From contig SMLU01000002.1 in assembly GCA_007859745.1 (NCBI GenBank), positions 612,942-676,941 of the forward strand: a stretch of 64,000 nt of DNA, written 5' to 3'. Positions 1 through 64,000 of the stretch are shown piece after piece (within the stretch, counting starts at the first letter, position 1; every line of letters starts with the position of its first letter). Below the pieces are notes generated by a model that did no database searches, was not told where the DNA came from, and saw only the letters and a program-made list of their open reading frames with translations. Origin of the DNA: Phycisphaerae bacterium RAS1 (GTDB lineage Bacteria; Planctomycetota; Phycisphaerae; UBA1845; Fen-1342). A program made the translations under genes and the position numbers.

Positions 1-626
1 TCCAGCCGCCAGGTGTCGGGGATGTCGAAGCAAAGCGAAGCGGCGAGATAGAGGTCGTCGGCCGCGAAGAGGGAGCGGTAGCGCGAGAAGGGATCAAGGG
101 ACCGGCGGATGAAGGGATCAAGGGATCGAGGGACCGAGGGATCTAGGGAAGTCACGCGGCCGCGATCTTCCTTGATCCCTCGATCCCCCGATCCCTCGAT
201 CCCTGAGTCCCTCGATCCCTCGATCCCTGTCAGCACAATCCCAATCATTCCCGCCGCCAACTCCGCCACGTCCGCCAGGAATAGCCGGCAGCCGCCCTTC
301 CGCGTCCGCAGCTTGCCGCGCGTCAGCAGCCGCGCCAGCCGGCCGTACGCCGCCCGATCCGGCGCCAGCAGCACCAGCGGCGGCGCGTCCTGCGGATGAA
401 CTTCGGCCCCGATGATGAGCCGGATCGGCCGGTCGGGATGAGCCTGATTATGCTCGCGCGCGGCGATATGCGCCCGCACGACGCCGGCCAGCGAGTGCCG
501 ATCGGTGATGGCGATGGCGCGATAACCCAGTAGTGCAGCCTGCTCGACCAGCTCCTCCGGGTGCGACGCGCCGCGCAAAAAAGAGAAGTTCGAAAGGCAG
601 TGCAGCTCGGCGTATTCGGGGCGCAT
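1..626 (-). CDS. dnaE2: Error-prone DNA polymerase DnaE2, N-terminal part (cut by window edge)
   Basis: Translesion C-family DNA polymerase, normally working with ImuA/ImuB in damage-induced mutagenesis. Only the first ~208 residues are inside the window. The start MRPEYAELHCLSNFSFLRGA, followed by 'SHPEELV' and 'AIAITDRHSLAGVVRAH', is the PHP-domain opening typical of DnaE2, and 'LIIGAEV' fits the same domain. Residues about 134-180 (bases ~88-230) are replaced by low-complexity sequence encoded by an inverted pair of 8-bp tandem repeats (GGGATCGA type). The frame stays open through it, in a loop of variable length in the family. A near-consensus -10 lies 6 nt before the ATG, so the message may be leaderless. 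imuA/imuB are not visible. Confidence 0.85.
   Translation of the reverse strand, partial: MRPEYAELHCLSNFSFLRGASHPEELVEQAALLGYRAIAITDRHSLAGVVRAHIAAREHNQAHPDRPIRLIIGAEVHPQDAPPLVLLAPDRAAYGRLARLLTRGKLRTRKGGCRLFLADVAELAAGMIGIVLTGIEGSRDSGIEGSGDRGIKEDRGRVTSLDPSVPRSLDPFIRRSLDPFSRYRSLFAADDLYLAASLCFDIPDTWRL
88..230. repeat. Inverted array of 8-bp tandem repeats inside dnaE2
   Basis: Units of the type GGGATCGA/GGGATCAA run on the plus strand to ~149, and their reverse complement TCGATCCC runs from ~168 to ~229, separated by a short GC-rich spacer. The two arms can pair into an imperfect hairpin. The whole array is read through in frame by dnaE2. Confidence 0.85.
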
Positions 627-982
627 GTTCGTATTATATTAGGTATCGCAGGATTGGCGAAGCGCAATCCGCCTCGCGCTTGGGGCTCGGATCTGAGGAT
701 TCACTCGTCTCACCGGAGACGTGTAGGGCAGGTCGCAAACGGCCGCGCCACTGGCGCTGCGATGATCGAACGCGTCCATCGCGGCCGTTTGTGACCTGCC
801 GTTCGTCGCTCCGCCGCGGCGAGAAAAGATTCTTGCACCAGCGGCGCCCCAAAGCTCCGCGCGCGAGGCCATCCGAGCCCCAAGCGCAAGCGCGTGGGGA
901 TTGGACCAAGCGATTGCCGCTGCGCGCGAAATCCCCACGCGCTCGCGCTTGGGGCTCGGGCGACCGAACACACCGGCCTAGG
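627..982. repeat. Intergenic space with two inverted repeat pairs
   Basis: No gene seen. It holds two long inverted repeats. A 29-bp arm at 873-901 (starting CCGAGCCCCAAGCGCAAGCG) has a one-mismatch complement at 931-959, and half of it recurs at ~674-690. A 21-bp arm at 727-747 (GGCAGGTCGCAAACGGCCG...) has a near-perfect complement at 780-800. They look like mobile or REP-type intergenic sequences; promoter signals for dnaE2 are at the left edge. Confidence 0.75.
633..661 (-). promoter_or_regulatory. Candidate promoter of dnaE2 (leaderless)
   Basis: On the minus strand TATAAT (633-638) lies 6 nt upstream of the dnaE2 ATG, with TTCGCC (656-661) 17 nt further upstream as a weak -35. A start site 6-7 nt after the -10 would put the mRNA 5' end at the start codon; no ribosome binding site is seen. 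Confidence 0.45.
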
Positions 983-2128
983 TCACTTCATCCGCTCGGC
1001 GACCACCTTTTGCGCCGCCGCCGGCGCCGCGCCCAGCTCGACCGGATGTCCCAGCGCATGCAGGCACTGCTCAATCGCCGCGATCGCGCCGATCGTGTCC
1101 ACCGGATCAATGAAGCCCATGTGCGAAATGCGGCAGATTTTTCCTTCGAGGCTGTCCTGCCCGCCGGCCAGGTGAATGCCGTACGTTTCGCGCAGCTTCT
1201 TGCGCAGAATGCCTTCCTTGATCGCCTCGGGAATCAGCATCGCCGTCACCGAATCCGCCGGCCGCTTCGACAGAAGCTGCAGCTTCATCGCCGCCGTCGC
1301 GCGGCGCGTGGCCTCCGCCATCGTCGCCACGCGCTTCCACACGCCCTCCATGCCCTCGCCCAGCAGCATGTCCAGCGTGATCCGCAGCCCGCGCACCAGC
1401 AGATGCGCCGGCGTATACGGCGTGTCGCTCTTCTTGGCCGCCTTGCGGGCTTTGCTGTAGTTCACGTAGAACGCGTGCTGCTTGCTGTTGGCTTCGATCG
1501 TCTGCCACGCCCGCTCGCTTACCGACGCAAACCCCAGCCCCGGCGGCAGCATCAGCGCCTTTTGCGAACCGGTGACAACGATGTCCACACCCCACTCGTC
1601 CGGTTTCAACGGCATGCAGCCCGCCGACGTGATGCAATCGGCCAACAGCAGCTTGCCCGCAGCGCTGGTGATCTTCGCGATCGCCTCAAGGTCGCAGGCC
1701 GTCGCGGTCGACGTCTCGCTGTGCACCGCGATCACGCTCGTGATGGCCTTGTCCTTCTTCAGATAGTCGCCAACCACCGCCGGATCGATCGCCGTGCCCC
1801 ACTCGATCTTGTGGCGAATGCAATCAATTCCGTATTGCTCGCAGATCAGGCCCCAACGCTCCGAGAATTTGCCGTTCTCGATCACCAGGGCCCTTGATCC
1901 GGCCGGATGGCAGCCGACGATGGCGCCCTCCATGGCGGCGGTGCCCGAGCCGGTGAGGATGAGCACCTCGTTTTTCGTCATCAGGACCTTCTGCAGCTTC
2001 TCCGTGCATTCCTTGAGCAGGTCCTTGAACCATTGCGTGCGGTGATGCTCGAACGGACGGGCCATTTCGAGCAGAGCTTCGGCCGGAACCTCGCACGGGC
2101 CCGGCGTGTAGAGACGGATCTTCTTCAT
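983..2128 (-). CDS. Class V aminotransferase (serine/alanine-glyoxylate type)
   Basis: PLP-dependent fold type I transaminase of the alanine-glyoxylate/serine-pyruvate group, 381 aa, a normal length. Start MKKIRLYTPGPCEVP matches the family's N-terminal 'TPGP' motif; an upstream extension of the frame has no family similarity. Visible hallmarks are 'ILTGSGTAAMEGAI' (cofactor phosphate loop), 'VIAVHSETSTAT' (PLP-contacting), 'LLLADCITSAG' (Asp164, ring nitrogen) and the Schiff-base lysine K190 in 'TGSQKALMLPPGL'. Substrate cannot be read from sequence; serine-glyoxylate or phosphoserine-like transamination are the usual roles. It is transcribed toward dnaE2 but separated by ~350 bp of repeats, so probably not co-transcribed. 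Confidence 0.88.
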   Translation of the reverse strand: MKKIRLYTPGPCEVPAEALLEMARPFEHHRTQWFKDLLKECTEKLQKVLMTKNEVLILTGSGTAAMEGAIVGCHPAGSRALVIENGKFSERWGLICEQYGIDCIRHKIEWGTAIDPAVVGDYLKKDKAITSVIAVHSETSTATACDLEAIAKITSAAGKLLLADCITSAGCMPLKPDEWGVDIVVTGSQKALMLPPGLGFASVSERAWQTIEANSKQHAFYVNYSKARKAAKKSDTPYTPAHLLVRGLRITLDMLLGEGMEGVWKRVATMAEATRRATAAMKLQLLSKRPADSVTAMLIPEAIKEGILRKKLRETYGIHLAGGQDSLEGKICRISHMGFIDPVDTIGAIAAIEQCLHALGHPVELGAAPAAAQKVVAERMK

Positions 2129-2239
2129 GGGATGACCCTCTTCATAAGCGTGTTCCTGAGTGAAACGATCGCGCGGAGAGTCTACCGCGCTGCCCATTCG
2201 GCTGCGAGCGACGGCGCACATTCGCCGTCAGAGAAGCTT

Positions 2240-2341
2240 GGGGAGCATCGGCGTCCCGCCGGTGCGTTTCCACACTCGCACCGGACGTCCGCGCCATTCA
2301 AGCGCCACCTCAGACTCACCGGCGGGACGCCGATGCTCCCC
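2240..2341. repeat. Inverted repeat pair GGGAGCATCGGCG family
   Basis: A 25-bp arm at 2240-2264 (GAGCATCGGCGTCCCGCCGG core) faces its complement at 2317-2341. The same pair with a different centre occurs at 51536-51604, so this is a dispersed element. Confidence 0.8.
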
Positions 2342-2389
2342 TCGAACCGCCGGCGCCGCGGGCTCGCTCACCGTGATCGGCGGAACTCG

Positions 2390-3091
2390 TCAGAATCCGC
2401 GCGAAGACACGAGGAACGCGCCGATCTGAATCGCTGAACTGCGCACAAAGTTCGCGGCACGAAACTCGAAATCATCCAGGTAGGCCTGCCACTCCGGGTC
2501 GATCGACGCCGGACCGGTCTCAGCGATGGCCGACAGGATGACGATGTCCGTCACCGGAACAGCCTCGAACCCGTTGTCCGCCGTCTGCGTTCGCGCGGTG
2601 GCAATCGTGTCCACCACGTCCATCCCCTCCACCACGATGCCGAACACCGCGTAGCCCGCGCTGGTCAGCGTCGGGTCGAGCGCCGCGTTGTCGACCAGGT
2701 TGATGAAGAACTGCGATGTCGCCGAATTCGGATCGTCACCGCGGGCCATGGCGATCGTGCCGCGCACGTTCGGCGCGCTCTGCCGCGCCTCGTTGATGAT
2801 CGCCGGCCGGGTGTCTTTCTCGACCAGTCCGGTCGTGAAGCCGCCGCCCTGAATCACGAACCCCGGAATGACGCGATGAAATAGCGTACCGTCGTAGAAA
2901 CCGTCCGACGCGTACTGCTGGAAGTTCTGCACGGCCACCGGGGCCGCGCCGGGAAACAGCTCGACCACGAACGACCCCAGCGTGGTCTCGATCCGCACGC
3001 GCGGGTTGCCCGGGACGATCAGGTCGCCGGTCGGACAGCCCGCCACGCTGCCCAGCGCCGCCATGCCCAGAAGCAAACAGATGACTCGCAT
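2390..3091 (-). CDS. Cyclophilin-type peptidyl-prolyl isomerase lipoprotein
   Basis: Cis-trans prolyl isomerase predicted to sit on the outside of a membrane. 233 aa: lipoprotein signal with lipobox ending 'SVAGC' (Cys19), then a cyclophilin domain (~30-190) with 'FHRVIPGFVIQGGG' (catalytic Arg73, Gln81), 'TIAMARGDDPNSATSQFFIN' and 'VFGIVVEGMDVVDTIA'. The last ~45 residues are a tail outside the domain. Ribosome site AGGAG lies 8 nt before the ATG. It is the last gene of a minus-strand run after the Wza-like gene (19-nt gap), so it may fold or be co-expressed with surface/export proteins; this last point is inference. Confidence 0.9.
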   Translation of the reverse strand: MRVICLLLGMAALGSVAGCPTGDLIVPGNPRVRIETTLGSFVVELFPGAAPVAVQNFQQYASDGFYDGTLFHRVIPGFVIQGGGFTTGLVEKDTRPAIINEARQSAPNVRGTIAMARGDDPNSATSQFFINLVDNAALDPTLTSAGYAVFGIVVEGMDVVDTIATARTQTADNGFEAVPVTDIVILSAIAETGPASIDPEWQAYLDDFEFRAANFVRSSAIQIGAFLVSSRGF

Positions 3092-3110
3092 GTCTGCCGC
3101 TCCTTGAGGG

Positions 3111-4286
3111 CTACGGGTTCGGGTTCACAGGCTGCGGAACAAACAGCTCGGCGCCGTTGATCAGCACCGAATTGAGCAAGCCGTTGGACCGGTTTTGCCG
3201 CTGCCGGGCCAGCAGACGGTTGGTGTTGTACTGCTGCAACGGGTCGTACCGCACGCTGACCGAGGTCGCGCTCAGCACGTTGCCGTACACCCATTCCTGG
3301 AAGCGCGTCTCCAGCGTGTGCGGAATCTGAAGCACGTCGCCGGCCCGCAGAGCCACATCCGGCGCCTCGCCGGCGTAGACCGACGCCAGGTCCACCTTGA
3401 CACGCACCTTCTCGCCGCTGTCCAGCGTTCGCACGAGCGTCGCCTGCGGCACGAACGACAGGAAGTCGCGCAGCCCGCCGGCCGCCGCGACCGTCTGCGT
3501 CAAGGTCAGCGCTCCGTCGCGCGAAATCCCGACCGGTCCGGGGCGGTTGGTCAGGCCGCTGACGAAGATGGCCGACTCCTGCTGCTGTTCGACCACCACC
3601 ATGTCGCCGCTCTCCAGCGCCGGCGCCAGAAACGCCCGCCGCACGTCGTTCACCTCGCCGAGGTTGAACGACAGCGTGGGCCGCTCGGCATTCACGGGAT
3701 GAATCGTCACGCGGCCCGAGGCCGCCAGCCCGAAACCGCCCGCCTGGGCGACGGCGTAGACCACGTTGCGGCGGTTCCGCGGCAGCTCGACCAGACCCTG
3801 CTGCTCGCCGGCGCCGACCACGAGCACCGTCGTGTTATCCGCGCCGATCAACTCGACATAGACCGTCAGGTCTTTGATGAGCGAAGCATGCGCCTCGATG
3901 ATGCGCGCTTCGAGCTGAGCCATGTCGAGACCGTCTACCTTGATGCGACCGACCATCGGCAGGACGATGCTGCCGTCGTGCGCCACGCGCGCGCGAATCT
4001 GAGTCGGCGCGTAGCGGTCGGTTTCGGCCGCGCCGATGAGCGTGATGTTGAGCACGTCCATCGGACCGACCGTGAAGCGTTTCTGCTCGGCCAGCGGCAG
4101 CTTCTGCGTTTCGATCTGCACCGGCTCGACCTTCCCCTGCTCGCTCGATTCCAGCGCCGCGAGGTCGTCAAGCGAGATGCGCTTGTCGGCGCAGCCGCAC
4201 AGCAGCGCCAGGACGGCGCAGAAAAGGCCGACGCGCAGGTGTGGCCGGCCGTCGTCCACGTTGGGTAAGCGGGCATCGCGTGTCAT
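3111..4286 (-). CDS. Polysaccharide export lipoprotein, Wza-like, with SLBB domains
   Basis: Outer-membrane/periplasmic component of an exopolysaccharide export channel. 391 aa with an N-terminal signal ending 'LLCGC' (Cys32, lipobox-like), a Poly_export segment (~70-145: 'FTVGPMDVLNITLIGAAETDR...VAHDGSIVLPMVGRIKVDGL') and SLBB-type beta-grasp domains (~150-235 and ~240-325, the latter with 'IFVSGLTNRPGPV' and 'TLTQTVAAAGGLRDF'). The C-terminal ~65 residues carry a Gln/Asn-rich stretch (YNTNRLLARQRQNR). Located 24 nt after the TPR gene and 19 nt before the PPIase gene, i.e. the middle of an operon. The inner-membrane polymerase/tyrosine kinase partners are not in the window. Confidence 0.9.
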   Translation of the reverse strand: MTRDARLPNVDDGRPHLRVGLFCAVLALLCGCADKRISLDDLAALESSEQGKVEPVQIETQKLPLAEQKRFTVGPMDVLNITLIGAAETDRYAPTQIRARVAHDGSIVLPMVGRIKVDGLDMAQLEARIIEAHASLIKDLTVYVELIGADNTTVLVVGAGEQQGLVELPRNRRNVVYAVAQAGGFGLAASGRVTIHPVNAERPTLSFNLGEVNDVRRAFLAPALESGDMVVVEQQQESAIFVSGLTNRPGPVGISRDGALTLTQTVAAAGGLRDFLSFVPQATLVRTLDSGEKVRVKVDLASVYAGEAPDVALRAGDVLQIPHTLETRFQEWVYGNVLSATSVSVRYDPLQQYNTNRLLARQRQNRSNGLLNSVLINGAELFVPQPVNPNP

Positions 4287-4310
4287 GGGGTCGCCTCTCT
4301 CGGCCGCGCG

Positions 4311-7300
4311 TCAGCGTGGGTCGCCGCCATCCCGAAGCTGCTCGAGTTGACGCGCGGCTTTCTTATGTTGATCGGACTCAGACGGCGCCAAACGCAAGAC
4401 CGTTTCGAGTTCCCGGCGGGCGCGGCTGGTATCGCCCGTTTTGAGCAGAATTTGCGCCAGCGTGTCGTGAAATTCCGGATTGGACGGGCTCAGCTCGACC
4501 GCCTTCTCGGCCAGCGCCGCGCCGGCTTTCGGGTCCCCGCGCTGCATCGCGAGCATCCACGCCAGGTTGTTCATCGCCAGCGCGTCCTGCGGGGCCAGCT
4601 CCAGAAGCTTGCGATACGCGGCGACCGCGCCGTCCAGGTCCTGCCGCTCATACGCCAGTCGCGCCAGCACGTGATACGCCCCCGGCTGCGGCGCGGTCGC
4701 GACCGCGCGCTTCAGCAGCTCCTCCGCCAGCGCGTGGTGCTCCGGCTGCGGCGAGCCGCCCAGCAGCTCGCCGGCCGTCAGCAGCAGCTCGACGCTCGCG
4801 TTCTCATCCGTCACGCTGCGAACATATTGCGTCAACTCCGCCTGCTTCTGCTGCTCGAAAAGCAGGATCATCCGTCCGCGGCAGACGGCCGGCTCGCGCG
4901 GCGCCTTGGCCTCGGCCCGGGCGATGTAGCCCTCGGCCCCCGGAAAATCGCGCGCCTGCCGATGCAACTCGGCCAGCGAGAGCAGCAGCCCGACACCCGC
5001 CTCAGCCCCCTGCGCCGCAGCGATGGGCTCCAGAACGCGGATGGCCGCCCGCGGATCATCCTGGCTGATCACGCCGGCCAGCATCCCGGCCAGCTCGACG
5101 TCGTCCGCGGCCGTCAGCCGCAGTTTCTCGATCCGCCCGCGCGCGTCGCTCAGCAGCCGCTTGTCGCGCGACGCCGTCGCCGCATCCGTCAGCAGCCTTA
5201 GCGCCTCGCGGTCGCCCGGGTCGGCGTTCAGCACGTCGCGCACGCGGCTCACCAGGCTCTCAAAATTGCCCAGGTCTCCCTCAAGCCGCGCCAGGAGCAG
5301 CGAAAGACGCCGGTCGGAGGGAAAGCGGTTCAGCCCGCGCAGGGCCAGCGTCCGCGCCAGGTCCAGCTTGCCGAGCCGAATCGCGTTCTCGCACACACCG
5401 CGATAGGCGGCGACGGTACCGCTGCGCGTGTTGAGCGCCGCCTCGATGCGCTTGGTCGCCTGCTCGCGCCGCGTTGCGTCGCTGCTGGACATCATCTCGA
5501 CCACGCGCAGCCAGACGACCTCGAGGTCGCCGCCGTTCTTGGCCTCCGCGGCGGCCAGCAGCTTCTCCGCCCGCTCGCGGTCGCCGGCGCCGCTGCGCTG
5601 CAGATACGCCTTGATCAAACCGCGCTGCAGCGACACGTTGCCGGGCGCGGCCGCGAGGCCCTTTTCCCACACAGCGACGGCGTCATCGAGCCGGCCCAGG
5701 CGCGCCAGAAACTCGCCGTAGTGGGCGTGACCGGCGCCGTCGGCGCTCAGTCCGGGCAGCGCCTCAAAATCCCGGGCCGCGTCATCCGGACGCTTGAGCT
5801 CATTCAGATAGCGCGCCCGCAACAGACGGTGATCAAACGTGTCCGCGCGGGCCACCGCGGCGTCCAGCGCCGTGATCGCCTCTTCCGTACGGCCGGCCGA
5901 GTTCAGAATCAGCACGCGCGTCGCCAGAATCGCCAGCGCGTCCTCATCCTCCGCAGCCTGGTCGAGCGGGGCCAGGGCCTTCGCGACATCCTGCGTCCGC
6001 ACGTAAATCAGCCGCGCAAGCGTGGCGCGGTCGCGGACGTCCGCGCGGTCGCCCTCGAGCCGCGACTGAAGCAGGTTGATCGCGGATTGCGCGTCGCCTG
6101 TGCTCAGGGCGAGCGAAACGCGCTGCCGCGCCAACTCGTCCGCGGTCAGCCCGCCCTGAAACCGCTCGAGCACTTCGCGCATCTCTGTGAACCGCCCCTG
6201 CCGCTGCAGATACCCCATCCAGCGATTGGCGACCGCCGGGTTCGGTCCGAGCTCCAGCGTCTTGCGGCACAGCGCGTCTGCTTCCTGCGCACGATCCTGG
6301 CTCATGTAAAGACCGGCCAGCAGCAACACTGCATTTGTCCAGCGCGGGTCCGATGCGATGCACTGTTCGAGCAGCGCAATCGCTTCGGTCGCCTGATCCG
6401 GGCCGGCGTCGACCAGCAACCGGGCGCGCTGGTAGCGCCATTGCACACCGGTCGAGCCTTCGATGCTTTCCAACTGCCCGATCAGTTCGCCGGCGAGCGC
6501 CTTCTCACGGCGCACGCTCGCCAGATCAAGCAGCAGCGTCCGAACGGCGATGTCTGTCGGGTTGGCGTCGGCCAGACCGCGCAGTGTCTTGACCGCCGTC
6601 GCCTCGTCGCCGCGCGCCAGGCAGAAGCTCGCGAAACGCAGAAGCAGCGTCCGTCGTTCGGGCCCCTCGGTGATGCGCTTCAGTGCGGCGTCGTAAACCG
6701 CCGCGGCTTCGTCGCCGCGCTGGTTGCCGTTCAGATGATCCGCGAGGGCGGCCGCGGGCGAAGCCAGGGCCGGGAATTTCTCGCATGCCTCGCGCAGCAC
6801 CGCTTCCGCCGCGGCCGCATCGCCGCTGCGCGCCAATAACCCCGCCAGTTGCAGCGGCGGTGTGACGTCGCCGGGCACGCGCCGCATGCCGTCGCGAAGC
6901 GTCGCCTTCGCGGTCTCCAGGTCGCCAAGCTCTTCGTCGATCGCCGCCAGCGCCGCAATCAGCGTGGCGTCGTTCGGCGATTTCTCCAGCAATGCCGAAA
7001 CGCCCGAGCGCATCGTCCGCAGATTGTCCGGCGCTCCGGATTGATATTGCTCGCGAACCAGGCCGCAGCGCAGTTGCAAACGCTGAACATCCGGATCATC
7101 CGGCGCCAGCTTGCGAGCCGCCTCCGCCGCAGCCTGGGCGGTTTGCCAGTCGCCCACGTCGAGACACACACGCGCGTACATCAGGACCGTTCGCAGGTCG
7201 GCGGGGGAAACCTGCACCAGGCGCTCCAGCACGCGCGCCGCGCGGGCCGACTGTTCGGTCGCGATGTACGCGTCCGCCAGCAGGCGCAGCAGCGCGCTGT

Positions 7301-8558
7301 CGTCGCCCGCGGCTTCACCCGCCAACAGACGGATGACTTCGAAGAGCTTCTTCTCCCCGCGGGCGACGCTGGCCTCGAGGAACAGCATCCGTTTCGGCTC
7401 GGCCAGCTCGGGCGGCAGGAGCTTGAGAATCGCCTTGTAGTTCTCGAGATGTGTGCGCGCCGTCGGAGCATCCCCCGCGGCAAGCGACAGTTCGATGATG
7501 AACGGCAGCGCCAGCGACCGCCGCCGCGGCTCCGCGAAGCGCTCAGCGGCCTCCGATGCGAGCTTGCCGGCGTCCGCAACGTCTGCAGCCAGAAGCGCCA
7601 GGCGCGCCCGCTGGGCAAAGACGCTCAGCTCCCAATCCAGCGGATAGACCATCTGCTCACGAACCAGGGCCGGGTCGAGTTTCGCCACCGCATCCAGCGC
7701 CGCGCGAGCCGCTTCGAGGTCCCCGCGTCCGAGCCAGTAGTCCGCCACCGCGAGGTGCACGTCAATGTGCTCAAGATCCATGGCGGCCCCGGCCCGAAGG
7801 TCTGCGTCCGCCTGCTTCTGAAGCGACGCCCGCTCGGCTGAATCCTCCGCCGCCGCGGCCAGCCCCGAGAGCAGCACGCCCCGCCGCACGCGCAGCGACC
7901 CCGATTTCGGGAATCGCTCCAGCCCTTGTTCGACCAGTGTGACGGCCTCGCGCGTGGGGCCCTGCGTCGTCCGCAGGATGCTCCCCAGCACGTAGGCGTC
8001 GATGAGCGATTGATCGTCGCCGCCGCGGTCTGCCGAAAGAACGGCCGCGATCTCGGTGTTGGCCTTGTCGAATTCGCGTTGCGCCGCCAGCGATTCCGCA
8101 AGTGCGACACGCGCTTTGAGATGCTGCGGTCGCGCCTCCAGACGCTTGGACGCGACGAAGCGCAATTCGGAAAACCCGCCCGTGACGCGATAGATTCGAT
8201 GCAGCGCCGCGAACGCCTCGTCGTCGTCCGGCAGCGCGCGCAGGACGCGGCGGTATGACGCGATCGCCTGGCCGACGTTGTCCGGCTCCACCGGGTCGCC
8301 CGTGAGCTGCGCCGTCGCGTACATGCGCAGCGGCTCCAGATCATCCGGGCGGATCTTCAGGTACTTGCCCAGGTCGCGCCGCGCGCCGGCCCAGTCCCGC
8401 GCCTGGAACGCCGCAGCCCCATCCTTCCGCAGCCCCTCGATCATCAGATAGCGCCGCAGCTTCCACGCGCCGTACCCTCCGCCGCAGAGCAGCGCCGCCC
8501 CGCCCACCACCAGCGCCACCACACCGACGCGAATTCTCCCCAAACGGCAACATTGCAT
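4311..8558 (-). CDS. Giant membrane-anchored TPR protein (1415 aa)
   Basis: N-terminal transmembrane anchor (residues ~10-30, 'VGVVALVVGGAALLCGGGYGAW') followed by ~1370 residues of tetratricopeptide repeats ('A.Y..AL...P.D..A...L...Y...G' periodicity throughout). The last repeats (e.g. 'YRKLLELAPQDALAMNNLAWML', 'ELSPSNPEFHDTLAQIL') are nearly canonical. The ATG at 8558 is preceded by GGAG at 9 nt; a TTG start 18 nt upstream is possible. Such long TPR proteins (PrsT-like) occur in exosortase/PEP-CTERM exopolysaccharide loci. Here the downstream Wza-like gene and the adjacent PEP-CTERM-type gene support a scaffold role in surface polymer assembly, as inference. No catalytic domain seen. Confidence 0.85.
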   Translation of the reverse strand: MQCCRLGRIRVGVVALVVGGAALLCGGGYGAWKLRRYLMIEGLRKDGAAAFQARDWAGARRDLGKYLKIRPDDLEPLRMYATAQLTGDPVEPDNVGQAIASYRRVLRALPDDDEAFAALHRIYRVTGGFSELRFVASKRLEARPQHLKARVALAESLAAQREFDKANTEIAAVLSADRGGDDQSLIDAYVLGSILRTTQGPTREAVTLVEQGLERFPKSGSLRVRRGVLLSGLAAAAEDSAERASLQKQADADLRAGAAMDLEHIDVHLAVADYWLGRGDLEAARAALDAVAKLDPALVREQMVYPLDWELSVFAQRARLALLAADVADAGKLASEAAERFAEPRRRSLALPFIIELSLAAGDAPTARTHLENYKAILKLLPPELAEPKRMLFLEASVARGEKKLFEVIRLLAGEAAGDDSALLRLLADAYIATEQSARAARVLERLVQVSPADLRTVLMYARVCLDVGDWQTAQAAAEAARKLAPDDPDVQRLQLRCGLVREQYQSGAPDNLRTMRSGVSALLEKSPNDATLIAALAAIDEELGDLETAKATLRDGMRRVPGDVTPPLQLAGLLARSGDAAAAEAVLREACEKFPALASPAAALADHLNGNQRGDEAAAVYDAALKRITEGPERRTLLLRFASFCLARGDEATAVKTLRGLADANPTDIAVRTLLLDLASVRREKALAGELIGQLESIEGSTGVQWRYQRARLLVDAGPDQATEAIALLEQCIASDPRWTNAVLLLAGLYMSQDRAQEADALCRKTLELGPNPAVANRWMGYLQRQGRFTEMREVLERFQGGLTADELARQRVSLALSTGDAQSAINLLQSRLEGDRADVRDRATLARLIYVRTQDVAKALAPLDQAAEDEDALAILATRVLILNSAGRTEEAITALDAAVARADTFDHRLLRARYLNELKRPDDAARDFEALPGLSADGAGHAHYGEFLARLGRLDDAVAVWEKGLAAAPGNVSLQRGLIKAYLQRSGAGDRERAEKLLAAAEAKNGGDLEVVWLRVVEMMSSSDATRREQATKRIEAALNTRSGTVAAYRGVCENAIRLGKLDLARTLALRGLNRFPSDRRLSLLLARLEGDLGNFESLVSRVRDVLNADPGDREALRLLTDAATASRDKRLLSDARGRIEKLRLTAADDVELAGMLAGVISQDDPRAAIRVLEPIAAAQGAEAGVGLLLSLAELHRQARDFPGAEGYIARAEAKAPREPAVCRGRMILLFEQQKQAELTQYVRSVTDENASVELLLTAGELLGGSPQPEHHALAEELLKRAVATAPQPGAYHVLARLAYERQDLDGAVAAYRKLLELAPQDALAMNNLAWMLAMQRGDPKAGAALAEKAVELSPSNPEFHDTLAQILLKTGDTSRARRELETVLRLAPSESDQHKKAARQLEQLRDGGDPR

Positions 8559-8656
8559 GGAAAGCAACTCCGCCAAGCTGTTTTATCTGTCGCGCGGCGG
8601 CAGTGTCCGCGACAGTCGAAGGACTGTCAACCGTTGATCGGCACGGCAGTTGCGCA

Positions 8657-8911
8657 GGGTGTGACCGAATTTGTGGCAGGCCCGGTGGACATATCCGTCC
8701 GAACCCGCCGCGCCAACCGGCGGGGTAATCTGTCCGAACCCGCCGCGCCAAGCGGCGGGGTCATCTGTCCGAACCCACCGCGCCAAGCGGCGGGTCGACG
8801 TCCCCGGCCGGTGGTAGCAGCTCGCGCAGGATCCTTAACCCACCGCTTGGCGCGGCGGGTTCGGAAAAACAGCCCGGCCGGCGGCGTCTGCCAGGAACTC
8901 CGGCCACACCC
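8657..8911. mobile_element. MITE-like foldback element, copy 1 (255 bp)
   Basis: Terminal inverted repeats begin GGGTGTGACC (8657) and end GGCCACACCC (8911); homology between arms continues inward through 'CTGGCAGAC'-like and 'TCCGAACCCGCCGCG' blocks. The left arm carries three direct copies of the 27-30 bp core (8697-8725, 8732-8760, 8768-8794) and the right arm one inverted copy (8838-8864). Flanking 8-mers are GTTGCGCA (8649-8656) and GTTGTGCA (8912-8919), a 7/8 match consistent with an aged target duplication. No ORF inside. Confidence 0.75.
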
Positions 8912-8919
8912 GTTGTGCA

Positions 8920-8959
8920 ATAAAGAAGGCGTCCGCCGACGCAATCGTCAGCGGACGCC
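8920..8959 (-). terminator. Rho-independent terminator of the PEP-CTERM gene
   Basis: On the minus strand: 9-bp stem GGCGTCCGC/GCGGACGCC (8951-8959 with 8928-8936), one mismatch, 4 more pairs (CGTC/GACG) and a 4-nt loop, followed directly by TTCTTTAT (8920-8927). It lies just after the stop at 8986. Confidence 0.8.
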
Positions 8960-8985
8960 GAGGAACTCAAATCAGGCCTGCAAAC

Positions 8986-9729
8986 TTAGGCGCTGCGGCG
9001 CTTCAGCATGCGAGCCATCGCCAGACCCATCGCACCCAGCACAGCCGCGGCCGGAGCCGGAACCGTGACGAGCTGATCCTGCGAACGACCCGAACGATCG
9101 GCATCGCTCCACAGGTTCATGATGCGGACATCGCCGATGCCGGCGTTGGGATTCTGGGCCTTCCAGGCGTTGGCCGCGGAAACCCAGGCTTCAGCCTGAA
9201 TACGCAGCGGCGAGCCGGCGCTGGCATGCCAGCCTTCACCCTCGAGGTACCAGACCGCGAGTTGCAGGGCGCGAGCCGAGAACTCACGATTCGGTCCGGG
9301 GGTGTAGTTGTAACCCGCCAGAGCCTGGTTGCGGAACTGCGAGTACAGGTAGGCCGTGCGGTTGTCCAGCGTATCCGACGTGCTGCCGCCCGGACCCTGG
9401 TTGCCGTCCTGGCCGCCGAGGCCGCCGGCCGTCGCGAACGTGTTGACGTCAACCCAGTACACGCCGGGGACGTTGACGTTCTCGTTGAATTCAACGCAGA
9501 ACGTCTCGAACGAGTTGGCATCAATGTCAGACGCGGCGCCCTTGATGACCTGGTTGGCAAAGCCACCCAGCGGCGTGATCTTGAACTCACCGCCGTTGCC
9601 ATCAAAGTAGCCGTTGATGCGCGTGATGTTGATCTGCTTATTGGCGGGCTGAGAAAAATCAGCCAGCGCCGTCGCGCTGAACGCCAGCGCGAAGCCCGAA
9701 ACGATCAGACCTTTCATAAAGTTCTTCAT
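8986..9729 (-). CDS. Secreted protein with PEP-CTERM/VPAP-type sorting tail
   Basis: 247-aa surface or extracellular protein. Signal peptide at 1-23 ('GLIVSGFALAFSATALA'). The middle contains 'FETFCVEFNENVNVPG' and 'NRTAYLYSQFRNQALAGY...ARALQLAVWYLEGEG', a pattern common to many PEP-CTERM proteins (one Cys, thioester-like surface domain architecture). The C-terminus 'VTVPAPAAAVLGAMGLAMAR' plus 'MLKRRSA' is a short motif, one transmembrane segment and a basic end, as recognised by exosortase-family enzymes. The ATG at 9729 has GGAGGG 6 nt upstream. It carries its own terminator and is flanked by a MITE-like element, so it is likely monocistronic and strongly expressed. Ligand unknown. Confidence 0.85.
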   Translation of the reverse strand: MKNFMKGLIVSGFALAFSATALADFSQPANKQINITRINGYFDGNGGEFKITPLGGFANQVIKGAASDIDANSFETFCVEFNENVNVPGVYWVDVNTFATAGGLGGQDGNQGPGGSTSDTLDNRTAYLYSQFRNQALAGYNYTPGPNREFSARALQLAVWYLEGEGWHASAGSPLRIQAEAWVSAANAWKAQNPNAGIGDVRIMNLWSDADRSGRSQDQLVTVPAPAAAVLGAMGLAMARMLKRRSA

Positions 9730-9832
9730 GCAGAACCCTCCACCAGAGGTACAGGACCGAAACACAAACACCTGAAAAAAAAGCGTATAACAATGAGCCC
9801 GTGGAGCCCGGCAGCCAGGCGACGTTGCGTCG

Positions 9833-10345
9833 CTACCGAAGCGGCGGTGGCCGAGCGGAGAATGCTGGTCGATGAGGACCACTTGTTGGACAGAACGCCG
9901 GACGGACAGGAGCCGTCCAGCAGGCGTGAACCGGCGCCGAAACGTGCACCGGTGCGGGGGGCAGGAATCCGGACATCAAATCGTACAGATCAAGCGGCGT
10001 CGAGTGACCCACCTGTCTGCCGCCGCTGTGATACCATGCCGGCGTAAAGTCAATCTCGCCCGAGCGCGCCGCCCGAACCAGCCGGCAGACGCCCAATCCG
10101 ATCAACGCGCACGCCGTCACCGTGAGACTGTCCGGCGCGGCAGGAAGCCGAGCTGACCCCATCTCGACCCGCGAGCTCGGCGCCGAATCACCGGTAGTCG
10201 CTTGCAAAACTTGCGGCTGAAGGAGCTTAAGCTGCGTTGACGCATTGGCTCCGGACGACCCCGCGGCCTGCCGAGGCGCAAAGCCAGCTTCCGCAGTCGA
10301 TACTGCGAGCGTCAAACCCAGAATGACGAGAGCCACGCGCTTCAT
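9833..10345 (-). CDS. Small secreted protein of unknown function
   Basis: 170 aa. Signal peptide at 1-20 ('VALVILGLTLAVSTAEA'), a low-complexity Ser/Ala/Gln region, then 'PAAPDSLTVTACALIGLGVC' with 'RLVRAARSGE', which resembles a P-x-x-P/transmembrane/basic sorting tail but lies at ~88-115 rather than at the end. A Pro/His/Ala-rich tail follows. Either the gene is extended by read-through of a formerly terminal sorting signal, or the segment is a genuine membrane anchor. Not assigned to a family. Confidence 0.55.
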   Translation of the reverse strand: MKRVALVILGLTLAVSTAEAGFAPRQAAGSSGANASTQLKLLQPQVLQATTGDSAPSSRVEMGSARLPAAPDSLTVTACALIGLGVCRLVRAARSGEIDFTPAWYHSGGRQVGHSTPLDLYDLMSGFLPPAPVHVSAPVHACWTAPVRPAFCPTSGPHRPAFSARPPPLR

Positions 10346-10460
10346 AAACGATACAGTAGTTTACCCCATCCGGGCGTCGAGGTCAACGTCAGCGCACGCT
10401 GCCGATCAATGCTAATGGCGATTTGACAGGTTGTTACGGAAGCTGATCCGCGTTCATCTG

Positions 10461-11714
10461 TTATCGGTCCAAGCTCTGCATCGACAATCGTCTCTCTTCG
10501 ACTGCGACGCGCTTCTCAACCGCACCAAACACGTGCCGAAGGGTGCTTGCGAAGCTCCACTCCGCCGTCACGAACGCACCCGAAACCTGCCCGCACGCCG
10601 CGACACGCCGCCAATAACCATCATCGCGACACGCCGCTTGTTCGATGCGAACCCGGTAAGACGCCCAGTCGTCCACGTTCGCGACATAAACCGCTTCCTT
10701 CACGTAGCTTAGAGCTGGGCAGACGTCGGAAGTTATTACCGGCCGCTTAGCCAGAATGGACTCCACAACGACTTTGTTGAAGCCCTCAACAAACTGGCTG
10801 GTGGTCGGGACGATAACCACACCGCTTGCCGCGAACATCTCGCGCATTCGCGCCCGGTTCAAATGCCCATGACAACGGAAGCCGCCCTCCACCCCTAGCC
10901 CGCGCGCCCGCGTCCGCAATTCTGTCAGCGACGAACCGTCGCCGCAAAGATCAAACTCAACCTCGCACCCGGCCGCCGCCAGTTGGCGATAAATCTCCAG
11001 CAGCCCGAACACGCCCTTGTCGGCCTCGATTCGGCCGGCGTAGAGCACGCGGAACGGTCCGTCCCGCGCCGGCGCGGGAATGTCGCGAAACGTGTCGGCG
11101 CAGTAGGTAGGGACGAACGAAACCCGCGGCGGGCAGCGCCCCCCGGCAAGCTGTGCCACCTGTGCCTCGATGTCCTTTGACACGCACAGCACGGCCTCGC
11201 AACCGCGGCGGAACAGAAAAGCATCCAGCCGATTAAGCAATCTCTGGCTGCGCTTGACCGCCGCGAACTGCGGCCAGAGAACACAGTGCAGCGACGGGGC
11301 GAATCGGATTCGAAATAGACGCAGGAGGAAAAAGACGAACAGGTGGCTTCCGTGCTGTCCGCCGACAACAACGTCGGCGCGAAAACGCACGGCGCTCAGC
11401 ACAAGCCCGACGCCATACAGCACGCGGCTGAGATGAAACAGCAACCCGCGCGCGTCGCGAAGGCCGTGCGGCCGGTTTTCGACGGTGAACGGCCCGTCGC
11501 GGACGGCGTCGCGCCGCGGATGGCTTGATATCACGAGCGCCTCAGCGCCCATATCACGACATACGTCAAAGAACTGCGCCGAGTACGTGATCGCGACTTG
11601 CGACGGGTCGTCTTCGCCGCGCCGCCAGCAGCGGAAGGTGCCCACCACGTCGCCGGGACCGGCGACATAGAGCACACGAAGCCTGCGGCGACTTGTCGGG
11701 CTCACCCAGCGCAC
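10461..11714 (-). CDS. Glycosyltransferase, family 4 (GT-B fold)
   Basis: Transfers a sugar from an activated donor to an acceptor, probably in surface polysaccharide or glycolipid synthesis given the nearby export genes. ~417 aa: N-terminal Rossmann half starting 'RLRVLYVAGPGDVVGTF', and a C-terminal donor-binding half with 'PFRVLYAGRIEADKGVFGLL', 'EVEFDLCGDGSSLTELR' and 'GVVIVPTTSQFVEGFNKVVV' followed by 'ESILAKRPVITS' (donor-binding region with the family E-x7-E glutamates as 'EGFNKVVVE'). The frame is open far upstream, but similarity begins only here; GTG codons at 11714 or 11705 are the likely starts and neither has a strong ribosome site. Confidence 0.8.
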   Translation of the reverse strand: MRWVSPTSRRRLRVLYVAGPGDVVGTFRCWRRGEDDPSQVAITYSAQFFDVCRDMGAEALVISSHPRRDAVRDGPFTVENRPHGLRDARGLLFHLSRVLYGVGLVLSAVRFRADVVVGGQHGSHLFVFFLLRLFRIRFAPSLHCVLWPQFAAVKRSQRLLNRLDAFLFRRGCEAVLCVSKDIEAQVAQLAGGRCPPRVSFVPTYCADTFRDIPAPARDGPFRVLYAGRIEADKGVFGLLEIYRQLAAAGCEVEFDLCGDGSSLTELRTRARGLGVEGGFRCHGHLNRARMREMFAASGVVIVPTTSQFVEGFNKVVVESILAKRPVITSDVCPALSYVKEAVYVANVDDWASYRVRIEQAACRDDGYWRRVAACGQVSGAFVTAEWSFASTLRHVFGAVEKRVAVEERRLSMQSLDR

Positions 11715-12253
11715 TCCGCCGTCAGAACGTAGTCGAGCGTCGGAAGGATCTGACGCTTTCGCGCCGTTTCGGCGTGCAGAGACTACAGCTTTCGCCGCCT
11801 TCCTTGCAACGTGCCGGGCTGCTGCCCGCCGCGGCGAAAACGTTTCGCTGCGAGTGAACCGCACACCTGGAAATCGCTCATACGCCACCGCTTCCCGGCG
11901 CTCCCGGCCGTGCGCGGACGAGGAGAGCGGAGATGGCGACGAATACCGATGAAGGGGCTGACATCTGGAATCCCGGGGGGTATCATCCCGCCGCGATCGT
12001 CGAGGCGCGCGTTCCTTCCAACCCTGCCGCAACTGCGGCCCCCCGGAAAGAAGCAGCGTCACAGCCGCGGAGAGCTGCGACGCCGACGCAGCCCGAAAAA
12101 CCCTGCGTTCGCCCCACGGCGGACCGAGAAACCAAGCCCTGCTGGACGCCTTGCGCGCAAAGCGCTGCCGCGCATGCACGACGGCCCGACATGAATTGCA
12201 GACTCACCTTGAACGGACGTTTTTCCGACCCTCGACAACTCAGGGTGAGTCGT
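11715..12253. other. Intergenic region between divergent genes, no gene seen
   Basis: About 540 bp separating the GTG of the glycosyltransferase (minus) and the start of the large lipoprotein (plus). Several open frames cross it but none shows family motifs or a signal peptide. It must hold the promoters of both genes; I could not identify convincing -35/-10 boxes. Confidence 0.5.
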
Positions 12254-15200
12254 ATGCCCGCCATGCGTTATCGCAATCTGGCACTGTCGCTTTGTGTTTT
12301 CGCCGCGTCCTTGGGCGGTTGCCCGGGCGGCTCGACTGATCCGATCAACGGATCCGATATCGACCAGGCCGGCAGTCCCCAGACCCCAGTCGTCGCGGGG
12401 CAGGCGATCAACGATGACGCCGGTTCGAATTCCGGCGATTCCGGCGCTATCGGCGTCGCCGACGTGGCGGCGGCGACGCTCAGCCGCCTGCCCGTCCGCG
12501 TCACGCTAAGCGGTTCGACCGATCGGAAGGGGGACATTAGTTTCGAAATCGTGTCGCCGCCCGCCGCCGGCTCGCTCAGCGCCATTACGCCCATCGATGG
12601 GCGCACCGCGGAGGTGACGTATACTCCGCCGGTCGATTTCAGCGGGAAGGCTCAGTTCAGCTATCGGGCCGTGAGCGGCGAGTCGACGTCAGACACCGCC
12701 ACGGTCGTGATCGACGTGCATCCCGCGCCCTGTTTCCAGATCGACCGGACCAGCGGCCCGGCGCCGCTGACCGTCACCGTCGAGCTCGTCGGTGCGAACG
12801 CAGCGCTTTTCGGCGACGAGCAACTGACCTGGATGTTCGGCTCCACGGAGCAGCGCGGAGACCTGGCTACGCACGCACGACGACAGTTCACCTTCGACCG
12901 GCCGGGCGTCTACTCGGTCTCGCTGCTGCTGGCGACCGTCGGACTGACGCTGCCCGCGTGCCGCAGCGAGGGAAGCGGCGAGTCCGCCGGCATGGCGCGC
13001 GTCGCGGTCTTCGCAAGCATCCGCGGCGCCGTGCGCTCCACCGCCGGCCAGCTCCTTGCAGACGTGGCGCTGCAGCGCGACGGCTCCAACGAGGAATTCC
13101 GCACGGATGCCGACGGCGCCTTCGTCATCCCCGTGCCGCCGGGCTGGTCCGGCGCCGTTCGCCCGATCGGCGGCGTCTTCTCGCCCGGCCGCCGCGAATT
13201 CAGCAATGTGACGTCCGACATCGTCGGCGTCGACTTCGTCCGCCTCGCGTCGGACACCTCCGTGTACGTGCACGGCGCGGTTCGCAATCCAGCCGGAACA
13301 GGCATCGCCGGCGCGCGCGTAACCACGCCCGACGAGCAGCATTTCACGGACACGGGCGCGGATGGAACGTACGTGCTGGCCGTCCCGTTCGGGTTCAGCG
13401 GCCAGATTCAGGCCATTCCGACCAGCGGCATGCACGCCAGCCCGCCTTTTCGCAGTTTCGACGAGCTGATCGCCGACGAGTTCGGGCAGGACTTCACCTT
13501 CTCGCCCAACGAGCCGCCGGTCGCCGCCATTCAAGACAACCCGCCCGCCACCGACTTCGACCGCGACGGGCGCGAGACGGTGACGTTCGACGGCAGCAGC
13601 AGCTTCGATCCCGACGGGGTGATCGACGCCTACCGCTGGTCGGTCGACGGACAACTCGTGCAGGAAGGGTCCCTGGCGCGCCTGACGCGCTCCCTCACCG
13701 TCGGCACGCACACGATCCGGCTCGAAGTGACCGATGATTCCGGCGAATCGGACGTGTTCGAAGTGCAGCAGCGCGTCGACGCGGCGCCGGTGCTGGTCAT
13801 CACGCCCGCCCAACCCACAACCTTCGTGTTCGACGGCGCAATCGATGCGCCGTTTTCGCCCGCTTCATACTCGCTTACTCTGACGAACGCCGGCGGCGAC
13901 ATCGTCGACTGGGGCGCCGAAAACCCGGCCCCCTGGCTGCGCGTCATCCCGCCCAACGGCTCGCTTGAAGCCGGCCAATCGATCAACGTCAGCGTCTCGC
14001 TCGTCGACGCGACGGTGCAGACGATGTCCGTCGGCACCTACACCACCACCATTCGCTTCTCCAGCGCCGCCGATGAAAGCACCAGCGAGCCGCGCAGCGT
14101 CCGTCTGCAAGTCGCCTGGCAGCCGCAGCCGAACTCGCCCCTGGGCACCAACCTCGCCCCGCCGGACTACTGGAGCACGGCCTGCGTGTTCAAGAACATG
14201 ATCCGCGGCGGCGGCACGTTTGAGCTGGTGAACTCCTCCAATCAACAGCTCGTGAACGAAACGATGACGGCGGACGCCGACGGCTATCCCACGCAGCTCG
14301 CCGCCAATCGCTGGTGCCGGCTGTACCTGGGCCTGGGATCGTTCGGACACTACCCGGCCGGCGATTACGTGGCGCTCTACGACGGCGCGGGCACGCTGAG
14401 CTTCGACGTCGACGCCAGCGACTGCCTCCGGACGCGCGAGGGGCGCTACACCTTCCGCGTGAACACCCCCTCCGCGCAGGGCATTCGCATGTTCATCAAG
14501 ACCACCCAGCCGGGCAACCACCTGCGCAACCTGCGCGTCATGGAAGCCCGCTTCGAAGGCGATGAGGCCTGCCAGTGGCACCCGGCATTCCTCACGAATC
14601 TGTCGCCGTTCCGCACAATCCGGTTCATGGATTGGATGCGCACCTCGCTGCGCGCCCTGGCCCGCAGCGGCGCCGCCCAGTCCGCCACCACCAATACCAT
14701 CAAGCTGGACGCCGGCGCCAGCTCGCAAACCGGCGCCTACGTCGGCATGGTCGTGCTGACCACGACCAACTGGCAGCGGCGCGTGATCACCGCCTACAAC
14801 GGCAGCACGAAGGTGGCGACAGTCAGCGCCGACTGGATCACGACCCCCGCCGCCGGCTCGACGTACTACCTCTACACGTACTACAACAAGACCTGGTCGG
14901 AAAAAGCCTCGCCCACCTATTACCGCCAGAACGACAGCAAGGTCGGCGTCCCGGTTGAGACCATGGTCGACTTGTGCAACACCCTCAATGCGTCGCCCTG
15001 GTTCTGCATGCCCACGGCGGCATCCGACGATTATGTCCGCCGTTTCGCCGAGTACGTCCGCGACAACCTGAAGCCGAACCTGAAGGCCTACGTCGAATAC
15101 TCGAACGAAACGTGGAACGGCGTCTATCCCGGCTTCGACTACACCGCCGCCAAGTCAGTCGAGCTGGGCATTACCGCCGCCCAGTATCACGCTTACCGCG

Positions 15201-16144
15201 TCACGCAGATGCACCAGATCTGGAGCGACGTCTTCGGCGAACCGCGCCTGCGGTCAGACCGCGCCACCAGCCGCGTCGTCCGGCTCCTGGGGTCGCAGGC
15301 CGCCAACTACGGCGTCTCGCAGCAGGTCATGGATTACGCCGGCGATCCGCTGCCGCTGGGCGCGCCAAATCCATTCTCCGGCGGCAAGGCGGCCAAGGAC
15401 TACGCCGACGCGCTGACCGTGGCTTTCTACTTCGGCAACAACGACAACCTGTTCAGCCTGGCGAATTTCGACAACCTGAGCGTGGATGCGCTGCTCGACA
15501 AGTGCGCCGAGCAGATCAACGACGAAGTCACGCGCACCGACAATCTCGGCTGGATTCGCATGAGCCTGCAACTGGCCCAGGCCCGCGGGCTGGATCTCGT
15601 CGGCTACGAAGGCGGCCAGCACCTCTCGACCGACACCACGACGCCCTACCTGCGCGGCACGGTGCAGAACTCGGGCGCGTCGAGCGTCTCCTTCACCACC
15701 GGTACGAGCGGCGCCAACGACGCCTATAACGGGTTCTACGTGACCATCGAGAGCGGCCCGGGCGCCGGACAGTCGCGGCGCGTCGTCGCTTATGACGGCC
15801 CGTCGCGCACCGCCACGCTCGACTCGGCCTGGACCACGCAGCCGACCACGTCGTCCAGCTATCTCATCCGCCACGCGCGGCACTACCGGCAGGACGAAAT
15901 GAACCGCCACCCGCGGATGAAGGACCTGTACACCCAGATGTTCAACGGCTGGCGCAACCTGGGCGTCGACGCCAATGGCAAGGGCTGCAAGGTCTTCTGC
16001 CACTTCCTCGACTGCCAGCCGTGGCGCGAGTACGGCCGCTGGGGCGCGCGGGAATACTACGACCAGCCGATCTCGGAAACGCCCAAGGCGGCCGGCGTGG
16101 TGGATTTCGTCGCCAACAACGCCGCCTGGTGGACAACGCCGTAG
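12254..16144 (+). CDS. Large multidomain lipoprotein, glycoside-hydrolase-like
   Basis: 1296 aa, predicted exported lipoprotein (lipobox 'ASLGGC'). Domains in order: a cadherin/Ig-like 'YTPPVDFSGKAQFSYRAVSG' module, two carboxypeptidase-regulatory-like folds ('IRGAVRSTAGQLLADVALQR', 'VHGAVRNPAGTGIAGARV'), a PKD-like module ('FDGSSSFDPDGVIDAYRWSV'), a BACON-like module ('PWLRVIPPNGSLEAGQSI'), then a ~520-residue catalytic-looking region. In the latter 'VEYSNETWNGVYPGF' (Glu952) and 'LVGYEGGQHL' (Glu1119) are placed like the acid/base and nucleophile of clan-A glycosidases. Start chosen at the ATG after AGGGTGAG; an ATG 9 nt downstream is equally good. Substrate unknown; polysaccharide degradation is likely. 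Confidence 0.75.
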   Translation: MPAMRYRNLALSLCVFAASLGGCPGGSTDPINGSDIDQAGSPQTPVVAGQAINDDAGSNSGDSGAIGVADVAAATLSRLPVRVTLSGSTDRKGDISFEIVSPPAAGSLSAITPIDGRTAEVTYTPPVDFSGKAQFSYRAVSGESTSDTATVVIDVHPAPCFQIDRTSGPAPLTVTVELVGANAALFGDEQLTWMFGSTEQRGDLATHARRQFTFDRPGVYSVSLLLATVGLTLPACRSEGSGESAGMARVAVFASIRGAVRSTAGQLLADVALQRDGSNEEFRTDADGAFVIPVPPGWSGAVRPIGGVFSPGRREFSNVTSDIVGVDFVRLASDTSVYVHGAVRNPAGTGIAGARVTTPDEQHFTDTGADGTYVLAVPFGFSGQIQAIPTSGMHASPPFRSFDELIADEFGQDFTFSPNEPPVAAIQDNPPATDFDRDGRETVTFDGSSSFDPDGVIDAYRWSVDGQLVQEGSLARLTRSLTVGTHTIRLEVTDDSGESDVFEVQQRVDAAPVLVITPAQPTTFVFDGAIDAPFSPASYSLTLTNAGGDIVDWGAENPAPWLRVIPPNGSLEAGQSINVSVSLVDATVQTMSVGTYTTTIRFSSAADESTSEPRSVRLQVAWQPQPNSPLGTNLAPPDYWSTACVFKNMIRGGGTFELVNSSNQQLVNETMTADADGYPTQLAANRWCRLYLGLGSFGHYPAGDYVALYDGAGTLSFDVDASDCLRTREGRYTFRVNTPSAQGIRMFIKTTQPGNHLRNLRVMEARFEGDEACQWHPAFLTNLSPFRTIRFMDWMRTSLRALARSGAAQSATTNTIKLDAGASSQTGAYVGMVVLTTTNWQRRVITAYNGSTKVATVSADWITTPAAGSTYYLYTYYNKTWSEKASPTYYRQNDSKVGVPVETMVDLCNTLNASPWFCMPTAASDDYVRRFAEYVRDNLKPNLKAYVEYSNETWNGVYPGFDYTAAKSVELGITAAQYHAYRVTQMHQIWSDVFGEPRLRSDRATSRVVRLLGSQAANYGVSQQVMDYAGDPLPLGAPNPFSGGKAAKDYADALTVAFYFGNNDNLFSLANFDNLSVDALLDKCAEQINDEVTRTDNLGWIRMSLQLAQARGLDLVGYEGGQHLSTDTTTPYLRGTVQNSGASSVSFTTGTSGANDAYNGFYVTIESGPGAGQSRRVVAYDGPSRTATLDSAWTTQPTTSSSYLIRHARHYRQDEMNRHPRMKDLYTQMFNGWRNLGVDANGKGCKVFCHFLDCQPWREYGRWGAREYYDQPISETPKAAGVVDFVANNAAWWTTP

Positions 16145-16263
16145 CGTGTCGCCAGCGCGGGACGTCAGCCGGGCGCGAAGCGGCGCCGCCTGTCAGAACG
16201 CGAAGCGCAAGCGAGTAGTAGGCTGGGCTGAGTACTCGAAGCCCAGCCCATCAAACGACGAAA

Positions 16264-17652
16264 CTACCGCGGCGCCGGAACCGGCGGCCCGACAAAGTGC
16301 TTCCACTCGCAGCCCAGCCCGTCCTGAATCATGTGTTTGGTGATGATCTGCCGGAGCATCCACGGGAAATACCCGCCGCGCTTCACGAAACCGTTGATCA
16401 CCAGCGACGGCGTCGCCGTCAGTCCCAGCTCACGGCAGAGCGCCACGTCGGCCGCGACCGCGGCACGCGCATCTGCCGAATCGGCGCACGCGATCATCGC
16501 CGCGTCAAACCCGGCCCCCGCCAGCCGCCGCGTGACGCTTTCGCGCGTCACGTCCGCGAGCGCCAGCTCGTCAAATAACCAGTGATGCAGCGGCCAGAAG
16601 CGCCCCTCGCGATGCGCGCAGGCGCCCAGCGCCGCCAGCCAGCAGGCGTCCGGATGAGTGTCCTCCTCGATCGCCGGGTTGCACGTCTTGCTGATGGGCG
16701 ACTGAACGAAGATCAGCCGCAGCTTGGTCGGATGGGCGACGCGCAGCTCTTCGAGCAGATTGGCGATGGAGCGGCAGTAGGGGCACTGAAAATCGCCGGC
16801 CACCGCGATGTAGATGGGCGCCTCCAGCGGTCCAATCGCCGGCTGATCGGCGAAGCGTCCCATGTCGACGTCCGGCTCCCCTTCCTTCAGGCGCAACGCT
16901 AACAACTTGACCTCGCGGAGTCCATGCTCGGCCAGCTCGCGCACCGGCACCGTCACCGTGTAGAACGCGAAACCGGTCGCCGCAAGTGTCAGGAGCAGCA
17001 CCCCCGTCTTCAGGGTCTCGCCGTAGTACTCCGCCAGATCTTTGCCCAGCAGCTTGCGCGGCGACGGCAGCATGTGTCGCCAGCGGATGGCGCCGCCGAT
17101 GGCGCGCTCGCGAAGCCGGCAGAGCAGCAGCAGCGCGACGTTTACGCCGTACGTCGCGGCGCAGTTGAGGCAGATGACCTTGATTCGCGCCAGCATGACC
17201 CAGGCCAGGTAGACGTCGAGCGCGACCGCCAGGGCCGCGAGAATCGTCATGATCGCCAGCGCGGCTTTCTGGTCCGGCCCGCGCAGCACCAATCCGCAGA
17301 TCGAGAGGCCCGTCATCACGATGTAAAAAAACAGCCCCCACGCGGCCAGCGGGAATCCGAGAAACCACGCCGATTCGTGGGCGGCGACAGCGTGGCAGTC
17401 GAACAAGCCGACCCCGCCGCAGAACAACCCCTGTGCAATCCCGCCCGCGAACACATCCAGGTCGTCGCGCAGCAGCACCGCGCTGACGAGCGCGCCGCAG
17501 ATGCACAGCGCGGCAATGAGGAGCGATCCGGCCGTGGCAAGTACGACCCGATACCCTGAACCAACGGCCGCGTGTGCAATCGGAGAGCGGCTCACCGGCG
17601 CGGACGCGGCGGGAGTCACTGAATCGGTGGGCGAAGCGGGTGTGTAGTCCAT
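16264..17652 (-). CDS. VKOR-DsbA fusion, disulfide bond forming enzyme
   Basis: Oxidises cysteine pairs in exported proteins and passes electrons to quinone. 462 aa: vitamin K epoxide reductase-type domain with four or five transmembrane helices (~35-225), loop cysteines C78 and C86 ('FCGGVGLFDC'), conserved Ser94, and active-site C161-x-x-C164 ('VICLNCAATYGV'). A further helix leads to a thioredoxin/DsbA-like domain (~275-440) with C290-P-Y-C293 and the cis-Pro loop 'LTATPSLVINGF'. The fusion makes the oxidase and its thiol partner one polypeptide, as known in several bacterial phyla. It faces the glycosidase lipoprotein convergently and would serve the many exported Cys-containing proteins of this region. 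Confidence 0.92.
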   Translation of the reverse strand: MDYTPASPTDSVTPAASAPVSRSPIAHAAVGSGYRVVLATAGSLLIAALCICGALVSAVLLRDDLDVFAGGIAQGLFCGGVGLFDCHAVAAHESAWFLGFPLAAWGLFFYIVMTGLSICGLVLRGPDQKAALAIMTILAALAVALDVYLAWVMLARIKVICLNCAATYGVNVALLLLCRLRERAIGGAIRWRHMLPSPRKLLGKDLAEYYGETLKTGVLLLTLAATGFAFYTVTVPVRELAEHGLREVKLLALRLKEGEPDVDMGRFADQPAIGPLEAPIYIAVAGDFQCPYCRSIANLLEELRVAHPTKLRLIFVQSPISKTCNPAIEEDTHPDACWLAALGACAHREGRFWPLHHWLFDELALADVTRESVTRRLAGAGFDAAMIACADSADARAAVAADVALCRELGLTATPSLVINGFVKRGGYFPWMLRQIITKHMIQDGLGCEWKHFVGPPVPAPR

Positions 17653-17757
17653 CTACGGACCGCTGCGGGGCCGGTCGGCCCGGAAAACCCGGGCGATCGG
17701 CCCCACAGCATCGTCACGTCAATCGCTTGCGGCGCGGGCCAGAGAGCCGAGAGCGTT

Positions 17758-17821
17758 TGGGGTGGGACGGGCGTCTCGCCCGTCCCCACGGTCTACGGAA
17801 CGGGCACGCTGCCCGTTCCAC
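17758..17821. repeat. Two short palindromes (GGGACGGGCGTCTCGCCCGT and GGAACGGGCACGCTGCCCGT)
   Basis: Two adjacent near-perfect palindromes, 17764-17792 and 17797-17821, of the same general design (10-12-bp arms, 3-5-nt loop). They lie between the convergent ends/starts of two minus-strand genes and could act as transcription terminators, but there is no T-run. Confidence 0.6.
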
Positions 17822-17864
17822 TCGAAAGAGACCACCGGCTCAGCCATCCGCACCGAAACGGCAC

Positions 17865-18365
17865 CTAGGCGCTCGTCGAACCGGAGCGCCGCAGGATCCA
17901 AACCGCCGCGATCACAACCAGCCCGGTCAGCACAAGCATGCCCTCGGTCGTCGTGGCCGGAATCGGCGGAAGGTCTTCGATGATCAGGCCGTCAAGCCAG
18001 GGCTGCGGCGACTGCGGGTCGCCGCTGATGACCTGCGCGATCTGAATGATCGGCGGCGACTTGCGGATGCACGCAAACCCGCCGTTCGGCGGCGGCTGCT
18101 CGCCTTTCGGGGACTGCGAGCCGAGGATGCAATGCCAGTTAATCCAGTACATCTGCCGTCCGCGGCGCTGGAAGCAGACGCTCTTGTGGGTCTGGGTGCA
18201 GACGGCCCAGGTCTCTGAGGCGATCTTCGGTCCGGCGCCGCTGGGTTGATCCTCGGCCCCGCGCTGATGCGGCGCCCAGTCCCAGCAGCAGTCATTCGCG
18301 GCGAAAGCAGTCGAAGCGCCGAGCGACAACGTCAGCGCGGCAAGCGTGCCAATGATATATCTCAT
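17865..18365 (-). CDS. Secreted Cys-containing protein with IPTL-CTERM-like tail
   Basis: 166 aa. Signal peptide 1-22 ('LAALTLSLGASTAFA'), a Cys/Trp-rich core (CCWDW, 'VCTQTHKSVCF', 'WHCILGS', 'FACIRK', seven cysteines), then 'LPPIPATTTEGMLVLTGLV' with a transmembrane stretch and 'RRSGSTSA'. The pattern IP-x(3)-(T/S)-E-x-G-M-hydrophobic-RR matches the IPTL-CTERM type of sorting signal, different from the VPAP tail at 8986. The cysteines would be substrates for the VKOR-DsbA protein encoded just downstream. Function of the core unknown. Confidence 0.75.
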   Translation of the reverse strand: MRYIIGTLAALTLSLGASTAFAANDCCWDWAPHQRGAEDQPSGAGPKIASETWAVCTQTHKSVCFQRRGRQMYWINWHCILGSQSPKGEQPPPNGGFACIRKSPPIIQIAQVISGDPQSPQPWLDGLIIEDLPPIPATTTEGMLVLTGLVVIAAVWILRRSGSTSA

Positions 18366-18408
18366 GTTTCAATCCTCGCGAAAAAACAGGTACAAACTTC
18401 GGTCCCCT

Positions 18409-19143
18409 TCAAGAACAGAATACGCGCGATGCAATGACAGCGCCGCGCGGGGGACCGCGAGGAAGCAGCGGCCGCAGACGCGACCACAAGCGAAGCACGA
18501 AATCATCGACCGCCAGCAGCGCCGCAGGCGCCGCCGGGGCGGATCGAACGGTTCTCCCTGCCGGGGCGGCGAGGCGCTCCGTCGCGGCATCCAAAACCCG
18601 CACAAAACCGGCGTTGATGTAGGCCACCAGGCAGGCGACGATGACGTAGCCCAGCAAATGCCCGGTGGACGTGAGTAGCCCGCCGCCGTGAGTGCCGACG
18701 CTCAGCACGCCGCCGGGAACCTGCGCGGTCGTCATGCTCAGCGCAAGTTCAAGGCAGGCCCATAGCACGGCCAGCAGCAGCGGCGCGAAGCCCAACTGCC
18801 GTCGCAGCGCCGCCGCCCCGCCGGCATACGCGGCCAGCAGCCCCGCCGTGACCCCGAAGCGCATCCCCGCCTCACGCGGCCCGTCGAAGTAAATCGCGCT
18901 GAGCATCGCTGCAAAGCAGCCGCCCCACACACACCCGGCCCCCGCCGCCGCCAGCGGCCGGAACCGGTAAATCGCGGCGAACAGCGGGGCCGCGGCAATC
19001 CAGGCCAGCGGCGCACAGGTGGGCGAGAAGCGGGCAAACAGCGCGATGAACGCGCTGCCGCACAGCGCGGCGACGACCAATGCCGCCTCGACCAACGGTC
19101 GTGGCGCAACGGTACGCACTTGGCAACGTGCGGTCGATCGCAC
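18409..19143 (-). CDS. Membrane protein resembling the N-terminal half of apolipoprotein N-acyltransferase
   Basis: 244 aa with about six hydrophobic helices. 'APLAWIAAAPLFAAIYRF' and 'LLLAVLWACLELALSM' resemble the membrane half of Lnt, but the whole nitrilase-type catalytic domain (Glu-Lys-Cys triad) is absent and the gene stops after a short basic tail. It may be a remnant of a truncated lnt, a paralogue that works as a membrane partner, or an unrelated membrane protein with similar helices. Downstream sequence gives no sign of the missing nitrilase half in any frame. Confidence 0.55.
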   Translation of the reverse strand: MRSTARCQVRTVAPRPLVEAALVVAALCGSAFIALFARFSPTCAPLAWIAAAPLFAAIYRFRPLAAAGAGCVWGGCFAAMLSAIYFDGPREAGMRFGVTAGLLAAYAGGAAALRRQLGFAPLLLAVLWACLELALSMTTAQVPGGVLSVGTHGGGLLTSTGHLLGYVIVACLVAYINAGFVRVLDAATERLAAPAGRTVRSAPAAPAALLAVDDFVLRLWSRLRPLLPRGPPRGAVIASRVFCS

Positions 19144-19499
19144 GGCGATGCCTCAGCAGGTGCGCAGCCGAGAACGCTCGGCTTGGCGAAATCCGAATCT
19201 TGAAACGTGATGCAAACCGCGGCGAACGGAAGATCCGCGGCAAACTGCGCCGGGCGCGCCTCACGAGCGGTGTGAACGAATGGTGAGCCCGCAGACGGTA
19301 TCCTAGTGACAGCCCCGCCGACGATGCAATTGGAATACTTCCTACGGGCCTCTTTCGGGCTATCCCGATCGCGCCGGCGCTTTTCCGAACCCGCCGCGCC
19401 AAGCGGCGGGTTGACGATCGTCAGCGTACGGCGCCCCATCTGCCGCGGAGATGACCCCGCCGCTTGGCGCGGCGGGTCCGGACCAATCGCGGCGAGGCA
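19144..19499. repeat. Intergenic region with foldback-element core pair
   Basis: No gene seen. Contains a forward core (19384-19410) and an inverted core (19455-19480) of the CCGCCGCGCCAAGCGGCGG family with the usual TGACGATCGT after the forward core. The outer GGGTGTGRCC ends are not recognisable, so this copy is decayed or internal only. Confidence 0.75.
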
Positions 19500-21161
19500 C
19501 TATCCCACCGCGACCGGCTCACGCCGCTCCGCATTCTGCACCCGCGACGCCAGCACCCGCGCATGCCATCGGCTGTAATGCTCGCGCGCATCGCGCGCCA
19601 GGAGGTCGGCGAACTGCGGGTCGAACTGCGCCCCGGCCTGCGCCTTGATCTCAGCCACCGCCTGTTCAATCGTGCGGTGCGAGCGGTAGGCGCGATCGGT
19701 CGTCATGGCGTCGAACGCCTCCACGACGGTCAGCAGGCGCGAGCCAATCGGGATGCTCGTGCCCTTCAGCCGGTCCGGATAGCCGTCACCGTCGTAACGC
19801 TCCCGGATATGCCGGATCATGAGGATTTCCGTCTCGAACATCCGCAGCGGCTCCAGAATCCGGCAGGTAATCAGCGGCACCTGCCGAACCAGCGCGGCTT
19901 CCTCCGGCGTCAGAGGATCGATCTTCTGCAACAGGCTGTCGGGCACGCCGATCTTGCCGAGATCGTGCAACATCGCGGCGTTTGCGGTCGCCGCCCGCAG
20001 GGCCTCGGGCCATCCGGCCGCTTCGACCAGCCACGTAGCGTAGGTCGTCGCGTTGCGCGAATGCGACGCGCTGTAGCGGTCGCGGGCCTCCAGCGCCTGG
20101 ACCAGCGCCCAGACGCTCTGCAGGCAAAGCTCTTTCGACTGCAGGCTGAGCTGCGCCACCTGCTTGCGCAAACGGTCGATTTCGCAGCTTTGCATCAGTA
20201 CCGGTGTGTCGCCGCCGGATTCAACCTCGTCGGAGCGCGTCACGCGGTTGCGCCCCAGCCGCTTTCCGGTGTACAGCGCCTGGTCGCCGAGGTTGATTAG
20301 ATCAGACACCGACCCCACGCCCGGATCGCCGCTCGACACCACGCCCACCGACGCCGTCACCACCAGTTGCGGCACGTCGGCGACGCGGACTTCCTGCGGC
20401 AGCGTCTGCACGATGCGGTCGGCCAGCGCCGCCGCCTCATCCAGGTTGGTTCTCGGACAGACGACGCTGAATTCCTCCCCGCCGTAGCGGGCGACGACGT
20501 CGATGTCGCGCACCAACCGCGTCAGGTGCTGCGCCGTGGAGATGAGCACGGCGTTTCCGCACTCGTGCCCGTACGTATCGTTGATCGCCTTGAAGTGATC
20601 CAGGTCGATCATCAACAGCGAGACAGTCCCCCCGTAGCGCTGCACGCGCGAGTACTCGCGATCCAGCAGGTGCCGGAAATGGGCGTAGTTCCACATGCCG
20701 GTCAGACCGTCGGTCAGCGCCGCCCGTTGCAGGCGCTCCTGCAGCCGGCTCACGCGTACGCCGTTCCGCAGCCGAGCGAGCAGTTCATCGAAGTCGAAGG
20801 GCTTGACCAGGTAGTCGTCGGCGCCGGTATTGAGCGCCAGGTGCTTCGTGGCGCGCTCGCCGCAGCCGGTCAGGATGATCACATAGGTCCCCGCCACGTG
20901 CGGATCGGCCCGGATCTGGCGGCAGACCTCGATGCCGTCCATGTCCGACATCAGCAGGTCGCACAGCACGATCCGCGGCCGGCGCTCGCGCACCAGCACC
21001 AGACCCGCGGCGCCGCCGTCCGCCTCGATCACGCCATACTGCTTTCGCAGCAGGCGCACGAGCTGGCGGCGCTGATCCGCGTCATCTTCGATGATGCAAA
21101 GGTCGATCGCGAAGGGATCCAAGCGCGTTCCTAATCGCAGATGTCGCCGGGACGCCGCCAT
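19500..21161 (-). CDS. Response regulator with GGDEF and degenerate HD-GYP domains
   Basis: 553 aa cyclic-di-GMP regulator. REC domain ~18-135: acidic pocket E25/D26/D27, phospho-acceptor D68 ('IVLCDLLMSD'), T98, K120. GGDEF domain ~145-310: active-site GGEEF (227-231) and an RxxD inhibitory site R218-D221 exactly five residues before it, so it should make c-di-GMP under feedback control. HD-GYP-like domain ~340-540: H399-D400 and K403 in 'HDLGKIGVP' and 'DGDGYP' are kept, but the HPEIG histidine is V428 and the HHE pair is I452-R453. Phosphodiesterase activity is therefore doubtful. Start at 21161 is chosen because REC similarity begins right after; the frame continues upstream through repeats. 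Confidence 0.88.
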   Translation of the reverse strand: MAASRRHLRLGTRLDPFAIDLCIIEDDADQRRQLVRLLRKQYGVIEADGGAAGLVLVRERRPRIVLCDLLMSDMDGIEVCRQIRADPHVAGTYVIILTGCGERATKHLALNTGADDYLVKPFDFDELLARLRNGVRVSRLQERLQRAALTDGLTGMWNYAHFRHLLDREYSRVQRYGGTVSLLMIDLDHFKAINDTYGHECGNAVLISTAQHLTRLVRDIDVVARYGGEEFSVVCPRTNLDEAAALADRIVQTLPQEVRVADVPQLVVTASVGVVSSGDPGVGSVSDLINLGDQALYTGKRLGRNRVTRSDEVESGGDTPVLMQSCEIDRLRKQVAQLSLQSKELCLQSVWALVQALEARDRYSASHSRNATTYATWLVEAAGWPEALRAATANAAMLHDLGKIGVPDSLLQKIDPLTPEEAALVRQVPLITCRILEPLRMFETEILMIRHIRERYDGDGYPDRLKGTSIPIGSRLLTVVEAFDAMTTDRAYRSHRTIEQAVAEIKAQAGAQFDPQFADLLARDAREHYSRWHARVLASRVQNAERREPVAVG

Positions 21162-21256
21162 GCGCGCCCGGTTCGAGCCTTCGTCTTTCCTGCCTATCGT
21201 CGCGATCGGTGCATCCTTTTGAGGGACTTCAATGACGAGTACGGAGTCGTCCCTTG

Positions 21257-21335
21257 GGGGACCGGCCTCCGGCCGGTCTGTTTTGTGTTCCACCACGACA
21301 ACGACACTCCGGCCAGAGGCCGGTCCCCCAGCCGT
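21257..21335. repeat. Inverted repeat pair GGGGGACCGGCCTCCGGCCGGT family
   Basis: Forward arm GGGGGACCGGCCTCCGGCCG.. at ~21257-21279 and complementary arm at ~21310-21335, each itself palindromic. A second complete pair is at 50065-50131 and a single arm at 39422-39446 upstream of a lipoprotein gene. Confidence 0.8.
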
Positions 21336-21391
21336 CCACCCCGGAACCGCCGCCGCGCGTGTCAATCTTGCGCGTCCAGCCCGACCGTCTT

Positions 21392-21562
21392 TCCGAACCC
21401 GCCGCGCCAAGCGGCGGGGTAACGATCATGAGCGAACGCCGCCACGCACGCCGGAGATGCTCTGCCGAACCCGCCGCGCCAAGCGGCGGGGTAACGATCA
21501 TGAGCGAACGCCGCCACGCCCCCAGGGACGTCAACCCGCCGCTTGGCGCGGCGGGTTCGGAC
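21392..21562. repeat. Cluster of three foldback-element cores
   Basis: Forward cores at 21392-21420 and 21464-21491, each followed by the same ~28-bp sequence (TAACGATCATGAGCGAACGC...), and an inverted core at 21534-21562. The forward unit of ~57 bp has been duplicated. Located directly upstream of purM. Confidence 0.8.
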
Positions 21563-21629
21563 AGACATGCCCGGGCCAACCCGGCCGATTGCTGGAGAAC
21601 CGCGGCGCTTTCGGCTAAAAACGCCCGCG

Positions 21630-22682
21630 ATGCGAACCTACAAGGACGCCGGCGTCGACATCCACGCCGGCGATGAAATGGTCGACCGGATCGCGCCGCG
21701 CGTCCGCCGCACCTACACGCCGCGCGTCCTTCCCAGCCACGGCGCGTTCGCAGGCCTCTTCCGCCTCGACTTTGACGACCGACTCTTCAAACGCAACTAC
21801 CGCGACCCGGTGCTGGTCGCCTGCACCGACGGCGTCGGCAGCAAGCTGCTGATCGCGGCAGCGGCGAAGCGCTATGAGACCGTCGGCCTCGACCTCGTCG
21901 CCATGAACGTGAACGACCTGCTCTGCTGCGGGGCCGAGCCGCTGTTCTTTCTGGATTACGTCGCCGTTCATAAGCTCGACCCCGCCACGGTCGCGACCAT
22001 CATCGAGGGCGTCGCCGCCGGCTGCGAAGAAGCCGGCTGCGCCCTGCTCGGCGGCGAAACCGCGGAACTGCCCGATCTCTACCAGCCGACGCACTTCGAC
22101 CTGGCCGGCTTCGCCGTCGGAGTTGTCGAGCGGCGACGGATGCTGACGCGCACGCTGGTTCGCCCGGGCGACGCCATCGTCGGACTATTTTCCAGCGGCA
22201 TTCACTCCAACGGCTACGCGCTGGTTCGCCGGCTGCTTCTGGACGAGGCCCGTTTGCCGCTCCACAAGCCCATCCGCGGGCTGGATGAGCCGCTCGTCGA
22301 CGCGCTGCTCCGGCCCACCCGAATCTACGTGAAACCGGTGCACACCGTCCTGGCCCGCTACCGCCGCCGCGGCCAGATTTCCGGCATGGCGCACATCACC
22401 GGCAGCGGCATGCCCGGCAACATCCCGCGCATGCTCCCGCCCGTCTGCGACGCCGTCATCAACCGCGGAAGCTGGCCCATCCCGCCGATTTTCGGCCTGA
22501 TCGAGCAGCGCGGCGTCGCGGAAAAAGAGATGTACGACGTGTTCAACATGGGAATCGGGTTTACAATGACCGTACGGTCGAAGTCAGCCGCGACGGTTGT
22601 GCGAGCGCTGGAAAAGGCCGGCGCGCCGGCTGCCGTCATCGGCCGGGTCCGCAAGGGACGCGGACAGGTCGATTTTCGATAG
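21630..22682 (+). CDS. purM: Phosphoribosylformylglycinamidine cyclo-ligase (AIR synthetase)
   Basis: Fifth step of purine synthesis: ATP-dependent closure of FGAM to AIR in the cytoplasm. 350 aa, normal length. Start MRTYKDAGVDIHAGDEMVDR carries the family N-terminal 'YKDAGVDI' signature. Further hallmarks are 'VACTDGVGSKLLIA' (ATP-binding loop), 'LDLVAMNVNDLLCCGAEPLF', 'GCALLGGETAELPDLY' and 'FSSGIHSNGYALVR', and C-terminal 'MAHITGSGMPGNIPR'. The usual 'GGG' in the last motif reads 'GSG'. The longer upstream frame is repeat-derived and not part of the protein. 24 nt before the DUF1570-like gene; other pur genes are not adjacent. Confidence 0.95.
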   Translation: MRTYKDAGVDIHAGDEMVDRIAPRVRRTYTPRVLPSHGAFAGLFRLDFDDRLFKRNYRDPVLVACTDGVGSKLLIAAAAKRYETVGLDLVAMNVNDLLCCGAEPLFFLDYVAVHKLDPATVATIIEGVAAGCEEAGCALLGGETAELPDLYQPTHFDLAGFAVGVVERRRMLTRTLVRPGDAIVGLFSSGIHSNGYALVRRLLLDEARLPLHKPIRGLDEPLVDALLRPTRIYVKPVHTVLARYRRRGQISGMAHITGSGMPGNIPRMLPPVCDAVINRGSWPIPPIFGLIEQRGVAEKEMYDVFNMGIGFTMTVRSKSAATVVRALEKAGAPAAVIGRVRKGRGQVDFR

Positions 22683-22706
22683 CGTCCGTTCGGACAAGGA
22701 GGTCCG

Positions 22707-23708
22707 ATGTTCGCGAGATTCCCAACGATGCGTCTTGCGTTCGCCTGGCAACGTCTGAACCGCTGCGCCGCCGTCCTGCTGGCGGCGCTGCTCCTGCTCG
22801 GCGGGGCGGGCTGCGCGGCGCGCAACGACCTTCCGCCGGTTCAGTACGACATCGAGAACTGGAAATTCAGCGGCGCCGAAGGGCGCGAGATCACGACCGA
22901 GCACTACCTGATCCGCACCACGCTGACCGACGACGCGCTGCTCAGCGCGCTGCCCGAGCTGATGGAGCGCTCGTTTGAGTATTACCGAACGCTCGTCCCG
23001 CCCAGCCAGGCGCCGCGCGAGCGCATGACGGTCTATCTCTTCGCCACGCGCCCGCAGTGGATGCGCTTCACGATGGATTTCACCGGGCCGCGCGCCAAAA
23101 TGTTCCTCCAGATTCGCAACGGCGGATACTCCGAGAACGGCGTGACCGCGATCCAGTACGTTGCCCACCAGACGACGTTCCCGATCATGGCTCACGAAGG
23201 CCTGCACCAGTACCTGCACCACTACGTCAATCCGAATATCCCCGCCTGGCTGAACGAGGGACTGGCCGTGATCTGCGAAGGCCAGCGCTGGACCAGCGGC
23301 GGACTGATCGGATTCGACCCGTGGTACAACCCCCAAAGGCGCAACACGCTGGCCGAGGCCGTGTTCAACAAGCGCACCTTCCCGCTCACCCAGTTGGTCG
23401 AGACGCACGCCGGCCGGATTCTGAACGAGACCACCTCGCGCGTCGGCACGTATTACGCCCAGTTGTGGGCCCTGGTGCTCTTTCTTCGCGAAGGCCAGGG
23501 CGGAAAGTACGCGCCCGGATTTCAGCGACTCCTCGAGAGCGTCGGCGAGTACGATCTCGAACAATACGCCCGCGCCGCGCACATCTGGTCCGAAGGACGC
23601 CGCTACAACTACGGCGAACACCTGTTCCGATGCTTCATTACCGAAGACGTCGAGACGTTTGAGCAGGAGTACCTGGCGTTTCTGCGCGAGCGCATGGTGG
23701 CGCATTGA
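22707..23708 (+). CDS. Lipoprotein with gluzincin-type metallopeptidase motif (DUF1570-like)
   Basis: 333 aa. Lipoprotein signal with 'LLLLGGAGC'. The core contains 'MAHEGLHQYLHHYV' (HExxH zinc-binding motif with a third His near) and 'PAWLNEGLAVICEG', where the Glu after the second motif is the expected third zinc ligand of gluzincins. Such proteins are common and numerous in planctomycetes, mostly uncharacterised. A strong ribosome site AGGAGG lies 5 nt before the ATG, and only 24 nt separate it from purM, so the two may be co-transcribed. Proteolytic activity is inferred from the motif only. Confidence 0.8.
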   Translation: MFARFPTMRLAFAWQRLNRCAAVLLAALLLLGGAGCAARNDLPPVQYDIENWKFSGAEGREITTEHYLIRTTLTDDALLSALPELMERSFEYYRTLVPPSQAPRERMTVYLFATRPQWMRFTMDFTGPRAKMFLQIRNGGYSENGVTAIQYVAHQTTFPIMAHEGLHQYLHHYVNPNIPAWLNEGLAVICEGQRWTSGGLIGFDPWYNPQRRNTLAEAVFNKRTFPLTQLVETHAGRILNETTSRVGTYYAQLWALVLFLREGQGGKYAPGFQRLLESVGEYDLEQYARAAHIWSEGRRYNYGEHLFRCFITEDVETFEQEYLAFLRERMVAH

Positions 23709-23996
23709 GTTAAGAGTAGCGAGTAGCGAGTAGCGAGTTGGTTCCGAGCCGCGACCGTAATTCTGTCCGAGCCGCGTCCGTAATTCTGTCCGAGCCGCGA
23801 CCGTGAGGGAGCGGACCGCGAGCGCGACAGGCGTCCCAACGCGAAGCCAGGCAGCGCCTGTCAGAACGCGAAGCGCCAGCGAGCGCGACAACAGAAACCG
23901 CTCGGCGCACGTGCTGTCCTGCTCCAGCCGCTCCCTTGCGATTCGCGTTCCGAGCCGCGCTGCGTTTCGCCGCGGCCGCTGAATGGGAGATGAACA
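23709..23996. repeat. Intergenic repeats: heptamer array and CCGAGCCGCG units
   Basis: Starts with three to four tandem TAGCGAG heptamers (23713-23737), then three direct copies of a ~24-bp unit TTCCGAGCCGCGACCGTAAT.. (23750-23810), and palindromic 'GCGCCTGTCAGAACGCGAAG' sequence at ~23850-23880. No gene seen. Confidence 0.7.
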
Positions 23997-24341
23997 ATGG
24001 CGGATGCACCGGGCATTATTTCGTTTGAAGATTTTGCCAAGGTCGACCTGCGCGTCGCCACCGTCCTGAAAGCCGAGCCGCACCCGAACGCCGACAAGCT
24101 GCTCGTGCTCCACGTCGATCTGGGTGGCGAGCAGCGCCAGATTCTCGCGGGAATCCGCGCCTACTACGCCCCGGAGCAACTCGTCGGCCGCCAGATCGTT
24201 GTGGTCGCGAACCTGGCCCCGCGCATGATGCGCGGGCTGGAAAGCCAGGGCATGCTCCTGGCCGCCTCCCCGCCGGACAAGTCGTCGGTGGTCATCCTGG
24301 GCGTCGAGCAGCCCGTGCCGGCCGGGGCGAAGGTCTCCTGA
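23997..24341 (+). CDS. tRNA-binding protein, MetG C-terminal/Trbp111-like domain
   Basis: 114-aa OB-fold protein that binds the tRNA elbow, either as a free beta subunit stimulating methionyl-tRNA synthetase or as an independent chaperone. '[20 protein letters not shown]', '[20 protein letters not shown]', '[17 protein letters not shown]' and '[20 protein letters not shown]' are the family signature nearly residue for residue. The start MADAPGII follows a short AT-rich stretch. No metG catalytic gene adjoins, so it is a stand-alone domain gene. Confidence 0.92.
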
Positions 24342-24358
24342 TTTCGACGGAAAAGGCG

Positions 24359-24433
24359 AACCACAGAGGCACAGAGGCACAGAGAAAGGCGTGCACGACA
24401 TTCTCTTCTCTGTGCCTCTGTGCCTCTGTGGTT
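24359..24433. repeat. Perfect 28-bp inverted repeat with 8-bp tandem units, hutI leader
   Basis: Left arm 24359-24386 (AACCACAGAGGCACAGAGGC...) and right arm 24406-24433 are exact complements with a 19-nt loop. Each arm is made of tandem CACAGAGG octamers. The hairpin ends 17 nt before the hutI start codon. No T-run follows, so a classical terminator is unlikely. Confidence 0.9.
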
Positions 24434-24450
24434 AGATTCTTCGATTCAAA

Positions 24451-25683
24451 ATGACGCTGCTCGTCAATGACATCGGCACGCTCATCGCCGTCCCCCCCGG
24501 GCCGATTCCCGGTTCGCGCATGCGCAGCCTGCCCGAGCTGCGCGACGCCGCGCTGCTCATCGAAGACGGCCGCATCGCCTGGTTCGGCCCCGCCTCGCAG
24601 GCGCCGGCCGCCGACTCGTCGCTCTCCGCCGCCGGCGGACTGGTCATCCCCGGCCTGATCGACTGTCACACCCACGTCCCCTTCGCCGGCGACCGCAGCG
24701 GCGAATTCGTGCGGCGCGTCGCGGGCGAATCGTATCTCTCGATCCTGCAATCCGGCGGCGGAATCCGCGTGACGTCGGCCGCCGTGCGGGCCGCATCGCG
24801 CGATGAGCTGGTCGTGGAAAACCTGCCGCGCCTGCGGCGAATGCTGGCCGAGGGCGTGACGACTTGCGAGTGCAAGAGCGGTTACGGTTTGTTGCCCGAA
24901 CACGAGATCAAGCAGCTCGAAGCCGTGCGCGAGCTGAATCAGCAGCAGCCGATCGAACTGGTTCCGACGCTGCTGGGCCTGCACTCGCTGCCGCCGGAGT
25001 TCGACGGGCGCGGCGATGATTACGTCGCACACATGAGCTCGCCCGCGCTGCTGGAACGAGTGTCACGCGAAAAGCTGGCTCGCTTCGCCGACGTCTTCTG
25101 CGACCGCGGCGCGTTCAACGTGGAGCAGTCGCGCCGGTTTCTGTCGGCCGCCGCGGCCGCCGGCCTGCGCGTCAAACTGCACGCCGACCAGCTCGCCCAG
25201 ATCGGCGCGTCGCGCCTCGCCGCGGAGCTGCGAGCAGTTTCGGCGGATCACCTTGAAGAGATCGACGACCAGGGGATCGCAGGGCTTCAGTCCGCGGGCG
25301 TGATCCCGGTTGTGCTGCCGGGCTGCACGTTCTTTCTGGGTGTGCCGCACGCGCCGGCGCGAAAGCTGATCGACGCCGGCCTGCCGCTGGCGATCGCGAC
25401 CGACTGCAACCCCGGCTCGGCCATGATCGAGTCGCTCACGCTCGTCATGCACATCGCCTGCTGCCAGTTACGCCTTCAACCGGCCGAAGCCCTCGCAGCC
25501 TGCACAGCGAACGCGGCGGCAGCGCTGGGATTGCACGACCGGCTCGGCGCGATTCATATCGGTCATCAGGCCGACCTGACCATCCTCGACGCGCCTTCGC
25601 TTGCGATGTGGTTCTACACCCCCGGCCGCGCCCGCGTCCGCACCGTGATCAAGCGCGGAAAGGTCGTCCTCGAAACCCGGTAG
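24451..25683 (+). CDS. hutI: Imidazolonepropionase
   Basis: Third step of histidine degradation: hydrolysis of imidazolone-5-propionate to N-formimino-L-glutamate. 410 aa, normal length. Amidohydrolase-superfamily metal site 'GLIDCHTHVPFAGDRSGEF', 'RVAGESYLSILQSGGGI' (substrate-binding), 'VKLHADQL' and 'AIATDCNPGSAMIESL' are all present, as is the C-terminal composite domain 'GHQADLTILDAPS'. No hutH, hutU or hutG nearby, so it is isolated from the rest of the pathway here. The message would carry the 28-bp hairpin in its leader. Confidence 0.93.
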   Translation: MTLLVNDIGTLIAVPPGPIPGSRMRSLPELRDAALLIEDGRIAWFGPASQAPAADSSLSAAGGLVIPGLIDCHTHVPFAGDRSGEFVRRVAGESYLSILQSGGGIRVTSAAVRAASRDELVVENLPRLRRMLAEGVTTCECKSGYGLLPEHEIKQLEAVRELNQQQPIELVPTLLGLHSLPPEFDGRGDDYVAHMSSPALLERVSREKLARFADVFCDRGAFNVEQSRRFLSAAAAAGLRVKLHADQLAQIGASRLAAELRAVSADHLEEIDDQGIAGLQSAGVIPVVLPGCTFFLGVPHAPARKLIDAGLPLAIATDCNPGSAMIESLTLVMHIACCQLRLQPAEALAACTANAAAALGLHDRLGAIHIGHQADLTILDAPSLAMWFYTPGRARVRTVIKRGKVVLETR

Positions 25684-25712
25684 CGGCCGCCACCCGTGCC
25701 ATCCGTAGATCG

Positions 25713-25804
25713 CGGTAGCGGCCGGCCCCCGTGCCGGCCGTACGGGGGAGGCGGGGCGGCGCGGTCAAGGAATCTACGGCCGGCACGGGGGCCGGCCGCT
25801 ACCG
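25713..25804. repeat. Perfect 30-bp inverted repeat pair
   Basis: Arm 25713-25742 (CGGTAGCGGCCGGCCCCCGT...) and its exact complement 25775-25804 with a 32-bp spacer. Each arm contains a smaller palindrome (CGGCCGGCCCCCGTGCCGGCCG-like). Lies between hutI and the tRNA gene; could isolate their transcription. Confidence 0.85.
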
Positions 25805-25831
25805 CCGCTCGCGATCTTCAAACCGAAGAAA

Positions 25832-25922
25832 CGGAGAGGGCGAGATTCGAACTCGCGATACCGCTTGAGAGCAGTATGCCGGTTTAGCAAACCGGTGCCT
25901 TCGGCCACTCGGCCACCTCTCC
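25832..25922 (-). tRNA. tRNA-Ser (anticodon GCT)
   Basis: Reads GGAGAGGTGGCCGAGTGG... on the minus strand, with 7-bp acceptor stem GGAGAGG (25916-25922) / CCTCTCC (25833-25839), discriminator G (25832), anticodon GCT at 25886-25888 in the loop TTTGCTAAA, a long class II variable arm, and T arm GCGAGTTCGAATCTCGC. The 3' CCA is not encoded. Reads AGC/AGU serine codons. Confidence 0.95.
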
Positions 25923-25995
25923 ACGCTGACGCCGACGCATTACGCCGCCGCCGCTCGCGATAGAATATCCGCGCTTCGCGCGTGAGACAACCAGA

Positions 25996-27168
25996 ATGAC
26001 CGCTACGAACTCTGCCAACGACGCGCTCATCATCGGCGGCGGCGTCATCGGCTGCTCGATCGCCTTTCGCCTCGCGCGCGCCGGCGCCCATGTCGTCCTG
26101 ATCGAACGCGCCCGATGCGGTGAAGAATCCTCCTGGGCCGGCGCCGGAATCGTCGACCCCGGCAGCCTCGTGCGCGGCGACCCGATGGCGGAACTGCGGC
26201 GGATGAGCGTGGCCCGCTTCGCCGGTTTCGTCGACGAAGTGCGCGCCGCGGGCGGCGTTGACCCGGAGTACATCGCCTGCGGCAAGCTCGACCTGATCCT
26301 GGACGATAACCAGGAGGCCTCCGCCAAACGCGAGCTGGCGGCGCAGGATGAACAGCCGGCGGCCGCGCGCGGCCTCGCGCCGCGCCTGAAGCGTTTGACT
26401 ACTGAGCAGAGCCTTGCCGCCGAGCCGGTGCTCGCTTCCCCGCAGGCGCGTCGAGCGCAGCAACACCTGCGCGAACTGCGCGGCGGACTGCTCGACCACC
26501 ATGTCGTTCAGGTCCGAAACCCGCGCCTGATGGCCGCATTGCGGGCGGCGTGCATCGCCGCGGGCGTGCGGATCATCGAAAACTGCGCCGCCGCCGCGCT
26601 GCGCATCGACGGCGATCGCGTCACCGGCGCTGAGATGGCCAACGGCGTGCTTACGGCGAACACGACCATTCTCGCCGCCGGCGCCTGGTCTTCGCAGCTT
26701 CACCCACACCTCGCCGCGCTGACGCCCGTTCATCCGGTGCGCGGGCAGATTGTGCTGCTTGAGCAGTCGCCGCAGCCCCTGCGGCACGTGCTCTACATCG
26801 GGCGGCACTACCTCGTCGGTCGCGCCGACGGGCGAATCCTGGTGGGCAGCACGGTCGAGCCGGATTCGGGATTCGACAAGCGGAACACGGCGGCGGGCGT
26901 AGGCGAACTGCTGGCGGTCGTGCAGCGCGCCACACCCGGCCTCCGCGACGCGACCGTGGTCCGCACCTGGGCCGGCCTGCGTCCCGGAACGCCCGACGGC
27001 CGGCCGTACCTGGGGCCCGTGCCCGGGCTGAGCGGCCTGATCGCCGCGACCGGCCACTACCGCAACGGCGTCACGCTCGCACCGATCACGGCGGAGGTAG
27101 TTGAACAGATCGTGACGCGCGGATCCGCGGGGATCAATCTGTCGCCGTTCTCTCCCGGAAGAATGTGA
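25996..27168 (+). CDS. thiO: FAD-dependent amino-acid oxidase, glycine oxidase ThiO-like
   Basis: DAO-family flavoprotein; ThiO oxidises glycine to dehydroglycine for the thiazole of thiamine. 390 aa. Rossmann motif 'ALIIGGGVIGCSIAFRLARA' with 'VVLIERARCGEESSWAGAG', where the '(A/S)S-x-A-x-AG' flavin-binding sequence is typical of ThiO. C-terminal 'TWAGLRPGTPDGRPYLGPVP' and 'GLIAATGHYRNGVTLAPITAE' are also ThiO-like. thiS/thiG are not adjacent, so the pathway assignment rests on sequence resemblance only; other DAO oxidases are possible. Faces the tRNA-Ser gene divergently. Confidence 0.8.
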   Translation: MTATNSANDALIIGGGVIGCSIAFRLARAGAHVVLIERARCGEESSWAGAGIVDPGSLVRGDPMAELRRMSVARFAGFVDEVRAAGGVDPEYIACGKLDLILDDNQEASAKRELAAQDEQPAAARGLAPRLKRLTTEQSLAAEPVLASPQARRAQQHLRELRGGLLDHHVVQVRNPRLMAALRAACIAAGVRIIENCAAAALRIDGDRVTGAEMANGVLTANTTILAAGAWSSQLHPHLAALTPVHPVRGQIVLLEQSPQPLRHVLYIGRHYLVGRADGRILVGSTVEPDSGFDKRNTAAGVGELLAVVQRATPGLRDATVVRTWAGLRPGTPDGRPYLGPVPGLSGLIAATGHYRNGVTLAPITAEVVEQIVTRGSAGINLSPFSPGRM

Positions 27169-27193
27169 GTTGTGGTACGGGCTTCCAGCCTGT

Positions 27194-27457
27194 TCACGCC
27201 GGCGAGATTCGAACCACGAACCGCTTGCCGTTGCGCAGAGTCAGCACAAACCCGTGCTCAAACGAAACCACCCCCGCGTCACGCAGGCTGCGAGCGCTCG
27301 CCCCGGAAAGCACGTCCCGCCGCAGCACCTCCAGCAGTTCGCGATCTCCCTCCGCCGCCCCGTTGATCAACACCGTGAGCAGTTTCGACAATGCGGCCGG
27401 CGCGCGGTCGCTGCCGCGGCGACCGTCGTCGCCTGACCTGGCCTCTCTCTCCCTCAT
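27194..27457 (-). CDS. Small protein downstream of the STAS gene, function unknown
   Basis: 87 aa, 31 nt after the STAS protein stop and in the same direction, so probably co-transcribed. The second half ('LLTVLINGAAEGDRELLEVL', 'GVVSFEHGFVLTLRNGKRFV') looks like a folded alpha/beta unit with codon usage like its neighbours; the first ~20 residues are basic and low-complexity and the start could be later. No family recognised. Confidence 0.45.
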   Translation of the reverse strand: MREREARSGDDGRRGSDRAPAALSKLLTVLINGAAEGDRELLEVLRRDVLSGASARSLRDAGVVSFEHGFVLTLRNGKRFVVRISPA

Positions 27458-27488
27458 CGCCGTCCGCGCCCCGGGGGCGCTTCCGCGG

Positions 27489-27842
27489 TTACTGCGCCAG
27501 ATGTCTCACCGCCGCATCGGCGTCCTCAAAAAACGAAAACATCTTGGCGAAATTCGTGATCTTGAAAACCCGCACGATTTCCGGCCGCAGCGCGGCCAGC
27601 ACCACGCGGGCCTGCGCTTTCTCCGCCCGGCTGCGCAGCGTGGTCAGCACCCCCAGCGCCTGTGACGACAGAAACCGGACGTCGCGGAAATCCAGCGCCA
27701 TCCTCTGCACGCCGGAATCCACCAGCTCGCCCAGTTCCCGTCCGATGCGCTGAATTGTGTCGTTGTCGAGAATCGAGTTGTCGCGGAAGCGGACGAGCGT
27801 GACGCCCTCCTGCTCCGTGACCATCAGGCTGCGTGTATCCAT
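27489..27842 (-). CDS. STAS-domain anti-sigma factor antagonist
   Basis: 117 aa, a single STAS domain of SpoIIAA/RsbV type that binds an anti-sigma factor or kinase when unphosphorylated. 'GVTLVRFRDNSILDNDTIQR', 'MALDFRDVRFLSSQALGVLT' (phosphorylatable Ser59/Ser60 in the canonical loop) and 'VFKITNFAKMFSFFEDADAA' are typical. The cognate anti-sigma kinase is not in the window; the short gene downstream is a possible partner only by position. Confidence 0.88.
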   Translation of the reverse strand: MDTRSLMVTEQEGVTLVRFRDNSILDNDTIQRIGRELGELVDSGVQRMALDFRDVRFLSSQALGVLTTLRSRAEKAQARVVLAALRPEIVRVFKITNFAKMFSFFEDADAAVRHLAQ

Positions 27843-27933
27843 CGCCTCGGCTCCGCGGTGGGAACGAACACCGCGCTCCAGTATACCCGTACGCTGGGCC
27901 GAAGCGGCAAGAGGATTACGGATTGGGTCGAGG

Positions 27934-28078
27934 CGGTGTGACTCTGGATTCCGGCACGCTCGGCGGGCATATCTGTCCGAACCCGCCGCGCCAAGCGGCT
28001 GGGCGACGTCCCGGGCCTATGACGCGCCGCGCGCCTACGATCGTCAGCCCGCCGCTTGGCGCGGCGGGTTCGGAAAAA
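27934..28078. mobile_element. MITE-like foldback element, copy with truncated right end
   Basis: Left end CGGTGTGACT (27934) matches the GGGTGTGRCC terminus, followed by the 'CGGCACGCTCGGCGGGCATA' outer block, forward core (27975-28003), and inverted core (28048-28075) with AAAAACGGCCCGGCCGGC beyond it. The right terminus is not recognisable before the stop of the next gene at 28120. Confidence 0.65.
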
Positions 28079-28119
28079 CGGCCCGGCCGGCTACAGGCGT
28101 CGGCGCGTCGAGCAGATGG

Positions 28120-29337
28120 CTACGCCTGCGGTCCGCTCACTCCCGGCGATGGGAACTTCCGCGTCAACCCGAAGCACAACAGCGCGATCGCCGTCATCGA
28201 GACGGTCTCGCAACCGATAACCCCGTTCGTGGCCGCCGCGATCGGATCAGGCTCGGCCGTCTTTCCAGTGCCATTCGGCTCGGCCGGCGCCGCTTTCGCG
28301 ATTTCGGCGAACAGCGCGGCCTGGTTGGCGAGAATCAGCCGTTGCGTCGAAACCGCTTCGGCGTTCTTCAGGTTGTCCTGAATCTCCTTGGCGATCTCGC
28401 CGACAATCGTGCCCAGAGATTCAAAGTTCTCGCCCAGCGACTTGAGCGGGTCGGACTTCGCGTCTACCAGGGCATAGCCGTGCAGTCCGAGCGTTCCGCC
28501 GATCTTGAGCAGCTCCGAGCTGGCACGTAGCGACTTGCCGGTGAGCTTGAGCGACAGGGCAAGCTGCTTGGCGCGCCCCTCAACCCATGCGGCCAGCAAG
28601 TCGTGGTTTTCCAGAAACGGCAACGCCGATCGCAGCCGCGCCTCGAACCGGTCGGCGTCGTCGATCGCCGTCCGATCCGTGCTGTCGAGCGGTCGAATGT
28701 GTTCCTCCACCTGGCCGCCCGGACCGCCGAGCGAATCCCCGACGATGCGCTTGATCGTCTTGAGCGCCTCAACGTCCTGCCGCAACTCGCGCAGGATGCA
28801 GAGGTCCGGCAGCCCGCGGAAGATCGGGTAAAGCAGCTTGCAGTCCACCGACTGGACTTTGTCGATCAACCGCCCCAGGAGCTTGCTCCGGCGGTCCTCC
28901 TTGGACATCGCCCCGAAGCAGTCCGGCGGTGTGATCAGCTCGTTGACCGCTTCGTTGAGCGACTGCAAGTCGACCAGAATCGAGAGGAGCTGGTCGCGGA
29001 ATTCGTCGCAGCGCTCCAGCTCGAACTCGCGGTAGCCTTCAATCTGGTCAGCCAGTAGCTGTTTGACATTTTGGACCTCGTCCGTGACGGCCGCGCGCAC
29101 CTGGTCGGTAAGGTTGGCGACCCCGGCGCGGACGCGGTCGACGATTTCAGTGGCCTTGTCACGGGCTTCCGTGGCGCGGTCGCGAGCCTCCTTGGCCCGG
29201 TCGCGGGCCTCGGTCGCCCTGTTCCGCGCGTCGGTCGCCACGCTCTTGATGTCGTCGATGATGTCAGCGCGAGCGGCGCCGCAAAGGAGGACGCCGCTGG
29301 TGAGGATCGCCGCGACGGGGCGTGTGAGTGTGAACAT
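28120..29337 (-). CDS. Secreted protein with heptad-repeat coiled coil
   Basis: 405 aa. Signal peptide (~1-22, 'VAAILTSGVLLCGAARA'), then at ~25-60 five near-identical heptads (ATDARNR ATEARDR, AKEARDR ATEARDK, ATEIVDR) encoded by 21-bp DNA repeats, continuing as amphipathic helix to ~110. The middle is alpha-helical with scattered cysteines. The C-terminus has a hydrophobic stretch ('VSMTAIALLCFGLTRKFPS') like a weak membrane/sorting tail. Start at 29337 (MFTLTRP) chosen because GGAG is 9 nt upstream; ATGs at 29346 and 29352 lack spacing. Not assigned to a family. Confidence 0.7.
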   Translation of the reverse strand: MFTLTRPVAAILTSGVLLCGAARADIIDDIKSVATDARNRATEARDRAKEARDRATEARDKATEIVDRVRAGVANLTDQVRAAVTDEVQNVKQLLADQIEGYREFELERCDEFRDQLLSILVDLQSLNEAVNELITPPDCFGAMSKEDRRSKLLGRLIDKVQSVDCKLLYPIFRGLPDLCILRELRQDVEALKTIKRIVGDSLGGPGGQVEEHIRPLDSTDRTAIDDADRFEARLRSALPFLENHDLLAAWVEGRAKQLALSLKLTGKSLRASSELLKIGGTLGLHGYALVDAKSDPLKSLGENFESLGTIVGEIAKEIQDNLKNAEAVSTQRLILANQAALFAEIAKAAPAEPNGTGKTAEPDPIAAATNGVIGCETVSMTAIALLCFGLTRKFPSPGVSGPQA

Positions 29338-29555
29338 GTTCGACATCTCCATTTCCGGGCGGGCACGCGCGGCGCCGCGTATGAACAGCGCAGCGTCGTC
29401 AGCCGTCGCCCGTGACGGGTTGTGGCCTGGAGGGTTTACGCTGCCTTCGGCCGAACCTATCTCCAGTACCGCACGATTCCCGCCGCCCGCGCAGGATTCT
29501 TGAACGGAATTCCGCAGATTCGCCAAGAATCAGCGCCGGGACGGTTGCCACGCCG

Positions 29556-29584
29556 TTCGACCGGCACTCGCATTGAGGTAGAAT
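29556..29584 (+). promoter_or_regulatory. Possible promoter of the sigma factor-kinase operon
   Basis: TTCGAC (29556-29561), 17-nt spacer, TAGAAT (29579-29584), 30 nt before the ATG at 29615. The -35 is poor, so this is only a candidate. Confidence 0.3.
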
Positions 29585-29614
29585 GGAGATTCACGTGTTC
29601 GGGAGCCTGGGCCA

Positions 29615-30181
29615 ATGGGCGAGATCACCCAAATCCTGGCTGAACTTCGGTCAGGAGACTTCGCCGCCCGGGATAGACTCGTGGAAATCGTATACTCCCA
29701 CTTGCGCGCGCTGGCGGGAAGCTTCCTGCGGCGCCAGCCGCGCGCCCACACCCTGCAGCCGACGGCCCTGGTCCACGAGGCGTTCGTCCGACTGGTCGGA
29801 CATGAGGACGCGAAATTCAACGACCGGGCGCATTTCTTCGCCGCGTGCGCCGCCGTCATGCGGAACATCCTGGCGGATCACGCACGCCGCCGCCGCGCCG
29901 CCAAGCGCGGCGGCGGCCAGCGCCGGCCGATGACCTTGCTCGACACCGTCGCGGCCGACGGCGAAAGCCCGGTCGACGTCATCGCGCTCGACGAGGCCCT
30001 CGCGCAGCTCGCGGCTCTGAACGCGCGTCACGCACGCGTCGTCGAGTGCCGTGTCTTTTCGGGAATGACCGTGCCGGAAATCGCCGAGGCGCTGGGCGTC
30101 GCGGAGCGCACCGTCAACACCGACTGGGCCACGGCGCGCGCCTGGCTCGGGGTCCGGTTATCGAGCGGCGAAATGCCATGA
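29615..30181 (+). CDS. ECF sigma factor paired with Ser/Thr kinase
   Basis: 188 aa RNA polymerase sigma factor of the ECF type that goes with protein kinases in planctomycetes and acidobacteria. Region 2 at ~10-90 ('LVEIVYSHLRALAGSFLRRQ', 'LQPTALVHEAFVRLVGHED', 'FFAACAAVMRNILADHARRR') and region 4 at ~125-180 ('LAALNARHARVVECRVFSGM', 'TVPEIAEALGVAERTVNTDW'). Its stop overlaps the kinase start (ATGA at 30178-30181), implying translational coupling. Probably activated through phosphorylation or a partner controlled by the kinase; that is family-based inference. Confidence 0.93.
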   Translation: MGEITQILAELRSGDFAARDRLVEIVYSHLRALAGSFLRRQPRAHTLQPTALVHEAFVRLVGHEDAKFNDRAHFFAACAAVMRNILADHARRRRAAKRGGGQRRPMTLLDTVAADGESPVDVIALDEALAQLAALNARHARVVECRVFSGMTVPEIAEALGVAERTVNTDWATARAWLGVRLSSGEMP

Positions 30182-32157
30182 ACCCGGCTCAGTACGAGCT
30201 TCTGTCGGCGTTGTTTCTGGAGGCGCGCCAGATGCGCCCCGACCGCCGCGGAGAGTTCCTCAGCCAGGTCGCGCAGCGCGAGCCGGGGCTGATTACGGAA
30301 CTGAACCGGATGCTGACCTGCGACGCACGGCCGAGCGCGCCGTTGGATGCGCTCGCGTCAGGCGGCGGCGCCCGCGCGCTGGCCGGAAGCCTGTCGCAGT
30401 CCGATTGGACCGGCGCCGACCCCTCCCGGCTGCCCGCGCTCGAAACCCCTCGGCAAATCGGGCGCTACTCGATTATCCGGCTGATTGGCGAGGGCGGCAT
30501 GGGCATCGTGTACGAAGCCCAGCAGGACGATCCCCGGAGGCGCGTGGCTCTGAAGATCCTCCGCGCGGGTTTCGGCTCGGAGCGTCTGGTTGAGCGCTTT
30601 CATCGCGAAGCGCAGATGCTCGGCCGCCTTCATCATCGCGGAATTGCCCAAATCTACGAAGCGCAGACTTCGCCCCCGGTCGGCGAGGCGCCCTATTTCG
30701 TCATGGAGCTGATCGACGGCCCGCCGCTGTCGTGCTTCGCATCCGACCGGAAGCTCACCATACGCCAGCGCCTTGAGCTGATTGCCGAGATCGGCGACGC
30801 ACTCGCCTATGCCCACGCGCAGGGCGTCGTTCACCGCGACCTGAAGCCCGGCAACATTCTCGTCGACACGCGCTCCCAACCGGCCGGTCGCACCGACGAT
30901 GACCCGCTCGCTTCACTCGAAACCCGCCTGGGCGGCCAGCCCAAAATCCTCGACTTCGGCGTCGCCCGCTGCGCCGAATGGCAGACCCTCACCGAGGCCG
31001 AATCCGGACGGCTGGTGGGGACGATCCCCTACATGAGCCCCGAGCAGGCCGGCGGCGGCGCGATCGACGCGCGCAGCGACGTTTATTCGCTCGGCGTCAT
31101 CGCCTTCGAGCTTCTTGCCGGGCGCCTGCCGTACGATGTAGCCGGCAAAATGCCCCACGAAGCGGCGCGCATCATCCGCGACGACGAGCCCCTCCGGCTG
31201 GGAGTGCTCGACCGGCGGCTTCGCGGCGACATTGAGGTCATCGTCGCCAAGGCGCTCGAAAAAGACGCCGCCGGCCGCTACGCCTCCGCGGCCGATCTCG
31301 CCGCCGACATTCGCCGCCACCTGCTCGGCCGGACGATCATGGCACGCCCGGCGTCGTTGCCCTATCGAGCCTGGAGAATCGCCGGCCGTCGCAAGGCCCT
31401 GACCGCGGCGGCGATGGTGGCTCTGGCGGGCGCGGCGATGCTGACAGCGAGCGTTCTCACGCTGTCGCAGCGCGGGCTTTCGCCGGAGGGACCGCCCATC
31501 GCTGCGGACGCGGAGATCCGCTCGCCGACCGGCATGGTGACGGACGTGCGCTACGCCGATGCGTGGCTGGCCGACCACCCGACCGCCGAGGCGTACGCCT
31601 TTGACCGGTTTTTCCCAAGCATCGATTCGGCCGATGCCTGCCTCGCCGGCGCGTGCGTTCCGGTTGTTCTCCAATTGGCGGGTGGGACGCTCACGCTCAG
31701 CGCGTTCGACGCCGGCGGCGCCCCAACCTGCGCCATTCGCGACGGCTCGAGTTTCGCCAACCTGTCCGACGCCTACATTGAGCCGGGCGGCGTGCTCGTA
31801 CTGGAGTTCAATCCCCCGATTCGCGCCTTCTACGGCATGTTCGGCTCACTTGAAAAAGGCGCCAGTGTGACGGAGAGACTCTACTTCCGCGGCGCGCTGG
31901 TCGGCGTCAGCGCCGGCGCGAAATCCCGACATTCGGGCAATGCGCAGGGGCACGGCTTCGCCGCCCTGGTCCCCATAGACCGAATCGAAATCACCACCAA
32001 CGATTCTGGTGACGATGGCCGTGGCGCGATGCTCGGCGCGTTTCGATTCTTGCGATCCGGCGAACCCTCGCTGGGCACGATCCGCATCCCGGGCTACGGC
32101 AGCGCCTACGGGGACGTGGTTCACCTCGACTTCGCCTGCGTTTTCGAAGGACTGTAG
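30178..32157 (+). CDS. Transmembrane Ser/Thr protein kinase with beta-rich extracytoplasmic domain
   Basis: 659 aa. A short helical N-terminal part precedes the kinase domain (~96-370): glycine loop 'IGEGGMGIVYEA', Lys126 in 'VALKIL', catalytic 'HRDLKPGN' (D221), 'DFG' (D259), 'GTIPYMSPEQA'. Transmembrane helix ~410-435, then ~220 residues outside: 'VLVLEFNPPIRAFYGMFGSL' and 'SRHSGNAQGHGFAAL' resemble the beta-sandwich found in secreted PEP-CTERM-type proteins rather than the usual PASTA, TPR or WD sensors. All catalytic residues are intact. The start codon overlaps the sigma factor stop. Confidence 0.92.
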   Translation: MNPAQYELLSALFLEARQMRPDRRGEFLSQVAQREPGLITELNRMLTCDARPSAPLDALASGGGARALAGSLSQSDWTGADPSRLPALETPRQIGRYSIIRLIGEGGMGIVYEAQQDDPRRRVALKILRAGFGSERLVERFHREAQMLGRLHHRGIAQIYEAQTSPPVGEAPYFVMELIDGPPLSCFASDRKLTIRQRLELIAEIGDALAYAHAQGVVHRDLKPGNILVDTRSQPAGRTDDDPLASLETRLGGQPKILDFGVARCAEWQTLTEAESGRLVGTIPYMSPEQAGGGAIDARSDVYSLGVIAFELLAGRLPYDVAGKMPHEAARIIRDDEPLRLGVLDRRLRGDIEVIVAKALEKDAAGRYASAADLAADIRRHLLGRTIMARPASLPYRAWRIAGRRKALTAAAMVALAGAAMLTASVLTLSQRGLSPEGPPIAADAEIRSPTGMVTDVRYADAWLADHPTAEAYAFDRFFPSIDSADACLAGACVPVVLQLAGGTLTLSAFDAGGAPTCAIRDGSSFANLSDAYIEPGGVLVLEFNPPIRAFYGMFGSLEKGASVTERLYFRGALVGVSAGAKSRHSGNAQGHGFAALVPIDRIEITTNDSGDDGRGAMLGAFRFLRSGEPSLGTIRIPGYGSAYGDVVHLDFACVFEGL

Positions 32158-32227
32158 CGTCGGCCCTCAGTGGCCGACGGCAGTCTTCGCCGGGTCCTCG
32201 CGCATCCTTGGCCACACAGGGTCGACA

Positions 32228-32725
32228 CTACGAAATCAACCTTTCCGCACCGCATTCCGGGCAGCGCTGCCCCGCTGAGCCGCGCAGGTCGTAGCCACAC
32301 CTCTGACATTGCCCGGGTCGCCAGAATTCGCGGCAGAATCCCATCAACCAGCCGCCCAGTTCAATGCTCGCCTGGCACGCGGCCATCGTCGCCAGGCCGG
32401 CGCCGATCGCGGCCCAGAGCGCCATCGGCGCGCGCGACGCGGCAATCGCGTGGATCGCGCCGCAGACCGCGTTTGCCAGCGTGACGACGATCAGCAGCGT
32501 GTACAGCGGTCCCTTCTGCTCCACGCGGTAGGCGCAATACCCCATGATTCCCGCCGCAACGAGCGTCAGCGCCAGCCACGCGGAAACCAGTCCGGACGCC
32601 GGCAGCCCGATGCGCAGCGCCGCCACGACCGCGAGCCCGAGCGGCGGATACGCCAGCTCGAAAAACGCGACCACGCGCGGTTCGCTGCGGATGGAACGCT
32701 TCTTCACGTCGTCCTCTTCATGCAC
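32228..32725 (-). CDS. Membrane protein with C-terminal zinc ribbon
   Basis: 165 aa. Four hydrophobic helices followed by 'GQCQRCGYDLRGSAGQRCPE' + 'CGAERLI', a C-x2-C...C-x2-C zinc ribbon that recurs in many planctomycete membrane proteins (another at 50612). Function unknown. Divergent from the NIF3-like gene with only 32 bp between start codons, so they share a small promoter region. Confidence 0.7.
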   Translation of the reverse strand: MHEEDDVKKRSIRSEPRVVAFFELAYPPLGLAVVAALRIGLPASGLVSAWLALTLVAAGIMGYCAYRVEQKGPLYTLLIVVTLANAVCGAIHAIAASRAPMALWAAIGAGLATMAACQASIELGGWLMGFCREFWRPGQCQRCGYDLRGSAGQRCPECGAERLIS

Positions 32726-32757
32726 GCCGCCGGCGTCGCTATTCTGCGGTCACCAAC

Positions 32758-33936
32758 ATGAAGAAAAAAGCCGCCCGACGAATCGGCTCATCAACGGCCC
32801 CGGCCCGAACGGACGCCGCGGTCGCCGACCTTGAAGCCGCGCTGAATCGCATCGCTCCTTTCAAGCTCGCCGCCGAATGGGACAACGTCGGCTTGCTCGC
32901 CGGACGGCCCGAGTGGCCGGCGCGACGGATTCTGCTGGCGATCGATCTGACCGACGCCGTCGCCCGCGAAGCGATTCGGACGGAAACTGACGCGCTCGTG
33001 CTCTATCATCCGCCCATCTTCAAGGGAATCCGCAGCGTCACGCCGCGGGCCGAGTGTCCGACCACGCTGCTGCCCGATCTGCTGGCCGGCCGCGTGGCGC
33101 TGCTGGCGGTGCACACCGCCATGGACGCGGCCGTCGGCGGAACGAATGACGTGCTGCTGGATGCGTTCGACCCGGCCGAGCGGCTCCCGCTGACGCCGGC
33201 GGTCGAGCGCGAAAGCGAATACAAGCTGGTTGTGTTCGTGCCGCCGGCCGGCGTCGAAAGGCTGCGAGCCGCACTGGCCGCGGCGGGGGCCGGCCGCATC
33301 GGCCACTACGACGAATGCAGCTTCGAACTCGCCGGGCGCGGCAGCTTTCGCGGCGACGAGACCACGAATCCCACGATTGGCCAGCGCGGCCGGCTGGAGC
33401 ACGTGGCAGAAATTCGCCTGGAGATGATCCTGCCGAAGTCGCGGCTCGGCGGCGTCGTGCGTTGCCTCTATGCGAATCACCCGTACGAGGAGCCCGCGTT
33501 TGATCTCTATCCGCTCGCGGGAATCCCCGGGCGCGGGCAGGTCGGGATGGGGCGCATCGGACGGCTCGCCCGGCCGCGGCGCGGCGACAAGCTGCTGCTG
33601 GCGCTCTCCAAGCGGGTCGACCTTTCAGCGGCGACCGTGGTTGGAGATTTGAACCGGACGTTTGGCTCCGTGACGACGGCCGCCGGGGCGTTCGGCGTAT
33701 CGTTCTTCACCGACCCGCATTCGCTCGTGCTGACGGGCGAATTCAAGCACCACGACGCCCTGGAGTTGCTCAAGCGCGGCGTCTGCGCGGTCTGCCTGGG
33801 GCACTACACCAGCGAACGACCCGTGCTGGATGCCGTTCGGGCCCGGCTGACGGCCGACCTGTCCGGGGCGGAGGTGCGCATCGCCAAAGCCGATGCGCCG
33901 CCTCTGCGTCCGCTCCCGACGTCGATTTTTCGCTGA
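32758..33936 (+). CDS. NIF3-like dinuclear metal protein (YbgI/GTP cyclohydrolase I type 2 homologue)
   Basis: 392 aa. NIF3 fold forming hexameric toroids with a two-metal site; the biochemical role is not settled in the family. 'FKLAAEWDNVGLLAGRPEWP', 'DALVLYHPPIFKGIRSV' (metal His), 'LLAVHTAMDAAVGGTNDVLL' (metal residues) and 'VLTGEFKHHDALELLKRGVC' with 'GHYTSERPVL' are the conserved motifs of the two halves. The insert at ~150-260 with 'YKLVVFVPPAGVERLRAALA' and 'NHPYEEPAFDLYPL' is the PII-like CutA-type domain found in longer bacterial members. Confidence 0.9.
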   Translation: MKKKAARRIGSSTAPARTDAAVADLEAALNRIAPFKLAAEWDNVGLLAGRPEWPARRILLAIDLTDAVAREAIRTETDALVLYHPPIFKGIRSVTPRAECPTTLLPDLLAGRVALLAVHTAMDAAVGGTNDVLLDAFDPAERLPLTPAVERESEYKLVVFVPPAGVERLRAALAAAGAGRIGHYDECSFELAGRGSFRGDETTNPTIGQRGRLEHVAEIRLEMILPKSRLGGVVRCLYANHPYEEPAFDLYPLAGIPGRGQVGMGRIGRLARPRRGDKLLLALSKRVDLSAATVVGDLNRTFGSVTTAAGAFGVSFFTDPHSLVLTGEFKHHDALELLKRGVCAVCLGHYTSERPVLDAVRARLTADLSGAEVRIAKADAPPLRPLPTSIFR

Positions 33937-33972
33937 ATTTGACGGCCTCGCAGGGCACATCGCGTCTGGGTA

Positions 33973-34158
33973 GGGTGTGGCCAGAGTTTCTGTCAGACGC
34001 GGCCAGCAGGGCCGATTTTCCGAACCCGCCGCGCCAAGCGGCGGGCTGACGATCGTTGCCGAGCGGCGGCTTTTGGGCCGAGGACGTCAACCCGCCGCGT
34101 GGCGCAGCGGGTTCGGACAGATGTGCCCGCCGAGTCTGCCAAAACTATGGTCACGCCC
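33973..34158. mobile_element. MITE-like foldback element, best copy (186 bp, perfect 8-bp duplication)
   Basis: Ends GGGTGTGGCC (33973) and GGTCACGCCC (34158). The two arms are imperfect complements over ~75 bp, containing the 'GTCAGACGCGG'/'CCGAGTCTGCC' outer block, the forward core (34017-34045) and inverted core (34090-34118). Immediately outside lie identical 8-mers TCTGGGTA at 33965-33972 and 34159-34166, a target-site duplication. No ORF of its own. Confidence 0.9.
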
Positions 34159-34343
34159 TCTGGGTACTGAGAGCGGCGGCTTCGCAAATCCGAATATCGC
34201 CGCGCTCCGCTCGAACACCATGGGTCAGACTTTTGTCTGAAAATGCCGGACAAATGGCCAAACCGCCTGATTTCCGATATTCTTCCGCGTCGCCGTTCGA
34301 CGCGGCTGTTGGGGGTGTCCCTGACCGACCAAGGAGAGCCCGA

Positions 34344-36437
34344 ATGACTCTGGCAGGATTGCGAAAGCTGATTCCCACACTGGCGATTGGCGCGTGCGCG
34401 TTCAGCGCGACCGCCGACGACAAACCCGACAAAGCCGGCGCCAAGACCGCGGCCAAAGCCGGCGAACCCGCCGTCAAGACCGACGCGAAAGCCGGCGACC
34501 TGATCCCGCGCGCGGTCATCTTCGGAAACCCCGACCGCGCCCAGCCGCAGGTCAGCCGCGACGGGAAGCAGCTCAGCTTCCTTTCAGCGGTGAACGGCGT
34601 GCTGAACGTCTGGGTCGGCCCGGTCAATCAGCCCGACGCCGCCAAGCCCGTCACCAGCGACACCAAGCGCGGCATCCGGCAGTACATGTGGGCCTATGAC
34701 AATCAGCACATCATCTACCTCCAGGATACGGGCGGCGACGAAAACTGGCGGGTCTACGGGGTCAACGTCGCCAAGGGCGAAACGCGCGACCTGACTCCCT
34801 TTGAGAAGGTCGCGGCCCGTATCGAGGGCGTCAGCGAGAAGTTCCCCGGTGAGATTCTGATCGGCCTGAACAAGGACAATCCGCAGCTTCACGACCTGTA
34901 TCGCGTCAATCTCGCCACCGGCGAGATGAAGCAGGTCATCAAGAACACCGGCTTCATCGGCTACGAAGTCGACGCCGACTGGCGCGTCCGTTTCGCCACG
35001 CGCTTCTCACCCGACGGTGGAATGGAAATCTTCAAGCCCGGCGAAAAGGAGGGTGACTGGGTCTCCAGCGAAAAAATCCCGGCTGAAGACACGCTCACCA
35101 CGCGCATCGAGACGTTCGACACCACCGGTGAAAATTACTACGCGACCGACAGCCGCGGACGGAACACGGCCGGGTTGTTCATCGTCAACGCCAAGTCCGG
35201 CGAGAAGAAGCTGCTCGCCGAGGACGCCCGTTCCGATGCCGGGGCGGCGGTCCAGCATCCGTCAACCAGGGTCGTGCAGGCCGTGTCGTTCAACTACGAC
35301 CGCGAGCGCTGGCAGATTCTGGACAAGTCGATCGAGCCGGATTTCGCCTACCTCAAGACCGCCTGCGACGGCGACTTCGGCATCGGCAGCCGCAGCCTCG
35401 ACGACAAGACCTGGATCGTCACGTACAAACTCGACAACGGCCCGGTCAAGTACTTCCGCTATGACCGCGACGCGAGAAAGGCGACCTATCTCTTCAGCAA
35501 CTTCAAGGCGCTCGAAGGTCAGAAACTCGCCCGCATGCACCCGGTCGTCATCAAGTCGCGCGACGGAATGGACCTCGTCAGCTACTTGACGCTGCCGCCC
35601 TCGGCCGACGCCGAACAGAAGGGCCGCCCCAGCCAGCCCGTGCCGATGGTGCTCTTCGTCCACGGCGGTCCCTGGGGCCGTGACGAGTGGGGCTACAACC
35701 CCTACCACCAGTGGCTCTCGAACCGTGGCTATGCCGTTCTGAGCGTGAACTTCCGCGCCTCGACCGGCCTGGGCAAAAACTTCGCCAACGCCGGCGACTT
35801 CCAGTGGGGCCGCAAGATGCACGACGACCTGCTCGACGCCGTCGAGTGGGCCAAGAAAGAGAAGATCGCCGACCCGGCCCGCGTGGCGATCATGGGCGGC
35901 TCCTACGGCGGCTACGCGACGCTCTGGGGCGTCACGAACACGCCGGACGTTTTCGCCTGCGGCGTGGACATCGTCGGCCCGTCCAACCTGCTGACGCTGC
36001 TGAATTCGATTCCGCCTTATTGGGCCCCGATGCTGGAGATGTTTGCCAAGCGCGTCGGCGATCCGCGGACGGAGCAGGGCAAGGCGCTGCTGAACGAGCG
36101 CAGCCCGCTGACCTACGTGGATCAGATCAAGAAGCCGCTCTTGATCGGCCAAGGCGCCAACGATCCGCGCGTCAAGCAGACCGAGGCGGACCAGATCGTC
36201 TCGGCCATGCAGGCTAAGAAGATCCCGGTGACGTACGTGCTCTATCCGGACGAGGGCCACGGCTTCGCCCGCCCGGAAAACCGCATGTCATTCAACGCCG
36301 TGACCGAGGCGTTTCTGGCCAGGCACCTGGGCGGCCGGTTCGAGCCGATCGGCGCGGACTTCAAGGGCAGCTCGATCAAGGTTCCGGCCGGCGCCGACGG
36401 CGTGCAGGGGCTGGCGGAGGCGCTGCGGACGGAGTAG
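34344..36437 (+). CDS. Prolyl oligopeptidase family (S9) peptidase, exported
   Basis: 697 aa serine peptidase acting on short peptides outside the cytoplasm. Signal-like N-terminus ('LIPTLAIGACAFSATA'), a Lys/Ala-rich linker, an N-terminal beta-propeller (~50-390, repeated 'NPDRAQPQVSRDGKQLSF'-type blades), and an alpha/beta-hydrolase domain with catalytic Ser520 in 'IMGGSYGGYATLWG', Asp607 in 'IGQGANDPRVKQ' and His639 in 'DEGHGFARPEN'. The ATG follows AAGGAGA at 7 nt. The gene is preceded by the foldback element, ~180 bp upstream; an open frame through that element is not part of the protein. Confidence 0.93.
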   Translation: MTLAGLRKLIPTLAIGACAFSATADDKPDKAGAKTAAKAGEPAVKTDAKAGDLIPRAVIFGNPDRAQPQVSRDGKQLSFLSAVNGVLNVWVGPVNQPDAAKPVTSDTKRGIRQYMWAYDNQHIIYLQDTGGDENWRVYGVNVAKGETRDLTPFEKVAARIEGVSEKFPGEILIGLNKDNPQLHDLYRVNLATGEMKQVIKNTGFIGYEVDADWRVRFATRFSPDGGMEIFKPGEKEGDWVSSEKIPAEDTLTTRIETFDTTGENYYATDSRGRNTAGLFIVNAKSGEKKLLAEDARSDAGAAVQHPSTRVVQAVSFNYDRERWQILDKSIEPDFAYLKTACDGDFGIGSRSLDDKTWIVTYKLDNGPVKYFRYDRDARKATYLFSNFKALEGQKLARMHPVVIKSRDGMDLVSYLTLPPSADAEQKGRPSQPVPMVLFVHGGPWGRDEWGYNPYHQWLSNRGYAVLSVNFRASTGLGKNFANAGDFQWGRKMHDDLLDAVEWAKKEKIADPARVAIMGGSYGGYATLWGVTNTPDVFACGVDIVGPSNLLTLLNSIPPYWAPMLEMFAKRVGDPRTEQGKALLNERSPLTYVDQIKKPLLIGQGANDPRVKQTEADQIVSAMQAKKIPVTYVLYPDEGHGFARPENRMSFNAVTEAFLARHLGGRFEPIGADFKGSSIKVPAGADGVQGLAEALRTE

Positions 36438-37012
36438 CGGCGAATAGTGAATAGTGAATAGTGAGTAGTGAGTAGTGAGTAGTGAGTAGTGAGTCGCGAG
36501 TCGCGAGTCGCGAGTCGCGAATAGCGAATGAAGCGGGTGCCATGCCGACGGCCTTTGCGTCGGCATGGCCCTCTCGCTACAGGAAACTCGCCGACGGCAG
36601 CCGCGTCAGCACGTCCGGTCCCACCGCGTCAGCACGCCTGGTCCGCGCGTCAGCACGCCCGGTCCCCCCCGCGTCAGCATGCCCTCCCCGCGCCGGCTGG
36701 CGCTCGTCTGTCCGAACCCGCCGCGCCAAGCGGCGGGTTGACGTCCATGCCGTGCATGCCCGACCAGCACGCGGGCGCCATGCCGACGGCCATTGCCTCG
36801 GCATGCCCACGCAGGGCAGGCCAACGCCGGCGACCGAGCCGTGCACCCGGTATATCACGCTTGACATATCTCATAAATGTCATATACTGCAAGTGTGCCG
36901 TCCAAGTGACAGGTGAAACGTGGCAGGAGGCATGGCGGCACAGGAACGGGTCGTTTCACCTTGATCGCCAATCTCATCTTTCGGTCGCCCCGCCGGCGAC
37001 TAGGAGGTGTGC
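36438..37012. repeat. Repeat-rich intergenic region before the toxin-antitoxin pair
   Basis: In order: heptamer arrays GTGAATA/TAGTGAG/GTCGCGA (36440-36528), a palindrome of the GCCATGCCGACGGCC family (36540-36568), about four ~22-bp units with CGCGTCAGCACG (36601-36682), a single forward foldback core (36711-36740), another GCCATGCCGACGGCC palindrome (36778-36806), and then an abrupt AT-rich promoter (36851-36900). No gene seen before 37013. Confidence 0.8.
36861..36888 (+). promoter_or_regulatory. Promoter with overlapping operator for the toxin-antitoxin pair
   Basis: TTGACA (36861-36866), 16-nt spacer, TATACT (36883-36888): the best sigma-70-type promoter in the window. An inverted repeat TGACAT (36862-36867) / ATGTCA (36877-36882) fills the spacer and overlaps both boxes, as expected for an auto-repressor such as the downstream XRE protein. 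Confidence 0.7.
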
Positions 37013-37324
37013 ATGCGCGTCAAGGTGAAACTCGGGCCGCGTGCGGCCGAGACTCTCGCGGGCTTCAGCGACGCAGACGCGACGGACTTCTATGTACAGC
37101 TCTCGCGCGTCCGCGAGGCGCCTCTCAAGTACTCGCGGCTCTGGGTCGATGCAGGATATGCCGCCGACCTGCGCTGGTTCGAGTTCGGAACGGGCGTCAC
37201 GAAACTCGCGATCTTCAGGTATGACGCCCTTGCAGGCGTCATGAGCGTGGTCCGATGCAAGCTCGCAAAACCAAGACGAACGCGAAGAGCAGGCGATCCA
37301 CCTACAACCGAACGCGGCGCCTGA
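37013..37324 (+). CDS. Putative toxin of a type II toxin-antitoxin pair
   Basis: 103 aa, first gene of a two-gene unit. AGGAGG lies 5 nt before the ATG. The core 'LRWFEFGTGVTKLAIFRYDA' with N-terminal 'RVKVKLGPRAAETLAGFSDA' has the strand order and basic character of RelE/HigB-like small toxins, but no catalytic motif is decisive. The last ~23 codons overlap the start of the HTH gene by 70 nt. Assignment rests on size, order, overlap and the operator; could also be an unrelated small protein. Confidence 0.55.
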   Translation: MRVKVKLGPRAAETLAGFSDADATDFYVQLSRVREAPLKYSRLWVDAGYAADLRWFEFGTGVTKLAIFRYDALAGVMSVVRCKLAKPRRTRRAGDPPTTERGA

Positions 37325-37686
37325 ATCAGCCGGCCCCCCGTGGCGTGCATTACATCATGAAGGACGACTCGGCCACCCACGCCGTCCTGCCGATCGTCGA
37401 ATATGAGCGATTGCTCGCCCGTGTCGAGGCGCAGGACATGATCCGCGAACTGAACGATCCGGCTACCGAGTGGATCGACGCCGACGACTTCGCGCTCCAG
37501 CTCGCCGCCTCGCGCATCACGAAGGCCCGTAAGAAGGCCGGCCTCACCCAAAAGCAGCTCGGCGACAAGCTCGGCCTGCCCCAATCCCAGATTTCGCGAA
37601 TCGAAAAGAACCCCGATCGGACGACGGTCCGCACGCTCAAGAAAATCGCCGCCGCCCTCGGCGTCAACGTCAGCGCTCTCGTGTAA
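37255..37686 (+). CDS. XRE-family antitoxin/repressor with Phd-like N-terminal segment
   Basis: 143 aa. C-terminal helix-turn-helix (~80-143): 'RKKAGLTQKQLGDKLGLPQS' and 'ISRIEKNPDRTTVRTLKKIA', a canonical XRE/Cro fold. The N-terminal part 'VHYIMKDDSATHAVLPIVEY' + 'ERLLARVE' resembles the strand-turn-helix opening of Phd/YefM antitoxins, supporting the start at 37255 rather than an ATG at 37357. Likely binds the toxin and represses the promoter at 36861. Overlap with the toxin gene suggests coupled translation. Confidence 0.75.
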   Translation: MQARKTKTNAKSRRSTYNRTRRLNQPAPRGVHYIMKDDSATHAVLPIVEYERLLARVEAQDMIRELNDPATEWIDADDFALQLAASRITKARKKAGLTQKQLGDKLGLPQSQISRIEKNPDRTTVRTLKKIAAALGVNVSALV

Positions 37687-37826
37687 CTGAACCCGCGGCA
37701 CTGGTCGGTTTTGGGTGCCATGCCGACGGCCTTTGCCTCGGCATGCCCCCCGTGTCAACATGTCTCCCCGCGGGCGCACCATAGACAATCGCACCGATCA
37801 GCGACAGACTGACAGCCGGAATACCC

Positions 37827-38579
37827 ATGAGTTCGCAGCCGCGCGCCATCGTCCTCCTCTCCGGCGGCTTGGACAGCGCTACCGCCCTGGCCCTCGCCCG
37901 CGCCGACGGCTTCGACCCGCTCGCGCTGTCCTTCCGCTACGGCCAGCGGCACGCGATCGAAATCGACGCCGCCCGCCGCCTCGCCGCCGCCGCGAGCGTG
38001 CGCGAGCACAAGATTGTCGACATCGACCTGCGCACCTTCGGCGGCTCGGCCCTGACCGACGACATCCCGGTGCCGAAGGACGGGGCGCAGGGCGCGGGGC
38101 GCAGGGCGCGCGACGCTGATGAACCTCGCGCGCCAGGCGCCCGGCGCCCGGCGCCCATCCCCATCACCTACGTTCCCGCCCGCAACACCATCTTCCTCAG
38201 CTTCGCTCTCGCCCTCGCCGAGGTGCGCGGCGCCCGCGATATCTACATCGGCGTCAACGCGGTCGACTACAGCGGATATCCCGACTGCCGCCCCGAGTAC
38301 GTGCAGGCCTTCGAGAAGATGGCCAACCTCGCCACCCGCGCCGCCGTCACCGGTCAGCGCCTGACGATCCACACCCCGCTGATCAACCTCACGAAAGCGC
38401 AGATCATCACCCGCGGCCTCGAACTCGGCGTCGATTACAGCCTGACTCGAAGCTGCTATGATCCCGATCCGCGCGGCGCCGCCTGCGGCCGCTGCGAGAG
38501 CTGCACGTTACGCTTGGCGGCCTTCGCCGCCCTCCGCCGCCCCGACCCCGCGCCCTACGCTCCCACCACACCTTCCTGA
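37827..38579 (+). CDS. queC: 7-cyano-7-deazaguanine synthase with repeat-encoded insert
   Basis: Converts 7-carboxy-7-deazaguanine to preQ0 with ATP and ammonia, in queuosine tRNA-modification synthesis. 250 aa. PP-loop '[19 protein letters not shown]', '[18 protein letters not shown]', '[20 protein letters not shown]', '[17 protein letters not shown]' and the zinc site C-x(7-8)-C-x2-C-x2-C ('[18 protein letters not shown]') are all present. Between 'VPKDG' and '[11 protein letters not shown]' (~residues 86-111) there is a ~25-residue insert rich in Gly/Arg/Ala/Pro, encoded by an inverted array of GGGCGCA heptamers (38082-38156). queD/queE/queF are not nearby. Confidence 0.92.
38082..38156. 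repeat. Inverted GGGCGCA-heptamer array inside queC
   Basis: Four tandem heptamers (GGGCGCA/GGGCGCG, ~38082-38111) face tandem GCGCCCG units (~38128-38156), forming a GC-rich hairpin read in frame by queC. Confidence 0.85.
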
Positions 38580-38650
38580 CGCCAAGAGGAGTGCGGGCCA
38601 CCGGCCCGCTGCCTTTGCCGCGTCGCGCGCCGGACACTAGAATCGCCCGC

Positions 38651-39400
38651 ATGGCAGGTCATTCTCACTGGGCCCGCATCAAACGCTCCAAGGCCGTTGT
38701 TGACGCCCGCCGCGGCAAGCACTGGAGCAAGCTCGCCCGCGCCGTCATTCTCGCCGCCCGCAACGGCCCCGACCCCGACGCCAATCTCGCCCTGCGATAC
38801 GCCATCGACGCCGCCAAAGACGCCAACATGCCGCGCGATACCATCGAGCGGGCCATCAAAAAAGGCAGCGGCGAGCTCGGCGGCCAGTCAATCGAAGAGC
38901 TGATCTACGAAGGCTACGGCCCCGCCGGCGCCGCCGTCATGTGCCGCATCCTCACCGACAACCGCAACCGAACGTCAGGCGAAATCAAGAACATCTTCGA
39001 GAACCGCGGCGGCAACCTGGGCGCCACCAACTGCGTCGCGTGGATGTTCACCAAGCGCGGCGTATTCATCATCGCAAAGTCGCAGGCCGACGAGGAGAAA
39101 CTGACGAACTTCGCGCTCGAAGTCGGCGCGGACGACGTCAAACCCGCCGGAGACGAGGCGTTCGAGCTGACCTGCGACCCGACCGTCTTCGCGGCTGTCC
39201 GCAAGGCGCTGGACGACGCCGGCATCAAGCCCGACAGCGCCGAGATCACCATGGTGTCGTCGACCACCGTGACGCTCACAGGCGACCAGGCCGCGACCAT
39301 GATGCGCCTGGTCGACGCGCTCGAGGATCACGACGACGTGCAGAATGTCTACAGCAATTTTGAAATCCCCGACGATGAAATGCAGCGGCTTTCAGGCTGA
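38651..39400 (+). CDS. yebC: YebC/PmpR family translation/transcription regulator
   Basis: 249 aa, full-length YebC family. 'MAGHSHWARIKRSKAVVDAR' with the conserved N-terminal 'GHSxW', 'AKDANMPRDTIERAIKKGSG', 'LIYEGYGPAGAAVMCRILTD', 'NRTSGEIKNIFENRGGNLG', and the C-terminal ferredoxin-like domains. Members act in relief of ribosome stalling or as DNA-binding regulators. Start ATG at 38651 fits the family; the open frame upstream is not conserved. Confidence 0.94.
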   Translation: MAGHSHWARIKRSKAVVDARRGKHWSKLARAVILAARNGPDPDANLALRYAIDAAKDANMPRDTIERAIKKGSGELGGQSIEELIYEGYGPAGAAVMCRILTDNRNRTSGEIKNIFENRGGNLGATNCVAWMFTKRGVFIIAKSQADEEKLTNFALEVGADDVKPAGDEAFELTCDPTVFAAVRKALDDAGIKPDSAEITMVSSTTVTLTGDQAATMMRLVDALEDHDDVQNVYSNFEIPDDEMQRLSG

Positions 39401-39467
39401 TTCGATCAAGAAGCGTACAAGCGGGGGATCGGCCTCCGGCCGGTCCGGGTCCGCACGGAGACCGACC

Positions 39468-40025
39468 ATGCTGGCATCTCGCCGCCCGGCTGCCGCCATC
39501 GCCCTCGGCCTTTTCCTCCTGCCCCTCAGCGGCTGCTTCACCGTCATCAAGCAGGCCTACTTCGAAGCCCGCGGCGCACAGGGCAAGGTCGTCGTCGTCA
39601 CGGACACCGCCTCGACCGAGCTCGACCGCTGCGGCTCGATCGAGTTCGAGCCTTCCACCAGCGACGTCGGCTCCAAACTCTGCCCGCCCAAGCTCCTGAC
39701 CGACTACGACCTGGCGATAGCCGACCTGAAGCAGAAGCAGCTTCCCGCCCGCTTCGGCGGCGGCGCCCCCGCCGCCCGAGTAACTTCGCAGATTTACTAC
39801 TTCCAGGAAAAAGGCTTCTTCGGCCAGGCCATGTGCATCGCCCGTTTGAAATTCTCCGGCGCCGCCGGCCAGATCCTCGACGTGATGATCATCAGCGAAA
39901 GCAAAGCCTATCGCGCCGGCGGCGAGAAAGACCTCGCCAACGCCTGCGCCAAAGCCCTCGGCAAGTTCCTCCTCGGCGAGAAGTACAAAGAAGAGGACGA
40001 AAAACACTCCGATTCAAACGACTAG
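39468..40025 (+). CDS. Lipoprotein of unknown function
   Basis: 185 aa with lipobox 'LPLSGC' at ~20. 'GCFTVIKQAYFEARGAQGKV' and 'SQIYYFQEKGFFGQAMCIAR' suggest a small alpha/beta periplasmic domain; the tail is Lys/Glu/Asp-rich. Similar lipoproteins occur in related genomes as far as I can tell only by general character, so no family is claimed. CGGAG lies 7 nt before the ATG. The upstream 45 bp contain one arm of the GGGGGACCGGCC repeat family. Confidence 0.65.
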   Translation: MLASRRPAAAIALGLFLLPLSGCFTVIKQAYFEARGAQGKVVVVTDTASTELDRCGSIEFEPSTSDVGSKLCPPKLLTDYDLAIADLKQKQLPARFGGGAPAARVTSQIYYFQEKGFFGQAMCIARLKFSGAAGQILDVMIISESKAYRAGGEKDLANACAKALGKFLLGEKYKEEDEKHSDSND

Positions 40026-40227
40026 CCACCTGTTAGCCAATACCGCCCGAATCATCTGAAATTTCAGACATTACTGAATACACAGAACGTCACACCATCC
40101 AACCCCTTCTCAATCCATAACTATATAATTGACAACGTGTTACAACATACATGCCGGTTTATAATTGCAAACTGATATCACAGCGATCATACTATACAAG
40201 GTTCGATAACCCTGGAAGGAGATGGCC
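40026..40227 (+). promoter_or_regulatory. AT-rich regulatory region upstream of the SPFH gene
   Basis: Strikingly AT-rich compared with its surroundings. Contains a perfect 14-bp palindrome TCTGAAATTTCAGA (40055-40068), TTGACA (40129-40134), a consensus TATAAT (40160-40165) and further -10-like hexamers (TATACA 40193-40198). Which pair is used is unclear, but it clearly is a promoter region; the palindrome could be an operator or the end of the previous transcript. Confidence 0.65.
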
Positions 40228-41145
40228 ATGTCGGCGGAGATTCCGAGGAAGGTGATGAGCGGGTGGGGGATGCTGGTGGTGATGATCGCGGCGTCGATCG
40301 GGGATGTCGCCGGGCTGGTCAACCGAATCGCCGCGGCGGCAGCGGCCGTGGACACGGGCCGGGTCAGCACGGCGGAGGGGTGGATGCTGGCGTATCCGAT
40401 CATCGCGCTGGCGCTGGGCATCGGCGTGCTGATCACGCTGTGGGCCGGATTCTTCACGCTTCAGCCGAACCAGTCGGCCGTGCTGCTGCTGTTCGGGGCG
40501 TACAAGGGGACGGTTCGCAGCGCCGGCTTTCACTGGGCCAATCCGTTTTATCGCAAGAACCGCATCTCGCTGCGGACGCGAAATTTCAACACCGAAAAGC
40601 TGAAGGTGAACGATCAGCGCGGCAACCCGGTCGAGATCGGCGCGGTGGTCGTGTGGCGGGTCGAGAACACGGCGCAGGCGTGCTTCGACGTGGACGATTA
40701 CGTGCACTACGTCTCGATTCAGAGCGAGGCGGCGGTGCGCAACGTGGCGAGCCACTATCCGTACGACTCGAGCAGCGAGCACGAGCTGTCGCTGCGCGGG
40801 AGCATGGCGGAAGTATCCAAGGCGCTTCAGGCCGAGCTGCATGAACGCCTGAGCAAGGCGGGCGTGGTGGTCGAGGAAGCGCGGCTGAGCCACCTGGCGT
40901 ATGCGTCCGAGATCGCCGGCACGATGCTGCGGCGGCAACAGGCTGAGGCGATCGTGGCAGCGCGGACGCGGATCGTGGAAGGCGCGGTAGGCATGGTGGA
41001 GCTGGCGCTGGAACACCTGAAGCGCAACAACACCGTGCAACTCGACGAGGAGCGAAAAGCGGCCATGGTCAGCAACCTGCTGGTGGTGCTCTGCGGCGAA
41101 CAGGCGGCGCAGCCGGTGGTGAATACGGGGACGTTGTACACGTAG
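40228..41145 (+). CDS. SPFH/band-7 domain membrane protein
   Basis: 305 aa. Two hydrophobic segments (~10-30 and ~45-72: '[20 protein letters not shown]'), then an SPFH domain (~75-250: '[20 protein letters not shown]', '[20 protein letters not shown]', '[20 protein letters not shown]', '[20 protein letters not shown]') and a short helical tail. SPFH proteins oligomerise at membranes into ring or cage microdomains. Start 40228 has GGAG at 6 nt; the ATG at 40222 would touch the ribosome site. It is followed by the ribbon-helix-helix gene on the same strand, separated by heptamer repeats. Confidence 0.9.
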
Positions 41146-41297
41146 TAGCGAATGGCGAGTAGCGAGTAGCGAGTGAAAGGCCGAAGGCCGAAGGCCAAAG
41201 GCTGAACGTCGGACACGGAGGTCCGACGCTACGGAAGAAAATCGGAACTGTGAACTCTGAACGTTGAACTCTGAAACTGAGAACTCTGAACTTCGCC
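41146..41297. repeat. Three kinds of heptamer-type tandem repeats
   Basis: TAGCGAG units (41152-41173), GGCCGAA units (41175-41201), and GAACTCTGAAC-type units (41248-41295) that run to within 3 nt of the next start codon. Confidence 0.75.
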
Positions 41298-41846
41298 ATG
41301 GCTGATCTTCGGAAATCGGTGTTGCTGCGGATACCGGCGGACTTGTGGGAGAGTCTGAGCCGGTGGGCGCGGGATGATCTGCGGAGCATCAATGCGCAGA
41401 TTGAGTGGGCGCTGCGCGAGGCGGTGCGGCGGCACCGCGGCGAGCAGGTTGCCCCGCCGGCCGAGGATGCGCGCGTGCGGCGGTCGCCGGGAAGCGGTGA
41501 GCCGCGCGAGGGCGGGACGAAGAGCGGCGAAGGCGGCGCGGACGGCGCGAAAGGACCGGGGACGAAAGGACCCGGCGCGATAGAACCGGGGGCGAAAGGA
41601 CCGGCGGCGGATGATGACGCGCCCCGGGGAGAGTCGGGCGGCGGTGGCGGCGGCGGCTCGGCTCCGGGCGGCGCGGATGAAGGCGGTGGGAAAGAGCGGC
41701 CGTGGAAGCAGCTTCCGGGGATGGATAAGGATGGCTATCCAGTAAATCCTGGGTGGGTGATTGAGTGGGAACAGCCGCCGCCGGAGCCGGACAAGGGGGA
41801 GCAGCGGGACGAGAAGAGGCGGCGGGGGACGTTTGATGATTGGTGA
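41298..41846 (+). CDS. Arc-like ribbon-helix-helix protein with long disordered linker
   Basis: 182 aa. Residues 1-50 'RKSVLLRIPADLWESLSRWA' + 'RDDLRSINAQIEWALREAVR' form an Arc/MetJ-type DNA-binding fold. Residues ~55-135 are Gly/Pro/Lys/Ala-rich with 5-residue repeats (KGPGT KGPGA IEPGA KGPAA, from 15-bp DNA repeats) and a run of glycines. The conserved-looking C-terminus ends 'GYPVNPGWVIEWEQPPPEPD' and 'RRGTFDDW'. Lies directly after the SPFH gene. No ribosome site is visible because the repeats reach the start codon. Possibly the regulator or membrane-tethered partner of the SPFH protein. Confidence 0.75.
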   Translation: MADLRKSVLLRIPADLWESLSRWARDDLRSINAQIEWALREAVRRHRGEQVAPPAEDARVRRSPGSGEPREGGTKSGEGGADGAKGPGTKGPGAIEPGAKGPAADDDAPRGESGGGGGGGSAPGGADEGGGKERPWKQLPGMDKDGYPVNPGWVIEWEQPPPEPDKGEQRDEKRRRGTFDDW

Positions 41847-42455
41847 GGAGGTGAATGGCGGGGGCGGGGTGCGAGCTGCGAGAAGGGATTCTCGCAGCGG
41901 GATGGTCCCGTGTGGCACTGGTTTCCAACCGGTGAGTGTTTGCACGGGTTTCCAACCGGTGCGTCGCCGTACAAGCAACGCGGGCGTCCGAGAGTCCATG
42001 TAGAGTGGGCCGTGGCCACCCTCGTGTGCGCTCGGCGGCGGGCGCTCCACGTGGGTTCCGCGGCGGCCCGTTTCGCGGCCTCGCCGCTGCACCCGTGGCT
42101 ACAGCCCGTCGCCCGCCGGGGGCGAAGTGAAATCGGCGAGTGCAGGGGCCGCTCGGGTGCCACTGCTCTGCGAGCAGTGTATTGAGCCGTCGACGACGCG
42201 TTCAACCGTCGGCGTGGTCCATCGCCGGCGTCCAAGTCGCCACGACGGCGAAACGTCGCCGCCCGCCTAAGACACTGCTCGCAGAGCAGTGGCACACGCG
42301 TCGTTTCTCACTCCCGACGTTCTCTCCCGACTGTGCCACCCGCCCACCCCGCCGGATGAGCCGGGGAGGGCAACGGACGGGTCAGGGGGACAGGGGATTG
42401 CCGTCCACCGTGAGTTCGGTTATGCCAACGAACGCACGGCGAAAGGAAACCGAAC
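41847..42455. repeat. Gene-free stretch with several palindrome families
   Basis: Holds two GTTTCCAACCGGTG units (41921-41936, 41948-41964; the family recurs at 44562-44582), a 'GTGGGCCGTGGCCACC' palindrome (42006-42024), and a long inverted pair 'GTGCCACTGCTCTGCGAGCA' (42157-42181) with its complement (42270-42296), ~90 bp apart. No gene supported. Confidence 0.7.
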
Positions 42456-43625
42456 ATGGCTGCCAAATCCGCTCCCAAGCCGAGTACGAAACCCGGCAAA
42501 TCGCCGAACTTTGTTCGCGTCTCGGGCGAGGCGCTTCCACGCAAGCCATTGCGCGATGTCTTGATCCTCGCTGAGACGTTGCACAAGACATACGCTGGCA
42601 AATCTGCGGCCTGGGACGAACTGGCGGACGCGGCGAAGCTAGCGAAGCCGGAAAAGAGCAACGAAACCAAGTACAAGTTCTGGGGCGCGACGGCATACGG
42701 CGTTCTTAAGAAGGAGGAGGGTGCGGGACAGGTCTTCTCGCTCGCGGAGACAGGACGGAAGATCGTGGCACCCACATACGACGGCGAGGAGCGAGAGGCA
42801 ATCCGGAAGGCGGTTCTAACGCCGACGATCCTGAGCAAGTTCTACTCCGACTACAACGGACATGCTGTCCCGGGAGACGCGCACTTTCCGAACGTGCTCG
42901 AGACCAAATTCGGTGTACCAAGGGGACGCACAGCCGAAGCCATCGAGATCATCAAGGATAATGGGAAGTTTGCCGGCATTCTGGTGGCGAACGCCGATGG
43001 TGGTCTCGAGGTGCGTCTTGGGGCCGCGGGTGTTGCAGGCCCATCCGCGACACTCACGAGCGACACGGCGGCCCCGCTGCCCGAGGCTGAACAAGCGCCC
43101 GGGGGAGCGCCGCAGGTTGCCGACTGGGACAAGGTCTGCTTCTACATCACGCCAATTGGGGACGATGGGAGTGAGAGCCGGAAGCACGCCGACATGATGC
43201 TCAAGCACCTGCTGGACCCGGTGGCGAAGGACCACGGTTTGCAGGTGGTTCGGGCGGACAAGATCGACCGGTCGGGACTGATCACGCAGCAGATTTTTGA
43301 TCACTTGGCCCGATCGCGCCTTTGCGTGGCGGATTTGTCCTTCAACAACGCCAACGCTTTTTACGAACTTGGTGTGCGGCACACTTGCAAGCGCGCGACG
43401 ATACAGGTAATCCGAAAGGGCGACAGAATTCCGTTCGATGTTTCGCAGGGGCGTACAATTGTGGTCGACACGTCGGATGTGTACACCGTCATGGATCGGT
43501 TTGAGTCGGCGCGACGCGAGCTTTCGGAGCATATCAAGCACGCGCTCAACGGAAAGCCGGATGCGGCCGACGACAATCCCGTAAACGTCTATCTCCCCGG
43601 CCTCAAAATCACGATGACGCAGTAA
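42456..43625 (+). CDS. DUF5343-like winged-helix protein with C-terminal TIR/deoxyribosyltransferase-like domain
   Basis: 389 aa, visibly lower GC and different codon use than its neighbours. Residues ~25-190: two winged-helix-like modules of DUF5343 type ('AYGVLKKEEGAGQVFSLAET', 'LSKFYSDYNGHAVPGDAHFP'). A flexible Ala/Pro linker (~190-222). Residues ~225-345: 'KVCFYITPIGDDGSESRKHA', 'VVRADKIDRSGLITQQIFDH', 'LCVADLSFNNANAFYELGVR', 'RIPFDVSQGRTIVVD', a Rossmann-like fold related to TIR NADases and nucleoside deoxyribosyltransferases, with E304 in 'FYELG' at the position of the catalytic Glu. Such C-terminal domains occur in bacterial immunity proteins. Function is inference; it could be a nucleotide hydrolase effector with a DNA- or ligand-sensing N-terminus. 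Confidence 0.7.
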   Translation: MAAKSAPKPSTKPGKSPNFVRVSGEALPRKPLRDVLILAETLHKTYAGKSAAWDELADAAKLAKPEKSNETKYKFWGATAYGVLKKEEGAGQVFSLAETGRKIVAPTYDGEEREAIRKAVLTPTILSKFYSDYNGHAVPGDAHFPNVLETKFGVPRGRTAEAIEIIKDNGKFAGILVANADGGLEVRLGAAGVAGPSATLTSDTAAPLPEAEQAPGGAPQVADWDKVCFYITPIGDDGSESRKHADMMLKHLLDPVAKDHGLQVVRADKIDRSGLITQQIFDHLARSRLCVADLSFNNANAFYELGVRHTCKRATIQVIRKGDRIPFDVSQGRTIVVDTSDVYTVMDRFESARRELSEHIKHALNGKPDAADDNPVNVYLPGLKITMTQ

Positions 43626-44232
43626 GGGCCGTTGGCGCTGTTCAACTCTCGACCGACCTCCATGTGTGGCCGGTGGCACTGTTCGACCGGCGGTCGACGC
43701 CTAGGTGTGCCACTGTTCGGCGAATTCTGCGAACAGTGTCTTCGCTCATCGGCGGCATGTCCGTCCCTTCTCCGTGCAGGTCCGCACGACGCGCGCTCCG
43801 GTCCGGTGGCGGTCGGTCGCGACGAGGGCAGGCGCCCCGCTTGCGTCGCGCGACGGACCAGCGAACCGGCGGAGCTTCGTCCGCCCTGCGGGCGGAAATG
43901 CAAGCGAGAGTGCGGAGGGCCGCGCCAGGGCCTGAAGTCCCTGGCAACGCTCGTGCGCCCTTCGGACGAAGCCGCTGTGCACAATCGGCGACGTTTCCTG
44001 GTGTTGTAGGGTGGGCCGTGCCCACCTTTCAACGCCTTGGGCGGCGGCGGATGGTGGGCACGGTCCAGCCTACAAGAACCTTCCTCCCTTCTCTCACGCG
44101 CTTTCTTTCAAATTCGCGGACCGCGATGCCGGTCCGCGGAGTCCGCATCCGCGTGAGTAAGGGGCGTACCGGTCGCCGATAGTGAGCGGCGACGAGCGCC
44201 AACTGGCCGCAGGGCGGCCGAAGGAGAGTCCG
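43626..44232. repeat. Gene-free stretch with palindromic repeats
   Basis: Contains a 'GTGCCACTGTTCGGCGAATT' hairpin unit (43706-43738), an inverted pair 'GTAGGGTGGGCCGTGCCCAC' (44007-44028) / 'GTGGGCACGGTCCAGCCTAC' (44052-44071), and GC-rich sequence without a convincing gene (a 172-codon open frame here has no recognisable features). It insulates the DUF5343-like gene on its right as the previous stretch does on its left. Confidence 0.65.
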
Positions 44233-44460
44233 ATGCGGATGCGAACGATTCGGAGAATGATCTGCGTGTGGCTGGTGCTGCCGGTGTTGGCGCTCTTCGG
44301 CGGATGTGACGCCGGGCGGTTGATTGGTCAGGGCGAGGACGATTTCGGTGTGTCGTCGCTGCTCGAGACGCTGAAATCGGGCAACAGCGCGTCGATTTCG
44401 GACACGATCAGAATGGAGCGCGAGACTCGCCTGGGGGTAATTCGAAATTTGCGCGTGTGA
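44233..44460 (+). CDS. Small putative lipoprotein (75 aa)
   Basis: Signal with lipobox 'LALFGGC', then ~47 residues ending 'ISDTIRMERETRLGVIRNLR' + V. Ribosome site AAGGAG at 7 nt before the ATG supports translation. No family recognised. Confidence 0.6.
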   Translation: MRMRTIRRMICVWLVLPVLALFGGCDAGRLIGQGEDDFGVSSLLETLKSGNSASISDTIRMERETRLGVIRNLRV

Positions 44461-44611
44461 ATCGCGGTGCGGGCCGGTCGTGGGCACGGCCCACATTACA
44501 AAGCCTGGCGTAACTGGGTGTTCGCACTGGCGGGCAAGCCGCCAGTGGCACCCGGCGTCAGCACCGGTTGGAAACCGGTGCCACAGTTTTTCAATGGCCC
44601 GCCGGCCCACG

Positions 44612-45649
44612 TTATGAGAACAGCGTCGGCTGGTCGACGGAATCCTCGCGACGGGTCGGCGCGGCGAGGCCGAGATGTTCGTATGCGGCCGGGCGGGCCA
44701 TGCGGCCGCGCGGGGTGCGGATGACGAAGCCGATCTGGAGCAGGTAGGGCTCGACCACGTCTTCGAGCGTGTCGCGCTCATGGCCCATGCTGGCGGCGAT
44801 GGCTTCGATGCCTGCGGGGCCGCCGTCGTAGTGCTTGATGAGCGCGTGCAGGTAGCCGCGGTCGAGCGTGTCGAGGCCGAGCTTGTCGATCTGCAGGATT
44901 TCCATGGTTGCGTCGATCGCCGCCGCGGTCAGCCGGCCGTCGCCGCGCACGTCGGCGTAGTCGCGCGAGCGGCGCAGCAGGCGGTTGACGATGCGCGGCG
45001 TGCCGCGCGAGCGCTCGGCGAGCCGCTGCAACGCCGTCGGCTCGGCCTTAACGCTCAACAGTTCGGCGTTGCGGCGGACGATGCAGACCAGCTCCTCGGG
45101 CGCGTAGTACTGAAGATGAAAATGGTGGCCGAAGCGGCCGTGCAGGGCGGCGGAGAGCAGGCCGGGCCGCGTGGTCGCGCCGACCAGGGTGAAGCGCTTG
45201 AGAGCGAAGTTGACGGTCCGCCCGCCGATGCCGCTTTCGGTGGTGTAATCGACGCGGAAGTCTTCCATCGCGGGGTAAAGGAATTCCTCGACGACCTTGC
45301 TGAGGCGGTGAATCTCGTCGATGAAGAGCACGTCGCCGGTTTCGAGCTGCGTGAGCATCATCATCAGGTCGCCCTGGCGCGTGACGGCTGGGCCGCTGGT
45401 GACGCGGATGGTGCGGCCCATTTCGCTCGCGACGATGTGGGCGAGCGTGGTTTTCCCCAGGCCGGGCGGGCCGTCGAGCAGGACGTGGTCCATCGGTTCG
45501 CGGCGCTTGAGTGCGGCCTGCAGGGCGATGCGAAGCTGCTCGCGGACGATTTCCTGGCCGATGCAATCGTCGAGGGTGCGCGGTCGGAGCGAATTGAGAT
45601 AGCTGTCTTCATCCGGGCCGGGCTGAGTGAAGACGCGCTCGATGGCCAT
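44612..45649 (-). CDS. ruvB: Holliday junction branch migration ATPase RuvB
   Basis: Hexameric AAA+ motor that pulls DNA through the RuvA-bound Holliday junction. 345 aa. Walker A 'GPPGLGKTT', 'LTQLETGDVLFIDEIHRLSK' (Walker B DEIH), 'AMEDFRVDYTTESGIGGRTV', sensor 1 'LVGATTRPGLLSAALHGRFG', sensor 2 'RGTPRIVNRLLRRSRDYADV', and the C-terminal winged helix 'IGFVIRTPRGRMARPAAYEH'. Start MAIERVF chosen; an ATG 36 nt upstream adds non-conserved residues. Follows ruvA by 165 bp in the same direction. Confidence 0.97.
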   Translation of the reverse strand: MAIERVFTQPGPDEDSYLNSLRPRTLDDCIGQEIVREQLRIALQAALKRREPMDHVLLDGPPGLGKTTLAHIVASEMGRTIRVTSGPAVTRQGDLMMMLTQLETGDVLFIDEIHRLSKVVEEFLYPAMEDFRVDYTTESGIGGRTVNFALKRFTLVGATTRPGLLSAALHGRFGHHFHLQYYAPEELVCIVRRNAELLSVKAEPTALQRLAERSRGTPRIVNRLLRRSRDYADVRGDGRLTAAAIDATMEILQIDKLGLDTLDRGYLHALIKHYDGGPAGIEAIAASMGHERDTLEDVVEPYLLQIGFVIRTPRGRMARPAAYEHLGLAAPTRREDSVDQPTLFS

Positions 45650-45700
45650 GCCGCGGATTGTGGGGCGTGCGATGCGGGGATGCAACGCTGACGAAACGGT

Positions 45701-45775
45701 CGCGTCGGCGGCCGACTCGGAGGTCGGCCGCTACGTGGAGAACTCGGCCGACTCGGAGGTCGGCCGCTACGGTGA
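45701..45775. repeat. Direct repeat GACTCGGAGGTCGGCCGCTAC between ruvA and ruvB
   Basis: Two copies (about 45713-45733 and 45751-45771) of a ~20-bp unit CTCGGAGGTCGGCCGCTAC, plus 'CGTCGGCGGCCGACTCG' palindromic surroundings. It splits what is normally a tight ruvAB pair. Confidence 0.7.
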
Positions 45776-45814
45776 CGGGCTGGAAGACCATACCACATTT
45801 GCCGTTCGCTGCGC

Positions 45815-46435
45815 TCACGCCCCCTGCTTCACCCGATACGCGGCTTTCACCATCGCATCCGGCTCTTTCAGGGCCGGATCGGCCTTGACGGCTTCGGCGA
45901 TCCAGTGCTGGGCGTCGGCGCGGCGGTCGCCCCAGCTTACGAGAATGTCGACCGCGACGCGCTGCGCGTCGGTCAGCTCCGAAACCGGGAGCACGGCCGC
46001 CGACGGGGCGAGGAAGGGCTGCATGCGGCCGCGGAGCTCGGTGATCATCTGGGCGGCGCTTTTCTTGCCGACCTCGGGCAGCGACGTGAGCGTCTTGTCG
46101 TCGCCGTGCTCAATAGCGGCGGCGATCTGGTGCGACGGAACGCACATGACGCGCAGGGCGCGGCGGTTGCTGATGCCTTTGACCTTGGTCAGCTCGTAGA
46201 AAAAGGACCGGTCGGTTTCGCTGAGAAAGCCCATCAGGCGCGGGGCGAGCTGGCCGGTAGCGGGATTGCCTTCGAGCGTGTAGAGCGTGTGCAGAACAGC
46301 GTCGGCGCCTTTGAGCTTTGCCAACGGCCCGAGCGCCGCCGCCGGCACGAGGACTTCGTAGCACATCGGCCCGGCTTCGAGAATGGCGGCCTGGTCGGTG
46401 ACGTTGACGATGCGGCCGGTGATGCGCGTGATCAA
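45815..46435 (-). CDS. ruvA: Holliday junction binding protein RuvA
   Basis: Tetrameric junction-binding subunit for RuvB. 206 aa. N-terminal OB fold beginning 'LITRITGRIVNVTDQAAILE', HhH motifs 'FYELTKVKGISNRRALRVM' and 'LTSLPEVGKKSAAQMITEL', and C-terminal RuvB-binding helices ending 'AVKADPALKEPDAMVKAAYR'. The family start aligns with a TTG at 46435 giving M-ITRITGRI; the open frame extends 17 codons further but with unrelated residues. ruvC is not adjacent. Confidence 0.95.
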   Translation of the reverse strand: MITRITGRIVNVTDQAAILEAGPMCYEVLVPAAALGPLAKLKGADAVLHTLYTLEGNPATGQLAPRLMGFLSETDRSFFYELTKVKGISNRRALRVMCVPSHQIAAAIEHGDDKTLTSLPEVGKKSAAQMITELRGRMQPFLAPSAAVLPVSELTDAQRVAVDILVSWGDRRADAQHWIAEAVKADPALKEPDAMVKAAYRVKQGA

Positions 46436-46511
46436 AGCGTGCCTCGCGAAAGCCCGAATGTAGCTGATTCCGGGCGGTTTGCCCACGCATGCTCGCGTTG
46501 ATCACGCAGAT

Positions 46512-46723
46512 GAGTGTGACCGCAGGTTCTGGCAGGCTCGGCGCGCATTGCTGTCCGAGCCTGCCGCGCCAAGCGGCGGGGTGACGGTCGTAAGCGAGCG
46601 GCGCCTCAGAGGCCGGGGACGTCAACCCGACGCTTGGCGCGGCGGGTTCGGACAGAATAGCCGCCCGTCCGGCGAAATGGACACACGCGCCGGCGGCGTC
46701 TACCTTCACTTCTTGCCACACCC
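46512..46723. mobile_element. MITE-like foldback element, copy 3 (212 bp)
   Basis: Left end GAGTGTGACC (46512) with 'CTGGCAGGCTCGGC', forward core (46552-46581), conserved interior 'TGACGGTCGTAAGCGAGCGG' and 'GGGGACGTCAACCC', inverted core (46625-46655), right end GCCACACCC (46723). Flanking 8-mers do not match, so the target duplication is lost or the ends have drifted. Confidence 0.8.
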
Positions 46724-46808
46724 GAGCGGCGTAACCTATTCGGCGACGACGCATCCGAGCGGGTGCGGAACTCCTCACGATCGTGCGTCCTCCGTCGCGC
46801 AAGCGGAC

Positions 46809-47042
46809 ATGCACACGGGCCTGCTGATGGCGAATCTCATTCTGCTGCTCGCCGCGAGCTACGCTCTGCCCGGGCTTGCGTTTGGCGTCATGTTTGTCTT
46901 TCGCGGCCTCGACCGCGTGGATGCGTCGGCGCATGGCGCCCCGTGGTTGGTGCGGACGATGATACTGCCCGGCGCGATCACCCTCTGGCCGCTGATGGCG
47001 CGGCTTTGGCTGCGGGCGGTGCGGGGCGAGGCTCAGACATGA
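46809..47042 (+). CDS. Small two-helix membrane protein, first gene of redox operon
   Basis: 77 aa with two hydrophobic segments ('LLMANLILLLAASYALPGLA', 'LVRTMILPGAITLWPLMARL'). Its stop overlaps the next start (ATGA at 47039-47042). Not assigned to a family; position and overlap suggest a small subunit of the membrane complex encoded downstream. Confidence 0.65.
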   Translation: MHTGLLMANLILLLAASYALPGLAFGVMFVFRGLDRVDASAHGAPWLVRTMILPGAITLWPLMARLWLRAVRGEAQT

Positions 47043-47227
47043 CCCGCGGACTGCGCCGCCGACACGTTCTCGCATGGCTCCTGCTTGGGCCGCTGCTCTT
47101 GGCCGGACTGCTTGCGGCGCTCCTGGCCCGGCCGCCACGGCCGGTCCAGACGCATTTGCGCGGCGGCGCCGCGGCGGGTCCCGAGTCGACTGCCGACGAG
47201 GTCACGGGTCGCGGGGGCGGGCGATGA
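47039..47227 (+). CDS. Small single-helix membrane protein
   Basis: 62 aa: basic N-terminus MTRGLRRRHV, one strong hydrophobic helix ('LAWLLLGPLLLAGLLAALLA'), then a ~30-residue Gly/Pro/Ala-rich tail outside. Starts inside the stop of the previous gene. Could be a small subunit or a membrane anchor; no family recognised. Confidence 0.55.
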   Translation: MTRGLRRRHVLAWLLLGPLLLAGLLAALLARPPRPVQTHLRGGAAAGPESTADEVTGRGGGR

Positions 47228-47253
47228 GGCTCTCTCACAATCGTCATCTCGAT

Positions 47254-47315
47254 CGGAGCCGCGCGCGTGAGCAAGCGGTTGTTCAGGCTCCGCTCCCTCA
47301 CGGTCGCGGCTCGGA
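47254..47315. repeat. Element with CCGAGCCGCG/CGCGGCTCGG ends
   Basis: 62-bp unit from CGGAGCCGCGCGCGTGAGCA to CGCTCCCTCACGGTCGCGGC + TCGGA. Near-identical units occur at 55117-55177 and, inverted, at 59360-59418; a partial one at ~53232-53275. Here it lies inside the redox operon, just before the ferric-reductase gene. Confidence 0.75.
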
Positions 47316-47330
47316 CAGAGGGGATGCCCT

Positions 47331-48401
47331 ATGAGCGTCGGATATGTCCCCGTTCAGTGGAATCGCCACAAGCGTATCTATGACGCGTGCACGCTGGGCG
47401 GCATCGCGGCCTACCTGGCGGCGTTCTTTCTGGCCGGCAAGGCGCTTTACCGCGGCGCGCACGCGATCAGCGATCCGATTCTGGCGATGCGCGCCCTGGG
47501 AACGTGCGCCTACGTTCTGCTGCATGTCATCCTAAGCATCGGACCGTTGGCGCGGCTCGACCGGCGGTTTCTGCCGCTGCTTTACAATCGCCGGCATCTG
47601 GGCGTGGCGACGTTCTTCGTGGCGCTGGGACATGCCGCGATCGCGACCGGCTTCTATCACGGCTTTGGCATCGTCAATCCGCTGCTGTCGCTGCTGACGA
47701 GCAACACGAATTACTCGTCGCTTACAGCGTTTCCATTCCAGGTGCTCGGTCTGCTCGCACTGGCGATTCTCTTTCTGATGGCGGCGACGAGTCACGATTT
47801 CTGGCTGAAGAACCTGGGCGCGGCGGCGTGGAAGCGGCTGCACATGCTTGTGTACGCCGCGTATGCACTTCTGGTGATGCACGTGGCGCTGGGCATCCTG
47901 CAAACGCAGCGTCAGGCGTGGTTGACGACGCTGGTTGTTGTGGGAGTTGCGCTGGTCGCCAGTTTGCATACGATCGCCGGGCTTCGCGAAATAGCGCACG
48001 ACGTCCGCGGCCGGCGACGGACGCCGCGCGGCGACGGAAGCTGGGTCGATGTCGGCTGCGTCGACGAGATCGCGGAGAATCGCGGCTGCACCGTGACCGT
48101 CGCGGGTTCCGAACGCATTGCCTTGTTCCGCCACGGCGGCTGCATTTCGGCGACGACCAACATCTGCGCCCATCAAGGCGGTCCGCTGGGCGAGGGCAAG
48201 ATCATCGACGGCTGCGTGACCTGCCCCTGGCACGGCTGGCAGTATCGCCCGGCGGACGGCCAGTCGCCGCCGCCGTTCGCGGAGAAGATCGCCACCTATC
48301 GGGTGCGGCTCGCGGGTCGGCGAATCGAGATCGACCCGCAACCGCTGCCGCCGGGCACGGCGGTTGAGCCGGCGCGAATCGAGGACGGGAAACATGGCTG
48401 A
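47331..48401 (+). CDS. Ferric-reductase-like transmembrane protein fused to a Rieske [2Fe-2S] domain
   Basis: 356 aa. About six transmembrane helices (~20-215) with histidines H65, H101, H171 and H184 placed like the haem ligands of the YedZ/ferric-reductase family. The C-terminal ~120 residues are a Rieske domain with C279-x-H281 ('NICAHQGGPLGEG') and C298-x2-H301 ('CVTCPWHGW'), all four ligands intact. Such a fusion could pass electrons from membrane haem to the iron-sulfur cluster or back. The next gene starts 8 nt before this stop. Physiological donor and acceptor unknown. Confidence 0.88.
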   Translation: MSVGYVPVQWNRHKRIYDACTLGGIAAYLAAFFLAGKALYRGAHAISDPILAMRALGTCAYVLLHVILSIGPLARLDRRFLPLLYNRRHLGVATFFVALGHAAIATGFYHGFGIVNPLLSLLTSNTNYSSLTAFPFQVLGLLALAILFLMAATSHDFWLKNLGAAAWKRLHMLVYAAYALLVMHVALGILQTQRQAWLTTLVVVGVALVASLHTIAGLREIAHDVRGRRRTPRGDGSWVDVGCVDEIAENRGCTVTVAGSERIALFRHGGCISATTNICAHQGGPLGEGKIIDGCVTCPWHGWQYRPADGQSPPPFAEKIATYRVRLAGRRIEIDPQPLPPGTAVEPARIEDGKHG

Positions 48402-49158
48402 CGGCGGCGAGTTCTATGTCGGCTATCTGGCGATGCCTCCACGGCTGGCGCGGTTATTACGATTGGCGGCGCCGAGCCTGATCGTTCTGCTGGCGGCGCT
48501 CGGGCTGGCGCTGGCGCTGGTGCAGAATGACCCCGGCGACGGCGAATGGCACGATGCCGCGGCGCGCGAATTCGTCGGCCGGGTGTCGGCGCGCCCCTAT
48601 CCCCATGTTCGCATCGGGGCGGCGCAATCAGGCGGCGCGACTGAAACGCTCATGCTGGTTGAGGTTGGCAAGTTCGGTGGCGGGCAGCGCGCCGCCGCGC
48701 TGGACGGGCGTGTCGTACGAATCAGCGGCTGGGTGCTGGAGCGCGACGGCCGGCGGATGATCGAAATGGAGCCGGGTGACTCGCTGCAGCCGGCCGATTC
48801 CGCCGCCGGCGTCGGCGTGGCGCCAGATTTGCGGCGCGTCGGCGTGCTGGGGCGCGTGACGCTGCGAGGCGAGATCATCGACTCGAAATGCTATCTGGGC
48901 GCGATGAAGCCGGGTGAAGGCAAGACGCACAAGGAATGTGCCACACTCTGCATCGCCGGCGGCATTCCGCCGATGCTGGTGACGATCGACGCCGCGGGAA
49001 AGCGCGGCTACATCCTGCTGTGCGGGGCGGACGGTGGAGCGCTTGATGAGCGGATACTGCCGTTCGTGGGGGACGCGGTCGAGATCAGCGGAGAGCTGGA
49101 GGAATGGGACGATCTGACCATATTGAAGATTGACGCAGGTGCGGTGCGGCGATTGTGA
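48394..49158 (+). CDS. Membrane-anchored protein with conserved Cys/His motif, redox operon
   Basis: 254 aa. One transmembrane helix (~20-42), then ~210 residues of mostly beta structure predicted outside. Key motif at 159-193: 'EIIDSKCYLGAMKPG' ... 'HKECATLCIAGGIPP', i.e. C166, H179, C182, C186, a likely metal or cofactor site. It overlaps the ferric-reductase/Rieske gene by 8 nt, so the two are surely co-translated. I do not recognise a named family; by context it is a partner in a membrane electron-transfer module. Confidence 0.75.
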   Translation: MADGGEFYVGYLAMPPRLARLLRLAAPSLIVLLAALGLALALVQNDPGDGEWHDAAAREFVGRVSARPYPHVRIGAAQSGGATETLMLVEVGKFGGGQRAAALDGRVVRISGWVLERDGRRMIEMEPGDSLQPADSAAGVGVAPDLRRVGVLGRVTLRGEIIDSKCYLGAMKPGEGKTHKECATLCIAGGIPPMLVTIDAAGKRGYILLCGADGGALDERILPFVGDAVEISGELEEWDDLTILKIDAGAVRRL

Positions 49159-49264
49159 CCTGCCGCGCGGGCAGCGCGGGGAGTGCGGGCTTCCAGCCCG
49201 CCCGTGCGGCGGGACGCCCGTGCGAGAGGGACGCCCGCACTCCCCAATTCCGACGCGCAAGCGT

Positions 49265-49867
49265 CTACTTGACGCTGAATATGCCGCGGTCGACTTTTCG
49301 CACGTTGCGCATGTCGACCAGCATGTTGCCGACGCTCTTGGCCAGCGTCTTGTTTCGCGTTTCGAAACCCGCGTCGAGCACGGCGGTGGCGATCTCGGCC
49401 ACGCGCATCGGACGGCGCGCCGCCGTCAGCACCTGCGAAATGTAGGCCTTGAGCGAGCCTTCGCGCGCTCCGCCGCCACCGCCGGCAGCGCCCCCGCGAC
49501 GACGAGCGCGGCCCGCCGTTCGCCGGGCGGCCGCCGGGCTACCGACGCCCAGCGTGGCCAGGAACTGGTCGAGCGCGGCGATCTGGGCGGAAACGCGGGC
49601 CTGCTGCTGGGCCAGCCCGTTACGCGTGGCCTGGATGTCGCGGGTCATCTGGTCGGTCGTCGGGGCGCCGTTCCACGCTGCTGCGACGGGGGCCGCCGCA
49701 CGGACGACGGGCGCCCGTCGGCCGCGCCGGGCACGGGCGCGTCCCTTGCCAGGCGCTTTGGCTTTGGCGGGTTTGGCGCCGTGCATGGTGACCATATGTC
49801 GCCCGAGGTGCATCGGCAGTGCGAACGATCTGCCGCACTTTGCACATTTGAGTCCGTTCTTTGCCAT
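49265..49867 (-). CDS. C2H2 zinc finger protein with C-terminal HARE-HTH-like domain
   Basis: 200 aa. Residues ~8-30: 'CAKCGRSFALPMHLGRHMVT' + MH, a C-x2-C-x12-H-x4-H zinc finger of eukaryotic look. A basic Ala/Arg-rich linker (~31-60), a helical segment (~70-110), an Arg/Gly run, then ~135-200 'SLKAYISQVLTAARRPMRVA' ... 'LAKSVGNMLVDMRNVRKVDR' + GIFSVK, a winged-helix resembling HARE-HTH. Both ends should bind nucleic acid. Such proteins are seen in planctomycetes as nucleoid or regulatory candidates; role unproven. Confidence 0.75.
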   Translation of the reverse strand: MAKNGLKCAKCGRSFALPMHLGRHMVTMHGAKPAKAKAPGKGRARARRGRRAPVVRAAAPVAAAWNGAPTTDQMTRDIQATRNGLAQQQARVSAQIAALDQFLATLGVGSPAAARRTAGRARRRGGAAGGGGGAREGSLKAYISQVLTAARRPMRVAEIATAVLDAGFETRNKTLAKSVGNMLVDMRNVRKVDRGIFSVK

Positions 49868-50064
49868 GACAGTCTCCATTGAGGGTACGAAAGCGGCGAA
49901 AGTACACGCACGCCGCGCCGGATGCAATGGGTGCACAGCAAGACAATTCATTCGCGGGAATGGGAACTGGTCAAGTTCGGGCGCCACGGCAACGGCCGTC
50001 GCGCGCGCACGCCGACGCAAGGCCGTCGGCATGTACTTGGGAACGGGTACTGGGTCAGTTTGGG

Positions 50065-50131
50065 GGACCGGCCTCCGGCCGGTCTTGTTCTCGCCGACGA
50101 GGCAAAGACCGGCCGGAGGCCGGTCCCCCAA
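50065..50131. repeat. Inverted repeat pair GGGGGACCGGCC family, second copy
   Basis: Forward arm 50065-50087 and complementary arm 50106-50131. The arms are nearly identical to the pair at 21257-21335 while the centres differ. The surrounding 49868-50205 also has one GCCGACGCAAGGCCGTCGGC palindrome (50011-50030) and no gene. Confidence 0.8.
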
Positions 50132-50205
50132 CGGCCCCCAATTGACCCACTGCCTGGGAATACGCCGGATTCGCAGCGGCGCGTCCGCGCCGGTAGGATG
50201 GCGGC

Positions 50206-50562
50206 ATGAACCCCGTGCGCCTCATCTGGGCCCTGCTTTGCGGCAAGCTGGACGAAACCGCGTATGACGACTATCGGCGGCGGATTCTGGACTGGGCGGC
50301 CGAGCTGCATGGGTTGACGCGGGCGGAATTCCGCGGCCAATACGAGAATCGCTATCTCGACGCGAGCGGGCGCGACCTTTTTCTGGATTACCTGGTCTCG
50401 TGCGCCAAGGAGCAGCCGAGCTACGTCACCGACCATCCCGGGCTGCTCGCGGATCGCAAGGCGCTTTTCGACCGATTCGGCCACCCGATCCTGACGATGC
50501 ACGAGCTGGTCGAGCAGGAGAACCGGCGCCTGTCGCGAATGGACTCGCCGTTGAGGCTGTAG
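50206..50562 (+). CDS. Conserved-looking small cytoplasmic protein, function unknown
   Basis: 118 aa, no signal or membrane segment; acidic/aromatic helical protein ('DDYRRRILDWAAELHGLTRA', 'EQPSYVTDHPGLLADRKALF'). Followed 49 nt later by a membrane gene on the same strand. No family recognised. Confidence 0.6.
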   Translation: MNPVRLIWALLCGKLDETAYDDYRRRILDWAAELHGLTRAEFRGQYENRYLDASGRDLFLDYLVSCAKEQPSYVTDHPGLLADRKALFDRFGHPILTMHELVEQENRRLSRMDSPLRL

Positions 50563-50611
50563 ACGCACGATCGGCCCGCCCGCGGCCGATCTGAGCGGCA
50601 AGGGCGGCACT

Positions 50612-51343
50612 GTGGCGAACTGCGCTTCACCTCGTCCGACTATACCGGTGGGTGCCGACAGTCGCATCGACGCCGATGTTCCCTGTATTCAATGCGGCTA
50701 CAACCTGCGGACGATTCACACAAGCGCGGCATGTCCCGAGTGCAATCGGCGGATCGCGGAGTCGCTGTATGCGCAGTCGCTGGAGTTCTCCGATCCGGCA
50801 TGGCGGCGCAAGGTGTGCTCGGGGATGCGGCTGCTCCGGCTGGCGGCGGTGCTCTGGGTGGTCTCCTTCCTGGTCTGGCGACTATCGGTGCGGGCGGGCG
50901 AGATGATCGACACCGTTTACATCCTCGGGACGCAGGTGCTCGGTTTCGTCGGCGTGCTGCGTGTCTGCGCGCGCGACAAGGGCGCCGCGATCGGCCGCGT
51001 CGTCCTCGCCCGCCGCTGGGCCGTCGGGTGCGCGGTCGTCGAGCTGGCGCTGTTCCTCATTCAGTGGGCGGCGATGGCGTTGCTCGATGCTGTCGATCTG
51101 CGGGTGTTCAACCTCTTCGCGAACGTCGCGCGGCCGCTCATCGGGAACGTGATCGTCTGGATCGCGATGGGCATTGTGCTGCTGGACCTGATTCGCCGCG
51201 GCGCCCCGCAGCTTCGGCTGTTCGCGCTGGTCACCGTGGCGGCCGCGGTCTGGTGCTGTGTTCCGTACATCGTTCTGGACGTCCTGGACGGTACAGTGCA
51301 GAGCACGGGGTGGTTCAGTTTGTTCGGTTGGTGGTCCGTGTGA
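50612..51343 (+). CDS. Membrane protein with N-terminal zinc ribbon
   Basis: 243 aa, GTG start. 'PCIQCGYNLRTIHTSAACPE' + C gives a C-x2-C/C-x2-C ribbon like that at 32228, but at the N-terminus; then about six transmembrane helices. Function unknown; the ribbon plus membrane design is a recurrent planctomycete type. Confidence 0.7.
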   Translation: MANCASPRPTIPVGADSRIDADVPCIQCGYNLRTIHTSAACPECNRRIAESLYAQSLEFSDPAWRRKVCSGMRLLRLAAVLWVVSFLVWRLSVRAGEMIDTVYILGTQVLGFVGVLRVCARDKGAAIGRVVLARRWAVGCAVVELALFLIQWAAMALLDAVDLRVFNLFANVARPLIGNVIVWIAMGIVLLDLIRRGAPQLRLFALVTVAAAVWCCVPYIVLDVLDGTVQSTGWFSLFGWWSV

Positions 51344-51495
51344 TGGAATTGGGCGTGGGAAATCGGCGTGTTCTCCGGCTGGGCGGCGAGCATCTCGCAG
51401 GTCCTGCTGTTACGGCGATGCTCCGCGCGTTTGCGCGGCATCGCGTGATTCGCGTTGCGACCCCCACGGCGGCTTGAACTACTGCGGAGGCGTTT

Positions 51496-51604
51496 GTCCG
51501 AACCCGCCGCGCCACGCGGCCCGGGACTTTCGCACGGGGAGCATCGGCGTCCCGCCGGTGCCTGGAAACAAATAGGGGCGCACCGGCGAGACGCCGATGC
51601 TCCC
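51496..51604. repeat. Foldback core fragment plus GGGAGCATCGGCG pair
   Basis: A degenerate forward foldback core (51496-51522) is followed by the inverted pair of the GAGCATCGGCGTCCCGCCGG family (51536-51560 / 51577-51604). The two repeat families sit side by side in this convergent intergenic space. Confidence 0.75.
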
Positions 51605-51627
51605 CGAAACGAGATCGTGACGAGGTA

Positions 51628-52977
51628 CTAATCACTGCGCGGATTCGCCGCGGTTGACTCTGCCTCCGGCTGCGATGCGGGCGGGGCGCTGGGCGGCGCG
51701 GTGTTGGATGGCGCGGCGCCGGGCGGTCCGCCGGACGCCGGCATCGGCAGGACCGGCGTCGGGCCGTAGAGTCGCTCGTTGGCGCGCGTCACAACCATCA
51801 TGCCCGGCTTCACGCCGTCGGCCCGCACCTCGATCTCGCCCTCCAGCTCCATGCCGGTGATCACCGGCACGGGCACGGCCATCGCCGGCCCGGCCTCGGC
51901 GGGCTGAACGACGAAGACCTGTTTCATCGGCCCCTGCGAGACGATCGCGTCCTTGCTCACCAGCGTGCGCATGCCGACCGGTCCGCCGGGCACGTGCGCC
52001 CACACGAACATGCCAGGGAGCAGCACGTGGTCGGCGTTGGGCAGGTCGATCTCGACTGGGAAGGTGCGGGCCGAGGCGCTGGCGCGCGGCACGACGCGCG
52101 CGATCGTCGCCGGACGAGACGGCCTGGCGGATGCCGGCTGTCCGAGCAGGGCCTCGATCTCGACGCTGGCCCGCTCGCCAGGGCGTGCGAAGGCAATGAC
52201 CGATTCGGGCACGTCGACCCGCACGCGGACGGTTTCCACGTCGACCATGTCCGCGACCGCTCCGCCCTCGATGATCCACTCGCCGACTTCGGTGCGCTTG
52301 GCGACCAGGAACCCGTCGAAGGGCGCGGCGATCGACGCCTTGCGCACCTCGCGCTCCAGAAGCTTGACGGCGGCTTCCTTGGCGACGACTTGCTGCCGCC
52401 AGCGAGCCAGGACCTCCGGCCGAGCGCCGTTCGTAGCCTTCTCGTACTCGGCCTTGGCTTGCGTCAAGCGCCGCTCGGCGGCCAGGAACTCCATCTCGGT
52501 GTCGTGCTGTTCTTTTTCAGTGCTCTGTCCGGTTTCGCGCAGCCGAAGAATCCGCTCTTTCTCGAAAGACCACTTCTGGCACATCGCGTCAGACACAGCC
52601 ACCTGCGCGGCGAGCCGCCGCAGGTCCTCCTCGCGCTCGCCGTGCTCCTGCTCCGCAAGCTGGGCCTTCAGGCTGGCCAGTTCGCCGCGGGCCTGGTCGA
52701 GGCGCAATTGGAACGGCTCGGCGTCGAGGCGGCAGATGACCTCGCCTTTGCGCAGAAAGCGTCCCTCGTCTGATTCGAACGCGACGATGACGCCGCTCAC
52801 CTCGGCAGCGACGGTAGCGGCCCGCTGCGGGCGGACGGTGCCCACCAGGCGCAGCGAGGGCGGTAGATCGCGCTCCACGACGGGCGCGACGACGACCGGC
52901 GTGGGCCCGGGACCTTGGGCCAACGAGGGCCAGGCGACGGAGATTCCGAGAACGACGGACAGAAGCAAACGAGTCAT
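51628..52977 (-). CDS. Periplasmic adaptor (HlyD/RND membrane fusion) protein
   Basis: 449 aa exported protein that normally links an inner-membrane pump to an outer-membrane channel. Signal peptide (~1-20), 'TVAAEVSGVIVAFESDEGRF' + 'LRKGEVICRLD' (first lipoyl half), a long coiled-coil hairpin (~90-215), 'ASIAAPFDGFLVAKRTEVGE' (second half), beta-barrel and membrane-proximal domains, and a Pro/Ala/Ser-rich tail (~415-449). No pump or TolC-like gene is next to it, so it is orphaned here. Confidence 0.9.
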   Translation of the reverse strand: MTRLLLSVVLGISVAWPSLAQGPGPTPVVVAPVVERDLPPSLRLVGTVRPQRAATVAAEVSGVIVAFESDEGRFLRKGEVICRLDAEPFQLRLDQARGELASLKAQLAEQEHGEREEDLRRLAAQVAVSDAMCQKWSFEKERILRLRETGQSTEKEQHDTEMEFLAAERRLTQAKAEYEKATNGARPEVLARWRQQVVAKEAAVKLLEREVRKASIAAPFDGFLVAKRTEVGEWIIEGGAVADMVDVETVRVRVDVPESVIAFARPGERASVEIEALLGQPASARPSRPATIARVVPRASASARTFPVEIDLPNADHVLLPGMFVWAHVPGGPVGMRTLVSKDAIVSQGPMKQVFVVQPAEAGPAMAVPVPVITGMELEGEIEVRADGVKPGMMVVTRANERLYGPTPVLPMPASGGPPGAAPSNTAPPSAPPASQPEAESTAANPRSD

Positions 52978-53123
52978 GGGTTCAGCTCATCCGTCCCCGG
53001 GGAACGTCAGGCGTTGAGGTCGGCTTTCATGGGGCCGACAGGAGAGTATGCAGCATACCGGGGGGCGTCAACGCACCGAAAACCCGCGAGCTGCCGGGGG
53101 TGCGTCCGGCTGTTGCGATCCAT

Positions 53124-53260
53124 CCGAACCCGCCGCGCCCAGCGGCGGGGTGACGAGCGTAAGCGAGCGGCGCCGCCGGACCGGGGACGGCACCCCGCCG
53201 CTTGGCGCGGCGGGTTCTGAAAGACCGCTTGGCGCGGTGCGTTCGGAAAGACCGCTTGCT
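53124..53260. repeat. Foldback cores with partial duplications
   Basis: Forward core 53124-53150, interior 'TGACGAGCGTAAGCGAGCGG', inverted core 53194-53222, then a shortened second inverted core (~53224-53250). The rest of 52978-53316 holds a partial CGCGCGGCTCGGA unit and no gene. Confidence 0.75.
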
Positions 53261-53316
53261 TACGCGCGCGGCTCGGATCGGAACGGCGGGTTCGGAAAGA
53301 CGCCGCCGATCCGACG

Positions 53317-55035
53317 CTACGGCGAATACACGACCTTACCGCCCAGAACCGTTTTCAGAACGTTCGTTTCCAGAATCTCGCGCGGTTCACAGGTCATCAC
53401 GTCGCGATCGATCACGATGAAGTCGGCCAGTTTGCCCGACTCCAGCGATCCCTTCTCCGTCTCTTCGAAGGCGGCGTAGGCCGCCCACATGGTGTACATC
53501 GCCAGCGTTTCCTGGCGGGACACGCGCTCCTGCGGCTGCCACCCGCTCGGCGGCTGGCCGGCGGCGTCCTGGCGCGTGACGGCGGCGTAGAAACCGAGAA
53601 ACGGGTTATGCGATTCCACCGGGAAGTCGCTTCCGCCGGCGACCGGGACGCCGGCCCGGATCAGCGAGGCCCAGGCGTAGGCGCCTTTGCAGCGCTTTTC
53701 GCCCAGGCGGGCCTCGGCCCAGCGCATGTCGGAGGTGCAGTGCGACGGCTGCATGGCGGCGACGACGCCCAGTTTCTTGAAGCGCGGAATATCCTCGGGC
53801 GCGAGGACCTGCGCGTGTTCGATGCGGAAGCGATGATTGGGGCGCTGGCGGCGCGAGAGGACCAGCGAGTAGGCGTTGAGCGTCTCGCGGTTTCCGCGGT
53901 CGCCGATGGCATGGGTGCAGACCTGATAGCCCCGCTGAAGTCCGTTCTCGGCCACCATTCGCAGGAATTCGGGCTTCATAACGCTCAAACCCGTGTAGGG
54001 CTGGCGACGGTCATCGAGCGGACGGTCCGCGTAGGGATCGAGCAGCCAGGCGCCGCGCGAGCCCAGCGCGCCGTCGATGTACATCTTCGCCGCCCGCACG
54101 GTCAGCGTCGGACCGACCAGCACGTCGTTCTTCTCGAAATAGCGGATGGCGTATGGGCCGGCGATCATCGCGTAGACGCGGATCGCCAGCTTGCCTTCGT
54201 CGAGCAGCCGCTGATAGACCACGACATCCGCGGGCGAAACTCCGGCGTCGTGCACGCCGGTCAACCCGACCGAGAGGCACATCTCCTGCGCCTTGAGCAG
54301 CAGATCGGCCGTGGAGGGTTCGGGCGAGTTGATCACCTTGGCGACGAGTTCCATCGCGTTATCGACCAGGACGCCGGTTGGCTCGCCGCTCGCATCCTTC
54401 AGGATTTCGCCGCCCGCGGGCGAAGGCGTGTCACGCGTGATGCCCGCGAGTTTCAGGGCGGCGGCGTTTGCCACGCCGGCGTGACCGTCGACGCGCTTGA
54501 GAAAGACCGGGTGATTCGGGGTCGCTTCGGAGAGCGCGGCGTGAGAGGGAAGGCGGCGGTCGCGCCAGCTTTCGTGGTCCCAGCGGCCGCCCAGAATCCA
54601 CTGACCGGGAGGCGTCGCGGCGGCTTTTTCCTTGGCGATGGCGACCATGTCGTCGAATGACGTAGCGCGGCTGAGGTCCAGCCGGCCCAGGCCGAAGCTG
54701 CCCAGCCCCGACATATGCCCATGGGAGTCGATCAACCCGGGCAGGACGGTCTTGCCCGAAATATCGACGACCTTCACGCCCTGCGGCGCGAGCCGGCGGA
54801 TTTCGACGGTTGTGCCGAGCGCCGCAACCCGCTCGCCCGCGACGGCGATGGCTTCGGCGCGGGGGCGGATGGCATTGCAGGTGTAAATGTTGCCGTTGAC
54901 GTAGATCGTGTCCGGCGGCGGCGCCTGGCCCAGAAGCCGCGGCGTCGGCAGGAGCACCGCCAGGAGCAGAAGCGCGAGGAGCCGGACGAATGAAGAGCGT
55001 GTCGCGGTGTGACGCACGAAGAGGCGATTGAGCAT
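53317..55035 (-). CDS. Exported amidohydrolase family 3 protein (YtcJ-like)
   Basis: 572 aa metal-dependent hydrolase of unknown substrate. Signal peptide (~15-45, 'SSFVRLLALLLLAVLLPTPR'), 'DTIYVNGNIYTCN', 'TVLPGLIDSHGHMSGLGSFG' (HxH metal site), 'GLTGVHDAGVSPADVVVYQR', 'VCTHAIGDRGNRETLNAY', 'RIEHAQVLAPEDIPRFKKLG', 'VPVAGGSDFPVESHNPFLGF' (metal Asp) and the C-terminal 'ESGKLADFIVIDRDVM'. All known ligands of the family are visible. An upstream ATG at 55062 is an alternative start. Confidence 0.9.
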   Translation of the reverse strand: MLNRLFVRHTATRSSFVRLLALLLLAVLLPTPRLLGQAPPPDTIYVNGNIYTCNAIRPRAEAIAVAGERVAALGTTVEIRRLAPQGVKVVDISGKTVLPGLIDSHGHMSGLGSFGLGRLDLSRATSFDDMVAIAKEKAAATPPGQWILGGRWDHESWRDRRLPSHAALSEATPNHPVFLKRVDGHAGVANAAALKLAGITRDTPSPAGGEILKDASGEPTGVLVDNAMELVAKVINSPEPSTADLLLKAQEMCLSVGLTGVHDAGVSPADVVVYQRLLDEGKLAIRVYAMIAGPYAIRYFEKNDVLVGPTLTVRAAKMYIDGALGSRGAWLLDPYADRPLDDRRQPYTGLSVMKPEFLRMVAENGLQRGYQVCTHAIGDRGNRETLNAYSLVLSRRQRPNHRFRIEHAQVLAPEDIPRFKKLGVVAAMQPSHCTSDMRWAEARLGEKRCKGAYAWASLIRAGVPVAGGSDFPVESHNPFLGFYAAVTRQDAAGQPPSGWQPQERVSRQETLAMYTMWAAYAAFEETEKGSLESGKLADFIVIDRDVMTCEPREILETNVLKTVLGGKVVYSP

Positions 55036-55438
55036 GTTGGGACTCAGGTGAGGCCGGCACATCGCGGGCAGAATACCATGATCCTGGTAGAGCGTCTTGC
55101 AGGCCGCTGATTCCATCCGAGCCGCGCGCGTGAGCAAGCGGATCTTGAGCCTCCACTCCCTACAGTCGCGGCTCGGAAAGTCACGGTCGGCTGAACGCAG
55201 GGTCCGGAAAGCGGACCCTACCGGACTCTCCGCTCCCTCACGGTCGCGGCTCGGAAAGTCACGGTCCGCACAGCGGACCCTACCGGCTACCGGCTACCGG
55301 TCTCCGCTGCCTCACGGTCGCGACGCGGAAACCGGACGGCGATTTGTGTTGAGTGAACTGCGGTGCTCGATTAGAGTATTTTCGCTGGGATGGGGTCGAG
55401 CCAGAGGCTTTTCAATTCGGCCGAACGGAGTCGGAGCA
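55036..55438. repeat. Divergent intergenic region with CCGAGCCGCG elements
   Basis: Between the amidohydrolase (minus) and the cytochrome-fusion gene (plus). Holds one complete CCGAGCCGCG-ended unit (55117-55177) and repeats of CGCGGCTCGGAAAGTCACGG (~55168-55187 and ~55248-55267) with 'GCGGACCCTACCGG' units. Promoters must lie here, but I see no convincing boxes. Confidence 0.65.
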
Positions 55439-58400
55439 ATGTTTGTGCGCGTACGCACTCTCTGCGCACTCATTTGGGGCGCGGGGCTGTCGCTTGCTCC
55501 CGCTCTTGCGGTCGACCTGGCGCGGCCGTCGTCGCTGCATCTGAGCGCCGACGAGTCTTCCCTGCTGGTCACGCTGGCCGACGCAGACCGTCTGGTCGTG
55601 GTTTCGGCCGCGGACGGGGAAGTCCAGGCGTCCATCCCGACCGCCCCCGGGCCTTCCGGCGCGGTGTTCGTCCCGTCGCGCGGTGAAATCTGGGTCGTCT
55701 GCCGGCTTTCGCAGGAACTTCGCCGCTACGCCGCGGACACGCTGCAACCCCTGGGCGCGATCAGCATCCCGCGATTGTGCCAGAGAATCGCGCTGACGCC
55801 GGATTCTTCGCGAGCGTACGTGACCGCCGCCGGCCAGGATGCACTGCTGGCGATCGACACCATCGATCTCGCGATCCAGGCGATTCCGCTGCCGGGCCGG
55901 TATCCGCGCGACATCCTGATCGACCCGACCGGCCAGCGGGCGTACGTCGCGATGTTCCTCTCGGAATCCGTCGCGGTTGTGGACCTTGCGGCGGGATCCG
56001 TCATCACGGTGATTCCGGTCGGCGCGACACCCGCCGCGCCTACCCTGACCGGCGACGGAATCGTGGTCGGCCACCTGGGCCTCGACGGCAGCACGGCCGA
56101 CGACGCCGTCACGAACAAGGTCTCGGTGATCGACGAGCAGACGCTGAGCGTCGCTCACGAACATCTGCTGCCGCTGGCGACGCCCTGCGCGGCGGCGCCA
56201 TCGGCCGCGGGCGCGGTGTGGGTGGTGTGCTTTGGGTCGGATCGACTGGCGGAGGTGGACGCGGCGACCGGCGGCGTATTGCGAACCATCGCCGTCGGAG
56301 CGAACCCGATTGCGGTGGAGCGGCGCAGCGATGGACGGCTGTATGTGTTGAACTCGCTGGGTGACAGCATCAGCGTCGTCGATGACGGCGGCGTGAGCGC
56401 CGCCTGGCCGCTGAATCCGAGTTTCACCGGATTGGACACGCCCGCACGGCGCGGCGAGCACGTCTTCAACACGGCCCTCGGGAGCCGCGCGAACACCTGC
56501 AATAGCTGCCATCCCGGCGGGCTGCATGATGGCTTGTCGCGCTTGATCGCGCCGCCGGCGTATCTCGACAGCCTGACCATCAACACGCCATCGCTGGAAC
56601 TGCTGCAGTGGACGCCCCCCTACCGCCGGGTCGGGTCGGTCAGCAGCGCCGCGCTGCACGTCGCGTCCATTTACGAAGCCGTGCAAGGCGAGCCGATCGA
56701 AAGCGGCGAACTGACGGACCTTGTCGCGTACCTGCGGACGCTCGGACCGCAGCCGAATCCGCACGCGCGCGATCTTTCGGAGCTTACGCCGCTTCAGCAG
56801 CAGGGCCGCGATCTGTTCGTGCAGATGCAGTGCGCCCTTTGCCATAGCGGGCCGGCGTGGACCGACGGCCGAGCGCATCACGTCGGCACCGGCGGCGATG
56901 CGGATACCCCGTCGCTGCTGTCGCTCTGGTTCAGCGGGCCGTACCTGCACGACGGACGGGCGGCGACACTCGCCGACGTCTTCGCCCCCCTGCCCGGCCG
57001 CCACAGCCCGGCGGTCGCCGACGCCGGGGAGCGCGATGCACTGGCGGCGTATCTGATCACGCTGCCCAATCCGACGATTGTCTGGCGGGCGGTGCCGCGC
57101 GTTCGCGCGGACGGCACGTCACTGGGCGAAATCGCCATTCAGCTTTTTGACGCCGCGACTGGCCGGCCGCGCGCCGGCGTCGGCGTCGTCATTGAGGAAG
57201 AAACGGGACTGGCCGGGCTGAGCGTTTCCGCGCCGCCGCCGACGGATCAATTCGGCCAGACCGTGGCGACGGTGTCGGGGATCACGCCGGGCATGGCGCG
57301 GTTCCGCGTGCGTGTGGACGGAGCTCTGACGTCCGACTCTCGCGAGGTGGCGCTGTACGTTCCCGCTCGAAGCCTGGCGAATGTCGCCGCCAGCGCCGGG
57401 CTGGGCCAACCGATGCCGGCGAACGCCTATCCGCGCGCCGCAGCCGTGGCTGATTACGATCGCGACGGGTTTCAGGATCTGTTTCTGGCTGTCAGCGGCA
57501 AGAACGCGAGCGGACAGCACGTCGGCGCCGCCAGCTACCTGTTTCGCAACCGCGGCGACGGCACGTTCGAGGACGTGACCGCAGCGGCCGGCCTGCTGCG
57601 CAGCATGCGATCCTCCGCCGGGGCGGCCTTCGCCGACTTCGACAATGACGGCGATCCCGATCTGTACGTCAACAACCGCGGCGCGCCGCAGACGCCGGCG
57701 ACGGTGCACGAGCTCTTCCGCAACAACGGCGATGGGACGTTTACGGATGTGGCGCCGGCGGCCGGGGTTGAAAATGGCGGCTTCGGCTATTCGGTCCTAT
57801 GGCTCGACTACGACCGCGACGGCGACCTGGACGTGTTTGTTCAAAACCTGGTGGTCGGCGCCAGCTTTGGGAATCTCACGCCCGACGCGCTCTATCGCAA
57901 CGACGCCGACGGCACATTTACGGATGTGACCGGGCAGGCCGACCTCGAAGGCTGGTCGGTCGTCGGCGGCGACGGGGGCGCGGTCGCGGACTACGACGAC
58001 GACGGCCGGCAGGACCTGCTCAAGGTCGCCATTGATTACCCGCTGGAGCGCGTGTTCCTGCTGCACAATGACGGCGACGGCGTTTTCTCCGATCTGACCG
58101 CGCCGGCCGGCCTGGATTTTCCATTCTATTCGTCGCGCGGCGCGACCTTTGGCGATTACGACAACGACGGCGATCTCGACCTGTTCGTCGTCGGCGTCGG
58201 CCTGTTTCGAAACAACGGCGACATGCCGCGCACCTTCACGAACGTCACCGGCCAGATCGGCTTCAACTTCACGAGCTACACCGGCCGGCGCTTCGGCCAC
58301 GCCTTCGTCGACCTGAACAATGACGGCTGGCTGGACATCGTCGCGGAGAATCGCACGGGACCGATGGCCGTGCTGATGAATCTCCAGAACGGGCAATTCA

Positions 58401-59314
58401 GTCCGTACACGGACGTGGATTACGTGATCGACACGGCGCCCGATCCCAAGGTCGCGCTGGCCGTGCTGGATATCGAGAATGACGGCGACATGGACATTTT
58501 CCTCGGCCGCGAGGGGGCGGCCGGCGGGTTGCCGCAGGCGCTGTACGAGAACAGGTTTGCGGGTGACAACCGTTTTCTGCGTGTCGAGCTGATCGGCGCT
58601 GCGCCTTTCTCGGCCCGCACGCCGCTGGGGGCGCGCGTCTTCGTGCAGACCGCGGAAACGACGCAGATGCACGAGCTTTGGTCGGGCCAAGGCGCCGCCG
58701 GCGGGCTGGATACGCTGCAGCATTTCGGCCTGGGACAGGCTGACGCGGCGATGGTCAGCGTCCGCTGGCCGGATGGGCATGTGGACTCGCTCGGCGAAGT
58801 CGCCGCCGACACGCAGATTCTCGTCACGGAGGGCCAGCCGGGCTACCAGACGGTGCGGTCGTGGTTCCGGGCGCAGATCAGCGCGAGCGCGGTTTCGGGC
58901 TCCGCCCCGCTGACGGTGGATTTCCACGGCAGCGTGCTGAATGGACAGCCGCCCTATTTGTACGTGTGGGATTTTGGTGATGGCTCGACCCTGGGAACGG
59001 GCGCGGACGTCTCGCATGTCTTTACGGGCCAGCCGGGCGCCAGAAACGCGGAACTCATGGTTCGCGACGCGGGCGGAGCAACGACGACGGCAACGATTAC
59101 GATTACGCTGAATCCATTCCGCAGCGGCGACATGAACTGCGACGGCGTGACCAACGTGCTGGACATCAATCCGTTCATCCTCGCGCTTCAGGACCCGTTC
59201 CTGTACAACTCGAGCTACCCCGAATGCGACATCACGTACGCCGACATGAACGGGGATGGCGATGTGAACGTGCTGGACATCAACCACTTCATCAGCGCGG
59301 TTGAGGGCGGCTGA
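55439..59314 (+). CDS. Giant exported fusion: YVTN propeller, di-haem cytochrome, VCBS/ASPIC, PKD, dockerin-like
   Basis: 1291 aa. Signal peptide (1-23). ~25-330: seven-bladed YVTN/lactonase propeller. ~340-545: cytochrome c peroxidase-like part with two haem sites C354-N-S-C-H358 and C465-A-L-C-H469. ~550-650: carboxypeptidase-regulatory-like fold. ~655-1040: at least seven FG-GAP/VCBS units with Ca loops (DYDRDGFQD, DFDNDGDPD, DYDRDGDLD, DYDDDGRQD, DYDNDGDLD, DLNNDGWLD, DIENDGDMD). ~1050-1130: ASPIC/UnbV-like ('LQHFGLGQADAAMVSVRWPD'). ~1140-1225: PKD. ~1230-1291: two dockerin-like Ca repeats ('DMNCDGVTNVLDINPFI', 'DMNGDGDVNVLDINHFI'). A surface redox/adhesion role is inference. Confidence 0.88.
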   Translation: MFVRVRTLCALIWGAGLSLAPALAVDLARPSSLHLSADESSLLVTLADADRLVVVSAADGEVQASIPTAPGPSGAVFVPSRGEIWVVCRLSQELRRYAADTLQPLGAISIPRLCQRIALTPDSSRAYVTAAGQDALLAIDTIDLAIQAIPLPGRYPRDILIDPTGQRAYVAMFLSESVAVVDLAAGSVITVIPVGATPAAPTLTGDGIVVGHLGLDGSTADDAVTNKVSVIDEQTLSVAHEHLLPLATPCAAAPSAAGAVWVVCFGSDRLAEVDAATGGVLRTIAVGANPIAVERRSDGRLYVLNSLGDSISVVDDGGVSAAWPLNPSFTGLDTPARRGEHVFNTALGSRANTCNSCHPGGLHDGLSRLIAPPAYLDSLTINTPSLELLQWTPPYRRVGSVSSAALHVASIYEAVQGEPIESGELTDLVAYLRTLGPQPNPHARDLSELTPLQQQGRDLFVQMQCALCHSGPAWTDGRAHHVGTGGDADTPSLLSLWFSGPYLHDGRAATLADVFAPLPGRHSPAVADAGERDALAAYLITLPNPTIVWRAVPRVRADGTSLGEIAIQLFDAATGRPRAGVGVVIEEETGLAGLSVSAPPPTDQFGQTVATVSGITPGMARFRVRVDGALTSDSREVALYVPARSLANVAASAGLGQPMPANAYPRAAAVADYDRDGFQDLFLAVSGKNASGQHVGAASYLFRNRGDGTFEDVTAAAGLLRSMRSSAGAAFADFDNDGDPDLYVNNRGAPQTPATVHELFRNNGDGTFTDVAPAAGVENGGFGYSVLWLDYDRDGDLDVFVQNLVVGASFGNLTPDALYRNDADGTFTDVTGQADLEGWSVVGGDGGAVADYDDDGRQDLLKVAIDYPLERVFLLHNDGDGVFSDLTAPAGLDFPFYSSRGATFGDYDNDGDLDLFVVGVGLFRNNGDMPRTFTNVTGQIGFNFTSYTGRRFGHAFVDLNNDGWLDIVAENRTGPMAVLMNLQNGQFSPYTDVDYVIDTAPDPKVALAVLDIENDGDMDIFLGREGAAGGLPQALYENRFAGDNRFLRVELIGAAPFSARTPLGARVFVQTAETTQMHELWSGQGAAGGLDTLQHFGLGQADAAMVSVRWPDGHVDSLGEVAADTQILVTEGQPGYQTVRSWFRAQISASAVSGSAPLTVDFHGSVLNGQPPYLYVWDFGDGSTLGTGADVSHVFTGQPGARNAELMVRDAGGATTTATITITLNPFRSGDMNCDGVTNVLDINPFILALQDPFLYNSSYPECDITYADMNGDGDVNVLDINHFISAVEGG

Positions 59315-59359
59315 CAGGAACAGGGCTATCAGAACCGCGACCGCCCGGCCAACGTCCGC

Positions 59360-59418
59360 GCCGCGACCGTGAGGGAGCGGAGGGGCGAAGAACCGCTTGC
59401 TTACGCGCGCGGCTCGGA
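59360..59418. repeat. CCGAGCCGCG element, inverted copy
   Basis: Reverse-complement orientation of the unit at 47254-47315, directly downstream of the giant gene; 59315-59528 contains nothing else recognisable. Confidence 0.7.
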
Positions 59419-59528
59419 AATGCGCGTGCCGGAAGCGCGTTGACCATCGCCGCGCTCTCAGTATGCTCTAGCCTCACGCGGCCGGGTGCGTTGTCCGGCT
59501 ACCGGCGCCCCTCCAGTCGACACCCATT

Positions 59529-61286
59529 GTGCGAACGTCTTACTCAGGCGACCGGTTTTCGCGTCGCCGGCGGCGGGTGCTGCGCCGCGCGCTGCGCTGG
59601 ACGCTCGCGCTCGCGGTCGTCGCCGTTGTGGCATGGCTGGGGCGCGGCGTGTGGCAGTCGGGGCGGGTGGACCGCGCGATCAATGACGGGTTGGCGCTGC
59701 TGTCACAGGCCGGAACGCGCGACGAGGCGCGCGTGCTATTGGAAAAATGGGCCCAGCGCACGGAGGAAAGCTGGTCCGCGCGGCGCGAGGAAACGATCGA
59801 CAAACTCTACGCCCTGCGGCCCGCGGACGACCCGCGCGTCCGCAGCATGCTGGCCTGGGTGGGCGACGTGGATTTCGGCACGCGCGGCGATGACTGGAAA
59901 CGCTGGTACGAGAATCACTGCCGCCTGCGCGACGGCCGCGGGCCGCGGACGCCGCCGCGCCAGGCGGTCGTGCTCGAACGCCGCTGGGAAGCGCCGGTCG
60001 GGCTGACGGCGTGGTTCTCGGTCATCCTGCCGCTCGACGGACAGATCTACGTGGCGTCGCTGGGCGAGTCGTTCGTCGCCGAGGACGACGCGGCGGACGG
60101 CGTCGTGCGCGTCAGCGGCGCGGACGGCCGGGCGGAGCTGTTGTTTCGCCCGAGCGAGCGCGGGCGGCGCGACGTGGTTGGACTGGCGGCGGCCGGCGGC
60201 CGACTCTACATCGCGTGCCGCAACGGCGTGCTCTACTGCACCGACGACGCAGGCGGATTGCTCTGGAAAACCGCCGTCGGAGCGGAGTGGATCAGCCCGC
60301 CGCTGCTGCTGCCGGCGGCGCGGGGCGATGCGGCGCTGGTGATCGGCGTGGCCTCGCCCGGGACCGTGGTCGCGTACAGCGCCGGCACAGGGCGGACGGT
60401 GTGGACAACGCCGCTGAAGTCCGGCCGCGCTTCCGGCCGAGACACGGGCGACCTGCGAACCTCGGCGACGCTGACCCTGGCGGAAGTGTTCGGCCCGCGC
60501 TCGAGCGAACTGCTGGTGACGCTCTCGGACGGGACGATCGCGGTGTTGACCGCCGCCACCGGCAGCCCGCGCTGGACCTCTCAGCACAGCGCCGGCTCGA
60601 TCGCGGGGTTTGCCGGGTGCGGGGCGAACCGCGAGGCATGTCCGCCGGCGTGGCTGGGCGACAGCCGGGCCGGGCTGTGGTCTCTGGCGACGGCGGGGCG
60701 GACGCTCGAGTTGTTGCCGTACGGGTTCGCGGCGGTTCGCGCTGATCAGAATCTGATCGCGGCGCCGCGCACGCTGGCGAGCGGCGCTGCCGCGACGCCA
60801 TCCCTGGTTGTGTGCCCGACCAGCGGCTACAGAGAGCAGCACGCGTCGGTTTGCGTGCTGGGGCTGGATGGAGTCATTTGGCGGCATCCGATCGGCGGCG
60901 CGGTCTGGGGGACGCCGGCCATCGCCGACCTGAACGCCGACGCCTCGCCGGAGATCATTGTGGCCGCGATCGAACCGGGGGCGGGCGGCGCGGCGCGCGG
61001 TGCGCTCTACGTCCTGACGTTGCAGGGTCAGTGCGTGGCGCGGGTCGAGCTACCGGCCGCGGCGGAGTGCCCGCCCGTTGTGGCGGACGTGGATGGCGAC
61101 GCGCGGCTCGAAGTTCTGGTGGCGGACCAGTCGGGAATGTTGCACTGCTTCGGGACGCGCGGATTCGGACCGGTGGAGTGGGGCCTGGCCAACGGCGACA
61201 GCCACAACACGCGCCATGCGACGAATGCGTACGCGTTCGGGCAGGCGCCGTTCGGTTATCAGCGGGACTGGCGGCCGGCGCCGTAG
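59529..61286 (+). CDS. Membrane-anchored PQQ-like beta-propeller protein
   Basis: 585 aa, GTG start. Basic N-terminus and one transmembrane helix (~20-42, 'TLALAVVAVVAWLGRGVW'), a helical segment (~45-140), then a propeller with PQQ/BamB-type blades ('RLYIACRNGVLYCTDDAGGL', 'GTVVAYSAGTGRTVWTTPLK', 'GTIAVLTAATGSPRWTS') and 'ADLNADASPEIIVA' and 'ADVDGDARLEVLVA' calcium-type loops at the end. No dehydrogenase motif is seen, so a scaffold or binding role is more likely. Follows the cytochrome fusion at 214 bp. Confidence 0.78.
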   Translation: MRTSYSGDRFSRRRRRVLRRALRWTLALAVVAVVAWLGRGVWQSGRVDRAINDGLALLSQAGTRDEARVLLEKWAQRTEESWSARREETIDKLYALRPADDPRVRSMLAWVGDVDFGTRGDDWKRWYENHCRLRDGRGPRTPPRQAVVLERRWEAPVGLTAWFSVILPLDGQIYVASLGESFVAEDDAADGVVRVSGADGRAELLFRPSERGRRDVVGLAAAGGRLYIACRNGVLYCTDDAGGLLWKTAVGAEWISPPLLLPAARGDAALVIGVASPGTVVAYSAGTGRTVWTTPLKSGRASGRDTGDLRTSATLTLAEVFGPRSSELLVTLSDGTIAVLTAATGSPRWTSQHSAGSIAGFAGCGANREACPPAWLGDSRAGLWSLATAGRTLELLPYGFAAVRADQNLIAAPRTLASGAAATPSLVVCPTSGYREQHASVCVLGLDGVIWRHPIGGAVWGTPAIADLNADASPEIIVAAIEPGAGGAARGALYVLTLQGQCVARVELPAAAECPPVVADVDGDARLEVLVADQSGMLHCFGTRGFGPVEWGLANGDSHNTRHATNAYAFGQAPFGYQRDWRPAP

Positions 61287-61474
61287 AGAATGGCCGGAAG
61301 TGGTCAAGCTCGACGGTGTGCGCCGTGCAAGGCACGCATGACACCCACCGTCGAACATGCAATGTACCGGTCTGCAACGGGCCTTGGCAGCCCTTGAGCG
61401 GTCAGAGTAGCATCACGGCTCGGGCAAACTTCGGGCCAGCCGCACAATTGTCGGCATCATTCAGGAGAACGAGA

Positions 61475-61840
61475 GTGGCCAGCAATCGAATCGTGCACTT
61501 CGAGATCCCCGCGCATCAGCCGACGGCGCTGACGCAGTTCTACGGCGAGCTCTTCGGCTGGAAGTTTCAGAAAGCGCCGATCCCCGGTCCGGAATACTGG
61601 CTGTGCGATACGGGCACTGACGGTCCGGGCATCAACGGAGCGATCATGCAGCGGCAGCACGCGCAGCAGCCATGGATGAACTATGTCGACGTCGCGAGCA
61701 TCGACACCGCCGTGGAAAAAGCCGTGAAACTCGGGGCGCAGGTGGCGCTGCCCAGGACGGCGGTGCCGGGCGTCGGCGCGTACGCGGCGATCATCGACCC
61801 TCAGGGGAACCTCTGCGGCTTGTGGGAGCAGGGAACGTAG
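61475..61840 (+). CDS. VOC-family (glyoxalase-like) protein
   Basis: 121 aa single vicinal-oxygen-chelate module pair. 'IVHFEIPAHQPTALTQFYGE' + 'LFGWKFQ' (first metal His), 'WMNYVDVASIDTAVEKAVKL', 'GVGAYAAIIDPQGNLCGLWE' are typical of the bleomycin-resistance/dioxygenase superfamily. GTG start at 61475 with AGGAG at 7 nt; the long open frame upstream is a shadow of the PQQ-like gene. Substrate unknown. Confidence 0.88.
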   Translation: MASNRIVHFEIPAHQPTALTQFYGELFGWKFQKAPIPGPEYWLCDTGTDGPGINGAIMQRQHAQQPWMNYVDVASIDTAVEKAVKLGAQVALPRTAVPGVGAYAAIIDPQGNLCGLWEQGT

Positions 61841-61999
61841 CGTCGGTTCTCCGTGTCCGACGATGCGCGAAACGCGCGAAAACCGCTGCCGGACGCGAAG
61901 GCTCGACGCGACGGTCTCCGGCGCCCATTTCAATCGTATAGTTCCCTCACGGCGCGGGCTGCGTGTGCGGTCGCGTTCGTCGCCCGCGGCCGGTAACGT

Positions 62000-62815
62000 A
62001 TGACGGCCGGTGCGGACGGCGGGCATGCCGCTACGCCCGAAGCGCAGCTCCGGAGCGATTCGTTGATTCGTGTGGAAGGACTCCGCAAACAGTTCCCCAA
62101 TCCGGACGGCACCGAAAAGGTCGCCGTGGATGGCGTCAGCTTCAGCGTCGAGGGCGGCGAGATTTATGGGCTGCTGGGGCCCAACGGCGCGGGCAAGACC
62201 ACGACGCTGCGTATGATCAGCGGCCTGCTGCGGCCGACCGACGGCCGCGTCTACATCCGCGATGAGGACGTGACCGACCATCCGGAGCGCGTCAAGCAGC
62301 ACATCGGCTACCTGACCGCCAACACCGGCCTGTATCAGCGGCTGTCGGTGGTCGAGGTGCTCGAATATTTCGGCACGCTCTACAACCTGGACCGGGCCGC
62401 CGCGCGGCAGCGCATCGCCGCGCTGATCGACATGCTCGACATGAGCAAGTTCAGGAAACTCCGTTGCGGGTCGCTTTCCACCGGGCAGAAACAACGCGTC
62501 AACATCGCCCGCGCCCTGATCGCCGACCCGCCCATCCTGATCCTGGACGAGCCGACGCTGGGGCTGGATGTGCTCAGCAACCGGCTGATTCTGAACTTCA
62601 TCTCCTCGCAGGCGCAGGCCGGCAAGGCCGTGCTGCTTTCGACGCACGCGCTGGATGAAATCGAGACCATGTGCCGCCGCATTGGACTGATCCACCGCGG
62701 CCGGCTGATCGCCGAGGGCAGCCTGGAGCACTTCCGCGAAGCGACCGACCGTTACAAGCTGAGCGAAATCTTCCTGCATCTGGTGCATGAGAATGAGCCG
62801 CTTCTCGCGAATTAA
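62000..62815 (+). CDS. ABC transporter ATP-binding protein, NatA-like
   Basis: 271 aa nucleotide-binding subunit of an ABC-2 type exporter, modelled on Na+ efflux NatAB. Walker A 'GLLGPNGAGKTTTLRMISGL', Q-loop region 'IGYLTANTGLYQRLSVVEVL', signature 'SLSTGQKQRVNIARALIADP', Walker B 'ILILDEPTLGLD', switch His in 'VLLSTHALDE'. The permease gene overlaps the last 23 nt, so both are co-translated. Substrate cannot be told from sequence. Confidence 0.92.
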   Translation: MTAGADGGHAATPEAQLRSDSLIRVEGLRKQFPNPDGTEKVAVDGVSFSVEGGEIYGLLGPNGAGKTTTLRMISGLLRPTDGRVYIRDEDVTDHPERVKQHIGYLTANTGLYQRLSVVEVLEYFGTLYNLDRAAARQRIAALIDMLDMSKFRKLRCGSLSTGQKQRVNIARALIADPPILILDEPTLGLDVLSNRLILNFISSQAQAGKAVLLSTHALDEIETMCRRIGLIHRGRLIAEGSLEHFREATDRYKLSEIFLHLVHENEPLLAN

Positions 62816-64000
62816 CACCATCTGGCGCAAGGAGCTGACTGACACGCTCCGCGACCGCCGGACGCTGCTGGCCATGGTGCTGGTGCCGATGGTGCTCTAT
62901 CCGGCGCTGATGCTCGGCTCGCTCCAGGCGTTCGAATTGCAGGCCACGCGGCTCAAGAGCGAGAAATTCACGGTCGGCGTGAGCGACGCCGGCGTGCAGC
63001 GCTGGCTGAACAACATCATTACGACCGACATCGTTCGCCGCGGCGGCGCCGCGCCTGAAAGCCAGCCGGCGGACGGATCGACGCATTCCGGCGCGGCGGT
63101 CCGCGAGACGGCGGTCGAGTCCGCGCGATCCGATTTGCGCGAGACGCCGCCGGAGTTCGAAGTCGTCCTGTTCGGCGAGCTGCGCGGCGCGGTGGAGGCG
63201 CAGCGGGTTCACGTCGGCCTGATGGTCGATGGCGCTCTGCCCACGCTTGAGGGCGCCGACTCGGCCTGCTTCACGATGATCTTTGACCAGACCGACGTGC
63301 GCAGCGGACTGGCCGCCACGGGCCTGGGCGGCATCCTGGAGCGCGCCAGCCGCGACATGGCCCTGCGCCGCCTGGAGCGCGCCGGCCTGCCGCGGACGGT
63401 CGTGACGCCCATCGAGATCATCGAGCAGAGCGTGGCGACGCCGGAAAAGGTGAGTGGGTCCATCCTCGGGCAGATCGTTCCGCTGATCCTCATCATCATG
63501 ACCATCACCGGGGCGATCTACCCGGCCATCGATCTCACCGCCGGCGAACGCGAGCGCGGCACGCTGGAGACGCTGATCGTCGCGCCGGTGCCGACCGTCG
63601 ATCTGATCGTCGGGAAGTTCATTGTCGTCGCGCTGATCGGCATGTTGAGCGCCATGCTCAACCTGCTCTCCATCGGCGGCACGGTTTATCTCGGCGGGCT
63701 GGGCCAGATTCTCTCGCGCGGCGGTCCGATTTCGATTCCACTGTCGGCGCTGCCGTGGGTGCTGCTGATCCTCGTGCCGCTGGCGGTGATGTTCAGCGCC
63801 TTGCTCCTCGCCGTATCCAGCTTCGCCCGCAGCTTCAAGGAGGCGCAGAACTACATCATGCCGGTGATGATCGCCGGGCTGATTCCCGCGGTCGTGGGCG
63901 TGCTGCCGGGCACGCGGCTGGAGGGGCCGCTTTTGATCATGCCGGTGACCAATATCGTCGTTCTGACGCGCGAGCTGTTCATGGGCCGCGTCGATCTGAT
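62793..64000 (+). CDS. ABC-2 type permease, NatB-like (cut by window end)
   Basis: First ~402 residues, open to the window edge. 'INTIWRKELTDTLRDRRTLL' + 'AMVLVPMVLYPALML' is the classic NatB start; a large extracytoplasmic domain (~45-225) follows, then helices with 'PAIDLTAGERERGTLETLIV' + 'APVPTVDLIVGKF', the coupling-helix motif of the family, and 'SSFARSFKEAQNYIMPVMIA'. Start ATG at 62793 lies within the ATPase gene, in a different frame. In the extracytoplasmic domain residues ~85-130 are low-complexity. Confidence 0.9.
   Translation, partial: MSRFSRINTIWRKELTDTLRDRRTLLAMVLVPMVLYPALMLGSLQAFELQATRLKSEKFTVGVSDAGVQRWLNNIITTDIVRRGGAAPESQPADGSTHSGAAVRETAVESARSDLRETPPEFEVVLFGELRGAVEAQRVHVGLMVDGALPTLEGADSACFTMIFDQTDVRSGLAATGLGGILERASRDMALRRLERAGLPRTVVTPIEIIEQSVATPEKVSGSILGQIVPLILIIMTITGAIYPAIDLTAGERERGTLETLIVAPVPTVDLIVGKFIVVALIGMLSAMLNLLSIGGTVYLGGLGQILSRGGPISIPLSALPWVLLILVPLAVMFSALLLAVSSFARSFKEAQNYIMPVMIAGLIPAVVGVLPGTRLEGPLLIMPVTNIVVLTRELFMGRVDL

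Follow-up and report, generated by a model that had tools for sequence, protein, structure and literature searches.

A foldback MITE with ISKra4-type ends and a REPIN-like interior in Phycisphaerae bacterium RAS1

The window analyzed here, a stretch of 64,000 nucleotides, is part of contig C2 of the 5.5-Mb genome of Phycisphaerae bacterium RAS1 (G000), and carries a 186-bp foldback element between two genes of the same orientation (Table 1). Upstream lies a DUF34/NIF3 gene (32758-33936, + strand), whose end is followed by an octamer 29 bp on and by the start of the element 37 bp on, and a gene for an S9 peptidase (+) is found approximately 185 bp downstream of the element end. When an empty site was sought by synteny in relatives (no same-genus genome among them), this downstream gene was not adjacent to the NIF3 gene, and the order of the neighboring genes is not conserved either. 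An Rfam search across the window returned one tRNA and nothing else.

The first bases of the element are GGGTGTGGCC and the last GGTCACGCCC, with an end consensus of GGGYGTGRCCR..TTTTGGCA, and identical octamers bracket it on both sides. The coordinates and letters of element and octamers given by the first-pass annotation were exact on re-reading of the sequence. The whole element folds end to end into one long imperfect hairpin, both as DNA (-70.1 kcal/mol, z -8.1) and as RNA (-126.7, z -10.7), with 0 shuffles equaling either fold. It is short, devoid of transposase coding sequence and bounded by terminal inverted repeats, as is generic for miniature elements of the MITE kind, and the window yielded no transposase with ends of this type, in agreement with the earlier reading.

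Table 1. Position of the 186-bp element, its parts and further copies of the family in the window
Feature	Position	Strand	Details and basis
Foldback MITE, full copy, both ends	33973..34158	+	186 bp; letters, shared boundaries, fold, flank statistics
Left target-site duplication TCTGGGTA	33965..33972	.	Letters; family-wide 8-bp signal
Right target-site duplication TCTGGGTA	34159..34166	.	Letters
Left terminal inverted repeat GGGTGTGGCCAGAGTTTCTGTCAGAC	33973..33998	+	Matches consensus GGGYGTGRCCRNNGNTTTTGGCA of Phycisphaerae relatives
Right terminal inverted repeat, - strand reading GGGCGTGACCATAGTTTTGGCAGACT	34133..34158	-	Copy comparison
REPIN-like core, two inverted REP hairpins and spacer	34016..34122	+	About positions 44-150 of the model; approximate boundaries
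Arm with REP hairpin 1, CCGA foot, then ACCCGCCGC-GCCAA-GCGGCGGG	34019..34051	+	Hairpin conservation 97-100% in every copy class
Arm with REP hairpin 2, in inverse orientation to hairpin 1	34085..34117	-	Copy comparison
Second two-ended copy	8657..8911	-	255 bp; flanks GTTGCGCA (8649-8656) and GTTGTGCA (8912-8919), 7/8
Two-ended copy, second end weak	46512..46723	+	Without target duplication (3/8)
REPIN core with decayed ends (L017)	27936..28094	-	Copy comparison
REPIN core, ends not recognizable	19378..19486	+	Copy comparison
REPIN core, partial local duplication, ends not recognizable	21373..21573	+	Copy comparison
REPIN core, then further REP fragments	53118..53309	+	Copy comparison
Lone REP hairpin (CTGTCCGAACCCGCCGCGCCAAGCGGCGGGTTGACG)	36704..36751	+	Copy comparison
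Lone degenerate REP hairpin	51491..51520	+	Copy comparison

Copies of the element, their flanks and their core

Numerous copies in the same genome share the exact start and end bases of the 186-bp element. The end pattern GGGYGTGRCCANNGNTNTTGGCAGAC, allowing up to 3 mismatches, has 37 matches genome-wide versus 0 for the reversed pattern. Counting as two-ended those copies in which both ends match at least 15 of 23 positions, we obtained 18, whose flanks are identical at 55% of positions when compared at length 8, versus 23-35% for lengths of 4-7 and 9-12. On average, 4.39 of the 8 flank positions match, versus 2.42 when the pairings are shuffled, where 2000 shuffles gave at most 3.72. The check for 8-bp duplications across aligned copies that the first-pass annotation had proposed therefore yields a sharp peak at length 8 only, reached in 0 of 2000 shuffles, and its view of a non-autonomous transposon with real target duplications is supported by these statistics as well as by the related genomes described below. 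A target duplication of fixed length and multiple copies with common boundaries, both defining features of MITEs, are present. Several full copies lack matching flanks, and 7/8 or 8/8 matches were seen in only 4 of the 18, the weak matches in the others possibly reflecting old insertions or ends misplaced by indels. One could thus argue that the octamers match by chance and that the element is a large hairpin only, but this is contradicted by the family-wide statistics and by perfect duplications in relatives, and we assign it a negligible likelihood. The second two-ended copy in the window has kept both ends, while additional tandem REP hairpins at intervals of 35 bp have lengthened its interior.

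The interior of the element consists of a core of ~107 bp, in which GC-rich hairpins with a CCGA foot at the 5' side are separated by a ~33-nt spacer. The repeated unit is a pair of inverted REP hairpins, as in REPINs, and it also occurs singly; the hairpin itself is found as single units and tandem arrays. A CGTC-tagged REP (PMC3733652) was considered as a name for this hairpin and dropped, since the CCGA foot and a class-3-like RAYT fit better. Copy counts are based on 856 kb and targeted loci: the 856 kb contain 76 clusters of the family, which extrapolates to about 490 loci genome-wide. Among the 55 good copies in these 856 kb, both ends are present in 3, one in 17 and none in 35. Conversely, the core lies just inside 28 of 30 near-consensus ends of the genome, which makes a single origin of the combination of MITE and REPIN likely.

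Two-ended copies are conserved at 0.80-0.81 in the arms, 0.78 in the spacer and 0.98-0.99 in the hairpins. The corresponding values for end-less copies are 0.50-0.55 (shuffled background 0.51-0.52), 0.71 and 0.97. Given that the arms of end-less copies are at background while their spacer still stands at 0.71, and that arms and spacer of two-ended copies are equally diverged, the core behaves as a unit of its own. These figures bear on another reading, according to which all palindromic copies form one MITE family, the end-less ones being old copies with decayed ends whose hairpins are kept by selection (e.g., as terminators or mRNA-stabilizing structures). It would account for the 48 copies of intermediate grade in which one or both ends are partly recognizable, for hairpins far more conserved than the remainder in every copy class, and for the start of the window element 37 bp past the end of the NIF3-like gene. 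Yet uniform decay would not yield the contrast between arms (0.80) and spacer (0.78) in two-ended copies and background arms with a 0.71 spacer in end-less ones, and the same REP also occurs alone and, next to a RAYT gene, in tandem arrays; we therefore regard decay of one family as unlikely. The spacer by itself does not separate two-ended from end-less REPIN copies (permutation p 0.11). The earlier proposal to regard the palindromic repeats of this genome as MITEs holds for a minority that carries the ends; most consist of a REP/REPIN core, with flanking sequence that resembles the ends no more closely than a shuffled control does, and this REP also flanks the RAYT gene.

At one further locus (G000:C2:464276, L046/L104), a MITE-type end is combined with a different palindromic interior (GCCAGGGGCTTCAAGCCCCTGG) and adjoins a gene for an RNA-guided transposase of the IS110 family (283.7 bits), possibly an IS110 inserted at the palindrome.

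Ends in common with ISKra4 transposons

A search with the NF033572 (ISKra4) profile across 114 genomes of the order pointed to the family to which these ends belong. In the one-contig genome G053, a 1550-bp IS (L214) has the ends GGGTGTGGCCATAAATGATGGCA and GGGTGTGGCCATCTTTGGGGGCG and a perfect 8-bp duplication (CGTCACTC); its ISKra4 transposase is split by one in-frame TGA into two pieces, which score 129.5 and 56.6 bits. It is the only two-ended IS found with these ends. One-ended cases add to it: the same ends adjoin ISKra4 C-terminal coding sequence at L246 and L203, and one lies 56 bp from an ISKra4 match at L247 (G037:C316). At L189 (G057), where the contigs stop inside the element, the inner translation (LKRTGMKWDTENAAAMMNLVALRESGQW..) gives a weak match to the final positions of the ISKra4 model and to ISLre2 as well. 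Ends of the GGGTGTGGCCA type are thus common to the element and to IS encoding ISKra4 transposases, together with a duplication of 8 or 9 bp.

Relatives also carry these ends on short elements of about 110-235 bp, with perfectly or nearly matched flanks. In a list of 21 related elements, compiled by hand from loci with both ends visible, 15 show a duplication, of which 8 are perfect over 8 bp (aacacgaa, gctgtggt, gagaaaga, tgacgtgc, cgctgcgg, cgtcgatc and gcccgctc, plus that of L214), 4 perfect over 9 bp (caaggcatt, ctggtcgat, atccctgag, atcaacaaa) and 3 match at 7/8. These same-ended short elements are without the REPIN core, and neither the 186-bp element nor the core was found in 40 relatives, some of which carry such short elements, except for a 33-bp match in G019. 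Two longer loci of the SJ659 MAG, L170 (570 bp) and L180 (708 bp), have similar ends (GGGTCTGGCC) without target duplication, and no transposase was recognized in them by eye; they are possibly longer non-autonomous relatives. Several matches of the end pattern outside Phycisphaerae were set aside, as their codon reading looks like coding sequence (GLATVFGI, as in sensor kinases).

As for a partner in the genome itself, the first-pass annotation had proposed a transposase encoded elsewhere, from families such as ISL3, IS1595, IS256 or IS6, and a genome search for an IS with such terminal repeats. This search, with 856 kb scanned for loose ends and the rest for near-consensus ends only, gave no near-consensus end pair around a transposase, so that the partner seems to be lost, and the families named give way to ISKra4, whose transposase genes are bounded by these ends in relatives; the genome has no match to the ISL3 transposase (Pfam PF01610). 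In the ten intact ISKra4 copies of the genome the ends differ (GGGTCGGCATC; GGGTCGGCATCAACTTAGTGGGTA), and several of these copies show 9-bp duplications (read by eye). From these comparisons of sequence we conclude that the source family of the 186-bp element was probably ISKra4-like and that the parent is apparently extinct in this genome. A MITE may outlive its partner, and a missing autonomous partner is compatible with derivation from ISKra4. Two of the ten ISKra4 copies (L234 and L239, at G000:C1:1490197 and 2431490) have in common ~150 bp of left flank with REP hairpins (97% identity over 1573 bp), and the IS and the adjoining REP element may have moved or been duplicated together.

RAYT genes and REP arrays

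The REP hairpin of the core is also found around a Y1_Tnp gene of the RAYT type (C4:523-1005), with 12 tandem 41-bp units on one side and 3 inverted units on the other. The twelve units directly upstream of the gene (G000:C4:5-492, L162) are near-identical and organized in higher-order, near-identical multi-unit blocks. Class 3 TnpA_Y1 proteins are associated with CnGA-footed hairpins and occur mainly in Planctomycetes, Acidobacteria and Proteobacteria (PMC6006769). The gene has the motifs NHVH, WT and Y-x4-Q, and the same hairpin with a CnGA foot on both sides, as in class 3 TnpA_Y1/RAYT. It thus appears to fit this class, an assignment made from motifs read by eye and the CCGA foot. Related RAYT genes across the order mostly have their own repeats on both sides. 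With 20 Y1 matches in the genome and one locus of the family per ~11 kb, a single REP near a Y1 gene is not significant, and the REP-RAYT link is credible because the arrays are two-sided and inverted. One REP-flanked RAYT is thin evidence on the putative mover of the REPIN.

The REP hairpins flanking a RAYT of the same genome could also be taken to mean that the RAYT (HUH/Y1) moved the whole 186-bp element, ends included, the octamers being incidental. HUH/Y1 enzymes (IS200/IS605) are not known to make a target duplication. The significant duplication peak at length 8 contradicts such a mover, as do the ends, which are common to ISKra4 IS and absent from the RAYT arrays, and we consider it very improbable.

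Other Y1_Tnp genes of the genome form a series on C1, three on the + strand with 1578 bp spacing (G000:C1:2614693, 2616271 and 2617849) and one on the - strand (2619153), which suggests a recent tandem amplification of a RAYT locus. Furthermore, Y1/RAYT-type domains lie in frame and without stop codons inside genes of housekeeping enzymes, a single open frame containing both Y1_Tnp and the Pfam domains of the enzyme. Such loci are found in the genome itself (L153, G000:C4:138083-138547; L159, G000:C3:131537-131788; L155, G000:C1:699246-699482) and in relatives (L272, L281, L287, L288, L289, L290 and L298). The enzymes are class I tRNA synthetases (judged Val-like and Ile-like by eye, and Leu from the editing domain), AlaRS (two genomes), the glycine dehydrogenase GcvP and the purine enzyme PurH (four genomes). 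Low-complexity peptides (PLPHGRGSE, SRDREGA) that look like translated repeats flank several of these domains. This is an intein-like location for a REP-associated transposase.

Proposed origin and comparison with known systems

We propose, with a probability of about 0.78, that the 186-bp element is a MITE of an ISKra4-like IS (with a DDE transposase) that took in a REPIN on one occasion and carried it as cargo thereafter. What we observe are the ends and duplications and, in relatives, ISKra4 transposase genes bounded by the same ends. Since the genome itself yielded no transposase with these ends, we infer the mobility of the element: an ISKra4-like transposase would have moved the window copy and would since have been lost from this genome. 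Acting in trans, it would have recognized the ~24-26-bp inverted ends and joined the element to a staggered cut, giving rise to the 8-bp duplication (sometimes 9-bp in relatives). The interior, which is not recognizably derived from an IS, would be a REPIN of the kind handled by a class-3-like RAYT (HUH/Y1 transposase), taken up a single time by the MITE in what we infer to be the direction of capture; the REPIN stands alone at most of its ~490 loci.

Capture of the REPIN by the MITE is a simpler reading than the reverse, in which the REP/REPIN would derive from the palindromic interior of a pre-existing MITE and would have been adopted later by the RAYT. Such a reverse order is compatible with the spacer comparison and with the fact that core and MITE both look lineage-specific, as judged from the 40 relatives. 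But RAYT relatives with flanking repeats of their own occur across the order, so that the REP system looks older, and same-ended short elements exist in relatives without the core; we find the reverse order unlikely. Following the capture reading further, two unrelated transposition chemistries may have acted on one unit: a REPIN propagated by HUH/Y1 would have been captured by an ISKra4-type MITE and spread by a DDE transposase, persisting after the loss of this enzyme through the RAYT system or through selection on the hairpins. We put this scenario forward tentatively, at somewhat less than even odds.

The element resembles the ISKra4 family in that its ends begin with GGG, same-ended IS of relatives encode NF033572-type transposases, and duplications are 8 or 9 bp long. 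Unlike ISKra4 IS and MITEs derived from them, it is without transposase sequence, no autonomous partner was found in its genome, and its interior is a REPIN rather than a recognizable IS remnant. Two described MITEs, Nezha and MITEAba12, have parent transposase families that differ from that of the present element. Like Nezha (named in PMC3733652) and MITEAba12 (PMC6382973), it is short and non-autonomous, with inverted ends and a target duplication. A literature search, which was not exhaustive, returned no paper tying MITEs to ISKra4 in this sense, and the present results tie a MITE group to this family.

On the side of the core, the likeness to class 3 TnpA_Y1/RAYT systems (PMC6006769) extends from the motifs NHVH, WT and Y-x4-Q to the CCGA-foot hairpin arrays flanking the gene, the hundreds of copies and the planctomycetal host, but in RAS1 the REP pair is carried within a DDE-type MITE as well. 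As in REPINs and BIMEs (PMC3116915), the repeated unit consists of two inverted REP hairpins and a short spacer, but its foot is CCGA rather than of the GTAG type, and a minority of copies have extra arms and target duplications. The closest precedent for the combination are the REP dimers lying regularly inside longer palindromes in Anabaena variabilis (GTAG-15) and H. neapolitanus (CGTC-1), where the palindrome was not identified as a transposon (PMC3733652); in the present case it is identified as one by its target duplications and a parent IS family. This offers a concrete second route for the spread of REPINs in such hitherto unexplained palindromes, and cautions that repeats described as palindromic in a single genome can comprise two mobile systems, one nested in the other. 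The parts (MITEs, ISKra4, REPINs, class 3 RAYTs) all belong to known kinds, and it is their combination that is new: a palindrome demonstrated, via target duplications and parent IS, to be a DDE-type MITE carrying a REPIN.

Follow-up and report, generated by a model that had tools for sequence, protein, structure and literature searches.

We identified a conserved four-gene membrane module, designated g1 to g4 (Table 1), in the 5.5-Mb genome of Phycisphaerae bacterium RAS1 (G000). It lies within the window, that is, the whole stretch of 64,000 nucleotides that was analysed (contig C2, positions 612942 to 676941). The module may constitute a transmembrane electron relay from the cytosol to the periplasm, a reading to which we assign a probability of roughly 0.55 and for which we infer the sidedness, the cofactors and the direction of flow. 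A soluble cytosolic donor would reduce the cytosolic Rieske cluster of g3, and in some lineages the donors may be Rieske-tagged FMN or pyruvate-oxidase-like enzymes encoded in the same operon. As in STEAP, NOX and MsrQ, the electron would then reach the outer face by way of one b haem, possibly two (H101/H184 and perhaps H89/H171), before moving on to the Cys3-His site of g4, the predicted periplasmic partner. This site might be a metal centre, with copper as the first guess, or a dithiol reducing a further periplasmic partner, while g1 and g2 may be small helical subunits that keep g4 attached to g3. A preliminary description of this DNA had read the locus as a four-gene redox module, and that reading is now backed by co-occurrence, two g3-g4 fusions, conserved overlaps and structure models; we further infer that the four gene products form one complex.

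Table 1. Genes, domains and the Cys/His site of the module, with positions in the window
Feature	Position	Strand	Source
g1, small membrane protein, 77 aa	46809..47042	+	ORF calls
g2, single-helix small protein, 62 aa	47039..47227	+	ORF calls, ORFs between g1 and g3
g3, ferric-reductase-type haem b domain (putative) + C-terminal Rieske domain, 356 aa	47331..48401	+	
g4, N-terminal membrane helix + two OB-fold domains, predicted periplasmic, 254 aa	48394..49158	+	
g3 residues 57-182, Pfam Ferric_reduct match	47499..47876	+	
g3 residues 237-334, Rieske [2Fe-2S] domain	48039..48332	+	
g4 residues 166-186, C-x12-H-x2-C-x3-C site	48889..48951	+	

Organisation and distribution of the module

On re-reading the sequence, the coordinates given in the preliminary description were recovered together with its two overlaps, the ATGA shared by g1 and g2 at 47039 and the 8 nt shared by g3 and g4 at 48394. 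Overlap does not extend to g2 and g3, which are separated by 103 nt. Alignment of homologues suggests that the true start of g1 is the second ATG, at 46827. The g1 proteins follow the consensus ...GxxFAxxFVxRGVxRxDPAA...FRxxIxPG..LWPxLLxRW, and the N-terminus of g2 reads MTRxxRRxHxxxW. No Pfam or NCBIfam family matched g1, g2 or g4 above cut-off, and a PHROGs search gave no match. In the flanks, RuvB- and RuvA-like genes on the minus strand (44612-46486), recognised by eye, lie divergent from and directly upstream of the module, and a minus-strand ORF at 49265-50131 encodes a C2H2-like zinc finger (CAKCGRSFALPMHLGRHMVTMH) with a basic segment after it, which is unusual in a bacterium.

The survey covered 246 genomes from the phylum. 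Of these, 27 matched the g4 protein query (17 full-length, one truncated in G016 and nine with the C-terminal domain only), the g3 profile gave 17 full-length matches, and the g1 profile matched 18 genomes, including one weak extra, G136. The genes for g1, full-length g3 and full-length g4 are found, adjacent to each other, in an identical set of 17 of the 246 genomes. Co-occurrence had been suggested as a check on the module, and it was borne out by this shared set as well as by the adjacency of g3 and g4 in the named loci.

A scan of the named collection matched 587 stretches (575 confirmed), and the best 80 of the 587 were used. According to the record titles, these 80 loci come from Planctomycetota, Alphaproteobacteria (Nisaea, Marinicaulis and Parvularculaceae), Gammaproteobacteria, Acidobacteriota, Gemmatimonadetes, Rhodothermia, KSB1 and others. 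Among these best 80, g3 adjoins g4 in 78, the remaining two (L055 and L107) being contig ends, and the gap between them is negative in 53 of the 78 loci and exactly -8 nt in 27. Of the 72 loci whose contig extends upstream of g3, 71 carry g1, a count to which L097 was added (it was missed by the 2-kb rule) and from which eight contig-edge loci were excluded; it is truly missing in L096 alone. Matches to g2 were obtained by blastp in 15 of the 80 loci, and the g2 slot holds a longer form (about 135-185 aa) in some phyla, several of these loci being titled Acidobacteria, Gemmatimonadetes, KSB1 or Rhodothermia. Rhizobium plasmids carry all four genes, annotated as hypothetical, hypothetical, Rieske and hypothetical, with g2 as a 53-aa gene. 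Pairwise identities of g3 and g4 are correlated (r = 0.76; 70 sequences from the best 80 of 587 loci), as would be expected if the genes travel together, although relatedness alone raises r too.

In two genomes (L019 and L022) g3 and g4 form a single ORF, which puts the Rieske end of g3 and the N-terminus of g4 on one and the same side of the membrane. The fusion fits the predicted topology, since a cytosolic C-terminus of g3 can continue into a cytosolic N-terminus of g4.

The ferric-reductase/Rieske protein g3 and its candidate donors

The ferric-reductase/Rieske fusion reported for g3 proved sound, both Pfam families scoring above cut-off: Ferric_reduct (PF01794) at 2.5e-12 and 47.4 bits (cut-off 28) and Rieske (PF00355) at 1.3e-15 and 57.5 bits (cut-off 20.3). 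The same search agreed with the earlier statement that g3 has no flavin or NAD domain. In an alignment of g3 from 72 of the best 80 of 587 loci (A5; 73 rows), H89, H101, H155, H171 and H184 are invariant, H184 lying just past the Ferric_reduct match, and H213 is kept in 72 of the 73 rows. All four Rieske ligands were present as described (C279/H281 and C298/H301, C-x-H...C-x2-H), each in 73/73 rows. The preliminary description held that g3 carries all putative haem histidines; this suits H101, H171 and H184, which align with histidines of E. coli MsrQ, while H89 is extra and not all of the conserved histidines need be ligands. In addition, R87/R88 of g3 align with MsrQ arginines, and sections of a 2013 survey of the ferric reductase domain (PMC3591440) state that in YedZ/STEAP proteins an arginine substitutes for the first canonical haem histidine and probably a single haem is bound. 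As H89 could pair with H171 in a second haem site, we leave the haem number of g3 at one or two.

The structure model of g3 (pLDDT 91.8) consists of six long helices followed by the Rieske domain. Using VIA-align, it aligned with STEAP2 (Z 16.6, rmsd 3.5, 195 aligned) and also with STEAP4, STEAP1 and NOX5 (Z 15.5). K+R counts are 4.3, 2.3 and 3.7 for the loops expected inside and 0.4, 0.6 and 0.6 for those expected outside, so that both ends of g3 are predicted from loop charges to be inside, the charge of the N-terminus itself being weak (0.45 K+R). STEAP, NOX and DUOX are the closest folds to the membrane part, a likeness that shows no function by itself. They carry cytosolic FAD/NADPH machinery, whereas g3 instead has a Rieske [2Fe-2S] domain, which in the model takes the position of the NOX flavin domain on the predicted cytosolic side; also unlike them, g3 has a dedicated periplasmic partner in g4.

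The Rieske domain itself aligned with BphA3-type ferredoxins (Z 15.1, rmsd 1.9, 104 aligned, VIA-align), and b6f-type soluble domains such as 8hn2 rank lower among its matches. It shares fold and ligand pattern with the dioxygenase-type ferredoxins BphA3, NDO ferredoxin and CarAc, which normally donate to oxygenases; those are soluble, while the domain of g3 is membrane-anchored through the haem domain. A cytochrome bc1/b6f Rieske identity was rejected on the same alignment with the soluble dioxygenase ferredoxins.

By its profile match, six helices and aligned histidines in TM3 and TM5, g3 belongs to the ferric reductase domain superfamily, with haem binding putative. MsrQ (YedZ), the membrane subunit of MsrPQ, has a six-helix ferric-reductase-type haem b domain like that of g3, and only g3 adds a Rieske domain. 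Assignment of g3 to MsrQ was rejected at 44.6 bits against the NCBIfam cut-off of 130, and a single E. coli MsrP query at E 1e-3 found no MsrP in the best 80 of 587 loci or in L130-L151; on these two grounds the module was not taken as a member of MsrPQ. We filed it as a variant within the ferric-reductase-domain kind, neither MsrQ nor STEAP. A Rieske domain is listed among the bacterial extensions of the ferric reductase domain in sections of PMC3591440 (model M4). M4 shares the Rieske-bearing architecture of g3; it is mentioned in a figure legend, where an FMN domain is named as well, and those sections give no operon, partner or Cys/His protein for it.

The preliminary description allowed either quinone or a soluble donor as the source of electrons. 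The evidence leans towards a soluble cytosolic donor, because the Rieske domain replaces the NOX flavin domain and because some operons contain Rieske-tagged flavin enzymes, while a quinone site is still conceivable. In L141 and L143, genes encoding a Rieske-glutamate-synthase-domain protein (Rieske-GltS) and a Rieske-pyruvate-oxidase-like protein (Rieske-PoxB-like) lie upstream of g1-g4 on the same strand, and in L143 (7663-13807) they complete a six-gene operon with gaps of 25, 17, -4, -4 and -4 nt. Within the best 80 of 587 loci, one or both are also found near the module in L057, L059, L068, L087 and L099, among them Alphaproteobacteria and one Acidobacteriota record. Rieske-GltS is associated with the module but separable from it: 8 of the 17 genomes with the module have it, as do 12 of the remaining 229 (Fisher p 7e-6, relatedness ignored). 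Counted here were 16 full matches and four cut by contig ends, all beginning within the Rieske part; matches starting past residue 130 were excluded, including the high-similarity G024, G020 and G164 (start 134-137). The window genome gave no Rieske-GltS match, and the enzyme is absent from all seven module genomes of its class. Three further Rieske genes are all that the window genome has, and none of these is of the pyruvate-oxidase type. At L002:1486-2592 in the window genome (G000:C1 near 149036) we recognised by eye a fusion of a Rieske domain with an NADPH-dependent FMN reductase-like domain, and its product is a possible candidate donor for g3.

Alternatively, g3 might be fed by the membrane quinone pool, the Rieske domain serving as a side exit or regulator and g4 still acting as the periplasmic acceptor. 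The MsrQ/STEAP-like haem domain of g3 would suit such an arrangement, as would the module genomes of the window's class without Rieske-GltS, and MsrQ, which has been proposed to be quinone-fed and is called the quinone-binding subunit in parts of PMC8238504, offers a precedent. We nevertheless regard this as unlikely, since an invariant Rieske domain occupies the NOX flavin donor position and other lineages have soluble Rieske-tagged flavin enzymes encoded in the operon.

Other neighbours are less readily interpreted. The flanks of the best 80 of 587 loci contain genes for DinB (28 loci), NRDE/TANGO2 (26), a VTT-ATP-grasp protein (26) and an AhpC-YHS redoxin (18). These neighbours seemed lineage-specific in an initial cluster analysis, and seed searches then found them in several phyla, the loci being related and not independent. 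Among 22 further loci the set was found in L144 and L150 only, both of which carry the module. Some such loci add an OlsB-like GNAT and a PlsC-like acyltransferase (for example L103:10797-15444), and the VTT-ATP-grasp gene of the window genome is distant from the module. DinB, TANGO2/NRDE and VTT-ATP-grasp proteins do not obviously fit an electron relay. TANGO2 homologues are reportedly haem-trafficking proteins (PMC10470608), a report that is disputed (PMC12782551).

The Cys/His site of g4 and its stand-alone relatives

The residues C166, H179, C182 and C186 noted earlier in the last gene were found as described. Conservation of this motif, also put forward as a check, is complete in 17/17 full-length survey homologues and in 77/77 rows of a g4 alignment (A4; 76 of the best 80 of 587 loci, with L038, L070, L082 and L097 omitted). 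The spacing is exact in 80/80 of these best loci, the scan having been selected partly on the g4 cysteines and not on H179 or the spacing. Around the site D163, G169, M171, P173 and G189 are invariant too, and among the window's 45 called proteins of >100 aa the pattern C-x12-H-x2-C-x3-C is present in g4 alone.

In the g4 model (pLDDT 94.6), a helix (16-43) precedes two beta domains with OB folds, and the ligands sit on two short helices (164-170 and 177-188) inserted in the second. K+R counts are 3.5 ahead of the membrane helix and 1.4 past it. The g4 sequence profile found no known structure below E 0.75. The model returned generic OB-fold matches only (best Z 7.4; Foldseek, VIA-align), where absence from the lists shows nothing, and this held also for the comparison with Sco/CuA-type copper proteins, the matches again being generic OB folds of up to Z 7.4; the site chemistry thus has no known redox or copper protein behind it. 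DUF5818 (PF19135) matched 40 residues at the end of g4 (E 0.0042, 17 bits), with the Cys/His site outside the match, and was rejected against a cut-off of 27 bits.

The second OB domain is a shared domain, since a profile built from seven stand-alone proteins recognises the g4 C-terminal domain in G000 (E 6e-14). The stand-alone forms have a Cys followed by H-x2-C-x3-C, with a slightly variable first spacing, and by eye they look secreted and Sec-exported. Two of their genes adjoin CusA/CzcA pumps, one is near a DMSO-reductase-II-type operon and one is beside a gene for a small Rieske protein (L185); the truncated g4 of G016 adjoins a Rieske-GltS gene. The two small secreted Cys/His OB proteins beside the pumps (L136:4890-5246 and L137 near 8950-9150) are candidate periplasmic metal-binding proteins. 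At L134:8492-8890 a paralogue of the stand-alone domain has lost its cysteines and histidine and lies beside an intact copy.

The suggestion of copper for the g4 site is a guess, prompted by its combination of Met, Cys and His, by presumed export through Sec and by the neighbouring pumps. A periplasmic Fe-S cluster is unlikely, because few g4 N-termini are of the twin-arginine type (a loose pattern in 13 of the 77 rows of A4) and the stand-alone relatives look Sec-exported. The site could instead be structural zinc or a metal store or sensor, with g3 reducing free Fe(III) or Cu(II) in the manner of STEAP and g4 binding or handing over the metal. Although the STEAP similarity of g3, the stand-alone domains beside CusA/CzcA pumps and a CopD gene downstream of the module in Rhizobium loci would all agree with this, we consider it rather improbable: no metal transporter was found as a general neighbour of the full module in the best 80 of 587 loci, and an invariant methionine (M171) near three cysteines and one histidine is unusual for a zinc-only structural site.

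Least credible is an inward flow, in which electrons from a periplasmic donor would pass through g4 and g3 to the cytosolic Rieske domain and on to the Rieske-tagged GltS-/PoxB-like enzymes. PoxB-type enzymes, however, are themselves electron sources. The sequence itself leaves the direction free and titles of PDB entries indicate that Rieske ferredoxins of this fold usually donate to oxygenases, but the characterised same-fold relatives STEAP, NOX and MsrQ export electrons according to parts of PMC3591440 and PMC5676040.

Significance of the module

The fold classes involved are already known, and a Rieske-bearing ferric reductase architecture was listed in 2013. The open-licence literature searched yielded no account of the four-gene module, of the periplasmic protein or of the Rieske-tagged donors, the Rieske-tagged GltS-/PoxB-like enzymes included. 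More tentatively than for the relay as such, we suggest that Rieske-to-Rieske input replaces flavin in a STEAP/NOX-type haem channel, and that the output is a new Cys3-His (+ Met) OB-fold periplasmic carrier, also used alone in metal-efflux operons; the whole would be a widespread bacterial form of electron export.

The module is a conserved membrane redox system of many phyla, whose partners are annotated as hypothetical in Rhizobium records. It also delimits a Cys/His OB-fold domain, as yet unnamed, that is seen again alongside Rieske proteins and metal pumps, and the operons that include Rieske-tagged FMN and pyruvate-oxidase-like enzymes offer directly testable donors. If the electron relay proposed here is correct, the STEAP/NOX/MsrQ superfamily would gain a flavin-free input.
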